DNA from: Candidatus Sulfotelmatobacter sp.
GTDB lineage: Bacteria; Acidobacteriota; Terriglobia; Terriglobales; Acidobacteriaceae
Length of the DNA: 64,000 nucleotides
NCBI GenBank assembly: GCA_025462865.1
Contig: JAOAPI010000084.1
Coordinates: 54,039-118,038, forward strand
Direction: 5' to 3'
Shown here: positions 1 to 64,000 of the stretch, one piece after another
Layout of the letters: each line of letters starts with the position of its first letter
Position numbering within the stretch: position 1 is the stretch's first letter
The notes under the pieces: generated by a model
What the model was told of the DNA's origin: nothing
The model's input: the letters and a program-made list of their open reading frames with translations, nothing else
Databases searched by the model: none
Translations under genes and position numbers: made by a program

Positions 1-1842
1 TCCGAGAACGGCATTGGCCGCGATCGAGTCCAGTTTATGGGATTGGGCCTGCACTACGCCGATGTTCATGCTGATCGCGGCGAGGATTTGGCCCACGCTG
101 TCATGCAGTTCCCGAGCTAATCTCCTTCGTTCTTCATCCTGCACTTTCATGAGGCGAGCCGAAAGGTCACGCAGACTTTCGTTGGCGGTCTTAAGTTCCG
201 TGGTTCTTTCCTGTACCCTGGCTTCCAGGTGGTCTCGCGCGTCACTGAGGGATTGCAGCAGTTGACGTTGCTCGTCGATATTGGTATTGGTGCCAAACCA
301 GCGCGTGACATTCCCTTCTGGATCGCGAAAGGGACTTACCCGGGTGAGGAACCAGCGGAATCGCCGGTCGGCGCCACGAATGGGGAACTCCATCTCAAAG
401 GGAGTTCCGGTCCGAACCGATTCAGCCCATCGTTCTGTGACGAGCGGAAGCATCTTCGGATCGTGCACCAATTTCCAGCCCTCTCCTTCCATCTGATCGA
501 AGGTCGTGCCGGTGTATTCATACCACCCGCGGTTAAACCAAAAAATGTGGCCGTCCGAATCGGCCATCCAAGCCAGCTGGGGGATTGAATTTGCCAGTGC
601 GCGAAGTTCTTCTTCACTGCGGCGCAATTTCTCTTCGTCCGCTTTTCGGGCTGTGACGTCGCGCGTTACCGCAAGTTGCACCGTTCTGCCGGAGGAAGGA
701 TCCTGCATAGGCACGGCGTGGGTTTCCATCCACCGCGGCGTCCCCTTGAGTCCAATAATCTGAAACTCGAATTGTCCGTTATTTCCCTTGCAGACGCTCT
801 CGTTGAATTCGATGAACTTCTCGCGAAATTCCGGCGCGATGAGCGAGTAAACACTTTGCCCAATGACGTCAGTCTCGCAACCGGCCTCCACCATTCCGCA
901 ACCAGCGGAATTCATCGCCAGCAGCGTGCCGTCCGGACCAACCACCTTCACACATTCGGGGGTGGCCTGCACGATGGCGCGGAAACGTTCTTCGCTCTCG
1001 CGCAATGCCTTCTCCGCAACCTTGCGTGAGGTGATGTCCTCAATCACGCCCACATAACGCTGCGGTTTACCAGCGGCATCCTTTAGCAAGTTAACCGTCG
1101 TCAGACTCCAAACCGAACTGCCATCCTTGCGCACGTAACGCTTTTCGTAGGCCAGGTACGAGATCTCGCCAGCGAGCAGGCGACTGGTGTTCAAACGGGT
1201 TCTCTCCAGGTCATCGGCATGCGTGACATCCAGAAAACTTAAATTCCGCAGTTCCTCAATGGAGTAACCGAGAATGTCAGAAAACTTCTGGTTCGCCTCC
1301 AGGAACTGGCCTTCGAGAGATCCCATGGCGATGCCCACTGCAGCCTGATTGAACATAGCGCGCAATCGTTCGGCATTTTCCCGCAAGGTTTCTGCCGCTC
1401 GCTTCTGTTCGGTGATGTCTAGAAAATAAACTGAAAGGCCGTCTCTCGCGGGATACGCGCGAACCTGAAACCAGGAGTTCAGCGGCGGATAGAAAGTATC
1501 GAACTCAATCTTTACTTTCTCGGTCACGGCGCGGCGAAAGTTCTTTTCCACAGGAGTGCCGACAAGATCTGGAAATTCCAGCCAGTAGTTCTTGCCGAGA
1601 AGAGTCGCCCGCGACTTGTTCAGCGGCTTGAAAATTTCCTCTGCCTGCGGATTCACGTAAGTGAGGCGCCAATCCTTATCGAATACGATAAACGCGTCGG
1701 AGATGCTCTCCAGGATGTTGGTGATGCGTTCGTTGGACTCGCGAAGTTCGCGCTCCGCCCGCTCCCGGGCCAGAAAAACGGCCTGGGCATTTTGCAGGGT
1801 GACCGAACGCAAGAGTCTCTGTTCGTTTTCGTCTGGTAGCAT
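1..1842 (-). CDS. Multi-PAS sensor histidine kinase (HisKA_3-type), truncated by the left window edge
   Basis: Reverse-strand reading from ATG at 1842 (MLPDENEQRLLRSVTLQNAQAVFLARERAERELRESNERITNILESISDAFIVFDKDWRLTYVNP...) stays open to the edge and contains several PAS/PAC segments and ...EERRRLARELHDSVGQILAAISMNIG, a HisKA_3 H-box. Not listed in the ORF track because it has no stop in the window. Confidence 0.85.
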   Translation of the reverse strand, partial: MLPDENEQRLLRSVTLQNAQAVFLARERAERELRESNERITNILESISDAFIVFDKDWRLTYVNPQAEEIFKPLNKSRATLLGKNYWLEFPDLVGTPVEKNFRRAVTEKVKIEFDTFYPPLNSWFQVRAYPARDGLSVYFLDITEQKRAAETLRENAERLRAMFNQAAVGIAMGSLEGQFLEANQKFSDILGYSIEELRNLSFLDVTHADDLERTRLNTSRLLAGEISYLAYEKRYVRKDGSSVWSLTTVNLLKDAAGKPQRYVGVIEDITSRKVAEKALRESEERFRAIVQATPECVKVVGPDGTLLAMNSAGCGMVEAGCETDVIGQSVYSLIAPEFREKFIEFNESVCKGNNGQFEFQIIGLKGTPRWMETHAVPMQDPSSGRTVQLAVTRDVTARKADEEKLRRSEEELRALANSIPQLAWMADSDGHIFWFNRGWYEYTGTTFDQMEGEGWKLVHDPKMLPLVTERWAESVRTGTPFEMEFPIRGADRRFRWFLTRVSPFRDPEGNVTRWFGTNTNIDEQRQLLQSLSDARDHLEARVQERTTELKTANESLRDLSARLMKVQDEERRRLARELHDSVGQILAAISMNIGVVQAQSHKLDSIAANAVLG

Positions 1843-2958
1843 TTAGCGGTTTCCGAGAATGTTCTCAGCCAGATGAGTGCCTTCCACACGGGCCTTAATC
1901 TTTGCAAACGCCGTTTCACGGGTCGTTGATGTGTCATCGCTGAACGGCGCGAACCCGCAATCGTCAGTCGTGCCTAGCTGTTCGAGCGGAATATATTCCG
2001 CGGCTTCGAGCACCCGGTCACGGACTTCCTCGGGGGTATCAACGTGAGGGTCGATAGGGGAAACTACGCCCACAAACGCCCGCTGGTCTGGCTTAAGGTA
2101 TTGCCGAATAATCTTCAGCACCCTCTTGCGATCTCTTTCTCCCGCCAGCGCGATGTAGAAATTTCCTGCGCGCAATTCGAACAGACTGGGCAGGAGGTCG
2201 GCGTAATCAACATCAGCGCTATGAGTCGAGTCGCGGTCGCCACCGGGACAGGTATGCACTCCGATCCGTTTACGTTCTTCGGTCGAGAACCGCGACAGCG
2301 CTAGATTGTTCAGCCCAATGAAGCTATTTAGTAGACTACCAGATGGATCGAGCTTTACTGCCAGTCGTCCCTCCGTAAAATCGATCTGCACTTTGTGAGC
2401 GCCCTTCTCGAAACACCTTCGAATCTCTATTTCATGCTCGTGCAATAGATCGTCGATAAAGTCCTGGCGTGAGTAACCGGGAATGTCTTCTGCCGGGTAC
2501 ATAAGGCTGAGTGCGGAGGGGGAGATAACCGCTTGTTTTAGAGGCAGATGCGCGTAGCGCTTGGCCGTGTCCAGGTAGCGATCCGCATAGACTTTGTAGC
2601 GGAATGGACCAGTTGTAAGCCTCGGCATCCGGCGAACGTGACCGGCGGAAAAAGGAATTTTGAAGCCGTCCGGCGCCGTGTTCGGTAGCCCATGCACCGA
2701 ATAGGTCCAGAAGTTGTGGTACTTGCGCTGTTCTCCATCCGTAACAATGGGCGAGCCTGTTGCTTCAAACTGTTCAATCGTGTCACGAATCGATTCTTCA
2801 TAAAGCGGGTTCAATTTCGGGTCCGCGAAGTCTCGGGCCATGGCAATGGCCTCAATCAACTCAACGGGTCTCGGAATGCTTCCAATGGGTTCAGTCGGGA
2901 TCTTCATAAGATTAAGTTCTAGTCCACTTGCCATTTGATTCCCGTCGGCAGTCCACAA
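1843..2958 (-). CDS. Cobalamin-independent methionine synthase (MetE C-terminal/UROD-like) family protein; start probably the internal MKIPTEPIGSIPRP
   Basis: 371-aa ORF; MetE-like IGSIPRP start, HTCPGGD and DDCGFAPFSDD segments consistent with Zn/homocysteine binding; lacks the MetE N-terminal domain. Confidence 0.75.
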   Translation of the reverse strand: MWTADGNQMASGLELNLMKIPTEPIGSIPRPVELIEAIAMARDFADPKLNPLYEESIRDTIEQFEATGSPIVTDGEQRKYHNFWTYSVHGLPNTAPDGFKIPFSAGHVRRMPRLTTGPFRYKVYADRYLDTAKRYAHLPLKQAVISPSALSLMYPAEDIPGYSRQDFIDDLLHEHEIEIRRCFEKGAHKVQIDFTEGRLAVKLDPSGSLLNSFIGLNNLALSRFSTEERKRIGVHTCPGGDRDSTHSADVDYADLLPSLFELRAGNFYIALAGERDRKRVLKIIRQYLKPDQRAFVGVVSPIDPHVDTPEEVRDRVLEAAEYIPLEQLGTTDDCGFAPFSDDTSTTRETAFAKIKARVEGTHLAENILGNR

Positions 2959-3427
2959 TCTTTCCTAATCCGAATTTATGTACCGTCTTTCGACTCGAGG
3001 CACACGTTGGAATTCCGTAGGCCATTTATCCCTTTATTAAGAATAGCTTGTGCCGCTTACCGTTAGCACCAGCTGGATGCTCTTTCGCAGGCCGGCGAGT
3101 TCTTCCGCAGACTCTCCGACCCCAGGCTAGTCCAAGGTAAAGACAAAATCCTTTATACGACGATATGCTTCAATACGGTATTCACTGTATGCGCCGCCGG
3201 TTTCGTGCCACAAAGTACGATAGGAGACCCGAAATGGAAGGACGTGGCGCCCGCCTGATAATGCAGGTTCGGAGCCTTCGGCTGAGCCGTTCATGACCCG
3301 ACAAAGGCCAACAAGAACCTAGTCCAAAGACGCGCAATGGGATGCAAGAGGGGCGAAGTTTGCGTTTGAGTAGGAAAGGGTGAACACACGAGGAGCGAGC
3401 TGTCCGGGATACAGTTTCGGATCGTTA

Positions 3428-5113
3428 CTATTTAGGGAGTTTGAAATTCACAGTGATCTGCGTCTGAATCTCAACCGGCTCACCGTTCAGCAAATAAGGC
3501 TTGTATTTCCATTGTTTCACCGCATCGACTGCGGCATGCGAAAGCTGCGGGTCCCCATGAAGGACGGATACCGTAGAGATATCGCCATTCTTCGAAATCG
3601 TTGCCATAAGCTGTACTCCGCCTTCCACCCGCAGCCGCAGGGCATTCGCCGGATATTTTGGTTGCACTTTTTTCACCAGGAGCCCTTGCGAAACTCCCTG
3701 CGACACGCTCAGCGTCTGTAGTACCGGAGTCGGAGCTTTGCTTTGGCTGTCTATCAGATTGGGCAGGCCTCCGCCATTTCCCGCAGGAGCGATGCCGGTC
3801 AGGCTCAAAGCCGGAGCCTCGTTGGTTGCTGAGGATTTAGTCCCCGATCGCGAAGGGTTATTTTTGATCACGATCGGTTCCGCTTCTTCCTTGGTGGCTG
3901 GAGCTTTGTTTTCCGGAGCTTTGTTTTCCGCCACAGACGAAGGCGAAGGTTTCGACGATTCCGTCGTGGTGACCTTGCTGGAATGAGCTGGCGCTTTCTC
4001 TGGAGTCGCCGATGTTGAGAAGTCAGGAGCAGAAACTTGAGCACTGGGAGCCGGTTTTGGTACCTGCGGAATTGCCGCCGTTGTTTTCACCGGCGATTCG
4101 ATCGCGGGAACTGGCACACTCGTATTATCTTTCGATTGACCCCAGTGCATCCAGGCTAGGTAACTGCCCACTGCAATCAGCACAATCGCGGCCGCCACTG
4201 CCAGCAGGATTTTCTTGGTTCCGGCGCCGGTAGATTCTGTGTCGCTGCCGATTGTCCCGCCAAAAGTGAACGTGGGCGCAGGCGCGGACGTTCCATAGGT
4301 CGAGGCAGCGTTTCCTTTGAGGTCCGCGGCTTTTTCGCTGACTTCGCTTCGCGGCGAAACTTTTGACGGCGTGTCTTCCGCGACAGCTTTCGGATCGCGA
4401 GCTGGAGCAGGAGCGCTGGCAGAGCCTTGTCCGAAGCCCGCCCGGCTCGGTGCTGATTCGGGCACATAAGGTTTCGCGGGAGCAGGTTCCGCGATTTTCG
4501 GCGAAGCGCTTTGCTTGCTACGTCCTTCGACGGACTCATCTCGGGTCGCAACGATATCGATCGGATCTGCGGCCGGGACGCTTGTCGACCCTTGCGCTGT
4601 GACGTTGGAGCGCTCGGGTGCGGTCAGAGGAAAGGTTGGAACTTTAGGATACGAGACGTCTACGCTAGGAATTGCGTTTCGCGAAGGTTCTGCGGAAGCA
4701 GTCGCGTCTGGCTTCGTGGGAGCCGGTGCTGTCTTTGGCACTTCATTCTTGCGCAATAGTCCGCGGGCAACGCGTAGTGTGCCTTTTGCCTGCTCCAAAT
4801 TAATGGGTTTGGTGAGAACCAGGTTTGCGCCAATGCGAAAAGCCTTTGCGACTCCCGCCTGCCCCTCAACCACGGCGACCGCCAGAGAAGACTGATTGGC
4901 GCCTGTGTTGCGTGCACTCTTGAAGAGCAGCGTAGCATTCTGCTCGTTATCGCAGTCGACCACAACCGCATCGAAGTGCTCGCCCATCAACTTCTTAACG
5001 GCAGCGAAGGGTTCGGTGCAGGGAGTGACGGCGAAGTCAAGCTCGCTTAGAACTTGCGTTACGCTGCGAGCCGTCTTCTCATCAGGACAGAAGAGGAGTG
5101 CTTGATAACCCAT
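3428..5113 (-). CDS. Receiver-like (REC) domain fused through a TM segment and Pro/Ala/Ser-rich linker to a TonB C-terminal domain
   Basis: N-term REC-like fold with FDAVVVDCDN and LVLTKPIN; TM KILLAVAAAIVLIAVGSYLAW; C-term QPKYPANALRLRVEGGVQLMATISKNGDISTVSVLHGDPQLSHAAVDAVKQWKYKPYLLNGEPVEIQTQITVNF is typical of TonB. Confidence 0.8.
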   Translation of the reverse strand: MGYQALLFCPDEKTARSVTQVLSELDFAVTPCTEPFAAVKKLMGEHFDAVVVDCDNEQNATLLFKSARNTGANQSSLAVAVVEGQAGVAKAFRIGANLVLTKPINLEQAKGTLRVARGLLRKNEVPKTAPAPTKPDATASAEPSRNAIPSVDVSYPKVPTFPLTAPERSNVTAQGSTSVPAADPIDIVATRDESVEGRSKQSASPKIAEPAPAKPYVPESAPSRAGFGQGSASAPAPARDPKAVAEDTPSKVSPRSEVSEKAADLKGNAASTYGTSAPAPTFTFGGTIGSDTESTGAGTKKILLAVAAAIVLIAVGSYLAWMHWGQSKDNTSVPVPAIESPVKTTAAIPQVPKPAPSAQVSAPDFSTSATPEKAPAHSSKVTTTESSKPSPSSVAENKAPENKAPATKEEAEPIVIKNNPSRSGTKSSATNEAPALSLTGIAPAGNGGGLPNLIDSQSKAPTPVLQTLSVSQGVSQGLLVKKVQPKYPANALRLRVEGGVQLMATISKNGDISTVSVLHGDPQLSHAAVDAVKQWKYKPYLLNGEPVEIQTQITVNFKLPK

Positions 5114-5241
5114 ATTAAAGTCATCGTAGGTACACCCGTAAGGCGCATCAAGTTACGGTAGTAATTCCATGGAAGCGTGTTTTCCCTTGCCAGACTTGGG
5201 GTTTCGGGCTTTCCAAATTCGGGTCGCGCCTTGCGAATAGA

Positions 5242-5850
5242 ATGCGTGTGATGCGCATCCCTCTCTGGCTGAAGATCGTTTGGACGGTGTGGGTGATTGT
5301 CTGGATGCCGATCTACGCGCGCCAATATGGCCCGCAGAATTTTCTGTACTTCTGCGATCTCGGAAATCTTTTCATCGCCGCCGGTCTCTGGCTGGAAAGT
5401 CCGCTCATATTTTCCTGGCAAGCAACTTCACTTCTATTGTTCCAGAGCTTATTCACCATCGATTTGGTGATTGCCCTGTTCAGCGGAAGGCACTTTATTG
5501 GTGGAACGGAATACATGTTCGATCCGCAGATTAGCTTGTGGATCCGCCTGTTAAGCCTTTTTCACGCGGTGACACCGCCATTGCTGCTTTGGGCAATTTG
5601 GCGTTTGGGTTACGACGAACGAGGCTGGAAGTATCAAACGCTGACTACGTGGATTGTGGTGCCGGTGAATTATTTCTGGCGCCCGCAATATGATGTGAAC
5701 TGGGCGCGTGGCCCGTTTTTTCACGAGCAACATGTATTGCCCGGACTCTTATACCTGCTGCTCTACCTCATTCTGGTTCCCGCCCTGGTTTACTTTCCGA
5801 CTCACAAATTTCTTTCATGGCTCACGCAACGATGGCACGCAGCTCCCTAA
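5242..5850 (+). CDS. Polytopic integral membrane protein of unknown function
   Basis: 202-aa ORF with several hydrophobic helices. Confidence 0.6.
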   Translation: MRVMRIPLWLKIVWTVWVIVWMPIYARQYGPQNFLYFCDLGNLFIAAGLWLESPLIFSWQATSLLLFQSLFTIDLVIALFSGRHFIGGTEYMFDPQISLWIRLLSLFHAVTPPLLLWAIWRLGYDERGWKYQTLTTWIVVPVNYFWRPQYDVNWARGPFFHEQHVLPGLLYLLLYLILVPALVYFPTHKFLSWLTQRWHAAP

Positions 5851-7637
5851 TCGTCTTTGCCAGTTTTTTGTCCTGCCTCATGGGTTTGGTTGCGCAGGGC
5901 GGATTCAGGCTGAGGATATTCGATTGATCCGCGCAAAGAAGAAATATGCTCGTCGGTGAAGTCGGGAAATGGCAACTGCTTGCCGTCACGCAATTCCGCT
6001 ACTTTTTTTACCGCTGCTTCGGCCTTCTCTTTTTCCAGTCCTGAGTCTCGACCCAGATAGAGAGTTTGGGATGGTAGGGCGAACGCCGTTCCAGAATCCT
6101 CCACCAGATGCATAATGCGTAGCAGTAGATCCTCGCGTACGGCGGCAAACTCGTTGAAATCCTGCGTCATTACGTAACAGACAAGTTCTACATTGATCGC
6201 ACTCGGGGCGAGCTCTATGAGCCGGACGCGAACCGTTTTGGTTTCGAGTTTAGGATGACTGTACAAAATCCGCCGGATTTCAGACAGCACGTAGCGCAAA
6301 TGGTCGGGAGTAGTTTCCGAGCGTAAACCAAGTACGGTTTTGAAAAGAATTTTGTCGCGGCGGCTCAGATTTTCAACATTAATGGTGGCGACCGTACCGT
6401 TCGGAATTGCCAGCAGCGTTCTTTCTTCCGTGCGCACGCGAGTCGAGCGCAGTCCAATATCTTCGACAGTACCCGTGCGATCTCCGAAGCGGCAAACATC
6501 GCCAACGCGGATCACTTCGTCGCCTAGAACGGAAACGCCCCCAAATAAATTTTCAATCGTCTTCTGCGCGCCGAAGCCAATTGCCAGGCCGCCAATTCCA
6601 AGGCCGGCGAGCGCCGTGCTCATATTGAAGCCGAGAATGCCGAAGATGGTGAATACGGCCATCACGAAGACCGCGGCTTTCACAACGCGCTCGCCCAGCA
6701 ACATCAGAGAACCCGTGCCGCTGTTGCCACGGGCTAACGCTCGATTCCGAACCCGCCGGAGGAACCAGCGAATCACGCGCCACAGAATCCAGTTCGCGCC
6801 AACCACGATGGCGACCGCTGTGAACTGAAAGTAGTAATGCTGTTGCAGCAGCGGCATGCCGAGATAGCCTGCCAGAACGCGGTGGACCAGGGTTCCGGCC
6901 AGTAGCCACTCCGGTCCCGAGACCGACCGCCACTGCACTAATGCCGCCTGCCCGTGGCTGCGCGCCCACCACCGCAAAGGAATTTGCAGCACCACTAACA
7001 GCAGCCATCCAGCGGCTGCCGCCATGGGAAGCATCACCAGCAATGCCAGCCACTGCCACAGCGGCATGCCAGCCAGTTCATGCTTAACCACCCACGCGGG
7101 TAATCGCGTTTCTACCCGGCGCGCCTGGATCTGGTCATAGAGTTCAGGGATTTTGCTCAGCGTCTCGGCGGAGAACAGCCAGATTCTTCCAACGTTGGGG
7201 TCGGAAACCCGAACCAGTTCCAGGTCCACCTCTGTGTGGCCGGACACCATGGTTCCCAGCTTCTGCCGGTCGGGCGCCACATCTTCCTGTGGAGTGCCTT
7301 CCGGCTGTCTGCTCGGTCGCAGGTTGCCCACAAATGCACGGTTCATCGCCACGTTCAACTTCATCGCCAGCGATTCACCCTGCGCCTGGCGGCGCGCCGG
7401 ACTCATCTGGAGATATTGCGCCGCAATGCCGAAGTTGCCCGATTGCGCTGCTTCGAGAAATCCGAAAACCGTTCCGGAGGGAGTTTCACGTCCCAGGGGG
7501 TCGTTCCCAGTTTTTCCGGGAGGATTTGCCGTTGCCTTTGGTTGCAGAATCTGACCGAGTTGGCTATGCGCGAGGGGCGGCAGGCAAACCGCGAGACCAA
7601 TAGTTAAAACAACGATGGCTCGTGAAAATGTACGCAT
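5847..7637 (-). CDS. MscS-family mechanosensitive ion channel with N-terminal signal/periplasmic extension
   Basis: Start chosen at MRTFSRAIVVLTIGLAVCLPPLAHS (ORF track extends upstream to 7826); MscS core ALAGLGIGGLAIGFGAQKTIENLFGGVSVLGDEVIRVGDVCRFGDRTGTVEDIGLRSTRVRT. Confidence 0.88.
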   Translation of the reverse strand: MRTFSRAIVVLTIGLAVCLPPLAHSQLGQILQPKATANPPGKTGNDPLGRETPSGTVFGFLEAAQSGNFGIAAQYLQMSPARRQAQGESLAMKLNVAMNRAFVGNLRPSRQPEGTPQEDVAPDRQKLGTMVSGHTEVDLELVRVSDPNVGRIWLFSAETLSKIPELYDQIQARRVETRLPAWVVKHELAGMPLWQWLALLVMLPMAAAAGWLLLVVLQIPLRWWARSHGQAALVQWRSVSGPEWLLAGTLVHRVLAGYLGMPLLQQHYYFQFTAVAIVVGANWILWRVIRWFLRRVRNRALARGNSGTGSLMLLGERVVKAAVFVMAVFTIFGILGFNMSTALAGLGIGGLAIGFGAQKTIENLFGGVSVLGDEVIRVGDVCRFGDRTGTVEDIGLRSTRVRTEERTLLAIPNGTVATINVENLSRRDKILFKTVLGLRSETTPDHLRYVLSEIRRILYSHPKLETKTVRVRLIELAPSAINVELVCYVMTQDFNEFAAVREDLLLRIMHLVEDSGTAFALPSQTLYLGRDSGLEKEKAEAAVKKVAELRDGKQLPFPDFTDEHISSLRGSIEYPQPESALRNQTHEAGQKTGKDD

Positions 7638-7800
7638 GAATTTTTTCTGCACGCCGGCTTCGTGGGGTCGCCCGAGCATCCTTGACGAACTCGGGTCAAA
7701 TGAAAAGTTTATTGTAGCGGAACGGTCGGGTGCGAACGAACTCACGCCTCGCGTGGCCGCCGCAGCCGCGTCGACGGGCATTCCAAACGTATTAACACAA

Positions 7801-9258
7801 TCATCCCCGCTTGGGCCTGAACACATGCGTGCTTGTTCCGAAGAAAACTTCGGCGGATTCCATCACCGTTTCCGAGAGTGTCGGATGCGGATGAATCGTC
7901 ATGGCCACGTCGCTGGCCAAGGCCGCCATTTCAATGGCGAGCACTCCTTCGGCGATCAGTTCCCCCGCTCCCGCGCCCACAATTCCCACACCCAACACGC
8001 GTTCCGTCTGCGGGTCGACGATTAACTTGGTCATTCCGTCGGGACGGTCAATCGTCACGGCGCGTCCTGATGCCCCCCAGGGAAACTTAGCAACTCTGAT
8101 TTCGCGCTTTTCTTTTTCAGCCTGCGTTTCCGTCAGGCCGCACCACGCAACCTCCGGATCAGTAAACACCACTGCAGGAATCGCATTGGGTTCGAACGCC
8201 ACTTTATGCCCGGCAATGGCTTCCACCGCGACTCGTCCTTCATGCGACGCTTTGTGCGCCAGCATAGGTTCGCCTACCACGTCGCCAATTGCGTAGATCG
8301 CTGGATCTGCCGTTTGCAGTTGCTTGTTGACCTCGATGAAGTGGCGCGAGTTGACCTGTACTTGCGTCTTTTCAAGCCCTGGAATCTCCGAGTTCGGTTT
8401 ACGTCCCACCGAAACCAGCACACGGTCAAAAGTCTTCTCCCGGTTATTCTCCTGCACTGACTGGCCTTCGAACTTCGCGCGTATTCCTGTTCCATCTTCC
8501 TTTAGCGAAGCGACAGTCGTGTTCAGCAGAATGCCCTCAAACATTTTCTCCAACCGCTTGTGCAGGGGCAGAACCAGATCGCGATCCGCCCCCGGCAGTA
8601 GCCCCGGTAACATTTCGACCACCGTCACGCGCGTGCCTAGCGCCGCATACACCGAACCTAATTCCAGACCGATATAACCGCCACCGACTACAAGAAGACT
8701 GCCTGGAATGTCTTCCAGATTTAGAGCCTCAGTCGAATCCATCATGCGCGGCGAATCCAGCTTAAGTGCGGGAATGATGGCAGGCCGCGAACCTGTCGCG
8801 AGAATGATTCGGTCAAAGGTTAATGTTGTTTCGCCAGCGTCTACTTTGGTAATTCGCAGGCTGTTTGAATTCTCAAACGCGGCGCGGCCCTGAATGTATT
8901 CCACCTTTCGCTGCTTGGAAAGCTGTCCCAGCCCGCCGGTAAGTTTCTTGACGACATTTTCCTTCCACCCACGCAACCGCGACAAATCGATCTTCGGGAC
9001 AGGGAACTCGATTCCCCAATTCTTGGCTTGCTGGGATTCCTCGATCAACTTGGCGACATGCAGCAGTGCCTTCGAAGGAATGCAACCGCGGTAGAGGCAA
9101 ACGCCGCCGGGATTCGCTTCCGGATCGATCAGAGTAACTTGGATGCCGAGATCTGCGGCGAGGAATGCGGCGGCGTATCCGCCCGGTCCAGCGCCTACTA
9201 CTGCGAGGCGCAGGTTGTTAGTTCGTTCGTTCGGCGGTTGGTTAAGAGGTTCGTTCAT
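7801..9258 (-). CDS. lpdA: Dihydrolipoyl dehydrogenase (E3)
   Basis: [20 protein letters not shown] motif, [16 protein letters not shown] redox disulfide, C-term HPHPTLSE. Confidence 0.95.
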
Positions 9259-9297
9259 GAAGTGGCTTTCTTTGGGATTGGTGCTTGCGCGCCGCCG

Positions 9298-11082
9298 CTA
9301 TCCTTGCACTGAAAGCAGGAAAGGCTGCTCGAATGCCTCTGCGATCCAACGCAGAAAGCGCGCGGCGTCGGCGCCGTCAATCAGGCGATGATCGTACGAG
9401 AGCGAGAGCGGCAGTATCAGCCGCGGCTCAAATTTACCGCCAATCCATTCCGGCTCCATACGCGACCGCGAAAGTCCCAAAATCGCAACCTCGGGATGAT
9501 TCACGATTGGCGAAAAGGCTGTGCCTCCGATGCCGCCGAGGTTGGTGATGGTGAAGGTCCCGCCTTCCATATCCGCGAGTGTAATTTTCTTGTCGCGTGC
9601 TTTCTGTGAAAGCTGCGACAGCTCAACCGCAAGCTCGACGATATTTTTCTTATCCACATCGCGGATCACGGGGACCAGCAAGCCACGATCGGTATCGGCC
9701 GCCACTCCGATACTGATGTACTGCTTGTAGATGATTTCCTCTTTCTCCATATCGATGGTGGCGTTGAATTGCGGAAACACTTTGAGTGCCGCGGCGCAAA
9801 CCTTCAAGGCAATCGCAGTCACAGTCATCTTGCCCCCGGCTTGCTCGGCCTTAGGAGCGAATCGCGCGCGCAACTGTTCCAGTTCGGTGATGTCGGCGCG
9901 GTCGTGCTGCGTGACGTGGGGAATGGTGTTCCATGATTCCGCGAGATGTTCTGCCGTCTTGCGGCGAACTCCACGCATCGAAACGCGCTCGATCTTTCCC
10001 CACTTCGCGAAATCAGGAAGCTTGGGAGCGGCGAAATGTCCGGCGCGAGCCGGCACTTGCATGGTCGCAGCAGACAAAGCGGCCTTGGCGTGGGCCTTGA
10101 CGTCATCTTCGCTGATGCGTCCGCCAGGCCCAGTGCCTTTGACTTCATAGATGTCGACGCCGATTTCGCGAGCCAGGCGGCGAGTGTGTGGCGCGGCAGG
10201 CACAGGGCTCCGGTGTTCGGTTCCCGCCACCTTGCCCAGTTGCGCAGGCATAGAGAACGAAGCGGGAGCCGACCGCGGCTGGTCGGGAGGAAGCGCCTGC
10301 TCCTCGGTTTTTCCTTCGGCGCGAATCGCTGCCTGAAATGCAAGTCGCGCCCCATGCTGACCGGAAACGTGTTCAACTGGCTGTCTCTGCGGACGAGCAG
10401 GCTCAGCTACTGATGCTGCTCCGCCCTGAAGAGTAAAAATCACCTGTCCGACTTTAATCTTCTCGCCTTCTTTGACTTTTACCTCATTCACAATGCCGCT
10501 GACGGATGAGGGAACTTCAACCACAGCTTTGTCAGTTTCGAGTTCCATGACCGGCTGTCCCTCGGAGACTTTTGCTCCGGGAGCGATCATCAGACGAACC
10601 AGGTCGCCTTCGGAAATGTTTTCGCCAAGTTCTTGAAGGCGGAATTCGGTGGATGCCGGAGCATCCGTAGATCGGTTCCGTCGCGGCGTTGCCTGAGATT
10701 CCGGTTGAGGGGCGGGAACCTGTTGCGGCTTAGCAGCGGCGGCCGTTGTCCCACTTGAACGTTGCGCGGGCTCAGGTCTGGGGGGAGGCGCAGGTTCTTG
10801 CTGGCGCGCAGCCTCCTTCGCATCCACTGCCGAAGCTCCATTGTTATCCGCGGTGAAAATTACCTGGCCCACTTTAATCTTGTCGCCTTCTTTGACCAGC
10901 ACTTCCTTGATGGTTCCGCTGACCGACGAAGGAACCTCCACCACGGCCTTGTCGGTTTCAAGTTCCATAATGGCCTGGCCTTCGCTGACCGTGGCTCCGG
11001 GCGCAACCATCAAACGCACCAGGTCGCCTTGGTCAATATTCTCGCCGAGTGCAGGAAGTTTGAATTCGATCACTGATTCCAT
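9298..11082 (-). CDS. aceF: Pyruvate dehydrogenase E2, dihydrolipoamide acetyltransferase with two lipoyl domains
   Basis: Two lipoyl domains (MELETDKAVVEVPSSVSG twice), E3-binding domain, catalytic domain ending LSLSYDHRLIDGADAARFLRWIAE. Confidence 0.95.
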   Translation of the reverse strand: MESVIEFKLPALGENIDQGDLVRLMVAPGATVSEGQAIMELETDKAVVEVPSSVSGTIKEVLVKEGDKIKVGQVIFTADNNGASAVDAKEAARQQEPAPPPRPEPAQRSSGTTAAAAKPQQVPAPQPESQATPRRNRSTDAPASTEFRLQELGENISEGDLVRLMIAPGAKVSEGQPVMELETDKAVVEVPSSVSGIVNEVKVKEGEKIKVGQVIFTLQGGAASVAEPARPQRQPVEHVSGQHGARLAFQAAIRAEGKTEEQALPPDQPRSAPASFSMPAQLGKVAGTEHRSPVPAAPHTRRLAREIGVDIYEVKGTGPGGRISEDDVKAHAKAALSAATMQVPARAGHFAAPKLPDFAKWGKIERVSMRGVRRKTAEHLAESWNTIPHVTQHDRADITELEQLRARFAPKAEQAGGKMTVTAIALKVCAAALKVFPQFNATIDMEKEEIIYKQYISIGVAADTDRGLLVPVIRDVDKKNIVELAVELSQLSQKARDKKITLADMEGGTFTITNLGGIGGTAFSPIVNHPEVAILGLSRSRMEPEWIGGKFEPRLILPLSLSYDHRLIDGADAARFLRWIAEAFEQPFLLSVQG

Positions 11083-11110
11083 TCCTTATTGATTCGAACG
11101 CGATTCTTGA

Positions 11111-13789
11111 TTAACTGATGGCCGGATTTGCTTTTTCTGCGTTGATCCCGAGTTCGCCTATCGCCCGCTTTACAACGTCGATGCCAATTTTCTTCTCGCG
11201 TGCCAGCGCTCCCAGGGTGGCCAGCACGATGTGCTTGGCGTCCACCTCAAAGAAGTTGCGCAGCGCCGCGCGGCTTTCGCTACGCCCGAAGCCGTCGGTT
11301 CCGAGAGAAACAAATTGTCCTGGAACCCACTTGGCCAGGGATTCCGGCAACACCTTCATGTAATCTGATGCGGCGATAAAGGGTCCGGGCGCATCTTTCA
11401 AAGTCTGAGTGACGAAGGGCATTTTCGGCGATTCGCCGGGGTGCAGCATGTTCCAGCGTTCGCAGTCGTTGGCATTTCGATACAGCTCCTTGTAGCTGGT
11501 TACGCTCCATACATCGGAGGCCACTCCGTATTTTTCTTTGAGAATGGTCTGCGCCTTCAAAACTTCGTACATGATGGTCCCGCTGCCCAGCAATTGCACG
11601 CGCAGGTTTTGATCGGGCGCGTCTGATGTGTTGAAGCGGTACAGACCCCGCAATATACCTTCCCGGACGTTTCCTTCCTTCGGCATCTCGGGCATTGCGA
11701 GAGGCTCGTTAGTCACCGTGAGGTAATAGAAAATCGATTCCTGATCCACATACATGCGCTTGATGCCATCTTGAATGATGATGGCAATTTCGTATGCGAA
11801 TGCCGGATCGTAGGCGACTAAGTTCGGAACTGGCAAAGCGAGGACATGGCTATGGCCGTCCTGATGCTGCAGTCCTTCGCCGGCCAGGGTGGTTCGCCCG
11901 GCGGTACCGCCGACCAGAAATCCGCGGCATCGCATATCTGCGGCCGCCCAGATCAAATCGCCGATACGCTGAAAGCCGAACATCGAGTAGTAAATAAAGA
12001 ATGGAATGGTGTTGATGCCGTGATTCGCGTAGGCGGTGCCGGCTGCGATGAACGAACACATCGAGCCCGCTTCGGTAATGCCTTCCTCAAGAATCTGCCC
12101 ATTCTTCGCTTCCTTGTAATAAAGGAGCGTGTCCATATCCACGGGCTCGTAGAGCTGCCCGACGCTTGAGTAAATGCCGACCTGTCGAAACAAAGCTTCC
12201 ATGCCGAAGGTGCGAGCTTCGTCAGGAATGATCGGAACGATGAGCTTGCCGAGTTCCGGATCGCGAAGAAGTTTCGCCAGCAAACGGACGAAAACCATGG
12301 TGGTAGAGGCTTCGCGGCCGTCGGTACCTTTGTAGAATTCTTCAAAGTGCGCTTCGGGGACAGCCTTCATCGGTGTGGCCGACACTTTTCGCTGCGGCAT
12401 GTAGCCGCCAAGACGTTCACGGCGCGCCTGCATGTATTTTATTTCGGCGCTGTCGTCGGAAGGACGGTAGAAGGGCGCGTTGTGCAGTTCATCGTCCGGA
12501 ATTGGAATTCCGAAACGTGAGCGGAACAACTCCAGCTCTTCTTCGTTCAGTTTTTTCTGCTGGTGCGTAATGTTCTTGCCTTCGCCAGCCTCGCCCAAGC
12601 CGTAACCCTTGATCGTCTTGGCGAGAATGATTGTCGGAGAGCCCGTGTGATCCACTGCCGCTCGATACGCGGCGTGCACCTTGATAGGATCATGTCCGCC
12701 CAAACGCATGCGGGCGAGTTGCTCATCGGAAAGATGCTCCACCATCTTCAGAAGGCGCGGGTCAGTTCCGAAGAGATTCTGCCGGAAGTAGGCTCCGCTC
12801 TCGACAAAATATTTCTGATACTGTCCGTCGCTGATTTCACCCAGTCGCCTTACCAGGATGCCATCGCGATCATTGCGAATCAGACTGTCCCAATCCGATC
12901 CCCAAATGACCTTGATAACGTTCCATCCTGCGCCGCGGAAGATGGCTTCGAGTTCCTGAATGATTTTTCCGTTGCCGCGCACCGGACCATCGAGACGCTG
13001 CAGGTTGCAATTCACGACGAAAATCAAATTATCGAGATTTTCGCGCGAGGCCAGCGTGATGGACCCCAGCGACTCAGGTTCGTCCATTTCCCCGTCGCCA
13101 AGGAATGCCCAGACCTTGCCGCCGGTTGACTCCTTAAGGCCGCGATTCTCCAGATAACGGATGAATCGCGCGTGATAGATCGCCTGAATTGGGCCGAGGC
13201 CCATGGACACGGTAGGGAACTCCCAGAAATTCGGCATCAGCCACGGATGCGGATAAGAACTTAAACCGCCACCCGGATTCAACTCGCGACGGAAATTTTC
13301 CAGCTTCTCCTTCGGGATGCGGCCCTCGAGATAGGCGCGCGCATAAATTCCCGGTGCTGCATGGCCCTGAAAATAAACGAAGTCTCGGTCGCCGCTCTCA
13401 GTTTTGGCCTGAAAAAAATGGTTAAAAGCAACTTCGTACAGCGTGGCCGCAGAAGCGAAAGTAGAAATATGCCCGCCAATGCCCTCCTGAATTTTATTGG
13501 CGCGCACGACCATGGCCAGCGCGTTCCAGCGCACCAGGCTTTTGATGCGTCGCTCCATCTCCTGACTTCCAGGGAAGGGCGCTTGTTGCGGAGAGGCGAT
13601 CGTGTTTTGGTAAGGGGTGGTCGCCGAGAAAGGAAGATTCACTCCAGCAGCGCGGCGGGCGTGCAGGGCCAGTTGCTGCAGCAATCGTCCGGCGCGAACC
13701 GGCCCTCCCTGCGACAGCACATAGTCCAGCGAGTCGACCCACTCCCTTGTTTCCAATACCTCTTGACCGTCAGTTTCCGTCTGAGCCAC
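11111..13789 (-). CDS. aceE: Pyruvate dehydrogenase E1 component, homodimeric type
   Basis: 892 aa; GDGEMDEPESLGSITLASRENLDNLIFVVNCNLQRLDGPVRGNGKIIQELE thiamine-PP signature; upstream of aceF and lpd. Confidence 0.96.
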   Translation of the reverse strand: MAQTETDGQEVLETREWVDSLDYVLSQGGPVRAGRLLQQLALHARRAAGVNLPFSATTPYQNTIASPQQAPFPGSQEMERRIKSLVRWNALAMVVRANKIQEGIGGHISTFASAATLYEVAFNHFFQAKTESGDRDFVYFQGHAAPGIYARAYLEGRIPKEKLENFRRELNPGGGLSSYPHPWLMPNFWEFPTVSMGLGPIQAIYHARFIRYLENRGLKESTGGKVWAFLGDGEMDEPESLGSITLASRENLDNLIFVVNCNLQRLDGPVRGNGKIIQELEAIFRGAGWNVIKVIWGSDWDSLIRNDRDGILVRRLGEISDGQYQKYFVESGAYFRQNLFGTDPRLLKMVEHLSDEQLARMRLGGHDPIKVHAAYRAAVDHTGSPTIILAKTIKGYGLGEAGEGKNITHQQKKLNEEELELFRSRFGIPIPDDELHNAPFYRPSDDSAEIKYMQARRERLGGYMPQRKVSATPMKAVPEAHFEEFYKGTDGREASTTMVFVRLLAKLLRDPELGKLIVPIIPDEARTFGMEALFRQVGIYSSVGQLYEPVDMDTLLYYKEAKNGQILEEGITEAGSMCSFIAAGTAYANHGINTIPFFIYYSMFGFQRIGDLIWAAADMRCRGFLVGGTAGRTTLAGEGLQHQDGHSHVLALPVPNLVAYDPAFAYEIAIIIQDGIKRMYVDQESIFYYLTVTNEPLAMPEMPKEGNVREGILRGLYRFNTSDAPDQNLRVQLLGSGTIMYEVLKAQTILKEKYGVASDVWSVTSYKELYRNANDCERWNMLHPGESPKMPFVTQTLKDAPGPFIAASDYMKVLPESLAKWVPGQFVSLGTDGFGRSESRAALRNFFEVDAKHIVLATLGALAREKKIGIDVVKRAIGELGINAEKANPAIS

Positions 13790-13949
13790 GTCTGATCTCT
13801 CCGTTCGATTGTGCCGAATACTCCATGATATGCAATTGCGCGAAATTTTGCTGGACGAAGGTCGATGTCCGAACGTTCTACAATGCTTTAGCTAGTGACG
13901 GACGTCGGTGTCGGCTGATCGATTTGGACGCCTTGTCTCAGGAGACCTA

Positions 13950-14483
13950 ATGTTGCGGCTCGCGCTGATTGCGGTAGCGGTAGTGATCGCAGTAATTTTG
14001 ATTCCGCGCTTATTCTCGGGGACCCGAGCTCCAGAGTCGGGCGCCAGCGCGCCCGACTTCACTCTGGCCTCACAGGAAGGTTCTTTCATTAGCTTGAAGG
14101 ACTACCGAGGCAGTTGGGTCGTCCTTTACTTTTATCCGAAAGATCAGACGCCAGGTTGCACGCGGGAAGCTCACAACTTTCAAATGGACCAGACCAAGTA
14201 TGCCGAACGTCACGCAGTTGTCCTGGGAGTGAGCGTGGACAACATCGACTCGCACAAAAAATTCTGCGCGAAAGAAGGACTGAACTTCAAACTGCTCGCC
14301 GATACAGATGGTAAGGTGAGCCGGAGTTATGGTTCGCTCACCAATTTTGGAGTGGTGAAATTTGCCGCTCGTCACACTTTTCTTATCGACCCTAACGGAA
14401 AGATTGCCAAGGCGTATACCAGCGTCGATCCCGCGCGGCATAGCGAAGAAGTGCTGGCGGCTTTGGATCAGATGCGAAAATAG
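13950..14483 (+). CDS. Membrane-anchored Bcp/AhpC-type peroxiredoxin
   Basis: N-term MLRLALIAVAVVIAVILIPRLF anchor; YFYPKDQTPGCTREAHNF active site; ORF track begins at 13908. Confidence 0.85.
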   Translation: MLRLALIAVAVVIAVILIPRLFSGTRAPESGASAPDFTLASQEGSFISLKDYRGSWVVLYFYPKDQTPGCTREAHNFQMDQTKYAERHAVVLGVSVDNIDSHKKFCAKEGLNFKLLADTDGKVSRSYGSLTNFGVVKFAARHTFLIDPNGKIAKAYTSVDPARHSEEVLAALDQMRK

Positions 14484-14512
14484 TTGCGCGTTAGCCAATG
14501 TAAACTAATTAC

Positions 14513-15898
14513 ATGGCAACCGCGGTACGGCAATCGGGGATGGAGGAGCCTCCCCGGCAGCCAGTGGATTACCGCTTCCCGCCCGGCTTTCAGCGGAACC
14601 TGCTTTGGTTTGCGCTACGCAAGTTCCGTCCGGTCAATCCCATTGTTCTCTTCCAGCAGCTCGCCGACACCTACGGAGACATTGCGCACTACAAACTCGG
14701 CCATCGCCACATTGTTTTTCTCAATCATCCTGAATACATCCGCGAAGTGCTGGTGGTTCAGAACGATAATTTCATTAAGGAACGCACCGTACAGCGAACC
14801 AAATTGCTGCTCGGCGAAGGCATGATCACCGCTGAAGGAGCGGCACATCGGGCGCAGCGGCTAGCGGCGCAACCTGCATTTCATCGTCAACGGATTGTTG
14901 AATACGCGGGCATCATGGTCGAAGAGGCTGCCCACATCCGCGATTTGTGGCGTGCTGGAGAGCAGCGAGACATTGCCGCGGACATGATGCACCTGACGCT
15001 CAACGTGGTGGCCCGCACCTTGTTTGCAACCGACTTGCGGCAGGAAGTATACGAACTGGCAGCGGCCATCAATCGCATCATGGGCCTTTACAATTTTCTG
15101 ATCATGCTGCCGGCCGCGGAGTGGCTCGTGCATTTCCGTCCGCCCGGCTTGGCGGCATTCGTGCGGGCGCGGAACAGAATCGATGCTGTCGTCTATCGCA
15201 TGATCGACGCGCATCGCCAGAGCGGCCTCGATCGCGGAAGCCTGCTGGATCTCATGCTCGCGGCTTCCCCCGGCAACGATGAAGAATCGAGCCAGTCTCT
15301 TCGCGATCAGGTAATTACGATTTTTCTCGCGGGGTACGAGACCGTCGCCAATGCGCTCTCATGGACATGGTATTTGCTTTCGCAGAATCCAGATTGCGAA
15401 CTCAAGTTTCACGGCGAAGTTGACAGCGTTCTCGCAGGAAACCCTCCCGCTTTTGAAGATGTTCCCCGCCTGCGCTACACGGAAAACGTGATGGCGGAGT
15501 CGCTTCGACTCTTTCCTCCGGCCTGGGCCATGGGCCGTTATGCCCGCAACGACTTCTCGCTGGGAGATTATTTTCTTCCCGCACGAACCACTGTGCTGAT
15601 CAGCCAGTTCATCACGCACCGGGATCCGCGATATTTCCCCGATCCGCTGCGCTTCGATCCCGAGCGATTTTCTCCGGAAGCCAAAACTCGGCGCGCGAAA
15701 TTTACTTACTTTCCCTTTGGCGCGGGCGCTCGGCAGTGCATCGGAGAATCGTTTGCCTGGATGGAAGGCGTCCTTGTTCTGGCGACGCTGGCGCAGAAAT
15801 GGAAACTTCGATTGGTTCCAGGACACCCGGTCGAGCCCCAGCCGCTGATCACGCTACGCCCGAAGTACGGAATGCGTATGACAATTGAGTCGCGCTAA
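14513..15898 (+). CDS. Cytochrome P450
   Basis: I-helix FLAGYETVANALSW, ESLRLFPPAW, heme motif FPFGAGARQCIGESFAWMEG. Confidence 0.95.
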   Translation: MATAVRQSGMEEPPRQPVDYRFPPGFQRNLLWFALRKFRPVNPIVLFQQLADTYGDIAHYKLGHRHIVFLNHPEYIREVLVVQNDNFIKERTVQRTKLLLGEGMITAEGAAHRAQRLAAQPAFHRQRIVEYAGIMVEEAAHIRDLWRAGEQRDIAADMMHLTLNVVARTLFATDLRQEVYELAAAINRIMGLYNFLIMLPAAEWLVHFRPPGLAAFVRARNRIDAVVYRMIDAHRQSGLDRGSLLDLMLAASPGNDEESSQSLRDQVITIFLAGYETVANALSWTWYLLSQNPDCELKFHGEVDSVLAGNPPAFEDVPRLRYTENVMAESLRLFPPAWAMGRYARNDFSLGDYFLPARTTVLISQFITHRDPRYFPDPLRFDPERFSPEAKTRRAKFTYFPFGAGARQCIGESFAWMEGVLVLATLAQKWKLRLVPGHPVEPQPLITLRPKYGMRMTIESR

Positions 15899-17349
15899 TC
15901 CGGGCTGTAATTTTCACCGCTACCGGGATTGTTACTGCTGAGTGACGCATGTTCTGCTGGGATGACCGCAGACGGTATCTCGACTCGGAATACCGAGCCG
16001 CTTCCCAGTTCGCTCTTCACGGTGATCGTCCCCTTATGTCGTTTGACGATCCACTGCGCAATAGCCAGCCCTAAGCCGGCGCCGCCAAGTTCCCGGCTGC
16101 GCGCCTTGTCGACCCGGTAAAAACGTTCGAAAATCCTGATTTGATCTTCGGGCGCAATGCCCATGCCCGTGTCTTCGACGCTCACTAAAATATTGCCCTG
16201 GTTCTGCTCAGCCGAGAGCGTCACGGTTCCGGGCGCAGGCGTGTACTTGAAAGCATTATCGAGCAGAATATCGATGACGCGGCGCAGGGCGTTCTCATCT
16301 CCCATGACTGGGACGTGCTCAACGTCAAGGTGCTCTTCGAATTTCAAGTTCCGCAGGGATGCAACCTGGGCCCACTTCGAAGTGGATTCCTTCAAAAGCT
16401 TGAGCAGGTCGAGAGGATGAATGTTGAGGACTTCGCTCCCTGAATCCGCGCGAGCCAAGGCCAGGAGCTCCTCGACCAGTTTTGCAGTGCGATCGGCCTC
16501 CAGAAGAATATGCAGCAGAGCTTCGCGGTATTCCTCCTGGTTGCGCGAGCGCCGCAAGGCCAGCTCGGCTTCAGTGTGTATGAGAGAAATGGGAGTTCGC
16601 AATTCGTGCGAAGCGTCCGCTGTGAACTCGGTAATGCGCAGGAAGGCCGACTCGATCCTGCCCAGCATTTCGTTCAGGGTATCGGACAGCCGTTGCAACT
16701 CGTCTCCGGTATGCAACTTCTCGAGGCGGCTGCTGAGATTGTGGCCGGAAATGGTTCGCGCGGTCCGCGCCAGGGCGTCAACCGGAGCCAGGGCTCGCCG
16801 ACTCAGCCAATAGCCGACCGCAGACGCGCCCAACAACAGGAGCGGCGCAAACCATAGCAGGTATCTGAGGAAATCATCGAGCGTTTCCATTTCCTCGTGC
16901 ATGGGGTGGCCGATTTGAACGATATAAACGTGGTCACCCGCGATCATTTTCTTGCTGATGAAACGGAAGCGCCGCTGCGCCAACTTACGATTTTCATAGC
17001 GAGGCTTTCCGCGCTGATCGACCGGAAGCGGCGGGAGGGGGTGTTCTTCAAGAAATCGCGAACGATAAATCAAGTTGCCGGCGGCATCGCTGATTTGCAA
17101 ATAGTCTTCGGAGCTCTCAATCTTGTAGTCCTCGCTGATTTCCGCCTTTAACTGGGCCGTTGAGATATTTTGCCGCGCCTGCAGGAATCGTTCCAGATCC
17201 GCAGCCTGTCCCTGAAGAGCTTGATCAGCGATGTCGTACAAGTTCTGGCGCAGGATGAACCACATGCCCGCGCCAAAAATAAGTTCAGCCAGCAGAAAAA
17301 TCGCCAGGTACCATAGCGTCAAACGCAAGCCGATGGAGAGCCGTTTCAC
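15895..17349 (-). CDS. HAMP-domain sensor histidine kinase
   Basis: ITEFTADASHELRTPISLIHTEAE H-box, N/G boxes; GTG start at 17349 overlaps the response-regulator stop (GTGA). Confidence 0.92.
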   Translation of the reverse strand: MKRLSIGLRLTLWYLAIFLLAELIFGAGMWFILRQNLYDIADQALQGQAADLERFLQARQNISTAQLKAEISEDYKIESSEDYLQISDAAGNLIYRSRFLEEHPLPPLPVDQRGKPRYENRKLAQRRFRFISKKMIAGDHVYIVQIGHPMHEEMETLDDFLRYLLWFAPLLLLGASAVGYWLSRRALAPVDALARTARTISGHNLSSRLEKLHTGDELQRLSDTLNEMLGRIESAFLRITEFTADASHELRTPISLIHTEAELALRRSRNQEEYREALLHILLEADRTAKLVEELLALARADSGSEVLNIHPLDLLKLLKESTSKWAQVASLRNLKFEEHLDVEHVPVMGDENALRRVIDILLDNAFKYTPAPGTVTLSAEQNQGNILVSVEDTGMGIAPEDQIRIFERFYRVDKARSRELGGAGLGLAIAQWIVKRHKGTITVKSELGSGSVFRVEIPSAVIPAEHASLSSNNPGSGENYSPD

Positions 17350-18026
17350 GCCGCAGGCTCCTGGCGAATCATGTAACCAACTCCGCGCACCGTAAGGATC
17401 AGCTTCGTCATGCCGTCGCGATCTACTTTGTGGCGCAGAAGACGGACGAAGGCATCGAGGGTATTTTCCTCGATTTCGCGATCGAAGCCCCAAACCGATT
17501 CGATCAGCGTATTTCGAGGAACCACCTTGCCGGCTCGATACATCAAGCGCTCGAGCAGACTGTATTCGGTGCGAGTCAGGCTGATGGGAACTCCGGCGCG
17601 AGAAACTTCGCGGGATTCCGGATCGAGAACGAGATCACCAACCTGCAGACGATTCTGCGGCCGCGAGGTTGCGCGACGCTGTAGAGCCCGCAGGCGTGCC
17701 AGCAGTTCATTGAAAGTGAATGGTTTTGTCAGATAGTCATCGGCGCCCGCGTCCAGTCCGCGCACTACATCGGGAACGGAATCCTTGGCGGTAAGCATGA
17801 GCACCGGGGTGGCGATTTTTTCCTGGCGAAGCCTCTTGGCGAGCTCAAAGCCGTTCATCTTCGGCAGCATGACGTCGAGCACAACGGCGTCAAATTCGTA
17901 AGCGTGGGCCAGTTCCCAGCCTTCGCCGCCGTCCGAAGCACAGGTCACGTTGTGACCTTCTTCAGTCAGGCCGCGGCGCAGCAGTTCCAGCATTCGAGGT
18001 TCATCTTCGACCACAAGAAGCTTCAC
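17346..18026 (-). CDS. OmpR/PhoB-family response regulator
   Basis: MKLLVVEDEPRMLELLRRGL receiver plus winged-helix DNA-binding C-term; coupled to the kinase. Confidence 0.95.
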   Translation of the reverse strand: MKLLVVEDEPRMLELLRRGLTEEGHNVTCASDGGEGWELAHAYEFDAVVLDVMLPKMNGFELAKRLRQEKIATPVLMLTAKDSVPDVVRGLDAGADDYLTKPFTFNELLARLRALQRRATSRPQNRLQVGDLVLDPESREVSRAGVPISLTRTEYSLLERLMYRAGKVVPRNTLIESVWGFDREIEENTLDAFVRLLRHKVDRDGMTKLILTVRGVGYMIRQEPAA

Positions 18027-18189
18027 AGGGTTGGTTTACCACACTCCGGCCTCAAGACTGTGTGGATTCCACATCCTATTTATTCATCTTGATCTGAAGA
18101 TTGAGTGAAAGGGATCAAGTAGACCTCTGATGTGGGACAGGCGACGGCTGAGTGCTGCGGTATACTTACGCGGATAATCCGATTTCGCT

Positions 18190-19317
18190 GTGGCGCACTT
18201 GACCAAGCCGTGCGAAACAGCTTGTGAAGCAGTTGAGATGCCCATTTCTTCCGACAGGTCCCTGTCACTCACCTCCATAGGACGCTGTGTAGTGTCCTCT
18301 CTATTATTGTTGTGTTTGACCCTACCACTCGTCGCCGCAGCCCAGTCGGCGAGCCAACCTTTGAGTGCTCGGATTCGGGCAGCTCAGAGCGCTCTCGGTG
18401 CGGGCGATTTCTCGCGCGCTGTACTAGAGTTCGAAAAGGCTCGGCAGTTGTCCCCGGAGAATCTAGAGGTCAATCGCGGGCTCGTCCTCAGTTATCTACA
18501 GTTGGGACAGCTCGGTGACGCGCAACGAGTCGCAGAGTTTGCCGTGACGCGATGGCCGCGCGATGTCCAGTTGCAACATTGGCTCGGGCTTGTTTATTTC
18601 AAGCAGGGGCAAGGCGAAAAAGCATTATCGGCGCTAGAGCTTTCTCAGAGTCTGAGCCCAAAGAGTTCAGATATTCACTTCGACATAGCACTGGTACATC
18701 TGTCGCGGGATCAATATACGGCGGCCGCGAATGAACTTGAGAAAGCTATCGATCTTGATCCGAATGCCGCGCTTCCCCATGTGTTGTTGGGGCGCGCCTA
18801 TCAGAATTCCAATCGCACCTTAGAGGCAATTGGTCAATTTCAAACGGCTCTACGTTTGGAACCGAACATCCCCTTGGGCCACTACCATCTTGGCTTTGCC
18901 TATGCCAGTCTGGGCCGTAACCGCGAGGCCATTGCTGAGTACCAGAAAGAGATTGTACGCACTCCAGACAACGCTTTGGTTCTTTATCATCTTGGCCACT
19001 GCGAGCTCGACGCAGGGGCGTGGAAGTCCGCGGCCGCGCACTTGAAGCGCGCACTTGAAGTTGATCCGAAAAATTCAGATGCGTCCTATGATCTGGGTAA
19101 AGCTCTGTTATCGGACGGCCAGTGGGAAGAAGCGGTTCCCGCGTTGCGTAAAGCAGCTGAACTAAAGCCCGACGATCCCAATCCCCACTATCAATTGGCG
19201 CGGGCGCTCGAAAAGGCTGGAAAGAAAGAACAGGCTCAGCAGGAGTTTCAGATTTTTGCCGCGCTGAAGAAAGCGCAACCCGCAACCGGAGGCATGGCGA
19301 CGGGAACGATCCAGTGA
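18190..19317 (+). CDS. Secreted tetratricopeptide repeat protein
   Basis: Signal peptide and multiple TPR units; ATGA overlap with downstream CRTAC1 gene; true start may be internal. Confidence 0.85.
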   Translation: MAHLTKPCETACEAVEMPISSDRSLSLTSIGRCVVSSLLLLCLTLPLVAAAQSASQPLSARIRAAQSALGAGDFSRAVLEFEKARQLSPENLEVNRGLVLSYLQLGQLGDAQRVAEFAVTRWPRDVQLQHWLGLVYFKQGQGEKALSALELSQSLSPKSSDIHFDIALVHLSRDQYTAAANELEKAIDLDPNAALPHVLLGRAYQNSNRTLEAIGQFQTALRLEPNIPLGHYHLGFAYASLGRNREAIAEYQKEIVRTPDNALVLYHLGHCELDAGAWKSAAAHLKRALEVDPKNSDASYDLGKALLSDGQWEEAVPALRKAAELKPDDPNPHYQLARALEKAGKKEQAQQEFQIFAALKKAQPATGGMATGTIQ

Positions 19318-21143
19318 TGCCCGGGCTCAGTTGGCTCAAGCTGACAGTAGGCGCTGCAATTCTGGCGGTAACATTACTGCCCATTGCTGCTCAGTCGCAG
19401 GCCCATCATTCATCCCCCGCCACTGTGTCCAGCCAAAATAAGAATAATAAGGACGCGGCCTCGCACTTGGTTACGTTCGCGGATGTAGCGAGGATCGCCG
19501 GAATCGATTTTCATCTTACCTGCGGCGGTCCTGACAAGCGCTACATCCTGGAGTCGATGTGCGGCGGCGTTGCCGTCTTCGATTACGACAATGACGGCTG
19601 GATGGATATCTTTCTGGTGGACGGTTCCACGCTTGCTGACTTGCGCGACGAAAAGTGTCACGCTGGCAAGCTCTACCACAACAATCACGACGGTACCTTC
19701 ACCAACGTTACGGCAAAGTCGGGCTTGGCTCACTGCGGGTGGGGGTTTGGAGTAGCGGTCGGCGATTACGACAATGACGGCTGGGAAGATCTCTACATTA
19801 CTTATCTGGATGGGGCAGTCCTTTATCACAACAATCACGACGGCACTTTTAGTGATGTGACGGCGAAGGCAGGGGTTGGCAACCCAGGTCGATGGGGAAC
19901 CAGCGCGGCCTTTGGCGATTATGACAATGATGGCAATCTCGATCTTTACGTCGCCAACTATGTCGACCTCGATCTTCAACACCTGCCGGAGTTCGGCCAG
20001 GGATCTTTCTGCCAATATCGCGGGATCCCAGTCTCCTGCGGTCCCCGCGGATTGAAGGGCGGACGCGACCGCCTGTATCACAACAATGGAGACGGAACCT
20101 TCACGGACGTGACGGAGAAACTCAACATCGATCCAAACTCTTATTACGGTCTCGGCGTGCTCTGGCTGGACTATGACTTGGACGGGTGCCTCGATCTCTA
20201 CGTCGCCGATGATTCCTCTCCCAGCATGCTGTATCACGGCGACTGCAAGGGCGGCTTTACCGAAGTCGGAGTGCAGGCGGGAGTGGCGTACAGCGCCGAT
20301 GGTCGAGAGCAGGCTGGCATGGGCGTTGACTCAGCCGACTACGACCATGATGGTTGGCCCGACATTGCCAAGACTAACTTTTCCGACGACACCAATAATC
20401 TTTTTCACAACGATCACACTGGCGAATTTACCGACCTCGCCGGGCCTACGAACTTTGGGCCTCTGAGCGTTCCCTTTCTTGGTTTCGGGGTCAAGTTTCT
20501 CGACATCGACAACGATGGATGGAAAGATATTTTTGTCGCTAATGGGCACGTGAATCCGCAGGTCGATCAGTATTCCTTTGGTGTTACGTACGCCGAACGC
20601 CCGCTGCTGTTCAGGAATCTTGGCAGCGGAAAGTTTGAGGAGATCGGCCTGAGTGCGGGAGCGGCGCTCACTCATCGTTATGTGGCTCGTGCAGCTGCAG
20701 CCGCTGATTTCTTCAATGATGGTAGGGAGGGATTGCTAGTAAGCGTGTTGGACGGTGCTCCTCTGCTCCTTCGCAATCAAAGCCGCCAACAAGGTCATTG
20801 GTTGCGCATCAAGACAGTTGGTGTGCGCTCCAATCGTGACGGCTTTGGTGCCCGCGTCGAGGTAAAGGCCGGCACGCTCGCTCAAGTTTCAGAAATGCGG
20901 ACCAACTCAAGTTTTCAATCTGCCAGTGATCCTCGACTGCACTTCGGCTTGGGTGCCGCGAATCATGTCGATTCCATCGTCGTGCGCTGGCCCTCCGGAA
21001 TCATCGACCGGATCGGCCCTCAAAATGCCGATCAGCAGCTAGTCATTGAGGAAGGGAAAGGTGTCGTTTTACAACCGCCGATCGCACCCCGAAAGACGCC
21101 TTCTCGCTCTTCGCAGTACCAACGGAAGCACTCCAAATTCTGA
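19314..21143 (+). CDS. CRTAC1-like FG-GAP/VCBS repeat protein with ASPIC/UnbV C-terminal domain
   Basis: Repeated DYDNDGWMDIFLV / LYHNNHDGTFSDVTAKAGV units and C-term RWPSGIIDRIG. Confidence 0.9.
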   Translation: MMPGLSWLKLTVGAAILAVTLLPIAAQSQAHHSSPATVSSQNKNNKDAASHLVTFADVARIAGIDFHLTCGGPDKRYILESMCGGVAVFDYDNDGWMDIFLVDGSTLADLRDEKCHAGKLYHNNHDGTFTNVTAKSGLAHCGWGFGVAVGDYDNDGWEDLYITYLDGAVLYHNNHDGTFSDVTAKAGVGNPGRWGTSAAFGDYDNDGNLDLYVANYVDLDLQHLPEFGQGSFCQYRGIPVSCGPRGLKGGRDRLYHNNGDGTFTDVTEKLNIDPNSYYGLGVLWLDYDLDGCLDLYVADDSSPSMLYHGDCKGGFTEVGVQAGVAYSADGREQAGMGVDSADYDHDGWPDIAKTNFSDDTNNLFHNDHTGEFTDLAGPTNFGPLSVPFLGFGVKFLDIDNDGWKDIFVANGHVNPQVDQYSFGVTYAERPLLFRNLGSGKFEEIGLSAGAALTHRYVARAAAAADFFNDGREGLLVSVLDGAPLLLRNQSRQQGHWLRIKTVGVRSNRDGFGARVEVKAGTLAQVSEMRTNSSFQSASDPRLHFGLGAANHVDSIVVRWPSGIIDRIGPQNADQQLVIEEGKGVVLQPPIAPRKTPSRSSQYQRKHSKF

Positions 21144-21439
21144 TTCTCCGGATCGAACGAACTGTTGCCCGAGCCGCAGTATCGAGTAGGATTCTCTCTT
21201 CTACTCCACTCCTGTAACTAGCCTCGCATACTTGCAAGTGATTGATTCTATTGCTGAAGTGGTCTCGTCGGACCCAATCCTGAGGTTTTCCAGTAAGAAT
21301 TCTTAACGTCCGACCGCCATTAATTCTATTTGGACTAAGACTGCAAGCGGCGAAGCCTCCACCATGAAGAGACTTACATTTCTAAACATTTCTTGACAGT
21401 CGTCATACATTAAGAGCAAAATGCGGCCCACTTAACAAT

Positions 21440-21463
21440 GATGTGTGATGGTGGTCACACATC
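21440..21463. promoter_or_regulatory. CRP/FNR-type inverted repeat upstream of the TonB-dependent receptor
   Basis: GATGTGTGA-TGGTGG-TCACACATC, containing TGTGA-N6-TCACA. Confidence 0.65.
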
Positions 21464-21529
21464 CATGTGTTTGTCTAGGTTCTTGGGTTCCGAGTGATCG
21501 ACGTTGACATCTTGTGCGAGGGTAAGACA

Positions 21530-24500
21530 ATGACGAAGCTGCAGTTCTGCATGATTTCGTTGTGTATTTTTTTGCTGACGCTGAGCGCGATGGCGCAGAT
21601 TCAAAACGGCCAGTTCTCTGGTACGGTCACTGACGCCTCCGGCGCCGCAGTTGCTGGTGCGAAGATCACCATCACGAACCAGGCGACGAACTTCTCAGTA
21701 GACACCACTACAAATGGAACCGGCAGTTACAGCGCCAAGGAGCTTCCAGTCGGCGTCTACAAAATCACCGTTGAGCATCCCGGCTTCAAGACATACACAG
21801 ATAACGGCGTGAACCTCGACCCCGGGGCCATTCTTCGGGTTGACGTGAAGATGCAGTTGGGCCAGGCGCGTGAAGTGGTCGAAGTTACAGGCGAAGCCGC
21901 GACGGTTCAAACTGAAGACGCAAGATTGACTTCGACGATTGGCGCCGCACAAATTAACAACCTTCCGTTGAACGGCCGTAACGTTTTTGACTTGATGCAG
22001 CTTAATGCGGGCGCCGTGAACGTGGCAGGAGTTGACTTTGAAAATGGACACAATACCGTAGTCAACGGGGTGCGCGAAGACTTCAACGGTTTCCTGATCA
22101 ACGGCGTTTCCAATAAAGGGTTGAGCGGCGGCGTGGTGAACACGCCGATCCAGGACACTGTCGAAGAGTTCCAGCAATTAGGGCTGAATATGTCGGCGCA
22201 ATACGGCAACAGCGCTGGCAGCACCGTCAACCTGGTGACCAAATCGGGCACCAATCAGTTCCACGGCAGCGTGTGGGAGTACCTTCGCAACTCTGCGGCC
22301 AACGCAAACGATTTTTTTCTGAACCAGCAAGGTGTGGCGCGACCTGCGCTTCGTTGGAATCAGTTCGGCTTTACCTTCGGCGGACCGATTAAGAGAGACA
22401 AGTTCTTTTTCTTTGCCTCTTATCAAGGAAGCCGTTTCACAACGGTGGGAACTCCGTCGCCGGTTGTCGTCGAATCGCAGGCCTGGCGGGATGCGGTAAT
22501 ACAAGCGGACGCGAATACGGGAGTGAATTCCGTGGCGGCGGTCCTCTACGGTGGTTTCAAGCCTAGTGTGGGTGGGACGCCGTTGTACACGATCGATTGC
22601 TACATCACCGGAGCGAACTGCCCTGCGGGAACATCTGGGCCCCTAACGGACAGCGGATTAAACAGCTATGAGGCGTACAACTGCGTGGCAAACACCACCC
22701 CGGCCATCGCCGCAAGATTCCAATCTATCCTGGGCGTCCTTGCAAGTGACGACTACTCCAAGTGCACATCGGGGGCGCCCGCGCTACAGCCCGGCACGAT
22801 CAGTCGTTCGGCCGCTGGTTCTGCTCTGGTCATCCAGAACTCGAGCGTATCCCTATTCAAATCACAAACTGGGAGTGGCATCAATCAAAACCTGTTCAAC
22901 GGCAACGAGGCTACCTTGCGCCTCGATTACAACTGGAATACCAAGAACCGCTTGTCCGTAAACTATAACGATGCGCGGACCACAGATGGCTTCGGTCCCT
23001 GCGCTCCTTCTTGCACCCGCGGCTTTACCAATCCGATTAAAGGCCGGACGCCGAACGGTCAATTTAGTTTTGTCCACACCTTTAGCCCAGCTATTTTGAA
23101 CGACTTCCGGGCAGGTTATACCCAGAACGTCAGCCTCATCAATACCGCCCAAGGCGGAGTCCCCTCGACCAGTTTTGACGACGCTTCCGTTGGTTTCGGT
23201 TCCTACAGTGGGTATCCGCAGTTCTTCAAGGAGAATGTCTACAGCTACTCCGATATGGTGGCAATTACCCACAGCAAGCACAACATAAAGATCGGAGTCG
23301 ATTTCCGGCGCAACATTGAAAACAGCGAGTTCAACGTCGCGCGCCCGTCTTACTATTTCAACGATCCCCTTTTCTTCGCAGCGGATGCTCCGTACTCTGT
23401 GTCAGCCGGCGTCAATCCGGGGATTTGTGCGCCTCCTTGCTCGCAATCGACGATTCAGCAACTGATCGCGAGCAATGCAACTCCCAGCGCGAACCTGCAA
23501 AGCAACGTTCGGCACTGGCGGAACCTGGAGATGGGAGCTTACTTCCAGGATGATTGGAAGGTTACGAAGCGCCTGACTCTGCAGCTAGGCCTGCGCTATG
23601 ACCTTTACAAGCGTCACACCGAAGAGAACAACCTGGCTACCACTTTCGTCCTGGGACCGGGAAATAATCCGATCCAAGGGGTGATCAGCGCTAACGCCCC
23701 GGCGGGCAGCCCCGGCTGCGATAGCAACGCTGCACAAATGGCTATGGCGCAGCTGGCGGGTGTCTGTGGGCAAGGCGGTTTTGCGGCAGCTTCCACGCTG
23801 GGTAAAGGCCGGTACAAGGATTTCGGCCCTCGCGTTGGTTTTGCCTTGGACGTATTTGGCAATGGCAAGACTTCGTTGCGAGGCGGCTTCGGATTGGCTT
23901 ATGAGGGCACGCTCTACAACCCCCTTTCCAACTCGCGCTGGAACCTGCCGTACTACTCATTCAATAACGTCAGCAATTTCGTAGGCGGCGACGTAAACAG
24001 TGTCGTGTATGGTCCAACCGATTGCACCGGAGCAGGTACTTTCCCCGATAATTGCGTACCAATAGGCGGAGCCCAGTTTGGTCCAGGTGGGGTTGCTCCC
24101 ACCTTCAGCGGACCGCCGTCGGGCAAGCAGGGCCAAGGATTTACCGGAGCGCAGGCGCAAGGTAATATTGACGGCTGGAATCCACTGAATCCAAACCTGG
24201 CGTCATTGACGGGAATCATCTTCCCGCAAGGCGTCGATGACCCCTACGTGTACAACTACTATTTGGGTATTCAGCATGAAATTTTCCCCAAGACGGTGGT
24301 AGAAGTGGACTATGTTGGCACCACCGGCCACAAGCTGTTCCGCGCTGAGGACGTGAACCGCCTCCCCGGAACCCTACTGCCGGTCGGTTCGACACTCGTC
24401 AATGATGTGGGGGAGACCGTCGTCGGTTACGGAGGTCGGCCTAACCCCAACTACGGGCGCTTGCGTGTGTGGGAGAACGTAGTGAATTCCAACTACAACT

Positions 24501-25354
24501 CTCTGCAGGCTTCCGTGAAGCGCCAGATGAGCCATGGCTTCCTGTTCAACGTGAACTACACCTGGAGCCACTCGATTGACAATGGTTCGACCTGGCATAG
24601 CGGCGCCACCAGCGCGAACGGAGCTGCAGGGGGTGAGGGTTTCACCACCGATCCGACGCATCCCGAGTTTGACCGGGGCAACTCGATTTATGACATCCGT
24701 CAACGCCTGGTTATTAATCATGTTTGGCAGGTACCCGGCCAGAACCTGAGGGGTATAAGCGGGTTGATTCTAGGCGGCTGGTCTTTGAATGGGGTGTGGC
24801 AGCTCCAAAGTGGGGCTCACTGGGAGCCTTTCCGCTCGTCGGCGGCAAAATTGAGGGAGATTTCGGACAATACGGTTAGCTGTACCGCGGCAGACGTTAA
24901 TACCGGCAACTGCGTGAATCTGGGCGGTGACTACCTTCTGACACGGGGCCGGAATGAACGTCCAAGCAGCAGCGTTCCCGGCTTCTCCGATTTCAGCCAC
25001 AACACATGGGCGTGCGGCTGGACAGCCGCCAACTGTCCGGGCGTGACGCCTCAAGCCAATCTTCCGGTTCTTTCGGCGCCGTGCCTGGCCTGTAAGGGCA
25101 ACTTGGGACGGAATACGTTTGTCGGTCCGGGCCTGTTCCAAACCGACATGAGCCTGACAAAGAACTTCAGGCTGACGGAGCGATTCAACCTGAAGTTTGA
25201 CGCGAGCGCTTTCAACGTGTTCAACCGGACGAATTTCGAACTGGCGACCGGTGGCACTGCCAACAAGAACAACATTGCCAGCGGCAATTTCGGCGTAGCC
25301 GGTGGAGTGATTGGTCAACGCACGATGCAGTTTGGCCTGAAGTTGTTCTTCTAA
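21530..25354 (+). CDS. TonB-dependent receptor, Oar-like, with carboxypeptidase-regulatory-like N-terminal domain
   Basis: GQFSGTVTDASGAAVAGAKITITN, plug-like LPLNGRNVFDLMQL, C-term aromatic FGLKLFF; start set at MTKLQFCMISL (ORF track 21494). Confidence 0.93.
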   Translation: MTKLQFCMISLCIFLLTLSAMAQIQNGQFSGTVTDASGAAVAGAKITITNQATNFSVDTTTNGTGSYSAKELPVGVYKITVEHPGFKTYTDNGVNLDPGAILRVDVKMQLGQAREVVEVTGEAATVQTEDARLTSTIGAAQINNLPLNGRNVFDLMQLNAGAVNVAGVDFENGHNTVVNGVREDFNGFLINGVSNKGLSGGVVNTPIQDTVEEFQQLGLNMSAQYGNSAGSTVNLVTKSGTNQFHGSVWEYLRNSAANANDFFLNQQGVARPALRWNQFGFTFGGPIKRDKFFFFASYQGSRFTTVGTPSPVVVESQAWRDAVIQADANTGVNSVAAVLYGGFKPSVGGTPLYTIDCYITGANCPAGTSGPLTDSGLNSYEAYNCVANTTPAIAARFQSILGVLASDDYSKCTSGAPALQPGTISRSAAGSALVIQNSSVSLFKSQTGSGINQNLFNGNEATLRLDYNWNTKNRLSVNYNDARTTDGFGPCAPSCTRGFTNPIKGRTPNGQFSFVHTFSPAILNDFRAGYTQNVSLINTAQGGVPSTSFDDASVGFGSYSGYPQFFKENVYSYSDMVAITHSKHNIKIGVDFRRNIENSEFNVARPSYYFNDPLFFAADAPYSVSAGVNPGICAPPCSQSTIQQLIASNATPSANLQSNVRHWRNLEMGAYFQDDWKVTKRLTLQLGLRYDLYKRHTEENNLATTFVLGPGNNPIQGVISANAPAGSPGCDSNAAQMAMAQLAGVCGQGGFAAASTLGKGRYKDFGPRVGFALDVFGNGKTSLRGGFGLAYEGTLYNPLSNSRWNLPYYSFNNVSNFVGGDVNSVVYGPTDCTGAGTFPDNCVPIGGAQFGPGGVAPTFSGPPSGKQGQGFTGAQAQGNIDGWNPLNPNLASLTGIIFPQGVDDPYVYNYYLGIQHEIFPKTVVEVDYVGTTGHKLFRAEDVNRLPGTLLPVGSTLVNDVGETVVGYGGRPNPNYGRLRVWENVVNSNYNSLQASVKRQMSHGFLFNVNYTWSHSIDNGSTWHSGATSANGAAGGEGFTTDPTHPEFDRGNSIYDIRQRLVINHVWQVPGQNLRGISGLILGGWSLNGVWQLQSGAHWEPFRSSAAKLREISDNTVSCTAADVNTGNCVNLGGDYLLTRGRNERPSSSVPGFSDFSHNTWACGWTAANCPGVTPQANLPVLSAPCLACKGNLGRNTFVGPGLFQTDMSLTKNFRLTERFNLKFDASAFNVFNRTNFELATGGTANKNNIASGNFGVAGGVIGQRTMQFGLKLFF

Positions 25355-25371
25355 GCTGAGCTAGCTTTCAG

Positions 25372-25406
25372 GGGCCTGTTCTCGCATCTAAGAACGGGCC
25401 CTTTTC
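25372..25406 (+). terminator. Rho-independent terminator after the TonB-dependent receptor
   Basis: GGGCCTGTTCT-CGCATCTA-AGAACGGGCCC-TTTTC. Confidence 0.85.
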
Positions 25407-25409
25407 ACT

Positions 25410-26447
25410 TTGCGGAGGAAGGCCATGATCCGCAGATCTTATCCCTGGATGTTGCTTGCGCTGGCGTTGCTTTTGCCCTGCACCATAGTGGGACAAGTAC
25501 CGCTGGGCCGGATTATTGGCCAGGCACGCACCGTTCGAGGTGAATTCCCGCCGCGCCAGATCATGGTAGAACTACGCCTGCACGGGGGCACCGTTGAAAG
25601 CGTTTACACCGACAATGAGGGGCGTTTCGGTTTTTCCAACCTTCACGCCAATGGGTACCAGGTCGCCATCAACGACGAAGAGTACTACCCGGTGGAAGAA
25701 CGAGCGGATGTAAATCCCGATGTGATGCCCTATACCAGGGTGCAGATCGTTCTCCGTAGCCGCGAGGCTCGGCAGAACAACGATCCGGTGGGAGCCAGGG
25801 CGTCCGGCGGCAGTCCCTATCTGGTTGATCCGGCTGACTTCAATAAACTTTTTCCCAAAAAAGCGCTGAAAGAATATACCCGCGGGCTTGACGCCGAGCG
25901 GCATGGCAAGCATGATGAAGCCATTACCCACTACTTAAGCGCGCTAAAGATCTCTCCCGGGTACTACCCCGCCCACAATAATCTCGGTTCACTGTATTTG
26001 GGCAAGGCAGATTTCAAGTCCGCGGAGGCGCAATTTCAAGAAGTGATCCGGCTCGATCAGAACGATGCTCAGGCCTACTTTAACCTGGGCAACGTTCTGA
26101 TGTTGACTGGGCGCTATCCGGAATCGGAAAAGGTGTTGTCCTTAGGATTGCAGCGTCAACCCGATTCTGCTTTTGGAAATTTTCTTCAAGGTTCTCTATA
26201 CGGGCGAGCCGGCAAACTTCCTGAAGCGGAAAAGAGTCTACGCACCTCCCTGCAACTGGATGCGACGATGTGGCAGGCGCATTTGCAACTGGTTAATCTC
26301 TACCTCAAGCAGAACCGGAAGCAAAATGCGATTTCCGAGTTGCAGGCCTTTCTGAAGGCTTTTCCTTCCGTGCCGGCCGTGCCAAAGGCAAACGAATTAC
26401 TTTACAAATTGCAGAAGGAGAGCATCGTAGCTCCCCCGCCCGAATAA
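25410..26447 (+). CDS. Secreted protein with carboxypeptidase-regulatory-like domain and TPR repeats
   Basis: Signal peptide, VELRLHGGTVESVYTDNEGRFGFSNL, then TPR units. Confidence 0.8.
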   Translation: MRRKAMIRRSYPWMLLALALLLPCTIVGQVPLGRIIGQARTVRGEFPPRQIMVELRLHGGTVESVYTDNEGRFGFSNLHANGYQVAINDEEYYPVEERADVNPDVMPYTRVQIVLRSREARQNNDPVGARASGGSPYLVDPADFNKLFPKKALKEYTRGLDAERHGKHDEAITHYLSALKISPGYYPAHNNLGSLYLGKADFKSAEAQFQEVIRLDQNDAQAYFNLGNVLMLTGRYPESEKVLSLGLQRQPDSAFGNFLQGSLYGRAGKLPEAEKSLRTSLQLDATMWQAHLQLVNLYLKQNRKQNAISELQAFLKAFPSVPAVPKANELLYKLQKESIVAPPPE

Positions 26448-26511
26448 ATTTGTTAGAGATGGTCAGTTGAACTTGTTGTAATATGATGGCCTCATCCAGG
26501 GAGGAGGAGAT

Positions 26512-27207
26512 ATGCAGAGACTCCTTGACGCCCCCAAGTTGGTTAAGCTCCTACCGGTTCTGGCGATTTTTATGGCGTCAGAAATTGGCGCCTGTCAACA
26601 AGCCTCGACGCCGCTGCTTCGGCTGCAGGAATCGAGAGCCTATCTGAATATCGACGCCAACGTTCAGCATGGTCAGGGAATGTGGGGCATCACCTTCGGT
26701 AATCCCGGGGACGTCTGGCGATATCCAAATTCGTTGTCATGCCTGGTGGTTTATGGTGACGGGAAATACGTCCTGGAAAAAAGAGACGAGCCGACTTTGG
26801 GTAAACCAAAGGTGAAACGGGCGGAAGGTAGCCTGGGAGCCGACGATCTGCTGCGGCTGAAAGGCATTCTCGACGACGAAGCGCTCAAAAAAATCAAGAC
26901 GCCGAACATGCCGGGGCTTCCCGACGACGCTCAAGCTGTGCGGGACATCGAGAGCCTGGATGCGCAAATTGACCACTCCGGAACCACTCAGCGATTCACC
27001 TTAGTGAAGGAGCGGGTGAAAACCGGCGCCCTAACTTCAGCGACAACAGGCCCCTCAACCGGTATGGATACTTACCTGGATAATGGTGCACCCTACAAGA
27101 AAACTCTGAGCCCGCTCTTGAAGTGGTTTGAAGGCGTGGAAAAGAAAAGCAAGTCAGAGCTGAAAGAATCGAAGCCTCAGTATTGCGCACCGATCAACAT
27201 TGGATAA
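26512..27207 (+). CDS. Hypothetical secreted protein
   Basis: 231-aa ORF preceded by GGAGGAG; N-terminal hydrophobic segment. Confidence 0.65.
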   Translation: MQRLLDAPKLVKLLPVLAIFMASEIGACQQASTPLLRLQESRAYLNIDANVQHGQGMWGITFGNPGDVWRYPNSLSCLVVYGDGKYVLEKRDEPTLGKPKVKRAEGSLGADDLLRLKGILDDEALKKIKTPNMPGLPDDAQAVRDIESLDAQIDHSGTTQRFTLVKERVKTGALTSATTGPSTGMDTYLDNGAPYKKTLSPLLKWFEGVEKKSKSELKESKPQYCAPINIG

Positions 27208-27763
27208 AACAATGACACGGTATCTAACAATTCTTTGCGGCATCCTGGCAGTTGGCCTTGCGGCTGCTGTTGTGGGCCAGACTGAAATGGGGAAAGGCGC
27301 AGTAGTTCGGCTCCAGCTCAACGAGGTGCAGCCGGGGACCATGGCCTCCGAGCAGTACTGCACTGTGGTTTTTTCCGACCGCCACTTCCATTCTGAGAAA
27401 GCGAGCCGCCGCAGGGGAAAGGACACCGATCGCAAGGTTTATGAGGGTGAATTGTCGGAGGCGGACTGGAATGCGCTGGGCGGAATCATTGACAGCGAAG
27501 GATTTCGAGCGCTCAGCATTCCCCAAGACGTGTCTCCCCTGGTGATTCAGGATGCCCATACCGTTACCATCAGCGTGGCTCGTGGCACTAGATTTCAGAA
27601 TATGGAGTTTTTGGATAACAAGAGCCGCAAACCTTACGACTCTCAATTAAAACCGCTACTGCGATGGTGGAAATCATTTCGCAGCGAGCGTATCGTGGAA
27701 TCGAAAGCTGCCGTGGATGCAAGGTGCTCCCTGGACAGTACCAATTCCGTATTCAGCCAATAA
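27200..27763 (+). CDS. Hypothetical secreted protein, resembles upstream gene in layout
   Basis: 187-aa ORF overlapping the end of the previous gene; N-terminal signal-like segment. Confidence 0.6.
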   Translation: MDKTMTRYLTILCGILAVGLAAAVVGQTEMGKGAVVRLQLNEVQPGTMASEQYCTVVFSDRHFHSEKASRRRGKDTDRKVYEGELSEADWNALGGIIDSEGFRALSIPQDVSPLVIQDAHTVTISVARGTRFQNMEFLDNKSRKPYDSQLKPLLRWWKSFRSERIVESKAAVDARCSLDSTNSVFSQ

Positions 27764-27788
27764 GGATCGAAACAATTCGCAGAAGAGT

Positions 27789-29930
27789 TCACTGCGGCGG
27801 CACGAACTTACAGAACTTCTCTTCAAGATTGCACGCACGCCGGTATTCCTCTAGCGCCGCCTTCGGCTGATGCAGTAGCTGATAGTCGTATGCCAGGTTG
27901 AGGTGGGCTTCAGCCAGCTTTGGATCGAGCTTCAGCGCTGCTTGATGACTTCGGATCGACTTTTGCAATTGCTTGGTCTGGCTGTAGCAGATCCCCAAAA
28001 AATTGTGTAACTGCGCATCTTCTAATCCGAGCGCGATAGCTTTCTCGAATCTGGGAGTGGCAGCAGCGTAATTCTTCTGATTGAAAAGCAGCACGCCCAG
28101 TTCGCGCTGTCCTGGTGCGAAATTGGGTTGGATTGTTGTGGCTCTCTGGTATGACGTTTCAGCCGCCGCTGGGTCGTTCTCCGCCTCAAATAACCCAAGC
28201 TCATACCAGGCGCGGTAATTCTCAGGGTTGCTGGTGGTCGCTTTCTTCAACCAGTTTGTTGCCTCATCCACGCGACCGAGTTTCGCCAAAGCCCGCGCGA
28301 GGCCAGTCATCGCGCTGTCAAAATTCGGATTGAGTTCCATACAACGCTGCAACTGTTCGGCGGCGCGGCTCCAATTCTGATTTCGTAGCGCCGCCTCACC
28401 GAGCAGAAAGGGGATCACATACATCTTGGGATCTTTCTGCTGAACTGGGGACAGAATCCCCTCCGCGCGTTCTACATTCCCTGCCTGCAAGGCATCCTCT
28501 GCCCTGAGAATTGAATTGAACTCCTCTAGTCTTTCTTTGGGGTCGGGCAGGCCTGCGGCTAGTGCCTCCGGCGAAATTGGTGAGCGATAGGCGACGTAGC
28601 CCAGGGCGCGCAATTTCTCCAATGCGTCGGGACTCAGGTCGGAGCTGGCCTTGTTCGTCGGAATGAAAGGCCGGTCCTGAAGGCGCGTCTTCAGCTTGTC
28701 TTTTAATACTGCTACTATGGCGGTTTGTTCCGCCGCCAGATTGTTTTTCTCTTGCGGGTCGGCTGTCAGGTCGTACAGTTCTGGCTCGGGAGCGTCAATG
28801 TAGTGATAGCGATTTGTCTCAAGCGCATGCAGCGGACTCCAGCCAAACGAACTGAAAGGATAGAAAGTCTCGCTGTAACTTTCTTCCGGCCTTTGCGCGA
28901 CTGTCCCGAAAAGTCCTTGGGATGCAAACTGCTTATCAATTGCGTCGCGAATGCCTGCAAGGTTAAGCAGCGTCGGAGCCACTGCAACAGTCTCGACTGG
29001 CCGCGAAATTCTGCCGGTCCGAATCCCGCTTCCAGCAGGCGGTTTCACGATCAGCGGGATATGAATGGTGGAGTTATAGACAAAAAAACCGTGCTCATTC
29101 TCTCCGTGTTCAGCAAGCGATTCCCCATGGTCGCTGAGGAACACGATTAAACTCTGGTTGTATAACTGACTCTGTTTCAGCCATGCGATAAAGCGGCCGA
29201 GTTCATGATCCGCGTACGCGATTTCTCCATCATAAAGATGATTCTTGTATTGGCTTCGAAACGGTTCGGGCGGATCGTACGGGCTGTGGGGATCGTAGAG
29301 GTGCAACCAGAAGAAGAAAGGTCGGTGTGGATTCTTGTTCAGCCAGGCCAGCGCGCGAGTCACACTCTCACCCGCGCGACGATCAACCAAGCCAAGATCT
29401 CGGTGGAGGAATTCTTCGGCTGAAAACGCGTCGTCGTAGAAATCAAAGCCGCGAGCTAGTCCCCAACTGCGGTCCAAAACAAATGAGCTGACGACGGCAC
29501 CCGTAGCATACCCCTGCTGCTTAAATGCCTGGGCAACGGATCGAAAACGCGACTCTAGGGGTTGACCAGTAAAATCCTGTACTCCGTTTTGAAAAGGATA
29601 GAGCCCTGTAAGAATCGCGGCGTGCGACGGCCAGGTCAGCGGGACTTGCGAAATTGCCCGCTCAAAAACCACGCCGTCATGCCCCAGGGCATCGAGCGTT
29701 GGAGTCTGAACGTTGTTTGCTCCGTAACATCCGAGGCGATCGGCACGCACGGTGTCGATCGTAATAAGAATCACATTTGGCCTGGGTTTGTGCGGCTTAT
29801 CGTTCGCCGCCGCGTGGACCTTTGCAACAGCGAGGACGATCAGTAGGAAGAGTTGGAGGTGTCGATTCAATGAGATTTCGTTCGTCTGCCTATTGTGGCC
29901 GGCCCTGCTCAGCTTTGCGCATTTCCTCAT
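27789..29930 (-). CDS. Sulfatase-like (alkaline phosphatase superfamily) hydrolase/transferase with C-terminal TPR domain
   Basis: NVILITIDTVRADRLGCYG, VPLTWPSHAAILTGLYPFQNGV, LSDHGESLAEHGE; C-terminal TPRs. Start uncertain (ATG 29930 or TTG 29870; ORF track 30221 overlaps the upstream gene). Confidence 0.85.
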   Translation of the reverse strand: MRKCAKLSRAGHNRQTNEISLNRHLQLFLLIVLAVAKVHAAANDKPHKPRPNVILITIDTVRADRLGCYGANNVQTPTLDALGHDGVVFERAISQVPLTWPSHAAILTGLYPFQNGVQDFTGQPLESRFRSVAQAFKQQGYATGAVVSSFVLDRSWGLARGFDFYDDAFSAEEFLHRDLGLVDRRAGESVTRALAWLNKNPHRPFFFWLHLYDPHSPYDPPEPFRSQYKNHLYDGEIAYADHELGRFIAWLKQSQLYNQSLIVFLSDHGESLAEHGENEHGFFVYNSTIHIPLIVKPPAGSGIRTGRISRPVETVAVAPTLLNLAGIRDAIDKQFASQGLFGTVAQRPEESYSETFYPFSSFGWSPLHALETNRYHYIDAPEPELYDLTADPQEKNNLAAEQTAIVAVLKDKLKTRLQDRPFIPTNKASSDLSPDALEKLRALGYVAYRSPISPEALAAGLPDPKERLEEFNSILRAEDALQAGNVERAEGILSPVQQKDPKMYVIPFLLGEAALRNQNWSRAAEQLQRCMELNPNFDSAMTGLARALAKLGRVDEATNWLKKATTSNPENYRAWYELGLFEAENDPAAAETSYQRATTIQPNFAPGQRELGVLLFNQKNYAAATPRFEKAIALGLEDAQLHNFLGICYSQTKQLQKSIRSHQAALKLDPKLAEAHLNLAYDYQLLHQPKAALEEYRRACNLEEKFCKFVPPQ

Positions 29931-31848
29931 TCGCCTCCGCGTCCAGATGTTTGGCTGACAGCGCTTTCGCGAGCGCTGCGTGAGTGCCGACATCGTTCGG
30001 ATCAAGGGCCTCGGCTTGGCGCAACTGATCGAGGCTTTCATCCACCTGGCCCGCGTAGAGCAGCAACTCACCCAGCGCGCGGTGTCCTGGAGCATATTCC
30101 GGGGCGATGCGAACCGTTTCCCGGAACGCGGCGGCGGCTTCCGGCGCCATCTGTTTTCTGGCGTAAGCAGCGCCAAGATTGTATGCGGCTGAAAAATTCG
30201 TGCCGTCCAATTCAAGAGCATGCTTCAGCATCTGGATCGCCTGATCGAAATCACCCGTGCGCGCCAAAGCCAAGCCTAACTGAAAAACTGCCAATGCATA
30301 GTCCGGACTGAGTTGCAAAACTCGCTGATACTCTTCGACGGCTTTGGAAAAATCACGCAACCGATAGTAATTTAGCCCGAGAAGGTAGTGTACCGGGACC
30401 GATGTTTCTTCTGTCTTGAGAGCACTCGTCAATTTCTGCACGGAGTTGTCGTACCTCCCATGCTGGCTGTCGGCGATTGCATCCGAAATAAGTTCGTAGA
30501 CCTGGATGCGATCTTTGGGATCCGGTAGAGAACTGGCCGGCTCTTTGGAATCGCCTCCGCCCGAAAAGCCTGCGTACCCCAGAGATTTCAGCCGTTCCAT
30601 CAGTGCCGGATCGAGACCCGTCTTTTCGGCAAGCTCCTGATCCGCGCTGTATTGATGGACAAGCTTATTCAGACGCGCGCGCAATTCTTCGGCTACTGCT
30701 TTTTTCTCCGAATAAAGATTCAGCTTTTCGCCCGGGTCCTTCGATAAGTCGTAGAGTTCGGGCTTCGGGGCTTCGATAAACTGATATCTCTCCGTCTCCA
30801 CCGACCGCAATTCGCTCCAGTTGAAATGCAGGCGCGGCAAGAATGTCTCTGCATAAAGGTTGCGCGCATCTTCAGTCTTCTTTGGTGTCATCAATGCCAG
30901 CAAACTGCGACCTTGCACCTGGGCCGGTACCTCTGACTTCACCGCAGCAAGAATAGTCGGCATTAGATCGGCCAGGCTCACAAGCTCCGGCACGGCCTTC
31001 GCAGTTCGCTCATCCGGTAAATGAATAATCATCGGAACGTGAAGCGTCGCGTTGTAAATAAAAAACCCGTGCGTTTGCTCACCGTGTTCGCCCAAGCCTT
31101 CTCCGTGATCACCGGAAAGCACGATGAGGGTGTTGCGATAAAGGTCCTTAGCCTTCAAGAAAGTGATCAGTCGCCCCACTTGAGCGTCGGCGAATGCGAT
31201 CTCACCATCGTAAAGACGGTCCTTATATTGTTCGCTGAACGGAGCAGGTGGACGATACGGATAATGCGGATCGTAGAGATGCATCCACAGAAAAAACTTG
31301 CTGCGATAATTCCTGCCCAGCCACTCGAGTGCCAGATCGGCCACCACGTTTCCGGGACGTTCCATCTCTTCGAGGTTCGATTCCTGTAGGCGATTGAAAT
31401 CGAAGTGGTCGTAATAAAAATCGAATCCTTGATTTAAGCCGAAGCGCGAATCAAGAACGGCAGAGCCGACTACGGCCCCTGTGGCATATCCTTGCTGCTT
31501 GAGAACCGTGGCAAGTGTGGGCTGGCCGGGACTCAATTTGTTCCCGCTGAAGTCATGCATGCCGCTCAGCGTGGGATACGTTCCAGTAAAGATCACAGTG
31601 TGCGCCGGCAGCGTGACTGGCACAGGGGTGTAGGCTCGCTCAAAACGCACGCTCTCGGATGCCAGGGCATCGATGTGCGGAGTGCGAATCAATTTGTAGC
31701 CGTAACAGCCCAGGTGATCGGCACGCAAGGTATCAATGGTAATGACTACAACGTTAACCGCGGGCGCCGATTTGGCCGCGGCCAGCACTCCGAAGCTTGC
31801 AAAAAGAAAGCGGGCGATCCACAGAAATACTGAACGCCAACGGGGCAT
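29890..31848 (-). CDS. Sulfatase-like hydrolase/transferase with C-terminal TPR domain
   Basis: NVVVITIDTLRADHLGCYGY, VTLPAHTVIFTGTYP, LSGDHGEGLGEHGE; start set at MPRWRSVFLWIARFLF (ORF track 32031). Confidence 0.87.
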   Translation of the reverse strand: MPRWRSVFLWIARFLFASFGVLAAAKSAPAVNVVVITIDTLRADHLGCYGYKLIRTPHIDALASESVRFERAYTPVPVTLPAHTVIFTGTYPTLSGMHDFSGNKLSPGQPTLATVLKQQGYATGAVVGSAVLDSRFGLNQGFDFYYDHFDFNRLQESNLEEMERPGNVVADLALEWLGRNYRSKFFLWMHLYDPHYPYRPPAPFSEQYKDRLYDGEIAFADAQVGRLITFLKAKDLYRNTLIVLSGDHGEGLGEHGEQTHGFFIYNATLHVPMIIHLPDERTAKAVPELVSLADLMPTILAAVKSEVPAQVQGRSLLALMTPKKTEDARNLYAETFLPRLHFNWSELRSVETERYQFIEAPKPELYDLSKDPGEKLNLYSEKKAVAEELRARLNKLVHQYSADQELAEKTGLDPALMERLKSLGYAGFSGGGDSKEPASSLPDPKDRIQVYELISDAIADSQHGRYDNSVQKLTSALKTEETSVPVHYLLGLNYYRLRDFSKAVEEYQRVLQLSPDYALAVFQLGLALARTGDFDQAIQMLKHALELDGTNFSAAYNLGAAYARKQMAPEAAAAFRETVRIAPEYAPGHRALGELLLYAGQVDESLDQLRQAEALDPNDVGTHAALAKALSAKHLDAEANEEMRKAEQGRPQ

Positions 31849-31918
31849 AAGAAAGGGAATTATATCCCACGTTGCGGCCTGCTCCGGGCCGACAGCGGGC
31901 ATGAATGTGCTAACCTGA

Positions 31919-33883
31919 GTGACCGTGAAGCTCCTGTCCACGCTGGCAATTTGCTGCCTGGCTTCGCTCAGTATCGCCCAAGATGCATCGCACAGACAAA
32001 GTGTGCGGCCAAATATCTTTCTCGTAACCATTGATACGCTGCGTGCCGACCACGTCCACTGCTACGGCTATGAACGCGTTAAGACTCCTGCCATGGATGC
32101 GCTCGCCAACGACGGATTTCGCTTCTCGCGGGCTTTTACCCCGAGTCCCATCACAAACACTTCGCACACCAGCATCTTGACCGGGTTGCTGCCAGGGAGA
32201 CATGGAGTAACCGATTTTGCTGTGCCCCTGTCGCCTGCTCACCCGACGTGGGCCGAGTTGCTGCACAAGCAGGGTTATCAGACGGGGGCCTTCATCGGCG
32301 CAGTGATTCTCGACAGCAAAACCTTGGCGCCGGGATTGGACCGCGGGTTCGATTTCTACGACAATTTTCCCGAGCATCCGTTGACGAAATCGCGATGGGG
32401 CCGCGTGGAGCGCCGTGGCACGGTGGTTGTTCAGCATGCGGAAACCTGGCTGACCTCGCATCCCCATGGCGCTCATTTTGTATGGGTACACTTATACGAT
32501 CCCCACGACCCTTACGAACCTCCGGCGCCTTATTCGCAGATCTATAAAGATCACCTGTACGACGGCGAAATCGCCTATGCAGACTCAGCGCTCGCGAATT
32601 TTATTGCCTATCTAAAGAAGCATGGTTGGTACGAAAGCTCAGTGATTGTTGTGGTGGGCGATCATGGGGAGGGATTAGGTGAGCACCACGAAGATACGCA
32701 CGGAATATTTCTGTACGATACGACGACGCATGTTCCGCTGATCATTAAACTTCCCGCGGCGGCTTCAGCTGATAAAGCAAGAGTCGTTGAAGCCCAGGTT
32801 CGGACGATCGACATCCTGCCAACGGTGCTCGATATTGTGGGTGCTCCCGCGTTGCAGGAGAAAGACGGCGAATCGCTGAACGTTTACTTTACGGGGTCAG
32901 AACCAGAAGCACGAACCGTTTTCGGTGAGACTGACTATCCCCTTCGCTTCGGTTGGGCCCCGTTGCGTTCGGTGCGGGCGGAAGGCTTTAAGTTTATCGA
33001 AGCGCCCCGTCCCGAACTCTACGAACTCCACAAGGACGCCGGCGAGCTGGATAATAAATACGAGCCGTGGAGCGATCGAGTAAAAGAGTTTCGTGGGATG
33101 CTGGCTGCATTGCGAGCAAAAGAACCGCCGCAGAATTCCAAAAGCGCAGTTGGTCAGGGAACCATAAATGAATTGAAAGCGTTGGGATACTTGGGTCCCG
33201 CCGATGTGGGAAGCGCAACCAATGTTCCGGAGCCATCTCTGCTGCCTGACCCAAAGGACAAGATTGAAGAGCAGAACCTGTTGCACGCGGCCATGATTGC
33301 GTCGGAAGACCATCGTCCCGCCGAGGCCCGGCAAGCTCTGCAGAAAGTTCTGCAACTCAATCCAAAATCGCCAACTGCGCTGCGAGATCTGGGGGAGTTA
33401 GAGCTGAAGGCGGGCGATTATGCGAACGCTGCCCAACATCTCAAGGCAGCGATGGATGCGCGTCCCGACGATGCCAGCGCGGCTTTTCAGGAAGGGCAGG
33501 CCTTGGATAAGCTGCACGATCTAACCGGTGCGCGGGATGCGCTCGAAACCAGCCTAAAGCTGCTGCCGGGGCAATTCGAGGCTCGCTTGCTGCTGGGACA
33601 GGTTTATCTGGCGCTCAAAGAGCCAAAGGCTGCCGAAGATCAATTCGAGGCTGCGCTGCTCTTGCATTCAAGCAGTGGCGAAGCGCAACTCGGTTTAGCA
33701 AGCGCGCAGATCGCAAACGGTAAGTTCGACGAAGCCCTGCGGCAACTAGAGCCGCTGTCCAGAACTCAACCGAACAAAGCTGAGGTGTTCGAACTGTTGT
33801 CGGAGACTTATACGGGCTTGGGCAGAACGGGCGAAGCGAAGCGAGCCGAATCCCGCGCCAAGCTGTTGCATGGCAACAGGTAG
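31919..33883 (+). CDS. Sulfatase-like hydrolase/transferase with C-terminal TPR domain
   Basis: NIFLVTIDTLRADHVHCYGYE, PITNTSHTSILTGLLPGRHGV, VGDHGEGLGEHHE; divergent from the preceding paralog. Confidence 0.88.
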   Translation: MTVKLLSTLAICCLASLSIAQDASHRQSVRPNIFLVTIDTLRADHVHCYGYERVKTPAMDALANDGFRFSRAFTPSPITNTSHTSILTGLLPGRHGVTDFAVPLSPAHPTWAELLHKQGYQTGAFIGAVILDSKTLAPGLDRGFDFYDNFPEHPLTKSRWGRVERRGTVVVQHAETWLTSHPHGAHFVWVHLYDPHDPYEPPAPYSQIYKDHLYDGEIAYADSALANFIAYLKKHGWYESSVIVVVGDHGEGLGEHHEDTHGIFLYDTTTHVPLIIKLPAAASADKARVVEAQVRTIDILPTVLDIVGAPALQEKDGESLNVYFTGSEPEARTVFGETDYPLRFGWAPLRSVRAEGFKFIEAPRPELYELHKDAGELDNKYEPWSDRVKEFRGMLAALRAKEPPQNSKSAVGQGTINELKALGYLGPADVGSATNVPEPSLLPDPKDKIEEQNLLHAAMIASEDHRPAEARQALQKVLQLNPKSPTALRDLGELELKAGDYANAAQHLKAAMDARPDDASAAFQEGQALDKLHDLTGARDALETSLKLLPGQFEARLLLGQVYLALKEPKAAEDQFEAALLLHSSSGEAQLGLASAQIANGKFDEALRQLEPLSRTQPNKAEVFELLSETYTGLGRTGEAKRAESRAKLLHGNR

Positions 33884-33909
33884 TTCTTCCTGCTTTTGCT
33901 CATGAGAGA

Positions 33910-35148
33910 TCATCGTTTGGCGGATACGGCCAGCCGCAGGCGACTTGCGACGGCGCTGCCGTTCTTGAATGCAGGAATAAACGTCCATTCCATTGCTGCC
34001 TTTACGAGACTGTCGTCGGAGAATTTCACGTTTCCAGCCGGTTCGGCGGATCGAACTTTGCCGGCGGAATCAATCAGGAGATCCATGAGCAGTTCAGAAT
34101 CGGGCAAACCCTGGCCCGCAGCTAAGGGAGCTGGCCGTCGCATAAGAATGGCTTGAGGCGGCACTATGTCGGACTTGGCCAGCTCAGGCTTGTTGGTGGT
34201 ATCGAAAATCACGGCGCGTTTTTTTCGGCCACTAGAAGGTCCTGAGGATGTCCCTTCCACTTGAGAGTGGATGCCGCGAGCACGTACTCCTAAGATCGCG
34301 GCCCGAATGCGTTCGACATCTGATGCAGGCCACATGTCTTCGAGCGAACGCCAGGCTTCCGGTTCGCGACTGCTGTACAGGTAAGCCCACACAATCTCGA
34401 GTACCTTGATCTTCACGCCTCGCAATTGATGTATCCGCTGCGCCGAAAGGTAAGCAACGGACGCCAATCTCCCGTCGCTGTCCTTGAAATCGCGCAGATC
34501 CTGCGAATCCAGCTCTGCCCTGAGTTTTGCGATCTCCTTTTCAAAATATGGCCGGAATTCGGAACCGACATCCAGCAATCGACCGTGCTCGAAGCGAAGG
34601 ACCAGAGTTGGTGTGAAGTCGAATTCGCCTACAACCATATTCTCGAAGCCATCTACTGCAGCAGCATCGTCGGTCCAAATTTCCACGCGGCCGTCGAGAT
34701 CTTTGTCCGAAGCATTGAAGAAGCCTCCGCCCGTAATGGTGCGTAACAGCCGAGGAGGCTTTTGCAGGGAATAAATCTGATATGCCATGCAGCAGTCGCT
34801 GTCGGAATTCTTTATCTGAAATGCGACTACTAGCGCACCGACGCCCAAGTCGGCGCCGAACAAATCAACGTCGAGCAACGAGGCCTTCTCAGTGATTACT
34901 ATCTCCTGCTTGTCCCAGCTGAGCGTTGCCTCACAGACTCGTGTCGCGAGTCCTCCCTTGTTTCTTTTGGCCGCTCCCAGCCGCAGTTTCACCCCCGTGT
35001 GAAATTCCGCTTCAAAGTTGCCGCTGCCGTTGCTGCAAAGCACATCACGGCTCTGCGCGGGGCAAAGGATTGCCAGCATGCAGAAAGGCAAGCATGGAAG
35101 TATCGCTAACAGGCGAAAGTGTAGTCGACCTGGCGCTCGGTCAGACAC
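33910..35148 (-). CDS. Hypothetical secreted protein with TonB-C-like C-terminus
   Basis: N-term signal peptide; C-term LLIDSAGKVRSAEPAGNVKFSDDSLVKAAMEWTFIPAFKNGSAVASRLRLAV. Confidence 0.6.
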   Translation of the reverse strand: MSDRAPGRLHFRLLAILPCLPFCMLAILCPAQSRDVLCSNGSGNFEAEFHTGVKLRLGAAKRNKGGLATRVCEATLSWDKQEIVITEKASLLDVDLFGADLGVGALVVAFQIKNSDSDCCMAYQIYSLQKPPRLLRTITGGGFFNASDKDLDGRVEIWTDDAAAVDGFENMVVGEFDFTPTLVLRFEHGRLLDVGSEFRPYFEKEIAKLRAELDSQDLRDFKDSDGRLASVAYLSAQRIHQLRGVKIKVLEIVWAYLYSSREPEAWRSLEDMWPASDVERIRAAILGVRARGIHSQVEGTSSGPSSGRKKRAVIFDTTNKPELAKSDIVPPQAILMRRPAPLAAGQGLPDSELLMDLLIDSAGKVRSAEPAGNVKFSDDSLVKAAMEWTFIPAFKNGSAVASRLRLAVSAKR

Positions 35149-35165
35149 GAGGATTTGTGCCCTGA

Positions 35166-36401
35166 TTATTTTTGGGCGATCGCCTTATCCGAATTCTCGA
35201 AAATCTCGCTCAGCACATGCCCGCGCATTTGCACAGGCTGCTGAATGCCGTAGATGTGCAGGATGGTGGGCGCCAGGTCATACACTGATGCTTCAAACCC
35301 CATCAGACGAAGATCGTGTTTAATGCCCGGGCCCATGGCGAAGAACGATCCGGGTACGTCGTCTCCGTCAGCGAAGTCATGCTTGGCGATGACCGGCGTT
35401 GTTTTTTCGTGGTCCATGTGCGCGTGCGGATCGGTTTCTTCGAATTCGCGCAGCGGTTTGATGCCGTGATCGGAGACGATAAAAACGTAGGTGTTGTCGT
35501 CCGTGTGTTTCAGGATGGCCCCCAGTACTTTGTCAAAGGCGACGTACTGGTCGGGAAAAGCATCCGGACGCACCGAGTTGATCTTAGGGTTATAGCCCGC
35601 GTGATAAGGCGCGATGGGATAGAGCCAGTGCCCGGTTCGGTCTTCACAAGACTGCGCCAGCCATGTGAACTCCGCGGGATGGTGGTCCAGCAGATAGTCG
35701 AACAGATGCGTCTGCTGATCGCGAATTAGTTGGACCTTGCCCAACCAGGCATCGATCGCCTCGGTCTCGTGGCCTCTTAGGTCCGCTGCCGCGGGCATCC
35801 GCTCGCAGTCAATGTAGAAATCGCCAACGTTCTTGAGCAACTCCGCTTTTAGAGGGGCGGGATAAACTGCGTCTCCACCTTCGACCTCAGATAGTTTCGG
35901 AGCGCAAAGCACACCGTCTTCGCAATTCTTGCCGCGGGTCAGCATCCCGCTGATCATGTATCCATTCACTGGCATGACCGGAAATGTGGCTGGGACGTTA
36001 GCCATTCCTACCGTCACTCCGCCCTTTGAAAGCACGGACCAGATGGGCTCTTCCTTCAACATGTTCGTATTGGCGGTAATCCCGCCCACAATAAAGCCGC
36101 TCACGCCATGCTCCTCCGGCTTGGTGCTGGTGAACAGCGTGCTATAAACGCGAGGGCAGTTGGGGGCGGACAGCGTGCGCAGCTTGCCGTATGCGCCCTT
36201 CTTGATTACGCTTGCCAGGTTCGGCATCTTGCCCTGCAACAGCAAAGGCCGGATGATGTCCAACTCCATGCCATTCACACCGACCACAACAACGCGGGGC
36301 TTGGGCTTGGCTGTGCTCTGAGCCTGCCCAAACATAGGCAAAGAAAATAAGGTCATCAGCAGAAACAGATCGATCGACCTTACAACGAAATGTCGCGACA
36401 T
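35166..36401 (-). CDS. Alkaline phosphatase superfamily / type I phosphodiesterase-nucleotide pyrophosphatase-like secreted protein
   Basis: VVVVGVNGMELDIIRPLL, STLFTSTKPEEHGVSGF, FIVSDHGIKPL, DPHAHMDHEKTTPVIAKHD. Confidence 0.85.
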   Translation of the reverse strand: MSRHFVVRSIDLFLLMTLFSLPMFGQAQSTAKPKPRVVVVGVNGMELDIIRPLLLQGKMPNLASVIKKGAYGKLRTLSAPNCPRVYSTLFTSTKPEEHGVSGFIVGGITANTNMLKEEPIWSVLSKGGVTVGMANVPATFPVMPVNGYMISGMLTRGKNCEDGVLCAPKLSEVEGGDAVYPAPLKAELLKNVGDFYIDCERMPAAADLRGHETEAIDAWLGKVQLIRDQQTHLFDYLLDHHPAEFTWLAQSCEDRTGHWLYPIAPYHAGYNPKINSVRPDAFPDQYVAFDKVLGAILKHTDDNTYVFIVSDHGIKPLREFEETDPHAHMDHEKTTPVIAKHDFADGDDVPGSFFAMGPGIKHDLRLMGFEASVYDLAPTILHIYGIQQPVQMRGHVLSEIFENSDKAIAQK

Positions 36402-36448
36402 GATTAGGGCTCCCGAATGTTATTGGCGAAGGAACTACACGAAAAGTT

Positions 36449-36522
36449 GGAGGCGCGGGTCGGAATCGAACCGACGCATAAAGGTTTTGCAGACCTCTCC
36501 CTTACCACTTGGGTACCGCGCC
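36449..36522 (-). tRNA. tRNA-Cys (GCA), CCA encoded
   Basis: Reverse strand GGCGCGGTACCCAAGTGGTAAGGGAGAGGTCTGCAAAACCTTTATGCGTCGGTTCGATTCCGACCCGCGCCTCCA; loop CTGCAAA, U73. Confidence 0.96.
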
Positions 36523-36581
36523 CCTGCCCACTACGTTAGCGTTCCGTGCAGAAAAAGTCTACCTGAACCATCGACTATAAT

Positions 36582-36971
36582 TTACGGGCAATTGAGCTGG
36601 GCGCTGCCGAAAGGCTTCAATTGAGTACCCATATCTGGATTTGCCATCGTTCCACCCCGCCCTGCCAGGACGGTCACACTTCCCGTGAAGCCAGTCACGC
36701 ACTGAGCCAGTCCAGCGTTAACCGTTGCCCCAGGATTTATGTTCCCCGCGCAAACGCCGCTGCTGGAACCAATGCACCAGGTCGTGGTGGCCGTGATATC
36801 GACGCTTGTGGGACTCTTGTTGTAAACGCCCGTGGCCGCGAACTGAGTACTCGAACTCGCGACTGCAGGGCTAACGCTGACGGACTGAAGCGAGCGACCG
36901 TCGCCACAGCCAAGCAGAGTAATCAATAAGGTGAAAACTACCGCCGCCAGAGGAGAAGAAGGTCTCTTCAT
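36582..36971 (-). CDS. Putative lipoprotein (Ig/Big-like segment)
   Basis: MKRPSSPLAAVVFTLLITLLGCGDG lipobox; start set downstream of the tRNA-Gly gene. Confidence 0.6.
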   Translation of the reverse strand: MKRPSSPLAAVVFTLLITLLGCGDGRSLQSVSVSPAVASSSTQFAATGVYNKSPTSVDITATTTWCIGSSSGVCAGNINPGATVNAGLAQCVTGFTGSVTVLAGRGGTMANPDMGTQLKPFGSAQLNCP

Positions 36972-37004
36972 AGAACCTCGTTTCGGCAGGGGCTCGGAAA
37001 TGTA

Positions 37005-37079
<75 letters not shown>

Positions 37080-37216
37080 TCAGTCCACTTATTTTACACG
37101 ATCAGCCACGGAGCAGGGGCATAACAGTGGGGTTCAAAACTGGATTCCGGCTCGAGGACGTTAATGTCGCTGACCTACAGGAAGAAGGCGGTGCACAACT
37201 TAAGCCAACGATTCGA

Positions 37217-38471
37217 TCAGTTTGCCGTTGTCATCGCACGTGCCCATTCCATAGCTTTCCAATGGCACTCGGTCGCGATGCTTTCGGGAAGCTTCAGTTG
37301 AGCGCACAGTTCCGAGAGCTTGGGCCAATCCGCGATTTCCTGGGAAAGCATTAAGCGGTAGAGGGGATCCAGTTGACTTTTTTGGCCCAGGAGCACAGCT
37401 CTGGTTTCGCGGTCCAGGCTAATACCTTCCAGCACCAGACCCATTGGCATTTCCAGAATCGCGTCCATTAGAGAAAGAAGGCCGACGAGAAAAAGATCGG
37501 ATTCGCCGTGCGGAATCTTGGCGCCAAGCAACTCGCAATACCGAGCTCGTACCATGGCCGAGAGCACCAGATCGGACGGTTTGTCCTGTCCAGCGCCCAA
37601 GGTTGCGACCATCCGCACCCAGCGTCGCACTTCGCGTTCCCCCAGGATGGAAAGGCCGTGCTTAACAGAATGGATCTCCGAGGAAAAACCGAATGAGGCC
37701 GAGTTTAAATATCGCAGCAGCCGGTAACAGAGCGAGGCTTCGCCTTTGATGATACCGTCGATCACTTCCAGTTCAAGCTCGTCATGGGAGATCGCCTGTA
37801 AAAGCCGCAAATAGTTCACCCGGTTCTTGGGAATCTCCCGGACGTGCAACTGCTCAGGCTTGCGAAAGAAATAGCCTTGAAAATACGAGAAGCCCGCCTT
37901 CTGGCATGCGGTGAATTCCTCGCGAGTTTCGACTGTTTTAGCCAGCATGCGGCAAGTAGGTGTGCCATAGCGTTTCAGCAAGGCAGCCCGTTGTTCGGCC
38001 GATGTGGTTCTCATGTCAATCTTGATGACGTCGGCAAACTCGGTAAGTTCGGAACGGGGATCATCCACGACGAAGTCATCCAGGGCAATCGAGTACCCGC
38101 CTTTCTTCAGGCGAACGCAGGCAGCTCTTACGAGATCGTCAACCGGAACAGCAGGCACGATTTCCGCGACGGTATGACTTGGAGGCAGCAGCGTCACGTA
38201 GTCCTTGAGCAGCGTGTCCCTGGTGCAGTTGATGAATCCGCGATGCCCATCGCACAGGATCCAATCCCATCAGCATCGACGTATCGACGGTGCTTCGCGA
38301 GGCGGAGTCGGGATCGGTGTTCTGAAAATAGTCCTCGACTCCGTTACGAAACAGCAGTTCGTACCCGAATACCTCTTCCTTGCTTGTCAGAATCGGCTGC
38401 CGGGCCACGTAGCGACGACCTAGATTCGTGGCGCGAGCCGTGGCGCTGGTGGGAGAAGTAGTAGGTTCCAC
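37217..38471 (-). pseudogene. EAL/HDOD (YuxH-like) signalling protein split by a frameshift near 38250-38262
   Basis: N-terminal part in one frame (YVARQPILTSKEEVFGYELLFRNG...TSMLMGLDP) continues in another (CDGHRGFINCTRDTLLKDYVTLLPPSHTVAEIVPAVPVDDL...); HDOD in the C-terminal half. Could be sequencing error rather than true pseudogene. Confidence 0.75.
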
Positions 38472-38543
38472 AGATATCTGATCGGCAGCCGGGGAAAGAA
38501 GCTTTAGCTAGGAAAAATGCCGCTGGCTGGGATTTTGAGACTT

Positions 38544-39245
38544 CTAGTGAACCGCCCATTGCGGGTCTTCTTCGGGCTTGACCACCTGGCCGTCGCGCAT
38601 ATGGATAATGCGGTCGCCATACTTGGCGGCCTCTGGATTATGCGTGATCATCAGTACCGTCTGTCCCAACTCCTGGTTCGACTGCCGCAGCATCTTCAAG
38701 ACGATGTTCGAATTCTCGGTGTCAAGATTTCCCGTGGGTTCGTCCGCCAAAACTACAGCCGGCTTGTTAATCAGCGCGCGAGCCAGCGCCACGCGCTGCT
38801 GTTCGCCGCCAGAAAGTTCCGAAGGGCGGTGGTTCAATCGCTTGGTCAGCCCCAGTAATTCGCAAATGCGTAGAAAGAACTCGGGATCGCGGCCTCCATT
38901 GCCGGAAATTTCCTGCGCAATAGTGATGTTAGAACGAGCGTCGAGGGTAGGCAGCAGATTAAATTTCTGAAACACGAAGCCGATTTTTCGCTTACGCATT
39001 TTCGTGCGCTCAGCATCGGAAAGAGTGGCGAAATCGTCTCCGTCCATGACTACCTTGCCGGAGTCGGCACGGGTCAGTCCCCCCAGCAGATAGAAAAGCG
39101 TGGATTTTCCGCTGCCCGAAGGGCCGACTACGGTGACAAATTCTCCCTTTTCCACACTGAAGGAGACACCACGGAGGGCAGCCACGTCGATCTTTCCCAC
39201 GCGATATGTCTTACGTAAATCAATGGCTTCGATGAATGCGCCCAT
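38544..39245 (-). CDS. LolD/MacB-type ABC transporter ATP-binding protein
   Basis: VGPSGSGKSTLFYLLGG, ELSGGEQQRVALARALINKPAVVLADEPTGNLD; start set at MGAFIEAIDLRKTY (ORF track 39284). Confidence 0.9.
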   Translation of the reverse strand: MGAFIEAIDLRKTYRVGKIDVAALRGVSFSVEKGEFVTVVGPSGSGKSTLFYLLGGLTRADSGKVVMDGDDFATLSDAERTKMRKRKIGFVFQKFNLLPTLDARSNITIAQEISGNGGRDPEFFLRICELLGLTKRLNHRPSELSGGEQQRVALARALINKPAVVLADEPTGNLDTENSNIVLKMLRQSNQELGQTVLMITHNPEAAKYGDRIIHMRDGQVVKPEEDPQWAVH

Positions 39246-39397
39246 GCCACACGATCTTACACGATGGCCCGCACGGGCAATCAACCGCCCCGGACGCAGA
39301 AGCCGGACGAGAACTATGCACAGGGAAACCCCAAAAGTATCTCAGGTTTCTCCTGCGATTTCAGCGATGAAGGGTTTCTTGACGCGACTCGGGCGAG

Positions 39398-39820
39398 TTA
39401 AGCAACTCCCTGTCGCTGCGGGAATTGCACGGCCCGTTCGTGCATTCGCTTGGGTCCGCGCTTGCGCACCAGAAGCAGACGAATTCGTTCCAGCAGATCC
39501 GCGGGCGCATACATTCCTCTGGCGAGGAACACGTCAGCTTGCGATTCATGATCGTAAATGCGCACCTTGCTCGAAATGAGGATAGCCGGGGTAAGGGGCG
39601 ACAGGCTTTTGATGGCGGCGATCAATTGCGGACCGTCCAGCCCTGGCATAGCCATATCCGTCACCACCAGATCGATGCCCCCCAGCCTGAAGCGCTCTAG
39701 CGCCTCCTCGCCACGGGTGTAACTTGCCACCCGGTAGCCGCGAGTCTCCAACATTATTTTGCGATAGGAAAGCGATTGCTCGTTATCGTCAACACAAAGG
39801 ATCGTGCGCTTAGGTTTCAT
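39398..39820 (-). CDS. Single-domain response regulator (receiver)
   Basis: TILCVDDNEQSLSYRKIML, LVVTDMAMPGLDG. Confidence 0.85.
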   Translation of the reverse strand: MKPKRTILCVDDNEQSLSYRKIMLETRGYRVASYTRGEEALERFRLGGIDLVVTDMAMPGLDGPQLIAAIKSLSPLTPAILISSKVRIYDHESQADVFLARGMYAPADLLERIRLLLVRKRGPKRMHERAVQFPQRQGVA

Positions 39821-40020
39821 TCACCGTCCATCTCCGCAAGTGGCCGACTGAACGCCGTACTAACGGAAATTCTCTGTTCGTGAAGATTTTGAGGAGCGAA
39901 GTGATGCTAACGGTACGGGACGCGCACTGTAAAGTACCGTTGAAGCAAATGGCAGGAATTGGCCATTGACATTGCGCGATTTCTCGGAAGAAGCGATTCT
40001 GCAATGCTTGCAGGCAGCGA

Positions 40021-40914
40021 TTAAAGAAAAACTTCTCCGCGCATAATTTCAACCGAGTTGCCGCCAACCCGTACGTTAACTACACGGTTACCGCTGCGTG
40101 AGGCGCGTACAAAAATCCGGCTCGGCCGCTTCATCTCGACTCCCTGCTCAATCAGGACTCGTTCATCGGGCTTTGCCACGTCACGGGCTACCATCCATGC
40201 CGCGGTGCACCCAGCAGCCGAACCGGTTGCCGGGTCCTCACCGTTGTAAAACAGCATGCGGGCGCGCAGCCGGGCCTCGCGATCTTTAGTGTCCCGGGTA
40301 ACGAAATAAAAAAACTTGCCCTCTGTCTTGCCCAGATATTCGGCAGCGCGAGTCAGGTCCACGTGCAAAGTTTTCATTACAGCCAGCGATTTCAATGGCG
40401 TCACAGTGAACGCGACTCCAGTCGAAACTGTTTCAATGGGCAGGGAATCATCGAAATCTTGCAGCTTGAGTCCGGTCGCACGCGCAACTGCCTCTCTCTC
40501 GTGCTGCATTCCAAAGTCCGGATCGAGCTGGGTCATTTCGCCGAACGCATGTGCGCCTGCACCGTCTTCAAAATGCACCGGCACTTTGCCCACGTTCAAT
40601 TCGAGCATGACTCTTTTCTCTCCGGTTTTGCCGCGCAACGCGAAAGCTGTTCCCAGCGTGGGGTGGCCCGCAAAAGGCAATTCCTCCTGAACGGTAAAGA
40701 TACGCACGCGTACTCCGCGCTCGCGTTCGGTGGCGGCATCGCGTGGCAGAATGAATGTGGTCTCAGAGAGATTCATTTCTTTGGCGAGTGACTGCATCTC
40801 AGTGTCGGTCAATCCACGGCCGTCAAGGAATACAGCCAGCGAATTGCCCTCAAGCGGTCGCGCGGAAAAAACATCCCATTGCTGCATTGCCAGCCGACGC
40901 ACAGGTTCCCCCAT
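40021..40914 (-). CDS. PhzF-family isomerase-like protein
   Basis: QWDVFSARPLEGNSLAVFLDG, PFAGHPTLGTAFAL, EDPATGSAAGCTAAWM. Confidence 0.92.
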   Translation of the reverse strand: MGEPVRRLAMQQWDVFSARPLEGNSLAVFLDGRGLTDTEMQSLAKEMNLSETTFILPRDAATERERGVRVRIFTVQEELPFAGHPTLGTAFALRGKTGEKRVMLELNVGKVPVHFEDGAGAHAFGEMTQLDPDFGMQHEREAVARATGLKLQDFDDSLPIETVSTGVAFTVTPLKSLAVMKTLHVDLTRAAEYLGKTEGKFFYFVTRDTKDREARLRARMLFYNGEDPATGSAAGCTAAWMVARDVAKPDERVLIEQGVEMKRPSRIFVRASRSGNRVVNVRVGGNSVEIMRGEVFL

Positions 40915-41176
40915 GAACGATCCTCCAGATGAAGATTCGAAAACAGCGGCGCACGCCTACTTGCGCGAGATACAAGAATTAAGATCACTGATGCGAGCAG
41001 GTAGGCAAGCGATGCAGGAAATGTCCTTACAGAAAACATTCCTCACCGTCTTGACGGTTGACACCACTATTGCAGACTTCTATTCTTAATGTGTGTTTTG
41101 CCCGACCCACCCCGGCGCCGCATGTTGTTGCATGTGTCTGCCGTCTCGCGGGTAGGGAGCAACCCAGATTTTTGCC

Positions 41177-41212
41177 AACCCACCCGGCGCGAAACGGGTG
41201 GGTTTCGTTTTC
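41177..41212 (+). terminator. Strong hairpin followed by T-rich tract
   Basis: AACCCACCCG-GCGCGAAA-CGGGTGGGTT then TCGTTTTCG; could be terminator or 5' leader structure. Confidence 0.6.
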
Positions 41213-41286
41213 GTCCGAACTCGCCCGATGATTACCGTGGTGGCGACCACCTTCAGAACATCGAGAGACACATTAGGAGGAGCAAC

Positions 41287-41979
41287 ATGAGTACTGCGAT
41301 TGCCAGCGAAACTGCCACACGAATCCCGCGGATCAACGATATCGCCCCTGATTTCACCGCCGAGACCACACAGGGCACGATTCGCTTTCATGAATGGATC
41401 GGCGACGGTTGGGCGATTCTATTCTCCCATCCCAAGGACTTCACTCCGGTGTGCACCACCGAACTTGGCTACATGGCACGCCTGCAGCCTGAATTCGCCA
41501 AGCGCAACACAAAAATCATCGGCCTAAGCGTTGACCCGGTTAGCAGTCACGGAAAATGGGCCGCGGATATTGAGGAGACTCAAGGCGCCAAGGTGAACTA
41601 CCCGATGATCGGCGATCCTCAGCTCGAAATCGCCAAGCTTTACGGCATGTTGCCCGCCGAGACTGGCAACACTTCCGAGGGACGCACGGCAGCTGACAAT
41701 GCCACCGTCCGCACTGTGTTCGTAGTCGGGCCGGACAAAAAGATTAAGCTTCAGCTCAGCTATCCCATGAGCACCGGCCGCAACTTCGACGAAATACTGC
41801 GTGTCCTCGATTCCATGCAACTCACGGCCAAATACAAAGTCGCGACGCCGGTGAACTGGAAAAGCGGAGAGGACGTCATCATCCTGCCCTCAGTCTCGAA
41901 CGAGGAAGCGCAGCAGAAATATCCCGGTGGCTGGAAGACGCCGAAGCCATATCTGAGGATCGTGCCCCAGCCGAAATAG
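41287..41979 (+). CDS. Prx6-type 1-Cys peroxiredoxin
   Basis: AGGAGG upstream of ATG; LFSHPKDFTPVCTTELGYMARLQPEF. Confidence 0.93.
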   Translation: MSTAIASETATRIPRINDIAPDFTAETTQGTIRFHEWIGDGWAILFSHPKDFTPVCTTELGYMARLQPEFAKRNTKIIGLSVDPVSSHGKWAADIEETQGAKVNYPMIGDPQLEIAKLYGMLPAETGNTSEGRTAADNATVRTVFVVGPDKKIKLQLSYPMSTGRNFDEILRVLDSMQLTAKYKVATPVNWKSGEDVIILPSVSNEEAQQKYPGGWKTPKPYLRIVPQPK

Positions 41980-41994
41980 CTGAGAGTTTGTTGC

Positions 41995-42091
41995 GGAAGC
42001 GCATGCGGTCCGGTGATCGTCCCGGTCTTCAAAACCGGCGGGCGGCAGGTTTCCTGTCACCGGTGGGTTCGACCCCCACTCGCTTCCGCCA
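41995..42091 (+). tRNA. selC: tRNA-Sec (anticodon TCA)
   Basis: GGAAGCGCATGCGGTCCGGTGATCGTCCCGGTCTTCAAAACCGGCGGGCGGCAGGTTTCCTGTCACCGGTGGGTTCGACCCCCACTCGCTTCCGCCA; loop CTTCAAA, 6-bp D stem GCGGTC/GATCGT, long variable arm, encoded GCCA. Confidence 0.94.
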
Positions 42092-42162
42092 TTTGTTTTT
42101 AATTATTAGGCGAGTCCGCCCGAGAGTGAGATGCCAAAATCATTTTTGGCGGACACGCCTGT

Positions 42163-43887
42163 TCAGGACTTACGGTACTCTGCTTCGCCTTCCCTTAACG
42201 TCACGTAGCGGTTGATCGGTAGGTTTGTGAACCGCTGGGTAACCCCGCTGGGTTGTGGCCATTTCACTTCAAGCCAGTCAACTTTGTTCGACTGCCCCAG
42301 CCCCAGCACCATCCGCGGATCGTGCGACGACAAATAGCTTCCACCGCCCACCTTCATGCGGCTCCGCTTCAAGTCGCCGGCTTGATAGGTGACGCGCGCA
42401 CCAATCGCATCAATGTTTGCTTTCTTCCCAATCAGCTTCAGGCCCAGCCAATGATTCTGGCTTCCTACATTATTCCGCAACAGCACTGGCGCTTCGTTGT
42501 TATTGGAAATCAGGACATCGACCGCACCATCGTTGTCGAAATCTCCAATCGCCAAGCCACGCGCAGACATTGGCCGCGTGAAAACCGGGCCGCTTTCCTG
42601 GCTCACATTCTTCAAGCCGCCGCCTGCATTGTGAAACAGCAACAGCGGTTCGCGGTACTTCACGTTGTCGTAGATCTTTTCAATCAGATCGTCGGGATGC
42701 CCGTTCGCGATGATCAAATCCAGATTGCCATCATTGTCATAATCAAAAAACTTAAGTCCCCAGCCGCTCATCAGCTTGGTGGCATTTGCAATTCCGGTAG
42801 CGGCGGCGACGTCGTCGAAAGTTTCGTCGTGCCGATTTTGATAGAAGCCGTAAAATTCATGGTTCAGATTGGTCACGAACAAATCGGCCCAGCCATCCTC
42901 ATTGATATCGGCGGAGTCGACTCCCATTCCCGACCTGGCTTTCCCGCCTTCTCCAAAGGAAACACCCGCTGTAAATCCAATTTCTTCCAAGCGTTTGCCC
43001 GCTCGATTCATGAATAGAAAATTGGCCACGGTATCGTTGGCCACAAACAGATCCATCCACCCGTCATTATTAATATCGGTGGCTACAACACCCCATGATT
43101 TTCCGGGATTGTCGCTGATTCCCATCTTCTGACTGACGTCGGTAAAAGTACCGTCCCCGTTGTTATGAAACAGCCAGCTGGGCATTGGCGAATACACACG
43201 AGGATAGCAATATTCGTTCATACCCTTAAGCGCGGGAATATTCGGCGCAGTGCAAGCGTGATGTTTTGTCTTATCGAAGTCTACGAATCGTCCCACAAAT
43301 AAATCGAGCCGCCCGTCATTGTCGTAGTCGAACCAAACGGCGCTCGATGCCCATCCCGGAGCCGCGACTCCTGCCTGCTCGGTTACATCGGTAAAAGTGC
43401 CATCGCCGTTATTTCGGTAAAGAAGGCTGCGCCCGTATTGCGTGACGTACATGTCGGGAAACCCATCCGCATTGTAATCACCGACAGCGACTCCCATTCC
43501 ATAGCCACGACCCGCCACGCCGGCTTTCGCCGTCACATCGGAAAAAGTTCCGTCGCGGTTGTTGCGGTAAAGCGCATTCCGCAGCGGCTCAGCAGGAGTA
43601 AAGAAGTCACACCTCCCGCTGTTGACCAAGTAAATATCCATCCAGCCGTCATTGTCGTAATCCAGAAATGCACAGCCAGCTCCGGTCGATTCGGGCAAAT
43701 ACTTTTCATGCGACAACCCGGCGGTATGCGTCCAGATGATGCCGCTGGCTGGGGCGGCAATTTCGGAAAAAGGAAAGGGCGGGGAATTAGCGGCCGAACT
43801 GAAGCGTGAAGCTGCGGGAAGTATTAACGTTGCTGCCAGGGATCCAAGGAACTCTCGCCTTCCGACAGCGCCGGATCGCCACGACAT
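42163..43887 (-). CDS. CRTAC1-like FG-GAP/VCBS repeat protein with ASPIC/UnbV domain
   Basis: DYDNDGWMDIYLVNSG, LYRNNGDGTFTDVTEQAGV repeats; C-term VDWLEVKWPQPSGVTQRFTNLPINRYVTLREG; N-term Tat-like RREFLG. Confidence 0.9.
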   Translation of the reverse strand: MSWRSGAVGRREFLGSLAATLILPAASRFSSAANSPPFPFSEIAAPASGIIWTHTAGLSHEKYLPESTGAGCAFLDYDNDGWMDIYLVNSGRCDFFTPAEPLRNALYRNNRDGTFSDVTAKAGVAGRGYGMGVAVGDYNADGFPDMYVTQYGRSLLYRNNGDGTFTDVTEQAGVAAPGWASSAVWFDYDNDGRLDLFVGRFVDFDKTKHHACTAPNIPALKGMNEYCYPRVYSPMPSWLFHNNGDGTFTDVSQKMGISDNPGKSWGVVATDINNDGWMDLFVANDTVANFLFMNRAGKRLEEIGFTAGVSFGEGGKARSGMGVDSADINEDGWADLFVTNLNHEFYGFYQNRHDETFDDVAAATGIANATKLMSGWGLKFFDYDNDGNLDLIIANGHPDDLIEKIYDNVKYREPLLLFHNAGGGLKNVSQESGPVFTRPMSARGLAIGDFDNDGAVDVLISNNNEAPVLLRNNVGSQNHWLGLKLIGKKANIDAIGARVTYQAGDLKRSRMKVGGGSYLSSHDPRMVLGLGQSNKVDWLEVKWPQPSGVTQRFTNLPINRYVTLREGEAEYRKS

Positions 43888-43890
43888 TGC

Positions 43891-44940
43891 TTATTTTTGC
43901 TCCGGAGTCTGTGAGGCTGGAGGCTGCTGCTTCTCCTGTGCGATGGCCGCTTTGCGCTTCACGGCTTCCAGAGCCTCTGCGGTTTGCCGTTGCAATGCCG
44001 CTTCCCGGTTTGCATCATCGCGGCGTCCCGCGCCGGCATACGCGAGAGCCAGTTGATAGTGCCCCGTAGGACTGTCCGGAGCCAGCTTCTCGTAGCTCTC
44101 CAACGCCGGAATCGCCTCGGAAAACCGTTTCGCAGAGTTCAACGATGTTCCGAGCCCCAGGTAGGCTTCGGAAAAGCTCGTATCCAATTTCGTGGCACGC
44201 GAAAAATGTCGGATCGCCGTCGAAGAATCATTCGCGTCGGCTGCCAGTTGTCCCAGAACATATTCGGCAGCTGGATTTCTTGGGTCGATTTCAAGTTCCT
44301 CTTCAAAGTTCTTTCGGGCCTGTTCTACCTCGGTTGAGGATGGCTGCGGTTTCGACAGCAGGGCACGCCCCAGGCGCGCATGAATTCCCGGCAACATGGG
44401 ATTGATTTCAAGGATTTTTCGGTACTCGACCGCCGCTTCATCCCATCGACTTTGCACTTCCAAAGCCTCAGCGTTCAGTTGGTGCACTTGAAAAGAAAAG
44501 GGCGCCTCGTGCGCCAGATCCTGGGAAGAACGCATCGACAGATCGGAATAAGCATGACTTGCGGCATAGAGCACTTCCGGATCGTGGGGAAAGTCGCGGC
44601 TCAGCATTGTAAGAAAATCCAGGGAATCGTAGGGACTGGCATGCGTCATGGCGCAGTGCACTCCGTCGAGCCCGATGCGTTTCTTTAGGTCACGATTGGC
44701 GGTCTGACGGATCGATTTACGCAGCAACGGCAGCGCCTCCAGGCAGTGGCCGCTTTCCGCCAGATGAGTGGCTCGCTCCGCCTCCGCGACTCCACTTGAG
44801 GATGCAGCCTTTCCTGAAGTCTGCGCCACGCCAGCCGCGCTGATCGCTATCAGTAATAAAGCAAGCAGGGAAGGGCGGAGGGGCTGCGCAGAAATCCGGA
44901 AATCCAAATGCATCCGCCGATTATATGCCGAAATCATCAT
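43891..44940 (-). CDS. Secreted TPR protein
   Basis: Multiple TPR units, directly upstream of the CRTAC1 gene. Confidence 0.85.
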   Translation of the reverse strand: MMISAYNRRMHLDFRISAQPLRPSLLALLLIAISAAGVAQTSGKAASSSGVAEAERATHLAESGHCLEALPLLRKSIRQTANRDLKKRIGLDGVHCAMTHASPYDSLDFLTMLSRDFPHDPEVLYAASHAYSDLSMRSSQDLAHEAPFSFQVHQLNAEALEVQSRWDEAAVEYRKILEINPMLPGIHARLGRALLSKPQPSSTEVEQARKNFEEELEIDPRNPAAEYVLGQLAADANDSSTAIRHFSRATKLDTSFSEAYLGLGTSLNSAKRFSEAIPALESYEKLAPDSPTGHYQLALAYAGAGRRDDANREAALQRQTAEALEAVKRKAAIAQEKQQPPASQTPEQK

Positions 44941-44974
44941 GCGCTAAATGTGGCCCGCGTAAACGCGTACCCAA

Positions 44975-45005
44975 GAAAAAACGGCAGGCGCACGGAGCGC
45001 CTGCC
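44975..45005 (-). terminator. Rho-independent terminator downstream of the TonB-dependent receptor
   Basis: Perfect stem GGCAGGCGC-TCCGT-GCGCCTGCC followed on the minus strand by GTTTTTTC. Confidence 0.85.
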
Positions 45006-45026
45006 TTGAATTGCGCGATCTGGTAA

Positions 45027-48000
45027 CTAGAAGTAGAACTTCAGAGCAAACTGCAACTCCCTCGCTCCTTGTGACCCGGTGATGCGGCCAAATATAGGAC
45101 TGGCGGGATCGAAAGACCCGTTCGCGGGACCACCCGTGAATGTCCAGACCGGATGGTTAAGTGCATTCAGCGCCTCCCATCGGAATTCCAGCCGCGTCTT
45201 TTCGGTGACCAGGAAGTTCTTGTGTAAGCTCAGATCAAGGTTGGCGTATGCCGGGCCTCGAACGTTGCCTACGCTGCAGGTTCCGAACGTATTCGGAGCC
45301 GCCGGACTTACGTTCGAAGGGTCAATCCACTGAACAAAGGCTGGGGCTCCCGGAGTTGCATTCGCCACTACTTTCTGATTTAAGACCTTAGGTCGACCGT
45401 TGCAGTCCGGCAGATTTGCCAGGGTATAAGGTCCAATGCCGTTAGTGTTGTCTGAGTTTCCGCCGACGCCCCAGCCTCCAAAGTTATTCAGCGTCAGAGC
45501 GTTTCCGCTGTGCAGGGTGACAATCCCGCCAATCTCCCAGTTTCCGAGGACGGCATTCAGAGCGGGATTCATGTCATGGCCAAACTGCTTGCCGTGGCCC
45601 AGAGGCAGTTGGTAAGTGACGTAACTGGTCAGAATGTGGGTCTGATCGTAGTAGCACGGCCCCCAATTCAATCGTGAGTTGTAAATGTTCTCCCAGCCGG
45701 GTTGCCCGCCCGAACTGGTCGCGTTGATGCTTCCCCAACCCGTTCCGAAGTATCCCGGCGAGTTGCTCATGCACTTGGACCAGGTGTATGCAATCTGGCC
45801 CTCCAGGCCGTTACTCATTCGCTTTTGCAGAACAGCCTGAAGCGCGTTGTATTTCTGATCGGAATTCGACATGTTGGCGCCAGCCAGAGTTTCGTGACCA
45901 AAACAAGCTGGGTTGCCGGCTGTTCCGCAATTCGGAGCATTGAATTGAGGGTTATCTGCAAGATAGAGGGAGCCAGCTGTTCCTCCGCCCAGGAACGGTC
46001 CGGGAACCCGGCTGGTGATAAGTTCTCCAGCTCCTGCAACCTTCCCTTGCGCGTTTAGCGGGATGGATTGCGCAACATCCTCAAAGTTCAGCAAATGCGA
46101 CCCCCGCTGGCCTACATACCCAAGCTGGAAGGTCAGCGAGTTGCTCAGTTGCTGCTGGAATGTAAGGTTCCATTGGTCGACCATGGCTGGCTTAAAGTTC
46201 TGATCAAAGATCCGGAGCCGGACTCCGCCTTCATAGCAAGCCTGATTGATGCCGCCCGGGCACTGTGTACTGGTCGCCGCTCCGAAACCGTTCGAAAGAG
46301 TTCCAATTCCGCCCGCAGCCTGTTGCTGGAGAATACCGAACGGCAGGTTTAGTGTGAGTTCTTCGTTGCTGCCGCCCCCTTCCATAAATTCCGAGATCCC
46401 AAAGCCCGCACGAATCACGGTTTTGCCGCCCAGAGCCGCGGGCGACCAGGCAAAGCCTACTCGCGGCAGCCAATCGCCAATACCCAGGTAATTGTTGTAA
46501 AGGGCTCGATTGCCGAATTTGGCAGTCCCGTCAACACCGTTCGGAGTGTAAATCGTCCCTGTAAATAGTCCGAAGTTCACCGATCTGTTATTTACTTCGT
46601 AGAGCGGAGTGTGATCCTCGAATCGCATACCGAGATTGACGGTCAGAGTATTGGTTACGCGCCAGTCATCCTGCGCGTAAACACCGAAGACATTTCCACG
46701 GAGTTTCGCGGGATTGCTGACAACGCCGCCCGTATCTCTGAGTGATTGCGTTCCGCCCACCACGTTGCCAAGCCAGAAGTCAGCCAGGCTGGAGCCACTC
46801 GCGGAGCCCATTGTCAGGAACCCGAGCGCGCCATTGTTCCCCTGGTAAATGTAATCCTGCCGTTCCCTGATGTACTGGAATCCGGTTTTAATCTGGTGAC
46901 GGCCGTGGGTGAAAATCAAGTTGTCTTCAAACTGGGCCTGCGTAGTGTGAAACACCTGAATCAGGTTTTGGAGACCGAGGGCGGCCGACCCTCCGTTGTT
47001 GCCCGTAATATTTAGCTGAACCAGCCCGGGCCCCTGCAGATTTCCGCCGTTTATCCCGAGCTGTTGGCTGATGTTTCCCAGCGATGAAGTGGGCGTGGCA
47101 CGGGAATCGAATCGGACTGCGTTGAAGCCGAAACGAGCTTCATTCAACACATTCGCCGTGAGCGTGTGCGTCCAACTAACGACTGCGTTCCGGACGGGCT
47201 CGTCGCTCCCCTCTGTTGCGCCGGAATTACAGAAAACACAGCCTGTAAATGTAGGCTGCGTTAGATCCATTTGGGACCACCGTCCGAAGATGTGGTCCTT
47301 CCGCGAGATGTTGTAGTCGATCTTCAGATCGCCTTGATTGTTGTTCAGATTGCTTCCGCTGTTGTAAAAAAAGTTGTTTGCGGCAAGGGTGTTGACTGAT
47401 GGCAACGGATAGTACTTGGTCATGCCGAATATGGCCGATGCCACCGGATCGATCGTGAGGCCGGCAGCAGCCAGATTGTTGTTAGCAACCGCTGTCGGTT
47501 GCGAACCGCCCGCGGGAATTTCTGCCGGGTTCAAGTAATACAGATTGTTTGTCCCGCCCGAATTTGGAATGACAAGCTGATTTCCCACGACGGGAGCTGT
47601 ATTTTTGGGGTTTCCACTCGAATCCAGGTCCAGTGCGTTTGGCCCCAGAGCAGCGTCACCGCAGATACCCGCCCCGCTAAAACCGCTCTGGCAAAGCTGG
47701 GCGAAATCTCCGGCGCGAGCCTGCGCGGTAAGAAGTTGGGCGCCAGTCTGCCCGCCAGTGATCTGACGCTGGGCCTGAAAATCTGCAAAAAAGAACAGCT
47801 TGTCCTTTATGATCGGTCCGCCGAAGGTGCCACCGAACTGGTTGTATCGTAGCTCGGGCTTATTTTGAACTCCCTGAGAGTTAAATCCGAGAATACCGTT
47901 GTCTACGCCCCGGGTCCATCCCGCAGAGGCCTTGTTGGCATCCAGTGCGTCGTTGCGGAAAAATTCGAAGACGTTCCCGTGAAAATTGTTCGTCCCCGAC

Positions 48001-48746
48001 TTAGTGCTCACGCTTACGACTCCGCCCTGGTAGTTACCGAACTCGGCTGAGGCATTCTGGGTGATCAGGTTGAATTCCTGGATCGCATCAATCCCAGGGG
48101 TGTAACCGACCTCGTTATTTTTGTCCTCGCTATTGATGATGCCGTCCACCAGGTACTCATTTGCCTGCTCACGGTTGCCGTTAATGTAAGGGCGTCCCGA
48201 GTTGAGCATGTTTTGCGGTTGACGCATGCCGTCCGGATCAACGTTGGTTACACCGGGAGCGAGGAGGGTAAGCTGAAGGTAGTCGCGCGAGGCAAGCGGC
48301 AAGCTGACATTAGTGTTGGCGTCGATTACCGTACTCACCTCTGTACTCTGCGTCTGCAGAATCGGAGCCTCTCCCGTGACTTCAAGTATTTCGCTGACCT
48401 TGCCAACCTTCATCTGCACGTCCACGCGAGCCGTTTGATTCAGCACCAGCTCAAAGGGAGGATGCAGTGCGGTCTGGAATCCAGGAGCGGTAACCTTCAC
48501 GTCGTAAGTTCCGATCGGAAGCCGCGCGATGGTGTACACCCCTACGTCACTCGTAACTGCGGTCCACACCGTACCCCGTTCCGTGTCCCTGGCCGCGACT
48601 ACCGCTCCGTTGAGAGGTGAGCCGCTCGAGTCCGTCACGGTGCCCACAATGCCCGCTGTAACTTCCTGGCCCCAAGCCGGAGTCAACACAGCTGCAAGCC
48701 CCATCACTGTTAGCAGAACCAGACATCCAGTCGCCGGTTTTTTCAT
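45027..48746 (-). CDS. TonB-dependent receptor, Oar-like, with carboxypeptidase-regulatory-like N-terminal domain
   Basis: AGIVGTVTDSSGSPLNGAVVAARD, plug-like region, C-term LQFALKFYF; start set at MKKPATGCLVLLTVMG (ORF track 48773). Confidence 0.93.
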   Translation of the reverse strand: MKKPATGCLVLLTVMGLAAVLTPAWGQEVTAGIVGTVTDSSGSPLNGAVVAARDTERGTVWTAVTSDVGVYTIARLPIGTYDVKVTAPGFQTALHPPFELVLNQTARVDVQMKVGKVSEILEVTGEAPILQTQSTEVSTVIDANTNVSLPLASRDYLQLTLLAPGVTNVDPDGMRQPQNMLNSGRPYINGNREQANEYLVDGIINSEDKNNEVGYTPGIDAIQEFNLITQNASAEFGNYQGGVVSVSTKSGTNNFHGNVFEFFRNDALDANKASAGWTRGVDNGILGFNSQGVQNKPELRYNQFGGTFGGPIIKDKLFFFADFQAQRQITGGQTGAQLLTAQARAGDFAQLCQSGFSGAGICGDAALGPNALDLDSSGNPKNTAPVVGNQLVIPNSGGTNNLYYLNPAEIPAGGSQPTAVANNNLAAAGLTIDPVASAIFGMTKYYPLPSVNTLAANNFFYNSGSNLNNNQGDLKIDYNISRKDHIFGRWSQMDLTQPTFTGCVFCNSGATEGSDEPVRNAVVSWTHTLTANVLNEARFGFNAVRFDSRATPTSSLGNISQQLGINGGNLQGPGLVQLNITGNNGGSAALGLQNLIQVFHTTQAQFEDNLIFTHGRHQIKTGFQYIRERQDYIYQGNNGALGFLTMGSASGSSLADFWLGNVVGGTQSLRDTGGVVSNPAKLRGNVFGVYAQDDWRVTNTLTVNLGMRFEDHTPLYEVNNRSVNFGLFTGTIYTPNGVDGTAKFGNRALYNNYLGIGDWLPRVGFAWSPAALGGKTVIRAGFGISEFMEGGGSNEELTLNLPFGILQQQAAGGIGTLSNGFGAATSTQCPGGINQACYEGGVRLRIFDQNFKPAMVDQWNLTFQQQLSNSLTFQLGYVGQRGSHLLNFEDVAQSIPLNAQGKVAGAGELITSRVPGPFLGGGTAGSLYLADNPQFNAPNCGTAGNPACFGHETLAGANMSNSDQKYNALQAVLQKRMSNGLEGQIAYTWSKCMSNSPGYFGTGWGSINATSSGGQPGWENIYNSRLNWGPCYYDQTHILTSYVTYQLPLGHGKQFGHDMNPALNAVLGNWEIGGIVTLHSGNALTLNNFGGWGVGGNSDNTNGIGPYTLANLPDCNGRPKVLNQKVVANATPGAPAFVQWIDPSNVSPAAPNTFGTCSVGNVRGPAYANLDLSLHKNFLVTEKTRLEFRWEALNALNHPVWTFTGGPANGSFDPASPIFGRITGSQGARELQFALKFYF

Positions 48747-48811
48747 CACGTAGCCTCCTGAAGCATTTGCCACTTAGGCGTCACAAATAAAGCCCTAACG
48801 GAATCGCACTA

Positions 48812-48823
48812 TGCTATATAGCA
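48812..48823. promoter_or_regulatory. Palindromic operator-like site O1
   Basis: Perfect palindrome TGCTATATAGCA between TonB-dependent receptor and GntR gene. Confidence 0.7.
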
Positions 48824-49015
48824 CACGAGACTTGGCGGTCAAGAAAAAAATGCAGCGAATCCTAGATTTTTTTGAATGTTTCCCTTTTTCCCGCTCTATA
48901 TCGCTGCGGCGACTCCATCTGTGGGTCTTTATGGTGCCCGTAAAGAGGAAAAATGCGGTAATTCGGAGGGTTGCTGGCTCCATTCCAGCCGAAAGACGAT
49001 TTGACGTTTTGTTAA

Positions 49016-49027
49016 TGCTCTATAGCA
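49016..49027. promoter_or_regulatory. Operator-like site O2 (one mismatch)
   Basis: TGCTCTATAGCA. Confidence 0.55.
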
Positions 49028-49096
49028 ATTTCGGCTTGCCGACGGCGCTCTAGCAGGAGCAAAGAGGTTTTCCCTTTACACGAGCCTAGGCAATAC

Positions 49097-49106
49097 GCTA
49101 TATAGC
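49097..49106. promoter_or_regulatory. Operator-like site O3
   Basis: Palindrome GCTATATAGC (context acGCTATATAGCaca) upstream of GntR start. Confidence 0.65.
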
Positions 49107-49196
49107 ACATGTGCTTGAGAATTCTGATGCGGGCGAGGCGCCTTTTCGGGTCCGCGTTGCCATCGGATGCGCAGCCCCGTAGCTGGGCAATCGTTT

Positions 49197-49919
49197 ATGG
49201 CTGGAAATCACCGTAACGGAACACCGGTTTACAAGCGCATCCAGGGCGCTATCCGCAAGCACATCAAAGCGGCAGAGCTCAATCCCGGGGACGCGGTTCC
49301 CTCCGAGCGCGAACTTGCCAAGACGCATAAGGTAAGCCTGATGACCGCTCGCCACGCCCTTGCCGGACTGGAGCGGGAAGGTGTCGTCGAACGGCGTCGC
49401 GGCGCTGGAACCTTTGTCGCTGCCCCCAAAATTCATTTCAACAAGCTGATGAGCTACACCGAGCACATGTCCAGCCGCGGGCTCGCGCCGCGATCTCGCA
49501 TACTGGTGGCAAAGGTCATAGAAGACGAGCAGGAAATCGCTGCGCGCCTGGGTCTCCCCGCGGCCAGCCGCATGGTCAAGATTGTGCGACTTCGCCTTAC
49601 CGGCGAGGAACCGTTCGCTCTGGAGACGTGTTATCTTCCCGCCGCCGATTTCTCCGGACTGGTGAGTGCTCCTTTAGGAAGAAGCTCGCTGTTCGCCGCT
49701 CTGCAGCACGATTACGGCGTTGAATTGGCATATGCGGACGAGGAAATTGACGCAACCGCCGCCGATTCCAGTCTCGCGGAGATGCTCGGACTGCTGAGAG
49801 GCGCTGCTATTCTGCGTATTCGCCAGGTGATTTACTCAACCAAGGCAAAAGCTACCATCTATGTGGTCGGCTTTTACCGTTCCGAGCGGCATACGCTTTT
49901 TGTGCGGCGTTTTCGCTAA
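49197..49919 (+). CDS. GntR-family transcriptional regulator with UTRA effector domain (HutC-like)
   Basis: GTPVYKRIQGAIRKHIKAAELNPGDAVPSERELAKTHKVSLMTARHALAGLEREGVVERRRGAGTFVA wHTH; UTRA C-term. Confidence 0.92.
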   Translation: MAGNHRNGTPVYKRIQGAIRKHIKAAELNPGDAVPSERELAKTHKVSLMTARHALAGLEREGVVERRRGAGTFVAAPKIHFNKLMSYTEHMSSRGLAPRSRILVAKVIEDEQEIAARLGLPAASRMVKIVRLRLTGEEPFALETCYLPAADFSGLVSAPLGRSSLFAALQHDYGVELAYADEEIDATAADSSLAEMLGLLRGAAILRIRQVIYSTKAKATIYVVGFYRSERHTLFVRRFR

Positions 49920-50055
49920 GTACCTTCCGCCTTGCAACCTCTCGTAACGCACCTCGCTTGGATTGCTCCGCCACGACTCCACAGATTGTTCCGGATCAAA
50001 TCGTTTAGAATCAATTCTTGTTTTATAGGCGGCCCTCTCTGGAGAAATTTTTAAT

Positions 50056-51027
50056 ATGAAAATCGCCAAGGACGTTACTGAACTGATTGGTCACACTCCG
50101 CTTGTGCGCCTCAACAAAGTCACGGAAGGCTGCGTCGCCGAAGTCGTTGCCAAACTCGAGAGTCAGAATCCTGTAGGCAGCGTGAAAGACCGTATTGGCG
50201 TGAGCATGATTAACGAAGCGGAGCGCGCGGGAAAAATCAAGCCGGGCAAAACCGTGCTCATCGAGCCCACGAGCGGCAACACCGGCATCGGCCTGGCGTT
50301 TGTGGCTGCCGTCAAGGGATACAGACTGATTCTGACGATGCCCGAAACGATGAGCATGGAGCGCCGCGTCCTGTTGTTGGCCTTTGGGGCGGAAATTGTT
50401 CTTACGCCCGGCCCAAACGGAATGAAAGGGGCGATCGCCAAAGCGCAGGAGTTGCTGGCGAATACCCCCAACAGTTATATGCTGCAGCAGTTCGACAATG
50501 CGGCGAATCCTAAGATTCATTTCGAAACCACCGGCCCCGAAATTTGGGATGACACCGAGGGACGCGTGGATATCCTTATCTCTGGCGTTGGCACCGGCGG
50601 CACGATCACCGGAGTCTGCGAATACATCAAGCCAAAAAAACCATCCTTCAAGGCCGTTGCTGTCGAGCCCGCGGATAGTCCGGTGCTCTCCGGCGGAAAA
50701 CCTTCCCCGCACAAGATCCAAGGAATCGGCGCGGGCTTTGTACCGAGCATTCTGCGCAGGGAGTACATCGATGAGGTCATTACGGTTACCAACGATGACG
50801 CAATCCGTATGGCGCGGCGGCTCCCCCTCGAGGAAGGTCTCTTCGTAGGAATTTCTTCCGGAGCTGCCGTGACCGCTGCTCTACAGGTGGCGCGTCGTCC
50901 TGAAAATAAAGGAAAGCTGGTCGTTGTCGTTCTGCCATCATTTGGAGAACGCTATCTAAGCACCGTACTTTTCGAGGAGCTGCGCACTCGCGCGCAACAG
51001 ATTCCCACCTCGACGCTTCCGGCATGA
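50056..51027 (+). CDS. cysK: Cysteine synthase A (O-acetylserine sulfhydrylase)
   Basis: [22 protein letters not shown]-Lys region, [16 protein letters not shown]. Confidence 0.94.
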
Positions 51028-51260
51028 TTGTCGCCAGGCCCGAGCTCAACAACGCACAGAGCGGCGCTCTCCGCGCCGTTCGGGTACGAAGCCCCGTATC
51101 GTTCGGTGTCATACAAAAAATCGTGCAGAGAAAACCACTCTGTTATTCCTCTAATTTTGAGGCATCTTCACGGGCACTCGTGTATGATGTTTTCCCAACA
51201 AGCCAGCCAAGAGTGTAAGTGCGGACGGGGCAGTCAACACAAAGGCAATTTTAATCGCTC

Positions 51261-53369
51261 GTGTTCTTGGGGAGGAATATGAGAAGAAGTCAGCGTGGCT
51301 TGCTATGGCTGGGTGTGTCCTTCCTTGGGTTGCTGGGCTTTTCCGTCATTTCGATGGCGCAGACTTCTCCCGAATCGCAGGATGCCGTTCCCGTAACCAG
51401 AGACTTCAGCCATAAACATGTCATCTTCTCCAGACCGGCGACGCCAGCACAAGTCTCCCGCGTTCAGCAGGACGTTCGTTATTGGCAGCAGCTCTACCGT
51501 CGTCAGTCCGGGACGATTTCGCCGTCGGAACAGATCGGCTCGAACCTAAATACGAAGCGCGACTGGTCGAAAAGCATGGGAAGCGGCGCTAGCGTGGGCG
51601 CCGGGAACTATCCTGCCAAATACTCATTTTCTCTCACTACGGCAAACTGCGGAACCGCGACTCAGCCTGACTTCACGGTGTATAACACGGGTCTTTCCGG
51701 ATCCGCGACGCAAGCGAGCATCGTAGCCTACTACAACCTTTACTCCGGCTGTACTGGAACCGTACCTTCGGTTTACTGGGCCTATAACACCGGCGGGAAT
51801 GTAAAGACTGCTGTGGCGCTCTCCTTCGACGGCAAGCAGGTTGCTTTTGTGCAAACGCTTGCCGGTCACGCAAGGCTGGTGCTGTTGAAGTGGGCCGCGT
51901 CTACTACCCAGAGTGTAAGCAATCCCGGAACCCCCACGCCTGTATCTCTGGCATCGTACCCAACCTGTACGGCGCCATGCATGACCGGATTTGTTCTCAC
52001 AGACTCCGTGGGCACGGTCAACGACGACACTACATCCTCAATCTTCTACGTCTACAATGACGATTCCGCCTATGTCGGAGATAGTGCCGGCTGGCTGCAT
52101 CAGTTTACCGGCGTGTTTAAGGGAACGCCCACGGAGGTGAGGACGGGCGGCTGGCCGGTGCACGTGAATCCTTCCACCTCGAAGGCTCTCACCGTCGGAG
52201 TTCACGATTTTTCCTCGGGTAAAACTTTTGTTGGAGACGCCGGTGGATTCTTGTATCGCGTGAGTCCTGCGGCGGCCGTAACCGCTTCGGGGCAGTTGGA
52301 CTTCGGTGTAGGCATCGTACAAGGCCCGATCATCGATCCGACGGCTGCAAAGGTTTATGTATTTGCGTCAAGCGACGGCTCTTCGGCTTGCACTGGTGGC
52401 GTCAATTGCGCCAGTGTATACGCCCTGGGCTTCAGTTTCGCGGCGGGCAATACAGGAACGAAGAAGACAGTAGGAATTAGTACTCTCACAGGAACCGCGC
52501 CAAATCCCCTCTACATCGGCGACTTCGACAGCACTTATCAAAATTCGGTGAACTCAACCGGAAATCTTTATGTTTGCGGCAACACCGGCGGGCCCCCCAT
52601 CCTGTACAAAGTTCCGATTGCAGCTGGCGTTCTCGGGACCGCTACCGCTGGATCGGTTCTTTCGACGAGTACTACGCCCTGCTCTCCGGTAACTGATGTG
52701 GTGAATCCCAATATTGCGGGAGGCTTAACGGAGTGGGTATTCGCCAGTGCCGATATAAACGGGACAGGTGCCGGTTGCGCCGGCGGATGCATCTACAATT
52801 TCAAAAACACCCCTTGGCAGGCGTCGACCGCGTATGCAGTTGGCCAGGAAGTGGTGGATAGTTCCTTCCATATTCAGGTTGTCACGGTTGCGGGTACTTC
52901 CGGAGCGACCGCCCCCGCATGGAGCGCTACCGGGGGCACCACGACCACCGACGGAACAGTTACGTGGTTTAGCCAGGGAGTGACGAGTGCCGGTACCCGG
53001 GCAGTATGGGTGCGTCTTAACCACTATCCCGTGGGCAGCAAGATTTTGGATGGCAACAATAATATCGAAATCGTAAAGGTCTCCAACGGGAATGGTAACT
53101 CCGGGGGCAATCTGCCTACGTGGAATACCACAGTCGGGGGCACTACGGCTGATGCCGCTTTGACTTGGACGAACCTGGGGCCGAATTCCTCATCGTCCCT
53201 CCCTTCAGCCGGAGGCACCAGTGGCATCATTATCGACAACACCGTCAGCTCAGGGACGTTGGCGGGTGCGTCTCAGATATATTTCTCCACTCTGAGCAAC
53301 CAGACTTGCGCGACGTCCGGTACGACAGGCGGTTGCGCGGTGCAGGCGTCGCAGGCAGCGCTACAGTAG
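51261..53369 (+). CDS. Large secreted protein of unknown function
   Basis: Signal peptide GLLWLGVSFLGLLGFSVISMAQ; two WxxxxxYxVGxxVxD...GTVTWxxxG-like repeats; 17 bp upstream of the precursor peptide gene. Confidence 0.75.
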   Translation: MFLGRNMRRSQRGLLWLGVSFLGLLGFSVISMAQTSPESQDAVPVTRDFSHKHVIFSRPATPAQVSRVQQDVRYWQQLYRRQSGTISPSEQIGSNLNTKRDWSKSMGSGASVGAGNYPAKYSFSLTTANCGTATQPDFTVYNTGLSGSATQASIVAYYNLYSGCTGTVPSVYWAYNTGGNVKTAVALSFDGKQVAFVQTLAGHARLVLLKWAASTTQSVSNPGTPTPVSLASYPTCTAPCMTGFVLTDSVGTVNDDTTSSIFYVYNDDSAYVGDSAGWLHQFTGVFKGTPTEVRTGGWPVHVNPSTSKALTVGVHDFSSGKTFVGDAGGFLYRVSPAAAVTASGQLDFGVGIVQGPIIDPTAAKVYVFASSDGSSACTGGVNCASVYALGFSFAAGNTGTKKTVGISTLTGTAPNPLYIGDFDSTYQNSVNSTGNLYVCGNTGGPPILYKVPIAAGVLGTATAGSVLSTSTTPCSPVTDVVNPNIAGGLTEWVFASADINGTGAGCAGGCIYNFKNTPWQASTAYAVGQEVVDSSFHIQVVTVAGTSGATAPAWSATGGTTTTDGTVTWFSQGVTSAGTRAVWVRLNHYPVGSKILDGNNNIEIVKVSNGNGNSGGNLPTWNTTVGGTTADAALTWTNLGPNSSSSLPSAGGTSGIIIDNTVSSGTLAGASQIYFSTLSNQTCATSGTTGGCAVQASQAALQ

Positions 53370-53386
53370 GCAGAGAGGACATAACT

Positions 53387-53557
53387 ATGGGCATAACTCA
53401 TTCGTCCAGCGACGGACCAGACGATCTGGCGGCCAGGAAGAGGCCCTACGAGAAGCCAAGTTTTCGCTTCGAAGAGGTCTTTGTGACCTCAGCGCTTTCC
53501 TGCACGAAAGCGCCTAATGAGACAAATTGCAAGTTCGGTCCTAAAAAGGTCTCATAA
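53387..53557 (+). CDS. Putative RiPP precursor peptide (56 aa)
   Basis: AGAGAGGAC RBS then MGITHSSSDGPDDLAARKRPYEKPSFRFEEVFVTSALSCTKAPNETNCKFGPKKVS; YxxP-type leader motif, Cys-containing C-terminal core; stop overlaps next start (TAATG). Confidence 0.75.
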   Translation: MGITHSSSDGPDDLAARKRPYEKPSFRFEEVFVTSALSCTKAPNETNCKFGPKKVS

Positions 53558-54060
53558 TGCAGGAGTGCCATGAGATGCGCAATGTTCTTGCCGCAAAGTG
53601 CGAACTGGCAGGTGAGATTTTGCGCTCTTTCGGAAGTTTTCGTTTTACTGCCACCGGCTGGAGCATGCTTCCGGCACTCTGGACCGGCGACACGCTGATC
53701 GTTGAACGCATCAACCCCGATCAATACCAGGTCGGAGATATCGCGCTCGTCGGACGTCGAGGCACGCTATGTGCCCACCGCGTCGTCTGTCTTCCGGAAA
53801 ATAATGGCGGTCGATTCTGGATCACTCAAGGAGACGCAATTCCCGCACCAGATCGACCGGTGCTCGAAGCTGAGCTCTTGGGCCGCGTAACTCAGCTTAT
53901 TCGGTCGGGGAAGTCCATCTCCGTCTCCGCAAATCTAAGAGGGATCAAAAAGCTGCTTGCACAGGTTGTGCGGCGTTCAGCTTTTGCGGCTCGTGTTTTC
54001 GTGTACGTCGCGAGCAAGGTTCGAGCTCAGAGAGAAGCCATCCTTCCGTGCCAGGGCTAG
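53557..54060 (+). CDS. S24/S26 (SipW-like) signal-peptidase family protein
   Basis: TATGWSMLPALWTGDTLIVERI (Ser box) and LCAHRVVCLPENNGGRFWITQGDAIPAPD (His in place of Lys). Confidence 0.82.
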   Translation: MQECHEMRNVLAAKCELAGEILRSFGSFRFTATGWSMLPALWTGDTLIVERINPDQYQVGDIALVGRRGTLCAHRVVCLPENNGGRFWITQGDAIPAPDRPVLEAELLGRVTQLIRSGKSISVSANLRGIKKLLAQVVRRSAFAARVFVYVASKVRAQREAILPCQG

Positions 54061-54863
54061 CCACACAAATCGCGCATTACAGCGTGGTCATTGCGATTGG
54101 CGATGTCGCGATCCGGTTGAACACCATCGACGCGGATTTTTTGGAGATTCTCCACCACCGTTACTCGGGATTCGTGAGCCCGGCAGCACACGCAGAATTC
54201 GAATTCGATGTTGACCTCTTGCCTCCACCGTTCACCGATTCGCAGGTAGATCTGAGCGTCACCCAGCGTGCCGGTCGATGGGTACTGGATCGAGGCGATT
54301 TTCGCGCCGAGTGGGACCCGGCAGCGGGCCGCGGCAGCATCCGCCAGAGTGCGAATCCATATTCGATCGACGCGGTTCTGCGCATCGTCCACACGCTGGT
54401 TCTGGCAAAACAAGGTGGCTTCCTACTGCACTCCGCCAGTGCCATTCGCAACGGGAAGGCATTTCTTTTTGCCGGGGTTTCAGGCGCCGGCAAGACGACG
54501 ATTTCGCGGCTCGCTCCGCCCGATGCCACTCTTTTGACCGATGAGATCTCCTACGTTCGCAAACGGGATGACGGTTATGTTGCTTTCGGCACGCCATTCA
54601 CTGGAGAGCTTGCCAAATTGGGCGAAAATCGTTCAGCGCCGGTGAGGGCTCTCTACTTGCTGGCCCAGGGTCCGGAAAATCGCATTGAGCCGGTGAACGC
54701 TGCGGAAGCTGGGCGCCAACTGCTCGCTAATATGCTTTTCTTTGCTGAAGATCAGGAAATCGTTCACCGGGCATTCAATGCCGCATGCAACTTTGTCGAT
54801 CGGGTTCCAGTATTCAGGCTTACCTTCGTTCCGGACGCGCGCGTATGGGAGATGATTGGATGA
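54048..54863 (+). CDS. HPr-kinase-like P-loop protein
   Basis: GGFLLHSASAIRNGKAFLFAGVSGAGKTTISRLAPPDATLLTDEISYV; overlaps neighbours by 13 nt and 4 nt (GTG start). Confidence 0.8.
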   Translation: MPGLATQIAHYSVVIAIGDVAIRLNTIDADFLEILHHRYSGFVSPAAHAEFEFDVDLLPPPFTDSQVDLSVTQRAGRWVLDRGDFRAEWDPAAGRGSIRQSANPYSIDAVLRIVHTLVLAKQGGFLLHSASAIRNGKAFLFAGVSGAGKTTISRLAPPDATLLTDEISYVRKRDDGYVAFGTPFTGELAKLGENRSAPVRALYLLAQGPENRIEPVNAAEAGRQLLANMLFFAEDQEIVHRAFNAACNFVDRVPVFRLTFVPDARVWEMIG

Positions 54864-55183
54864 ATAAAAAACTCTACGTCGCCCGAAGTCCCCGAATCGC
54901 GGCCCGCCAGCTCGGCGAAGAAATGCTGGTCATGTCTGCTCAGGGTTCGACACTGTTTACTTTGAACCAAACCGCGACTGTCCTATGGCAGGCTGCCGAT
55001 GGGAAAACTACATTGGAGGAAATCGTCGAGCGCCGCATCTGTTCTGAGTTTGAAGTGACGCCCGAAGACGCTATCCGCGACGCCGAGGACTTGGCCGAAG
55101 ATCTCGCTAAACATGGCATCCTCCTGGTTTCAGAGATCCCAATCCCAAGCCGGGACCCTGTCTTACAGGAGCAAATTCGATGA
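54860..55183 (+). CDS. PqqD-family RiPP recognition element protein
   Basis: QLGEEMLVMSAQGSTLFTLNQTATVLWQAADGKTTLEEIVERRICSEFEVTPEDAIRDAEDLAEDLAKHGIL; ATGA overlaps on both sides. Confidence 0.88.
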   Translation: MNKKLYVARSPRIAARQLGEEMLVMSAQGSTLFTLNQTATVLWQAADGKTTLEEIVERRICSEFEVTPEDAIRDAEDLAEDLAKHGILLVSEIPIPSRDPVLQEQIR

Positions 55184-56334
55184 GCTTGATGGCGGAGATG
55201 GGGGAGCGGGCGCATCGGCTGGGCGTTCCTTTCAGCGTTCAACTCGATCTCACCTATCGCTGCAATGAACAATGTGTTCACTGTTATCTCGATCACCATG
55301 ATCACGGCGAGATGACAACCGCCGAAATCAAGAAACTCCTTAGAGAGATGGCAGACGCCGGCGTTTTCATCCTGACCCTGAGCGGCGGCGAGATTTTTCT
55401 ACGCAAAGATTTTTTCGAGATTCTCGAATATGCGCGCGCGCTTACGTTCTGCATCAAGCTAAAGACCAATGCGGTTCTGATCCGCGAAGCGCAGGCAGCG
55501 AGACTTCGCGATCTGGGTGTGGAATCGATCCAAATCAGCATCTATTCGCACCGGCCGGAAGTGCATGATGCCATCACCAAACTTCCAGGTTCTCTGCGGC
55601 GCTCGATCAAAGCCATTCGCTTCCTCAGATCGCAAGGCCTCAAAGTCGTCATGGCTAATGTTCTGATGACCCAGAACATGGATGACTACCCGAGCACCCG
55701 CGCTTTGGCAGATGAGCTTGGCGCCGAATACACTCTGGATCCGACCGTGACCCCGATGATGGATGGGGATCGCGCCGTCCTGGATTTGAACGTTGGCGAA
55801 TCGGCCCTCCGCCGCGTTTTTCGCGACGAAACTCTCGTCGGCAATGCCGACGAATTCTGTGCGCCGCCGCGCCCGCTCGATGACGACAGCATGGACTCTA
55901 CGCCCTGCAGCGCCGGTCACACGGCCTGCTATGTCTCTCCTTATGGCGAGTTCTATCCGTGCGTGCAATTTCCTTTGTCCTGTGGGAACGTCCGGCAACA
56001 GAGCTTTATCGATATCTGGCACAACTCCGAGCAATTGAAAGAGGTCCGATCGATTCGCCTGCGCGATCTCTCCAGTTGCTCGCAGTGCGCGCATGGCGGG
56101 AGTTGCACTCGTTGCCCGGGCTTGGCATTTCTGGAAGGAAACATGCGCGGCCCTTCCACTGCGGATTGCGAGAGATCTTTCGCCCGAACCGGCATTCCCT
56201 CCGCCAATCTGCTGGCGAAGAAGGATAAGGATAAAGTATCCCCTGCACGCCTCGTACAAATCCAACTTGTGCCTGTAATCACCGGCGTCAGGCTGTTGGA
56301 AATGAGCAGCGCGGCCTGTACGTTAGCGTCGTAG
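55180..56334 (+). CDS. Radical SAM/SPASM peptide-modifying enzyme
   Basis: DLTYRCNEQCVHCYLDHH (CxxxCxxC), LSGGEIFLRKDFFEIL, SPASM cysteines CSAGHTACYVSPYGEFYPC...CSQCAHGGSCTRCPG. Confidence 0.93.
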   Translation: MSLMAEMGERAHRLGVPFSVQLDLTYRCNEQCVHCYLDHHDHGEMTTAEIKKLLREMADAGVFILTLSGGEIFLRKDFFEILEYARALTFCIKLKTNAVLIREAQAARLRDLGVESIQISIYSHRPEVHDAITKLPGSLRRSIKAIRFLRSQGLKVVMANVLMTQNMDDYPSTRALADELGAEYTLDPTVTPMMDGDRAVLDLNVGESALRRVFRDETLVGNADEFCAPPRPLDDDSMDSTPCSAGHTACYVSPYGEFYPCVQFPLSCGNVRQQSFIDIWHNSEQLKEVRSIRLRDLSSCSQCAHGGSCTRCPGLAFLEGNMRGPSTADCERSFARTGIPSANLLAKKDKDKVSPARLVQIQLVPVITGVRLLEMSSAACTLAS

Positions 56335-56376
56335 GGCCATCCCTTCCCCGACCTGCTGCCGTATACTGCTCGACCT

Positions 56377-57423
56377 ATGGCCAATATTCTCTACGGAGTG
56401 AATGGCGAGGGTGCCGGACATTCCACCCGCGCCAAGGAAGTGCTCACTCATCTGCGGCAGCAGGGACATAGTTTGCACGTCGCCTCGTTCGACCGGGGAT
56501 TGCTCAATCTCCGCGACCATTTTGAAGTCACTGAAATTTTCGGGTTCCGCTTTGCCTACGTGAATAATCGTGTGCGCTACAAGCGCACCATTGCGAAGAA
56601 CCTGGTGACAATGCCCCAGGCGGGAAAGAGCGTAAGAGAGATCAAGGAGTTGATCAAGAGTTCGAAGATCGATCTTGTGATCACCGACTTCGAACCGCTC
56701 ACTTGCCACGTCGGGCACAGAATGGGCCTGCCGGTTATCTCTATCGATAATCAACATTGCCTGACCAACGCGGTCGTCTCTTATCCCCGCAAGTACCATC
56801 GCGATGCCGCGGCTGCAAAACTTCTGACTCGGCTGATGACTCCCCACGCCGATGCCTACCTGGTCATTTCCTTTTTCACGGCACCGGTGAAGAAGCGAAA
56901 CACGTTCTTGTTTCCACCGCTGTTGCGACAGGAAATTCTCCAGGCCGCCCCCACGCAAGGCGAGTATGTACTCGTGTATGTAACTTCTCCCGCGCCATTG
57001 CTGGCGAAGGTGCTGAGCACCGTCCGCGGAAAATTCATTGCCTACGGTTTCGGCCGAGAGGGCACGGAAGGAAACACTGTCTACAAGAAACCATCACTCG
57101 ATGGATTTCTTCGTGATCTCACGGGAGCCGGAGCCGTCATTGCCAATTCCGGATTTTCATTGGTCACCGAGGCTCTACATCTGAGCAAGCCCTATCTGGC
57201 CGTTCCAGTCGAGCATCAGTTCGAGCAGATTTTTAATGCCTACTGGTTACAGAAAACCGGTTATGGCGCGTACTGGGAAGACTTGAATAAAGAGCGCGTC
57301 GAATCGTTCCTCTACAACCTGCCCCTATATCGCGACAAGCTCGCCGACTATCCCCGGCAAGGCAACGGCGCGCTACTCGCTAAGCTTGATGATCTAATTG
57401 TTGAGCAACGCCGGGCCTCTTAA
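56377..57423 (+). CDS. MJ1255/VC2487-like glycosyltransferase
   Basis: MANILYGVNGEGAGHSTRAKEVLTHL, GAGAVIANSGFSLVTEALHLSKPYLAVPVEHQFEQIFNAYWLQK. Confidence 0.85.
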   Translation: MANILYGVNGEGAGHSTRAKEVLTHLRQQGHSLHVASFDRGLLNLRDHFEVTEIFGFRFAYVNNRVRYKRTIAKNLVTMPQAGKSVREIKELIKSSKIDLVITDFEPLTCHVGHRMGLPVISIDNQHCLTNAVVSYPRKYHRDAAAAKLLTRLMTPHADAYLVISFFTAPVKKRNTFLFPPLLRQEILQAAPTQGEYVLVYVTSPAPLLAKVLSTVRGKFIAYGFGREGTEGNTVYKKPSLDGFLRDLTGAGAVIANSGFSLVTEALHLSKPYLAVPVEHQFEQIFNAYWLQKTGYGAYWEDLNKERVESFLYNLPLYRDKLADYPRQGNGALLAKLDDLIVEQRRAS

Positions 57424-57590
57424 CCGGAGCCTTGCCCGGCGCCGGCAACCGATTCCAGAAAAAGTAGTGTCTTTTGTCCTTGTTCGTTTTCCGTGCCGAC
57501 TAGCGCACGTTCGTAATACAAGGCGAGCGGTGATCCCAAATAGCATTGGTAGTAGCAGTCATTACTTCCTCTAGTCTGGGAGGGTCTTTC

Positions 57591-58127
57591 ATGGGTATCA
57601 AATGCGGCTTGCTTCCCCGACTGACGGCTGCGGCCATTTTTTTTGCCGGTACTTCCTACGCTCAAGATGCACAGCCGCTTGGGGACCTCGCCCGCCAGCA
57701 CCGGCAGCAGGCGGCGGCAACTCCGAAAAAGGATGCCAGCGCATCGAAGGTGATCACCAACGAAGAAATTCCTGAGCAACCGGACGAAACGCCAGCCACC
57801 GTCAACAAGCACGGTAATGGTGGGAACTCCACGCCTTCAGCTTCCAACAAGACAAAGCAGCCGGCGGAGTACTGGAAGTCGCGCATTCAGGCGCAAAAAG
57901 CCCAGATCGCCTCGGTTCAAAAAAGAATAGACGAGATTAATAGTTCAATTCGTTTTTCGTTCGTTAACTGCGGCACCAGTTGCGATCTCCGAAACGAACG
58001 GCAGAGAACCAAGCAACAGCATGTGGAGCAGATGCAAGGGCAATTACAAGTCCAGAAGAGGGAGTTGGAAGATACGCAGGATGCCGCTCGCAAGCAAGGC
58101 TATGGCAGTTCGGTTTACGACCCGTAA
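57591..58127 (+). CDS. Hypothetical secreted coiled-coil-rich protein
   Basis: Start set at MGIKCGLLPRLTAAAIFFAGTSYAQ; Gln/Lys-rich helical C-term. Confidence 0.6.
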   Translation: MGIKCGLLPRLTAAAIFFAGTSYAQDAQPLGDLARQHRQQAAATPKKDASASKVITNEEIPEQPDETPATVNKHGNGGNSTPSASNKTKQPAEYWKSRIQAQKAQIASVQKRIDEINSSIRFSFVNCGTSCDLRNERQRTKQQHVEQMQGQLQVQKRELEDTQDAARKQGYGSSVYDP

Positions 58128-58154
58128 CAGTCACAACATCTGACAGAAATCGAA

Positions 58155-58186
58155 CCGCCGTGCCTCAATGTCAGCGGCGGCTTTTT
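58155..58186 (+). terminator. Putative terminator between convergent genes
   Basis: CCGCCG...CGGCGG then CTTTTT. Confidence 0.5.
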
Positions 58187-58208
58187 CCTGAGCCCAACTC
58201 AAGAACTA

Positions 58209-58808
58209 CTAACTGCCGGCTTTTTTCGCCGTGTAAGGATTCGGATATTTCAGAATCGTGGATAGGTCCGTGCCACGGATAATGCCGGCGGAATAGTAGA
58301 ACAATCCCCATGCGTCGATCGTGGAATTATCGGGAAAGATGCAGGCATCCAGAATGTAATCGGTTGTGTTCGGCATCACCCATCCTCCGCCTGCCGCGTT
58401 GATGCCGCCAAACAGATCTGTTCCGCCAAGTTGCGTGCAATATTGGGATGCCGGATTTCCTCCTCCCTGACCGTTCCATGGAGTCTGAGCGTAGTAGGCC
58501 AGTGCCGCGAGCGAAGGCTTTGGTGTGAACAGGGTATGCAGCGACACATGAATGCGCGAGCCGTCCGCAGCCAGCGTGTACTGGCAAAAGTCTTCGCTAC
58601 CGGAGAGCAGCAGCCAGTCCTGTATTGGACCATTTGTGTTGTAGGCCGGAATACGGGTTTCAACTTTTCCGCCAGTGCTGATGCAGTAGCCTTGCGCCGT
58701 ACTTGCCACGGGGGCTCTGCTGTTCGTTTTTGCGGTTTGCGCGGTAGCGCCTAAAACCGCACACAACATCAAAACCGCAATTCCAACAACTTCTCTAGTT
58801 GCCCGCAT
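58209..58808 (-). CDS. Hypothetical secreted protein
   Basis: Start set at MRATREVVGIAVLMLCAVLGATAQ (ORF track 58949). Confidence 0.6.
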   Translation of the reverse strand: MRATREVVGIAVLMLCAVLGATAQTAKTNSRAPVASTAQGYCISTGGKVETRIPAYNTNGPIQDWLLLSGSEDFCQYTLAADGSRIHVSLHTLFTPKPSLAALAYYAQTPWNGQGGGNPASQYCTQLGGTDLFGGINAAGGGWVMPNTTDYILDACIFPDNSTIDAWGLFYYSAGIIRGTDLSTILKYPNPYTAKKAGS

Positions 58809-58977
58809 ATCGTTTTCCTCAGTGGCGTGCTCAACGGTTCGATTCAAAAGCCACCGAAGTCTACCATGCGCGGCTGTTTTGACCGGCTGCATCCAGAATC
58901 GAACATACGTAAAGTTTTCCTGATCTTTTCGCGTTCCCATCTTCCACAAGAGGTCTCATACATGCGAAATTAGTTGC

Positions 58978-59436
58978 ATGGCCTTGGTTGTCCGTCCCTC
59001 CCGCATTCATGCCGCTGGTGTGTTCACTACTACGCCGGTTCGCAAAGGTACCCGCGTTGTCGAATATACCGGCCCTCGAATCACGCCTGAGGAAGCCGAT
59101 CGCTTGTACGATACCGCGCCTCGCACTTACCTCTATGGTCTGGATGACGGCAAGACGGTCATCGATGGCGAGGGCCTGGGCGCGTACCTGAACCACTCCT
59201 GCGATCCCAACTGCGAAATCGATGAAATAAAAAAACGCGCCTGGATTTTTGCCCTCCGAGACATCGCTGCCGGTGAAGAACTGCTCTGGGATTACAACTT
59301 GTACGACGATGATGATCCAGCGCCCTGTCACTGTGGGTCGCCCAAATGCCGTGGCACCATGTATTCGCGCGAATGGATCGCCAAGCTGCGACGCAAGACC
59401 GCGCGAAAGAAGACACGAAATAAGAAATTAAGATAA
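58978..59436 (+). CDS. SET-domain protein lysine methyltransferase-like protein with post-SET Cys cluster and basic tail
   Basis: GVFTTTPVRKGTRVVEYTG, YLNHSCDPNCE, GEELLWDYN, CHCGSPKCRGTMYSREW, tail KLRRKTARKKTRNKKLR. Confidence 0.92.
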   Translation: MALVVRPSRIHAAGVFTTTPVRKGTRVVEYTGPRITPEEADRLYDTAPRTYLYGLDDGKTVIDGEGLGAYLNHSCDPNCEIDEIKKRAWIFALRDIAAGEELLWDYNLYDDDDPAPCHCGSPKCRGTMYSREWIAKLRRKTARKKTRNKKLR

Positions 59437-59537
59437 GAAAAGATCAGCATTGAAACAAACCGGGAAGGGCGCGACTTCAAGTCGTGCCGATTAGGAACCG
59501 CTTGTCGGATCAGTTCGTTCTGCTACATTGATGCGCT

Positions 59538-60584
59538 ATGGAGAAGACCGCCCAGCCTGCCCGCAACTTTGCCAGCGACAACAATGCCGGCGTCCATCCT
59601 GAAATCCTCGAAGCTCTCGCCCGCGCCAATCAAGGCCACGTGGTCGCTTACGGTGATGATCCTTACACCCGCTCAGCAGTCAAAAAGTTCGAGGAACATT
59701 TTGGTCCGGACATCGCGGTATTTTTTACTTTCAACGGAACCGGAGCGAACGTTCTCAGCCTGCAATCTCTCACGCAATCGTTTCATTCGGTCCTGTGCAG
59801 CGCCTATGCCCACATTTATACCGACGAGTGCGGAGCGCCCGAGAAGCATACTGGCTGCAAGCTGATTCCACTGCCGCATGAGAATGGCAAAATCACGCCG
59901 GAGTCCGTCCGTCACGCTTACCACGGCGTCGGCGACGAACATCATTCGCAGCCTCGTGTCATCTCGATAACGCAATCCACGGAAATGGGTACCGTCTATC
60001 AATCGGAAGAAATTGAAGCCCTTGCCCGCTTCGCGCACGAACACGAAATGTTCCTGCACCTGGACGGCGCCCGCATTGCCAATGCCGCAGCCTCGCTCGG
60101 ACAAACCCTGCGGCAGGCCACTCGCGATTTAGGCGTAGACGTGCTCTCTTTCGGCGGCACGAAGAATGGAATCATGGGCGGCGAAGCCGTGGTATTTTTC
60201 CATCCAGAACAGGCTCACGACTTTCTCTACTTGCGCAAACAGAGCATGCAACTGGCCTCGAAGATGCGTTTCATCGCCGCCCAATTCGAAGCTCTGCTGA
60301 CCAACGACCTCTGGCGGCGCAGTGCCGATCATGCCAACCGCATGGCCCGTCTGCTGGAAAAAGAAATCAGCTGCATCCCGGGAGTCAAAGTTGTGTGGAA
60401 GGTCGAAGCCAACGGCGTGTTTGCCCAAATCCCGCACCACTCTATTGAGAAAATCAAAAAGCAGTACTTCTTCTACACCTGGATGGAAGAGGAATCGATC
60501 GTGCGCTGGATGTGCTCCTTCGACACCACGGAAGACGACATTCGCAGGTTTGCCGAGGTGGTCGCGGTGGCGGTGAAGGAGTAG
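59538..60584 (+). CDS. Low-specificity L-threonine aldolase-like PLP enzyme
   Basis: FASDNNAGVHPEILEAL, LHLDGARIANAAASLG, VLSFGGTKNGIMGGEAVVFF. Confidence 0.9.
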   Translation: MEKTAQPARNFASDNNAGVHPEILEALARANQGHVVAYGDDPYTRSAVKKFEEHFGPDIAVFFTFNGTGANVLSLQSLTQSFHSVLCSAYAHIYTDECGAPEKHTGCKLIPLPHENGKITPESVRHAYHGVGDEHHSQPRVISITQSTEMGTVYQSEEIEALARFAHEHEMFLHLDGARIANAAASLGQTLRQATRDLGVDVLSFGGTKNGIMGGEAVVFFHPEQAHDFLYLRKQSMQLASKMRFIAAQFEALLTNDLWRRSADHANRMARLLEKEISCIPGVKVVWKVEANGVFAQIPHHSIEKIKKQYFFYTWMEEESIVRWMCSFDTTEDDIRRFAEVVAVAVKE

Positions 60585-60685
60585 AAGCAGCCCTCTTAGC
60601 GATTGCTTTTTAGCCCGCTTTTGACTAAATTGGCCCATCCCCCAATGTGCAAGCATTCAGCCCTATAGCTTGATCCCAGGAGTCG

Positions 60686-61342
60686 TTGATGAGCCGGAAG
60701 TGGTTCAGCGTCCTTACCCTCGTCGCCACCGCAACATTTTTCTTGAGCCTTTCCAGTTGCGGATTCAATCAGCACCTGGTCTCAATCAACATCCCGTCTA
60801 AGGGCGGTACGTTTGGCGCAGCAGATCCCCGTCTTTTTTTCAATTTCCAAGCTTTTGGGACATACGTTCATCCTCCGCAGACTAAAGACATAACGAACTT
60901 GGTCACGTGGCAGTCGGATAATCCTCAGGTGGTTCAAGTTAGCAGCGCGGGCGTAGTTTCACCAAGTCTCGGATGCGGCATCGGCGACATTTCCGCCACC
61001 TTCAAAGACGGCTCTAACGAGGTGGTCAGCAACTCCGTCCCAGTCACCGTCGATGGCCCAGCCAGTTCGGGCTGTACTCCTGCCGGACCTCAGCCGATTC
61101 TCACCATCAGCTTCGCCGGTAACGGAACTGGAACAGTCACCGGCTCGGGGATCAGTTGCTCGACTCCGTCGTCTTGTAGCGACCAATTCACGACGGGAAC
61201 CGAGGTGGTTCTGACGGCTTCCGCCACCGGAACGTCTGCCTTCGCGGGCTGGAGTGGCTGCAGCTCCACCAGTGGCACCAATTCGTCGGTCTGTACCGTC
61301 ATTCTCGAAAACAATCTAACTGTGACGGCTACCTTCAACTAA
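60686..61342 (+). CDS. Putative lipoprotein with Big2-like and bacterial repeat-like segments
   Basis: TFFLSLSSCGFNQ lipobox; LVTWQSDNPQVVQVSSAGVVSPSLGCGIGDISATF; VVLTASATGTSAFAGWSGCSST. Confidence 0.7.
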   Translation: MMSRKWFSVLTLVATATFFLSLSSCGFNQHLVSINIPSKGGTFGAADPRLFFNFQAFGTYVHPPQTKDITNLVTWQSDNPQVVQVSSAGVVSPSLGCGIGDISATFKDGSNEVVSNSVPVTVDGPASSGCTPAGPQPILTISFAGNGTGTVTGSGISCSTPSSCSDQFTTGTEVVLTASATGTSAFAGWSGCSSTSGTNSSVCTVILENNLTVTATFN

Positions 61343-61366
61343 AAAACGCGGGACTAAGGGACATCG

Positions 61367-61541
61367 CTACTCTGCCTCTCTCTCCTCCAGCAGTTTGCCC
61401 AGCGTAGCCTTGTGCTTATCCGCCTTCTTGTTTTTGTGAGGGACCACCTTCTCCGCCGGAGGCGCGCCCATGCGCTCCCGCGCCAATTCCTTCACGGCCT
61501 GCACCGCCCCAAATCGCTTCACTTTCTTCTTACGCGCCATG
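61367..61541 (-). CDS. Small basic protein of unknown function
   Basis: MARKKKVKRFGAVQAVKELARERMGAPPAEKVVPHKNKKADKHKATLGKLLEEREAE. Confidence 0.5.
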
Positions 61542-61661
61542 ATCTCCATGTTGCCATAGCTTGTACGGTGTCGAACATGCAATAATCTTTTTTGGCAGGT
61601 TCCATCGTCGCAAAAGGATGATGTCGCCTGACAACTAACCACTACCGGTCAAGACGATTTC

Positions 61662-61937
61662 ATGGAAGAACGCGATTTTTTCGACGAACGCACCGAAAAG
61701 AAGCCGGCAACTCTCAATTGCCCGCACTGCCATCAGCCCGGCGAATACGAAGTCACCTGGGTGGTGCGTACCAAAAAGCGGCAGCTTGGCGGACGCGCCG
61801 ACGAACGTGACCGTGCCCGCTTCGCCAAAGCCCGCTCCTACATGCTCCGCAAAGACGACCTGATGGCCTGCAAGAACATGCGCTGCCGCAAGCGCTTCGA
61901 AATCTCCGGCGTGCAGTCCGTGGTTTTCACCGATTGA
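61662..61937 (+). CDS. Small zinc-ribbon-like protein
   Basis: NCPHCHQPGEYEVTW ... LMACKNMRCRKRF. Confidence 0.65.
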   Translation: MEERDFFDERTEKKPATLNCPHCHQPGEYEVTWVVRTKKRQLGGRADERDRARFAKARSYMLRKDDLMACKNMRCRKRFEISGVQSVVFTD

Positions 61938-62041
61938 GTGCCCTTCGTGGTCGATGATTTTTAGGGTCCTGCCAAGTGCTAATTGCCAACCGCTGATTTA
62001 TACTGACAAGTTTTGCCGCCGCCACGGAAGTAAGGAGCAAC

Positions 62042-62812
62042 GTGAAGATTCTTGTCTGCATGAAGCAGGTGCCGCAGAAAGACGCGCCCCTCAAGCTCAA
62101 CGAAAGCGCGGCCTGGATCCGCGAAGACGTCTCGTATGAGGTTAACGAGCCGGACGCCTTCGCTCTCGAAGAAGCGCTTCGCCAAAGAGAAAAGCACACC
62201 GGAGAAGTAGTGGTCATCACCTCCGGCCCGGCGCGCTCACAACAGGTTCTACGCGAAGCTCTAGCCAAGGGCGCCGACCGCGCAATCCATCTCGAAGACA
62301 ACGCCTTCGTCGGTCTCGATGCCTTTAACACCGCGAAAGCCTTCGCCGCTGCCATCAAAGACGAAAAATTCGATCTGATCTTCACTGGCCTGCAATCCGA
62401 TGACTATGGCTACGCGCAAACTGGAGTGATCCTCGCCGAACTGCTGGGCTGGCCGCACGCCACCATAATTATGCAAATCGAAAAGAACGAGACTGGCATT
62501 CGAGTGAAGCGCGAACTCGAAGCCGGATTCTTTCAGTTTGTCGACATGCCGCTGCCCGCCGTACTCACCATTCAATCCGGCATCAACAAGCTGCGCTACG
62601 CCACGCTGATCGGCATCAAGCAGGCGAAAAATAAGCCCATCCGCAAGGTCACGCTTGCGGATGTTCAGTCGGCAATTGGGACGAACCTGCAAAAAATCGA
62701 ACGCCTCTACGTGCCGCAGAAAACAAAGAAGACCGAACACATCGAAGGCTCCCCAGCCGAAATCGCGAAAAAGCTGGTGGATAAACTGCGTAACGAACTG
62801 CGCGTGCTGTAA
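62042..62812 (+). CDS. etfB: Electron transfer flavoprotein beta subunit
   Basis: MKILVCMKQVPQKDAPLKLN, NEPDAFALEEALR, FTGLQSDDYGYAQTGVILAELLGWPHAT. Confidence 0.94.
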   Translation: MKILVCMKQVPQKDAPLKLNESAAWIREDVSYEVNEPDAFALEEALRQREKHTGEVVVITSGPARSQQVLREALAKGADRAIHLEDNAFVGLDAFNTAKAFAAAIKDEKFDLIFTGLQSDDYGYAQTGVILAELLGWPHATIIMQIEKNETGIRVKRELEAGFFQFVDMPLPAVLTIQSGINKLRYATLIGIKQAKNKPIRKVTLADVQSAIGTNLQKIERLYVPQKTKKTEHIEGSPAEIAKKLVDKLRNELRVL

Positions 62813-62862
62813 AGTAGCGCCGCCGTCCCGCCCGGCTGTCGTACGGCGGATCGCCCGCGCAG

Positions 62863-62904
62863 CCAGGAGCTAGAAGCCAGGAGCTAGAAGCTAGGAGCCA
62901 GAAG
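62863..62904. repeat. Three tandem 14-bp units (CCAGGAGCTAGAAG x2, CTAGGAGCCAGAAG)
   Basis: Direct reading of the etfB-etfA intergenic sequence. Confidence 0.85.
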
Positions 62905-62912
62905 CTGACCTT

Positions 62913-63908
62913 ATGCCCGATACCATCCTCGTAGTCGTGGAACAACGCGAAGGCAAACTCAACCGTGTCTCCTGGGAGACCATCACCGCAGCGCAAGCTA
63001 TAGCCGTCGCCACCGGCTGGACCATCGAAGCCGCCGTCGCCGGAACCAAGACGTCAGCCCTTGCCGCAGAGGTCGCCGCGAAAAAAGTGGCGAAGGTCTA
63101 CGCGGTCGAGTCGCCAAAGCTTGAGCCCTACACTCCCGACGCCTTCGCCGCCGCTCTGAAACAACTCATAACGGCCAAGCAGCCGAAGCTCGTGCTGATG
63201 CCCCACACCTATCAGGTTCGGGATTTTGTTCCCAAACTGGCCACTGCCATGGGACGCGCTGTTATCAGCGATTGCATCGGCTTCAAACACGAAAATGGCA
63301 AACTGCTGTTCACGCGCCAGATGTTTCAAGGCAAACTCGCCGCCGACGTCAGCTTTGCTTCCGACGCTCCGTGGTTCGCAACGTTTCAGAACGGCGCCTT
63401 CCGTGGCGATCAGGCCGAAGCCGGAGCCAGTCCCGCGGCAATCGAGACAGTGCAAGCGGAAATCGCAGACAGCGTTATTCGCAACAAGCCTCAAGATGTT
63501 TTTAAAGAAGCCAAACAAGCTGTCGACCTTACGCAAGCAGAAGTTATTGTTTCGGTTGGCCGCGGCATCAAGGAGCAGAAAAATATCGAAATGGTCAAAC
63601 AGCTTGCGGAAGCTCTTGGCGGAGAGCTCGCCGCCTCGCGCCCCATCTGCGATTCCGGCTGGCTCCCCATGGACCGCCAAATCGGCTCCTCCGGCCAGAC
63701 GGTCGCGCCCAAACTTTATCTCGCGCTTGGCATCAGCGGCGCCATTCAGCACATCGTGGGCATGAAAGGCGCGCGCACCATCATCGCGGTGAACAAAGAT
63801 TCGGAAGCGCCGATCTTCGAGATCGCCGACTACGCGATTGTTGGAAATCTGTTTGATATCGTGCCGCCGCTGACTGAGGAAGTGAAGAAGGTGAAGGCGG
63901 GAAGCTAA
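62913..63908 (+). CDS. etfA: Electron transfer flavoprotein alpha subunit
   Basis: C-term VSVGRGIKEQKNIEMVKQLAEALGGELAASRPICDSGWLPMDRQIGSSGQTVAPKLYLALGISGAIQHIVGMKGARTIIAVNKD. Confidence 0.95.
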   Translation: MPDTILVVVEQREGKLNRVSWETITAAQAIAVATGWTIEAAVAGTKTSALAAEVAAKKVAKVYAVESPKLEPYTPDAFAAALKQLITAKQPKLVLMPHTYQVRDFVPKLATAMGRAVISDCIGFKHENGKLLFTRQMFQGKLAADVSFASDAPWFATFQNGAFRGDQAEAGASPAAIETVQAEIADSVIRNKPQDVFKEAKQAVDLTQAEVIVSVGRGIKEQKNIEMVKQLAEALGGELAASRPICDSGWLPMDRQIGSSGQTVAPKLYLALGISGAIQHIVGMKGARTIIAVNKDSEAPIFEIADYAIVGNLFDIVPPLTEEVKKVKAGS

Positions 63909-64000
63909 ATTCGGCGACGGATTCTCGGGGATTTGCACGGATGAATACCGTCTTATCCGTGGCGATCCGCGAAAATCCGTGGCAAAGTCTTCGTATGCTG

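Follow-up and report, generated by a model that had tools for sequence, protein, structure and literature searches.

The closest described system to the operon reported here is that of the linear polyphosphorylated peptides (LPPs), encoded by lppAKBSDN in Paenibacillus alginolyticus (Nat Commun 2026; PMC13381572). LppS, the SipW-like peptidase of LPP biosynthesis, depends on the RRE for cleavage, which falls after F-E-T and is abolished by each of the substitutions S29A, H68A and D93A (PMC13381572). The lasso kinases PadeK, ThcoK, SyanK and PsmK each add phosphate to the C-terminal Ser of their precursors, and in the pseudomycoidin pathway PsmN, annotated as a nucleotidyltransferase, is needed to add a hexose to the phospho-Ser (PMC9266682). 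The lasso kinase BsfK (PMC10368454) and LppK (PMC13381572) target Ser3 of the core instead of the last residue, so that phosphorylation by this group of kinases is not confined to the terminus.

The window analysed here is a stretch of 64,000 nucleotides from Candidatus Sulfotelmatobacter sp., a soil acidobacterium whose 6.08-Mb genome assembly is 98% complete and has its closest relatives among the Acidobacteriota. Within it, the interval 51261-57423 had been described in an earlier note as a candidate RiPP operon with genes for a precursor, an S26 peptidase, an HprK-like kinase, a PqqD-type RRE, a radical SAM/SPASM enzyme and a glycosyltransferase. We find six co-directional genes with four tight junctions, as described, together with a large secreted-protein gene at the start of the interval (BIG) that the note had left unnamed:

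51279..53369, + strand, BIG, a secreted protein and predicted beta-propeller (alignment, model, PDB fold matches, co-occurrence)
53387..53557, + strand, precursor peptide of 56 aa (44 distinct homologues and codon pattern)
53489..53554, + strand, SALSCTKAPNETNCKFGPKKVS, the core peptide predicted for an LPP-like leader cleavage behind T34
53557..54060, + strand, soluble S26B (SipW/Sec11-type) peptidase, predicted leader peptidase (conserved triad, no TM-like stretch)
54048..54863, + strand, HprK/PEPCK-fold peptide kinase (family match, motifs, predicted fold, BsfK motif of PMC10368454)
54860..55183, + strand, PqqD-family discrete RRE, predicted to bind the YxxP leader (PF05402, 53.7 bits)
55180..56334, + strand, radical SAM/SPASM maturase (Radical_SAM 82.6 bits, SPASM 44.1 bits)
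56377-57423, + strand, glycosyltransferase (Pfam Glyco_trans_1_3, 427 bits)

The operon is real. Its junctions can be read in the sequence as first reported: the precursor stop and the S26 start are fused as TAATG (53555-53559), the S26 gene and the GTG-initiated kinase gene overlap by 13 nt, and ATGA overlaps join the kinase to PqqD (54860-54863) and PqqD to the radical SAM gene (55180-55183). Pfam upheld the PqqD, Radical_SAM, SPASM and glycosyltransferase calls, and those of the S26 peptidase and the kinase, which score below Pfam threshold, are backed by family matches, motif conservation and predicted fold. Scanning GTDB genomes with the kinase of the window yielded 31 loci, nearly all in MAGs of Acidobacteriaceae/Terriglobia, three being labelled proteobacteria (L032, L034 and L035) and one being an unrelated weak match (L037). 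The order precursor, S26, kinase, PqqD, radical SAM recurs in nearly every untruncated related locus, and a radical SAM gene lies near most of the more distant kinases too. The glycosyltransferase did not hold up as an operon member, and was rejected from the cassette, since a homologue adjoins the operon in only two related loci (L007 and L011). No plasmid relatives of the operon were found, no exporter or MsbA-like gene was present among the ORFs examined around it within the window, and ABC-type matches occur near only a few related loci. Taken together, the genes and motifs make it probable that this is a RiPP pathway producing a phosphorylated, radical-SAM-modified, two-cysteine peptide.

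Other features of the window and the host genome were recorded alongside. Downstream of the operon lie genes for a secreted coiled-coil-like protein (57546-58127), a small secreted protein encoded in the opposite direction (58209-58949) and a SET-domain-like protein (58978-59436); these three genes (57546-59436) are conserved at this position in up to ~11 close relatives and probably represent shared synteny rather than pathway parts. At 45027-48773, on the - strand, is a gene whose large product, with its signal sequence and carboxypeptidase-regulatory-like start, we take to resemble the TonB-dependent (Oar-like) proteins; such proteins are common in Acidobacteriota. The window also holds a tRNA-SeC with anticodon tca (41995-42091), and contig C8 of the host genome carries a selB gene that scores above the cut-off of its family, so that the acidobacterium probably decodes selenocysteine.

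The precursor carries YEKP (residues 21-24) and FVT (32-34) in its leader, C39 and C48 in its core, and a terminal S56. Alignment of 44 distinct homologues gave the consensus Y-x-[K]-P-x-[FY]-R-x-E-x-[V]-F-[VE]-[T]-x-A-[L]-x-C-[G]-K, followed by a variable stretch, a second Cys 8-10 residues on and a final Ser 6-9 residues further; one homologue has Asp for the consensus Glu, and another carries a third Cys within its leader. All 44 end in Ser, against a background of ~10% of ORFs in related loci, while the penultimate residue is free (V, S, N, A, T, R, L, I or K), and further precursors fetched by profile search gave the same terminal-Ser result. One cassette precursor, in L143 (L143:5367-5546), has an in-frame stop and a different end, and is probably broken or mis-assembled. 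Two further precursors persist in that genome, both adjoining a BIG gene; the local precursor may have been replaced by these distant ones, an assembly error being the other possibility. Among 30 homologues, leader codon differences fall mostly at position 3 (4990, against 1679 and 1624 at the others), from which we conclude that the small ORF is translated, and core codons show 1987 nonsynonymous versus 421 synonymous differences, a pattern indicating purifying selection on leader codons but not on core codons.

The small ORF is thus conserved across homologous loci, and its absence, which the earlier note had named as grounds for abandoning the RiPP reading, was not what we found. Among genomes of the same family, the precursor occurs in 39 of 40 that bear the kinase and in 0 of 160 others, so that the proposal of a post-translational modification system is well supported, the glycosyltransferase falling outside the conserved set. 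In distant Acidobacteriota families, beside kinases only ~30% identical to that of the window, 11 small YxxP/WxxP ORFs lie on the kinase strand, all ending in Ser and containing at least two Cys, and one more such ORF, in L088, lies on the opposite strand; the selection was made by eye among the results of a motif scan that also yields a few chance ORFs not ending in Ser. A convincing precursor was not found in three of the 14 distant loci (L081, L082 and L086).

The S26 peptidase conserves S36, H74 and D93/D99 in at least 95% of 33 sequences, and a membrane-like segment is absent from all 33. It scores 48.4 bits against the archaeal-type signal peptidase I family (cut-off 51.85), and its nearest solved sequences, the SEC11 signal peptidases, are weak matches. 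By analogy with LppS, this soluble Ser/His/Asp peptidase would act with the RRE to remove the leader after F-V-T34. Since LppS cuts after F-E-T and F-[VE]-T is nearly invariant in the precursor alignment, cleavage after T34, predicted to release SALSCTKAPNETNCKFGPKKVS, is the preferred assignment. A signal-peptidase-type cut before C39 (53501) is possible, A-L-[SAT] preceding this Cys in nearly all precursors; it is ranked second because of the LppS precedent and because A-x-x-C is also present in distant clusters in which no S26 gene was found.

The kinase model (pLDDT 90) finds PEPCK and HprK/P as its PDB fold matches. Its residues H128, G143-x-x-G-x-G-K149-T and D165-E166 correspond, with near-identical spacing, to the catalytic residues of BsfK, H148/G163/G166/G168/K169/S170/D186 (PMC10368454), except that Glu takes the place of the second Asp of the Asp-Asp pair found in lasso kinases; in an alignment of 34 kinase sequences, H128, the P-loop and D165 show little or no variation. 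Given its match to lasso kinases acting on a C-terminal Ser, and given that the terminal Ser of the precursors is invariant, Ser56 appears the likeliest phosphorylation site, which the enzyme would phosphorylate, perhaps repeatedly, on the precedent of paeninodin and pseudomycoidin.

PqqD, well above its Pfam cut-off (53.7 versus 23.4 bits), has the lasso RREs TbiB1 and TfuB1 as its best solved relatives, and from lasso and LPP precedent it would bind the YxxP leader and present the precursor. The radical SAM enzyme conserves C28-x3-C32-x2-C35 and the SPASM cysteines C243, C261, C300, C303, C309, C312 and C330. Among solved sequences, the sactipeptide maturase SkfB is the nearest to it (E 2e-15), and its best-scoring families are those of heme, mycofactocin and related enzymes, with scores that all fall far short of the curated cut-offs. 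In what is the least certain step of the proposed pathway, it would modify the core C-G-K-x(6-8)-C-x(6-8)-S. Because the core has two invariant cysteines and no lanthionine or YcaO enzyme accompanies it, the chemistry is most simply read as Cys thioether formation, with links from C39 and C48, although sequence cannot decide the matter.

A gene of family PF14907 (NTP_transf_5) directly follows the radical SAM gene in about a dozen related loci and lies nearby in others. It is absent from the operon of the window; the only copy in the host genome is on another contig (G000:C8:145436-146185; L187:7296-8489), and shares 57% identity with the clustered copy of a relative (L017), so that the PF14907 step may be supplied in trans. 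The host gene stands alone, unlike that clustered copy, which suggests that it has been relocated. The enzyme may glycosylate or nucleotidylate the phospho-Ser.

These features raise the question of whether the operon is simply an LPP-family pathway, with phosphorylation as the main modification and the radical SAM change minor or unrelated. The common peptidase/RRE/kinase core, the YxxP and F-x-T leader and the PF14907 gene in the genome (PMC13381572) all speak for it. We nevertheless consider it unlikely: in nearly all untruncated close loci examined the radical SAM gene is part of the operon, and it persists near most distant kinases, Ser3 of the LPPs is not conserved in this precursor family, and LPPs are described as Bacillota-restricted in a paper that makes no mention of radical SAM (PMC13381572).

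BIG (696-702 aa) has an N-terminal hydrophobic signal and was modelled as a propeller with a mean pLDDT of 66 overall and of 70-93 across most of the propeller. Its PDB fold matches are generic propellers, and no Pfam family of its own was found. In 200 genomes of the same family, BIG and the kinase occurred together in 37, the kinase alone in 3, BIG alone in 4 and neither in 156; BIG thus occurs in 37 of the 40 genomes with the kinase and in 4 of the 160 without it, counts that are lower bounds in that the genome search scored best candidates only. The Fisher p-values of ~1e-32 ignore shared ancestry and, the genomes being related by descent, overstate the significance. A separate sample of 297 genomes from across the phylum gave strong BIG matches in none but the six that carry the close kinase, two other genomes matching over a short or partial region only.

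BIG often lies on a contig other than that of the kinase, and among 17 precursors located apart from the kinase, nine have a BIG gene no more than 3 kb away (e.g. L129, L132, L164 and L177). One of these nine (G338; L191) has S26 and radical SAM genes adjacent and its kinase on a different contig, and may be a split cluster. Judging from the co-occurrence and from these orphan precursors, BIG tracks the precursor as much as it does the enzymes. Several BIG genes may accompany a single kinase gene, with three in a row in L119 (G435:C185) and copies on four contigs in G265, and BIG appears to have expanded in these two genomes. By this observed association, BIG is a dedicated, co-inherited partner of the precursor. 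The peptide would act with the secreted propeller, and we tentatively propose, with rather less confidence than in the pathway itself, that the phosphorylated, radical-SAM-crosslinked peptide may be a dedicated ligand, cargo or activator of BIG, precursor and propeller forming movable two-gene modules, several of which could share a single central set of enzymes for maturation in trans.

A beta-propeller partner co-inherited with the precursor could also be the apo-enzyme of a peptide-derived redox cofactor, made as PQQ is by PqqD/PqqE; the combination of PqqD with a SPASM radical SAM enzyme, and MauE/redoxin genes near two distant loci, are consistent with this. Here, however, the conserved Glu/Tyr pair that is fused in the PqqA core is absent, core sequences differ between species as those of a cofactor would not, and no PQQ-dehydrogenase domain was detected in BIG, which makes this reading very improbable. 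Still harder to credit is a decayed or alternative lasso-peptide pathway of the paeninodin type with its cyclase encoded elsewhere. The YxxP leader, lasso-type RRE, terminal-Ser kinase and PF14907 enzyme would suit it, but it was rejected because no cyclase or B2 peptidase was seen among the conserved neighbours of the 31 loci, and the putative core starts with S/M/T-A-L or Cys, with no conserved Gly1 or ring acid. Membership of the SynChlorMet (Scm) cassette of NCBIfam (HprK-like ScmC, PqqD-like ScmD, radical SAMs ScmE and ScmF), to which the best NCBIfam families of the kinase (ScmC, E 3.8e-15) and of the RRE (ScmD, E 1e-6) belong, has a comparably slight chance and was rejected, all four scores lying below curated cut-offs (ScmC 56/125, ScmD 28.7/100, ScmE 105/400 and ScmF 61/400 bits), with one radical SAM enzyme instead of two and no match of the distant kinases to ScmC at 1e-10.

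We are thus left with a probable RiPP pathway of phosphorylation and radical SAM modification. That it fits no textbook RiPP class, as first proposed, is a fair statement, with the qualification that the set is only partly new, since the LPPs have the same peptidase/RRE/kinase core (PMC13381572). Our literature search, which covered the texts of open-access papers, found none that places an HprK-like kinase, PqqD and a radical SAM enzyme in one RiPP pathway, nor any description of the precursor/propeller pairing; the novelty of the combination is to that extent provisional. Acidobacteriota are a phylum with few characterised RiPPs, the predicted C-terminally phosphorylated, crosslinked peptide is testable by simple co-expression, and a precursor co-inherited with a propeller even when apart from the enzymes provides a handle on what these peptides are for.

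With sactipeptide and ranthipeptide maturases (SkfB, AlbA, StsB and PapB) the system has in common a SPASM radical SAM enzyme and a Cys-containing substrate, but its scores fall below the cut-offs of those families, its cluster includes a kinase and its thioether is only predicted. The SynChlorMet cassette (TIGR04248-TIGR04251) likewise combines HprK-like, PqqD-like and radical SAM/SPASM proteins, whereas the set of the window adds an S26 peptidase and a propeller. Paeninodin and pseudomycoidin (PadeK, ThcoK, PsmK and PsmN; PMC9266682) share with it the HprK-like kinase, the C-terminal Ser of the precursor, a nucleotidyltransferase-type enzyme after the kinase, the YxxP leader and the RRE, but in place of the lasso cyclase and cysteine protease B2 there are here an S26 peptidase and a radical SAM enzyme. 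Likeness to the LPPs extends to the soluble SipW-like Ser/His/Asp peptidase, the discrete RRE, the HprK-like kinase, the YxxP leader with F-x-T before the core, the lack of a lasso cyclase and, with less certainty, a PF14907-type enzyme, which is in the LPP cluster and here in the genome and in the cluster of many relatives. Of the LPP leader motif, YxxPxVLxHQxIxFETxxS, the precursor of the window has YxxP and F-[VE]-T, no HQ, and Leu at core position +3, its FVT lying two residues nearer YxxP than does FET. The LPP cluster has an MsbA exporter, the operon of the window none, and LPPs belong to Bacillota, whereas this system is found in Acidobacteriota and a few proteobacterial records. What sets it apart from the LPPs is the extra radical SAM/SPASM enzyme, the two core cysteines of the precursor, its invariant terminal Ser in place of core Ser3, and the dedicated secreted propeller. 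It is perhaps best viewed as an LPP/paeninodin-like phosphopeptide pathway with a predicted radical SAM step in place of the lasso cyclase; if this is true, the logic shared by LPPs and phosphorylated lasso peptides gains a third architecture.

Follow-up and report, generated by a model that had tools for sequence, protein, structure and literature searches.

A conserved 56-residue peptide of Acidobacteriota, co-inherited with a secreted beta-propeller, is probably the precursor of a radical SAM-containing RiPP

A small gene in the window, that is, the whole stretch of 64,000 nucleotides analysed here (from the soil acidobacterium Candidatus Sulfotelmatobacter sp.), probably encodes the precursor (A gene) of a radical SAM (rSAM)-containing relative of the linear polyphosphorylated peptides (LPP) and paeninodin-type RiPPs, which would be produced from a six-gene operon and act, once mature, with a secreted beta-propeller (Table 1). 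We put the probability of this reading at about 0.72. The gene, its conservation, the set of genes around it, their catalytic motifs and the fact that the propeller gene is co-inherited with it and adjoins it can all be seen in the sequences, and the argument below is built on them. Three features escaped the initial annotation, which had picked out the peptide: the C-terminal Ser, which never varies, the HprK-like kinase and the secreted beta-propeller.

The frame at 53387-53557 is exactly as it was first described, in sequence, coordinates and stop: an ATG...TAA frame in the window with a coding part at 53387-53554 followed by TAA at 53555-53557, whose putative ribosome-binding site is a GAGG found 8 nt before the ATG. 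A tblastn-type search at E<=0.1 recovered homologs in 62 of the 299 genomes of the order (54 of them strong), whose usual neighbours encode an S26 peptidase of the archaeal type, a kinase resembling HprK, a PqqD/RRE protein and an rSAM/SPASM enzyme, and this synteny bears out the description of the peptide as precursor-like. By profile search, the family was also found in 46 of 300 genomes from other families of the class, and weak matches reach distant Acidobacteriota, where the typical form is MKKPYEKPAIIHSEKVEARAVQCAKSDAGSCGPNGPITS. Two profiles gave no convincing precursor homolog in rSAM neighbourhoods from outside the phylum (L055-L086, 22-36% identity), so the family is shown within Acidobacteriota only, and the plasmid collection searched yielded no match. 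This conserved family is apparently undescribed so far; a literature search, thin on subscription journals, found no description of the cluster.

Comparison of 93 distinct peptides, gathered from all loci with a search pattern that ignored the C-terminus, reveals how constrained they are. The C-terminal residue is Ser in 93/93, the core contains exactly two Cys in 91/93, a Lys is found two residues past the first Cys (C-x-K) in 90/93, and 60 have identical spacings (10 from Cys to Cys, 7 to the end). In the leader, Y-x-K-P-x-F is near-invariant, and the family pattern is YxKPxFRxExVFETxALxC, in which FET reads FVT in the window genus and Leu occupies core position 3; the motif YExP...F..V...AL.C...C, originally noticed in the window peptide, is kept in the homologs. 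Median pairwise dN/dS is 0.18 (0.15-0.16 for the two computable window pairs), a value from pairs that are not mutually independent and whose direction is unambiguous, which indicates a protein under purifying selection. Sequence comparison thus confirms that the 56-aa frame is a real, conserved gene. The window peptide has a leader of residues 1-34, with YEKPSF at 21-26 and FVT at 32-34, and a predicted core of residues 35-56, SALSCTKAPNETNCKFGPKKVS, which contains C39, K41, C48 and the C-terminal S56; the boundary is put after T34 on the model of LPP precursors, where cleavage is taken to follow FET. Four loci in distant Acidobacteriota and class-level relatives (L151, L152, L167 and L177) carry the precursor twice, as a tandem pair or at a distance of 3 kb. 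In one genome (G227), a precursor-like match adjoining the kinase gene carries an in-frame stop (C274:21417-21500), the two orphan copies next to propellers being intact.

Table 1. Features of the proposed operon, in window coordinates
Feature	Coordinates	Strand	Basis
Secreted beta-propeller (702 aa), proposed partner of the mature peptide	51261..53369	+	alignment, model, profiles, co-occurrence
Shine-Dalgarno-like GAGG (putative)	53375..53378	+	~8 nt 5' of ATG; read from sequence
Precursor peptide gene (56 aa)	53387..53557	+	reading frame, homologs, alignment
Archaeal-type (Ser/His) S26 signal-peptidase-like protein, proposed leader peptidase	53557..54060	+	TIGR02228, conserved residues
HprK/ScmC-like P-loop kinase, proposed kinase of the C-terminal Ser	54048..54863	+	profile, fold, motif
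PqqD-type RiPP recognition element	54860..55183	+	PF05402 E=1.7e-14; nearest solved = TbiB1/TfuB1 (lasso RREs)
Radical SAM/SPASM peptide maturase	55180..56334	+	PF04055 + PF13186

The precursor ATG lies 17 nt past the stop codon of the propeller gene, its stop overlaps the start of the next gene (TAATG), the S26 and HprK genes overlap, and the HprK/PqqD and PqqD/rSAM junctions are ATGA overlaps. With such overlaps and close spacing, the six genes (propeller, precursor, S26, HprK, PqqD and rSAM) look like a single translationally coupled operon. The S26 protein, of the archaeal/ER type, matches TIGR02228 with E=9e-13, just under the family cut-off, and its S36-M-x-P39, H74-R75, D93 and D99 are invariant in 32 sequences. 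The kinase has ScmC as its best match (TIGR04249, E=4e-15, below the family cut-off), and its AF2 model (pLDDT 90) has PEPCK and HPr kinases as top Foldseek matches. In the rSAM enzyme, whose nearest solved relative is SkfB, the CX3CX2C motif and eight further Cys in the SPASM-bearing C-terminal part are invariant (43 sequences). The closest NCBIfam profiles, ScmC for the kinase and ScmD for the PqqD protein, come from SynChlorMet (Scm)/GeoRSP systems, which share the PqqD plus rSAM/SPASM architecture; a single rSAM is encoded here, and membership was rejected on scores for PqqD, kinase and rSAM well below the equivalog cut-offs.

Two further activities are encoded near the cluster in relatives (Pfam identity was checked on examples): 20 loci have a gene for an NTP_transf_5-type protein, and about twelve have an ABC-2 exporter pair. 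No NTP_transf_5 gene is present beside the window operon, and no transporter was found among the neighbouring genes scanned around it. The sole NTP_transf_5 gene of the window's genome stands alone on another contig (L181:8296-9489), from where it may partner the kinase product in trans.

The protein encoded upstream of the precursor has a signal-peptide-like start at M51279 and matches no Pfam family. Together, an alignment of 24 homologs, an AF2 model (pLDDT 77.7) and profile matches to designed propellers, TolB and BamB identify it as a beta-propeller; Foldseek returns many propeller proteins, which makes the fold class clear, with low whole-chain TM-scores and no specific functional relative. 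Its last residues, x-Q-[SA]-x-L-x, are conserved. In the window genus, the protein also has inserted repeats (YAVGQEVVDSSFHIQVVTVAGTSGATAPAWS..), at 52776-52973 of the window (residues ~500-565) and onward to ~53214, which match the phage head-decoration family phrog_20658 (E=2e-8) and are absent from most aligned homologs.

The distribution of the two genes in the order is strikingly similar: among 299 genomes, 51 have both, 3 the peptide only, 5 the propeller only and 240 neither (Fisher p=7e-48, with no correction for phylogeny). Of the 96 propeller loci in the same genomes, 43 have a peptide gene no more than 3 kb away, where ~0.2 would be expected, and 53 have none detected within that distance; in the eight genomes examined first, 12/20 propeller copies adjoin a peptide gene. 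The enzyme cluster is present in two of the five genomes with a propeller only; in one, a contig end truncates it, and the other seems to have no peptide. A motif scan for another precursor beside peptide-less propellers (L127-L133) gave unconvincing ORFs only. Since several genomes have extra peptide genes beside a propeller without enzymes (e.g. L087-L094, L104, L106), several peptide-propeller pairs probably share one set of enzymes. That the peptide is inherited together with one secreted propeller suggests that they form a functional pair extracellularly.

These orphan pairs also bear on the strongest competing explanation, which is that the cluster makes a conventional secreted antimicrobial or signalling RiPP, sactipeptide- or ranthipeptide-like, with the propeller as an immunity, receptor or accessory gene. 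We regard this as possible, if rather doubtful. It would account for the two conserved Cys, putative sites of the Cys-to-carbon thioethers that rSAM/SPASM enzymes install in sactipeptides and ranthipeptides, and for the rSAM/SPASM enzyme with SkfB as its nearest solved relative, as well as for the ABC-2 exporter that adjoins the cluster or orphan precursors in some relatives. However, instead of diversifying, the core keeps its Cys, Lys and Ser positions phylum-wide (dN/dS 0.18), orphan precursors are paired with a propeller at sites remote from the enzymes, and no recognisable immunity gene was found.

A peptide that works with a secreted propeller would not be without parallel. The beta subunit of quinohemoprotein amine dehydrogenase is a propeller. 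In the QhpC/QhpD/QhpE/QhpF route, a small leader peptide is crosslinked by an rSAM enzyme, its leader is cut in the cytoplasm, and the product is exported by an ABC transporter and assembled with larger secreted subunits (PMC7876137). The likeness to the gamma subunit of that enzyme is a functional analogy of route, not homology: there is no heme subunit and no flavoprotein QhpG here, the peptide is much shorter and a kinase is added. Taken further, the analogy leads to a tentative proposal, less likely to be right than wrong in our judgement, in which the modified, C-terminally phosphorylated peptide might be a built-in subunit or cofactor of the propeller, in a QHNDH-like complex of Acidobacteriota, rather than a free natural product, and the one enzyme cluster of each genome might act in trans on the orphan pairs. 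Should the main reading, of an rSAM-containing RiPP that acts with the propeller, prove true, it would (i) give the S26/HprK/RRE group of RiPPs, itself only recently recognised, a branch with an rSAM enzyme, (ii) extend that group to a phylum of dominant, hard-to-culture soil bacteria and (iii) provide a rare instance of a RiPP with a defined protein partner outside the cell, whose function could be tested via the gene pair.

The closest described family is LPP, known from the Paenibacillus lpp cluster (2026; PMC13381572). Its precursors, with the motif YxxPxVLxHQxIxFETxxS, are cleaved after T-1 by LppS, an archaeal-type SpI, and LppK acts on Ser3 of the core (PMC13381572); we read T-1 as the T of FET. 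Both systems have an archaeal-type SpI/S26 leader peptidase, a discrete RRE, an HprK-like kinase and a YxxPx...FET leader, both lack a cyclase, and relatives of the window cluster have, in addition, an NTP transferase gene and an ABC exporter as in LPP. They differ in the rSAM enzyme, the propeller partner and the C-x-K...C core, none of which has been reported for LPP (mainly Bacillota), and in the likely kinase target, here the C-terminal Ser. The LPP precursor motif with its Ser3 was not found, FET being kept (FVT in the window) with a spacing two shorter and Leu at core 3, and no MsbA-like transporter gene is present among the scanned neighbours, some relatives having an ABC-2 type instead.

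These comparisons outline a possible pathway, in which the chemistry of every step, the site of cleavage, export and the physical association with the propeller are inferred. The PqqD protein would bind the leader at KPYxKPxF and the kinase would phosphorylate the invariant Ser56, perhaps followed by transfer of a sugar or nucleotide by an NTP_transf_5 protein encoded nearby or elsewhere. The rSAM enzyme would modify the A-L-x-C-G-K...C core, most likely via cysteine (putative), the S26 peptidase would cut after T34, at the F-[E/V]-T position, and an exporter (of the ABC-2 type adjoining the cluster in some relatives) would release a ~22-residue peptide, which would then work with the propeller outside the cell. 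The two Cys lie eight residues apart (C39 and C48), as had been reported, and the thioether crosslink suggested for them is plausible. No acceptor residue was identified, the Lys conserved two residues past the first Cys is just as good a target, and Cys and Lys alike would be natural rSAM targets, the type of bond not being readable from sequence.

The site of phosphorylation deserves closer scrutiny. The target of PadeK-type kinases is the C-terminal Ser, whose conservation among precursors from kinase-bearing clusters is extreme, and the NTP-transferase PsmN leads to a hexose on that Ser in paeninodin-type lasso peptides (reviewed in PMC9266682). The present system resembles the paeninodin/pseudomycoidin type in its HprK-like kinase with a His-Lys-Asp type motif, invariant C-terminal Ser, PqqD/B1 RRE and, in relatives, NTP transferase. 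Lasso-type precursor kinases (PadeK, ThcoK and BsfK) have the catalytic motif H...GxxGxGK[S/T]...DD. The present kinase motif, H128-G143-G146-G148-K149-T150-D165-E166, has the spacing of the lasso-kinase motif of BsfK (H148-G163-G166-G168-K169-S170-D186-D187; PMC10368454), with the second catalytic Asp replaced by Glu in 41/41 aligned kinases. Together with the invariant C-terminal Ser, this points to C-terminal phosphorylation as in paeninodin. BsfK itself acts on Ser3 of the core (PMC10368454), as does LppK (PMC13381572), and the kinase could likewise target another residue, the C-terminal Ser being kept for another reason. We find this unlikely, because core position 3 is Leu and no Ser is conserved there, whereas the C-terminal Ser is invariant (93/93). 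The retention of Y..P and F-E-T, the Leu at core 3 and the invariant C-terminal Ser instead predict cleavage after Thr34 and a phosphate on Ser56.

The resemblance of the leader to the YxxP motif bound by lasso RREs, pointed out in the initial annotation, is genuine, as Y-x-K-P-x-F is near-invariant and the nearest solved relatives of the PqqD protein are TbiB1 and TfuB1. Such a leader, a lasso-type RRE and kinase, and eight lasso-B2-like genes in the window's genome could suggest a lasso-peptide precursor or remnant, a reading that we consider highly improbable. No cyclase or B2 gene is found among the neighbours scanned, where an S26 peptidase takes the place of B2 and an rSAM enzyme is added, the PF13471 protease is absent genome-wide in four relatives bearing the cluster, and core positions 7-9 offer no conserved Asp/Glu for a lactam. 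A lasso system was therefore rejected, the likeness being limited to parts (RRE, kinase, leader). Chances are negligible that the ORF is spurious or non-coding: although it is not the longest start in its frame and the mechanical ORF list, as had been noticed, includes it just as the last part of a longer frame that starts with TTG (53165..53557), this notion is refuted by protein-level conservation with an invariant C-terminus and purifying selection (dN/dS 0.18).

The eight PF13471 genes of the window's genome (contigs C33, C164, C93, C74, C149 (two), C118 and C187 of G000) are unusually many, compared to none in the four relatives. Downstream of the operon and in the same direction is a glycosyltransferase gene (window 56377-57423; PF13528, E=5e-128), homologs of which are also found near the cluster in three other loci (L037, L039 and L053), and a bacterial SET-domain protein (PF00856) is encoded further on, at 58978-59436. 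In six loci of one genus (L095, L096, L098, L101, L103 and L105), a large HD/GAF/GGDEF/PilZ gene (cyclic-di-GMP-type) lies just past the rSAM gene, in convergent orientation.
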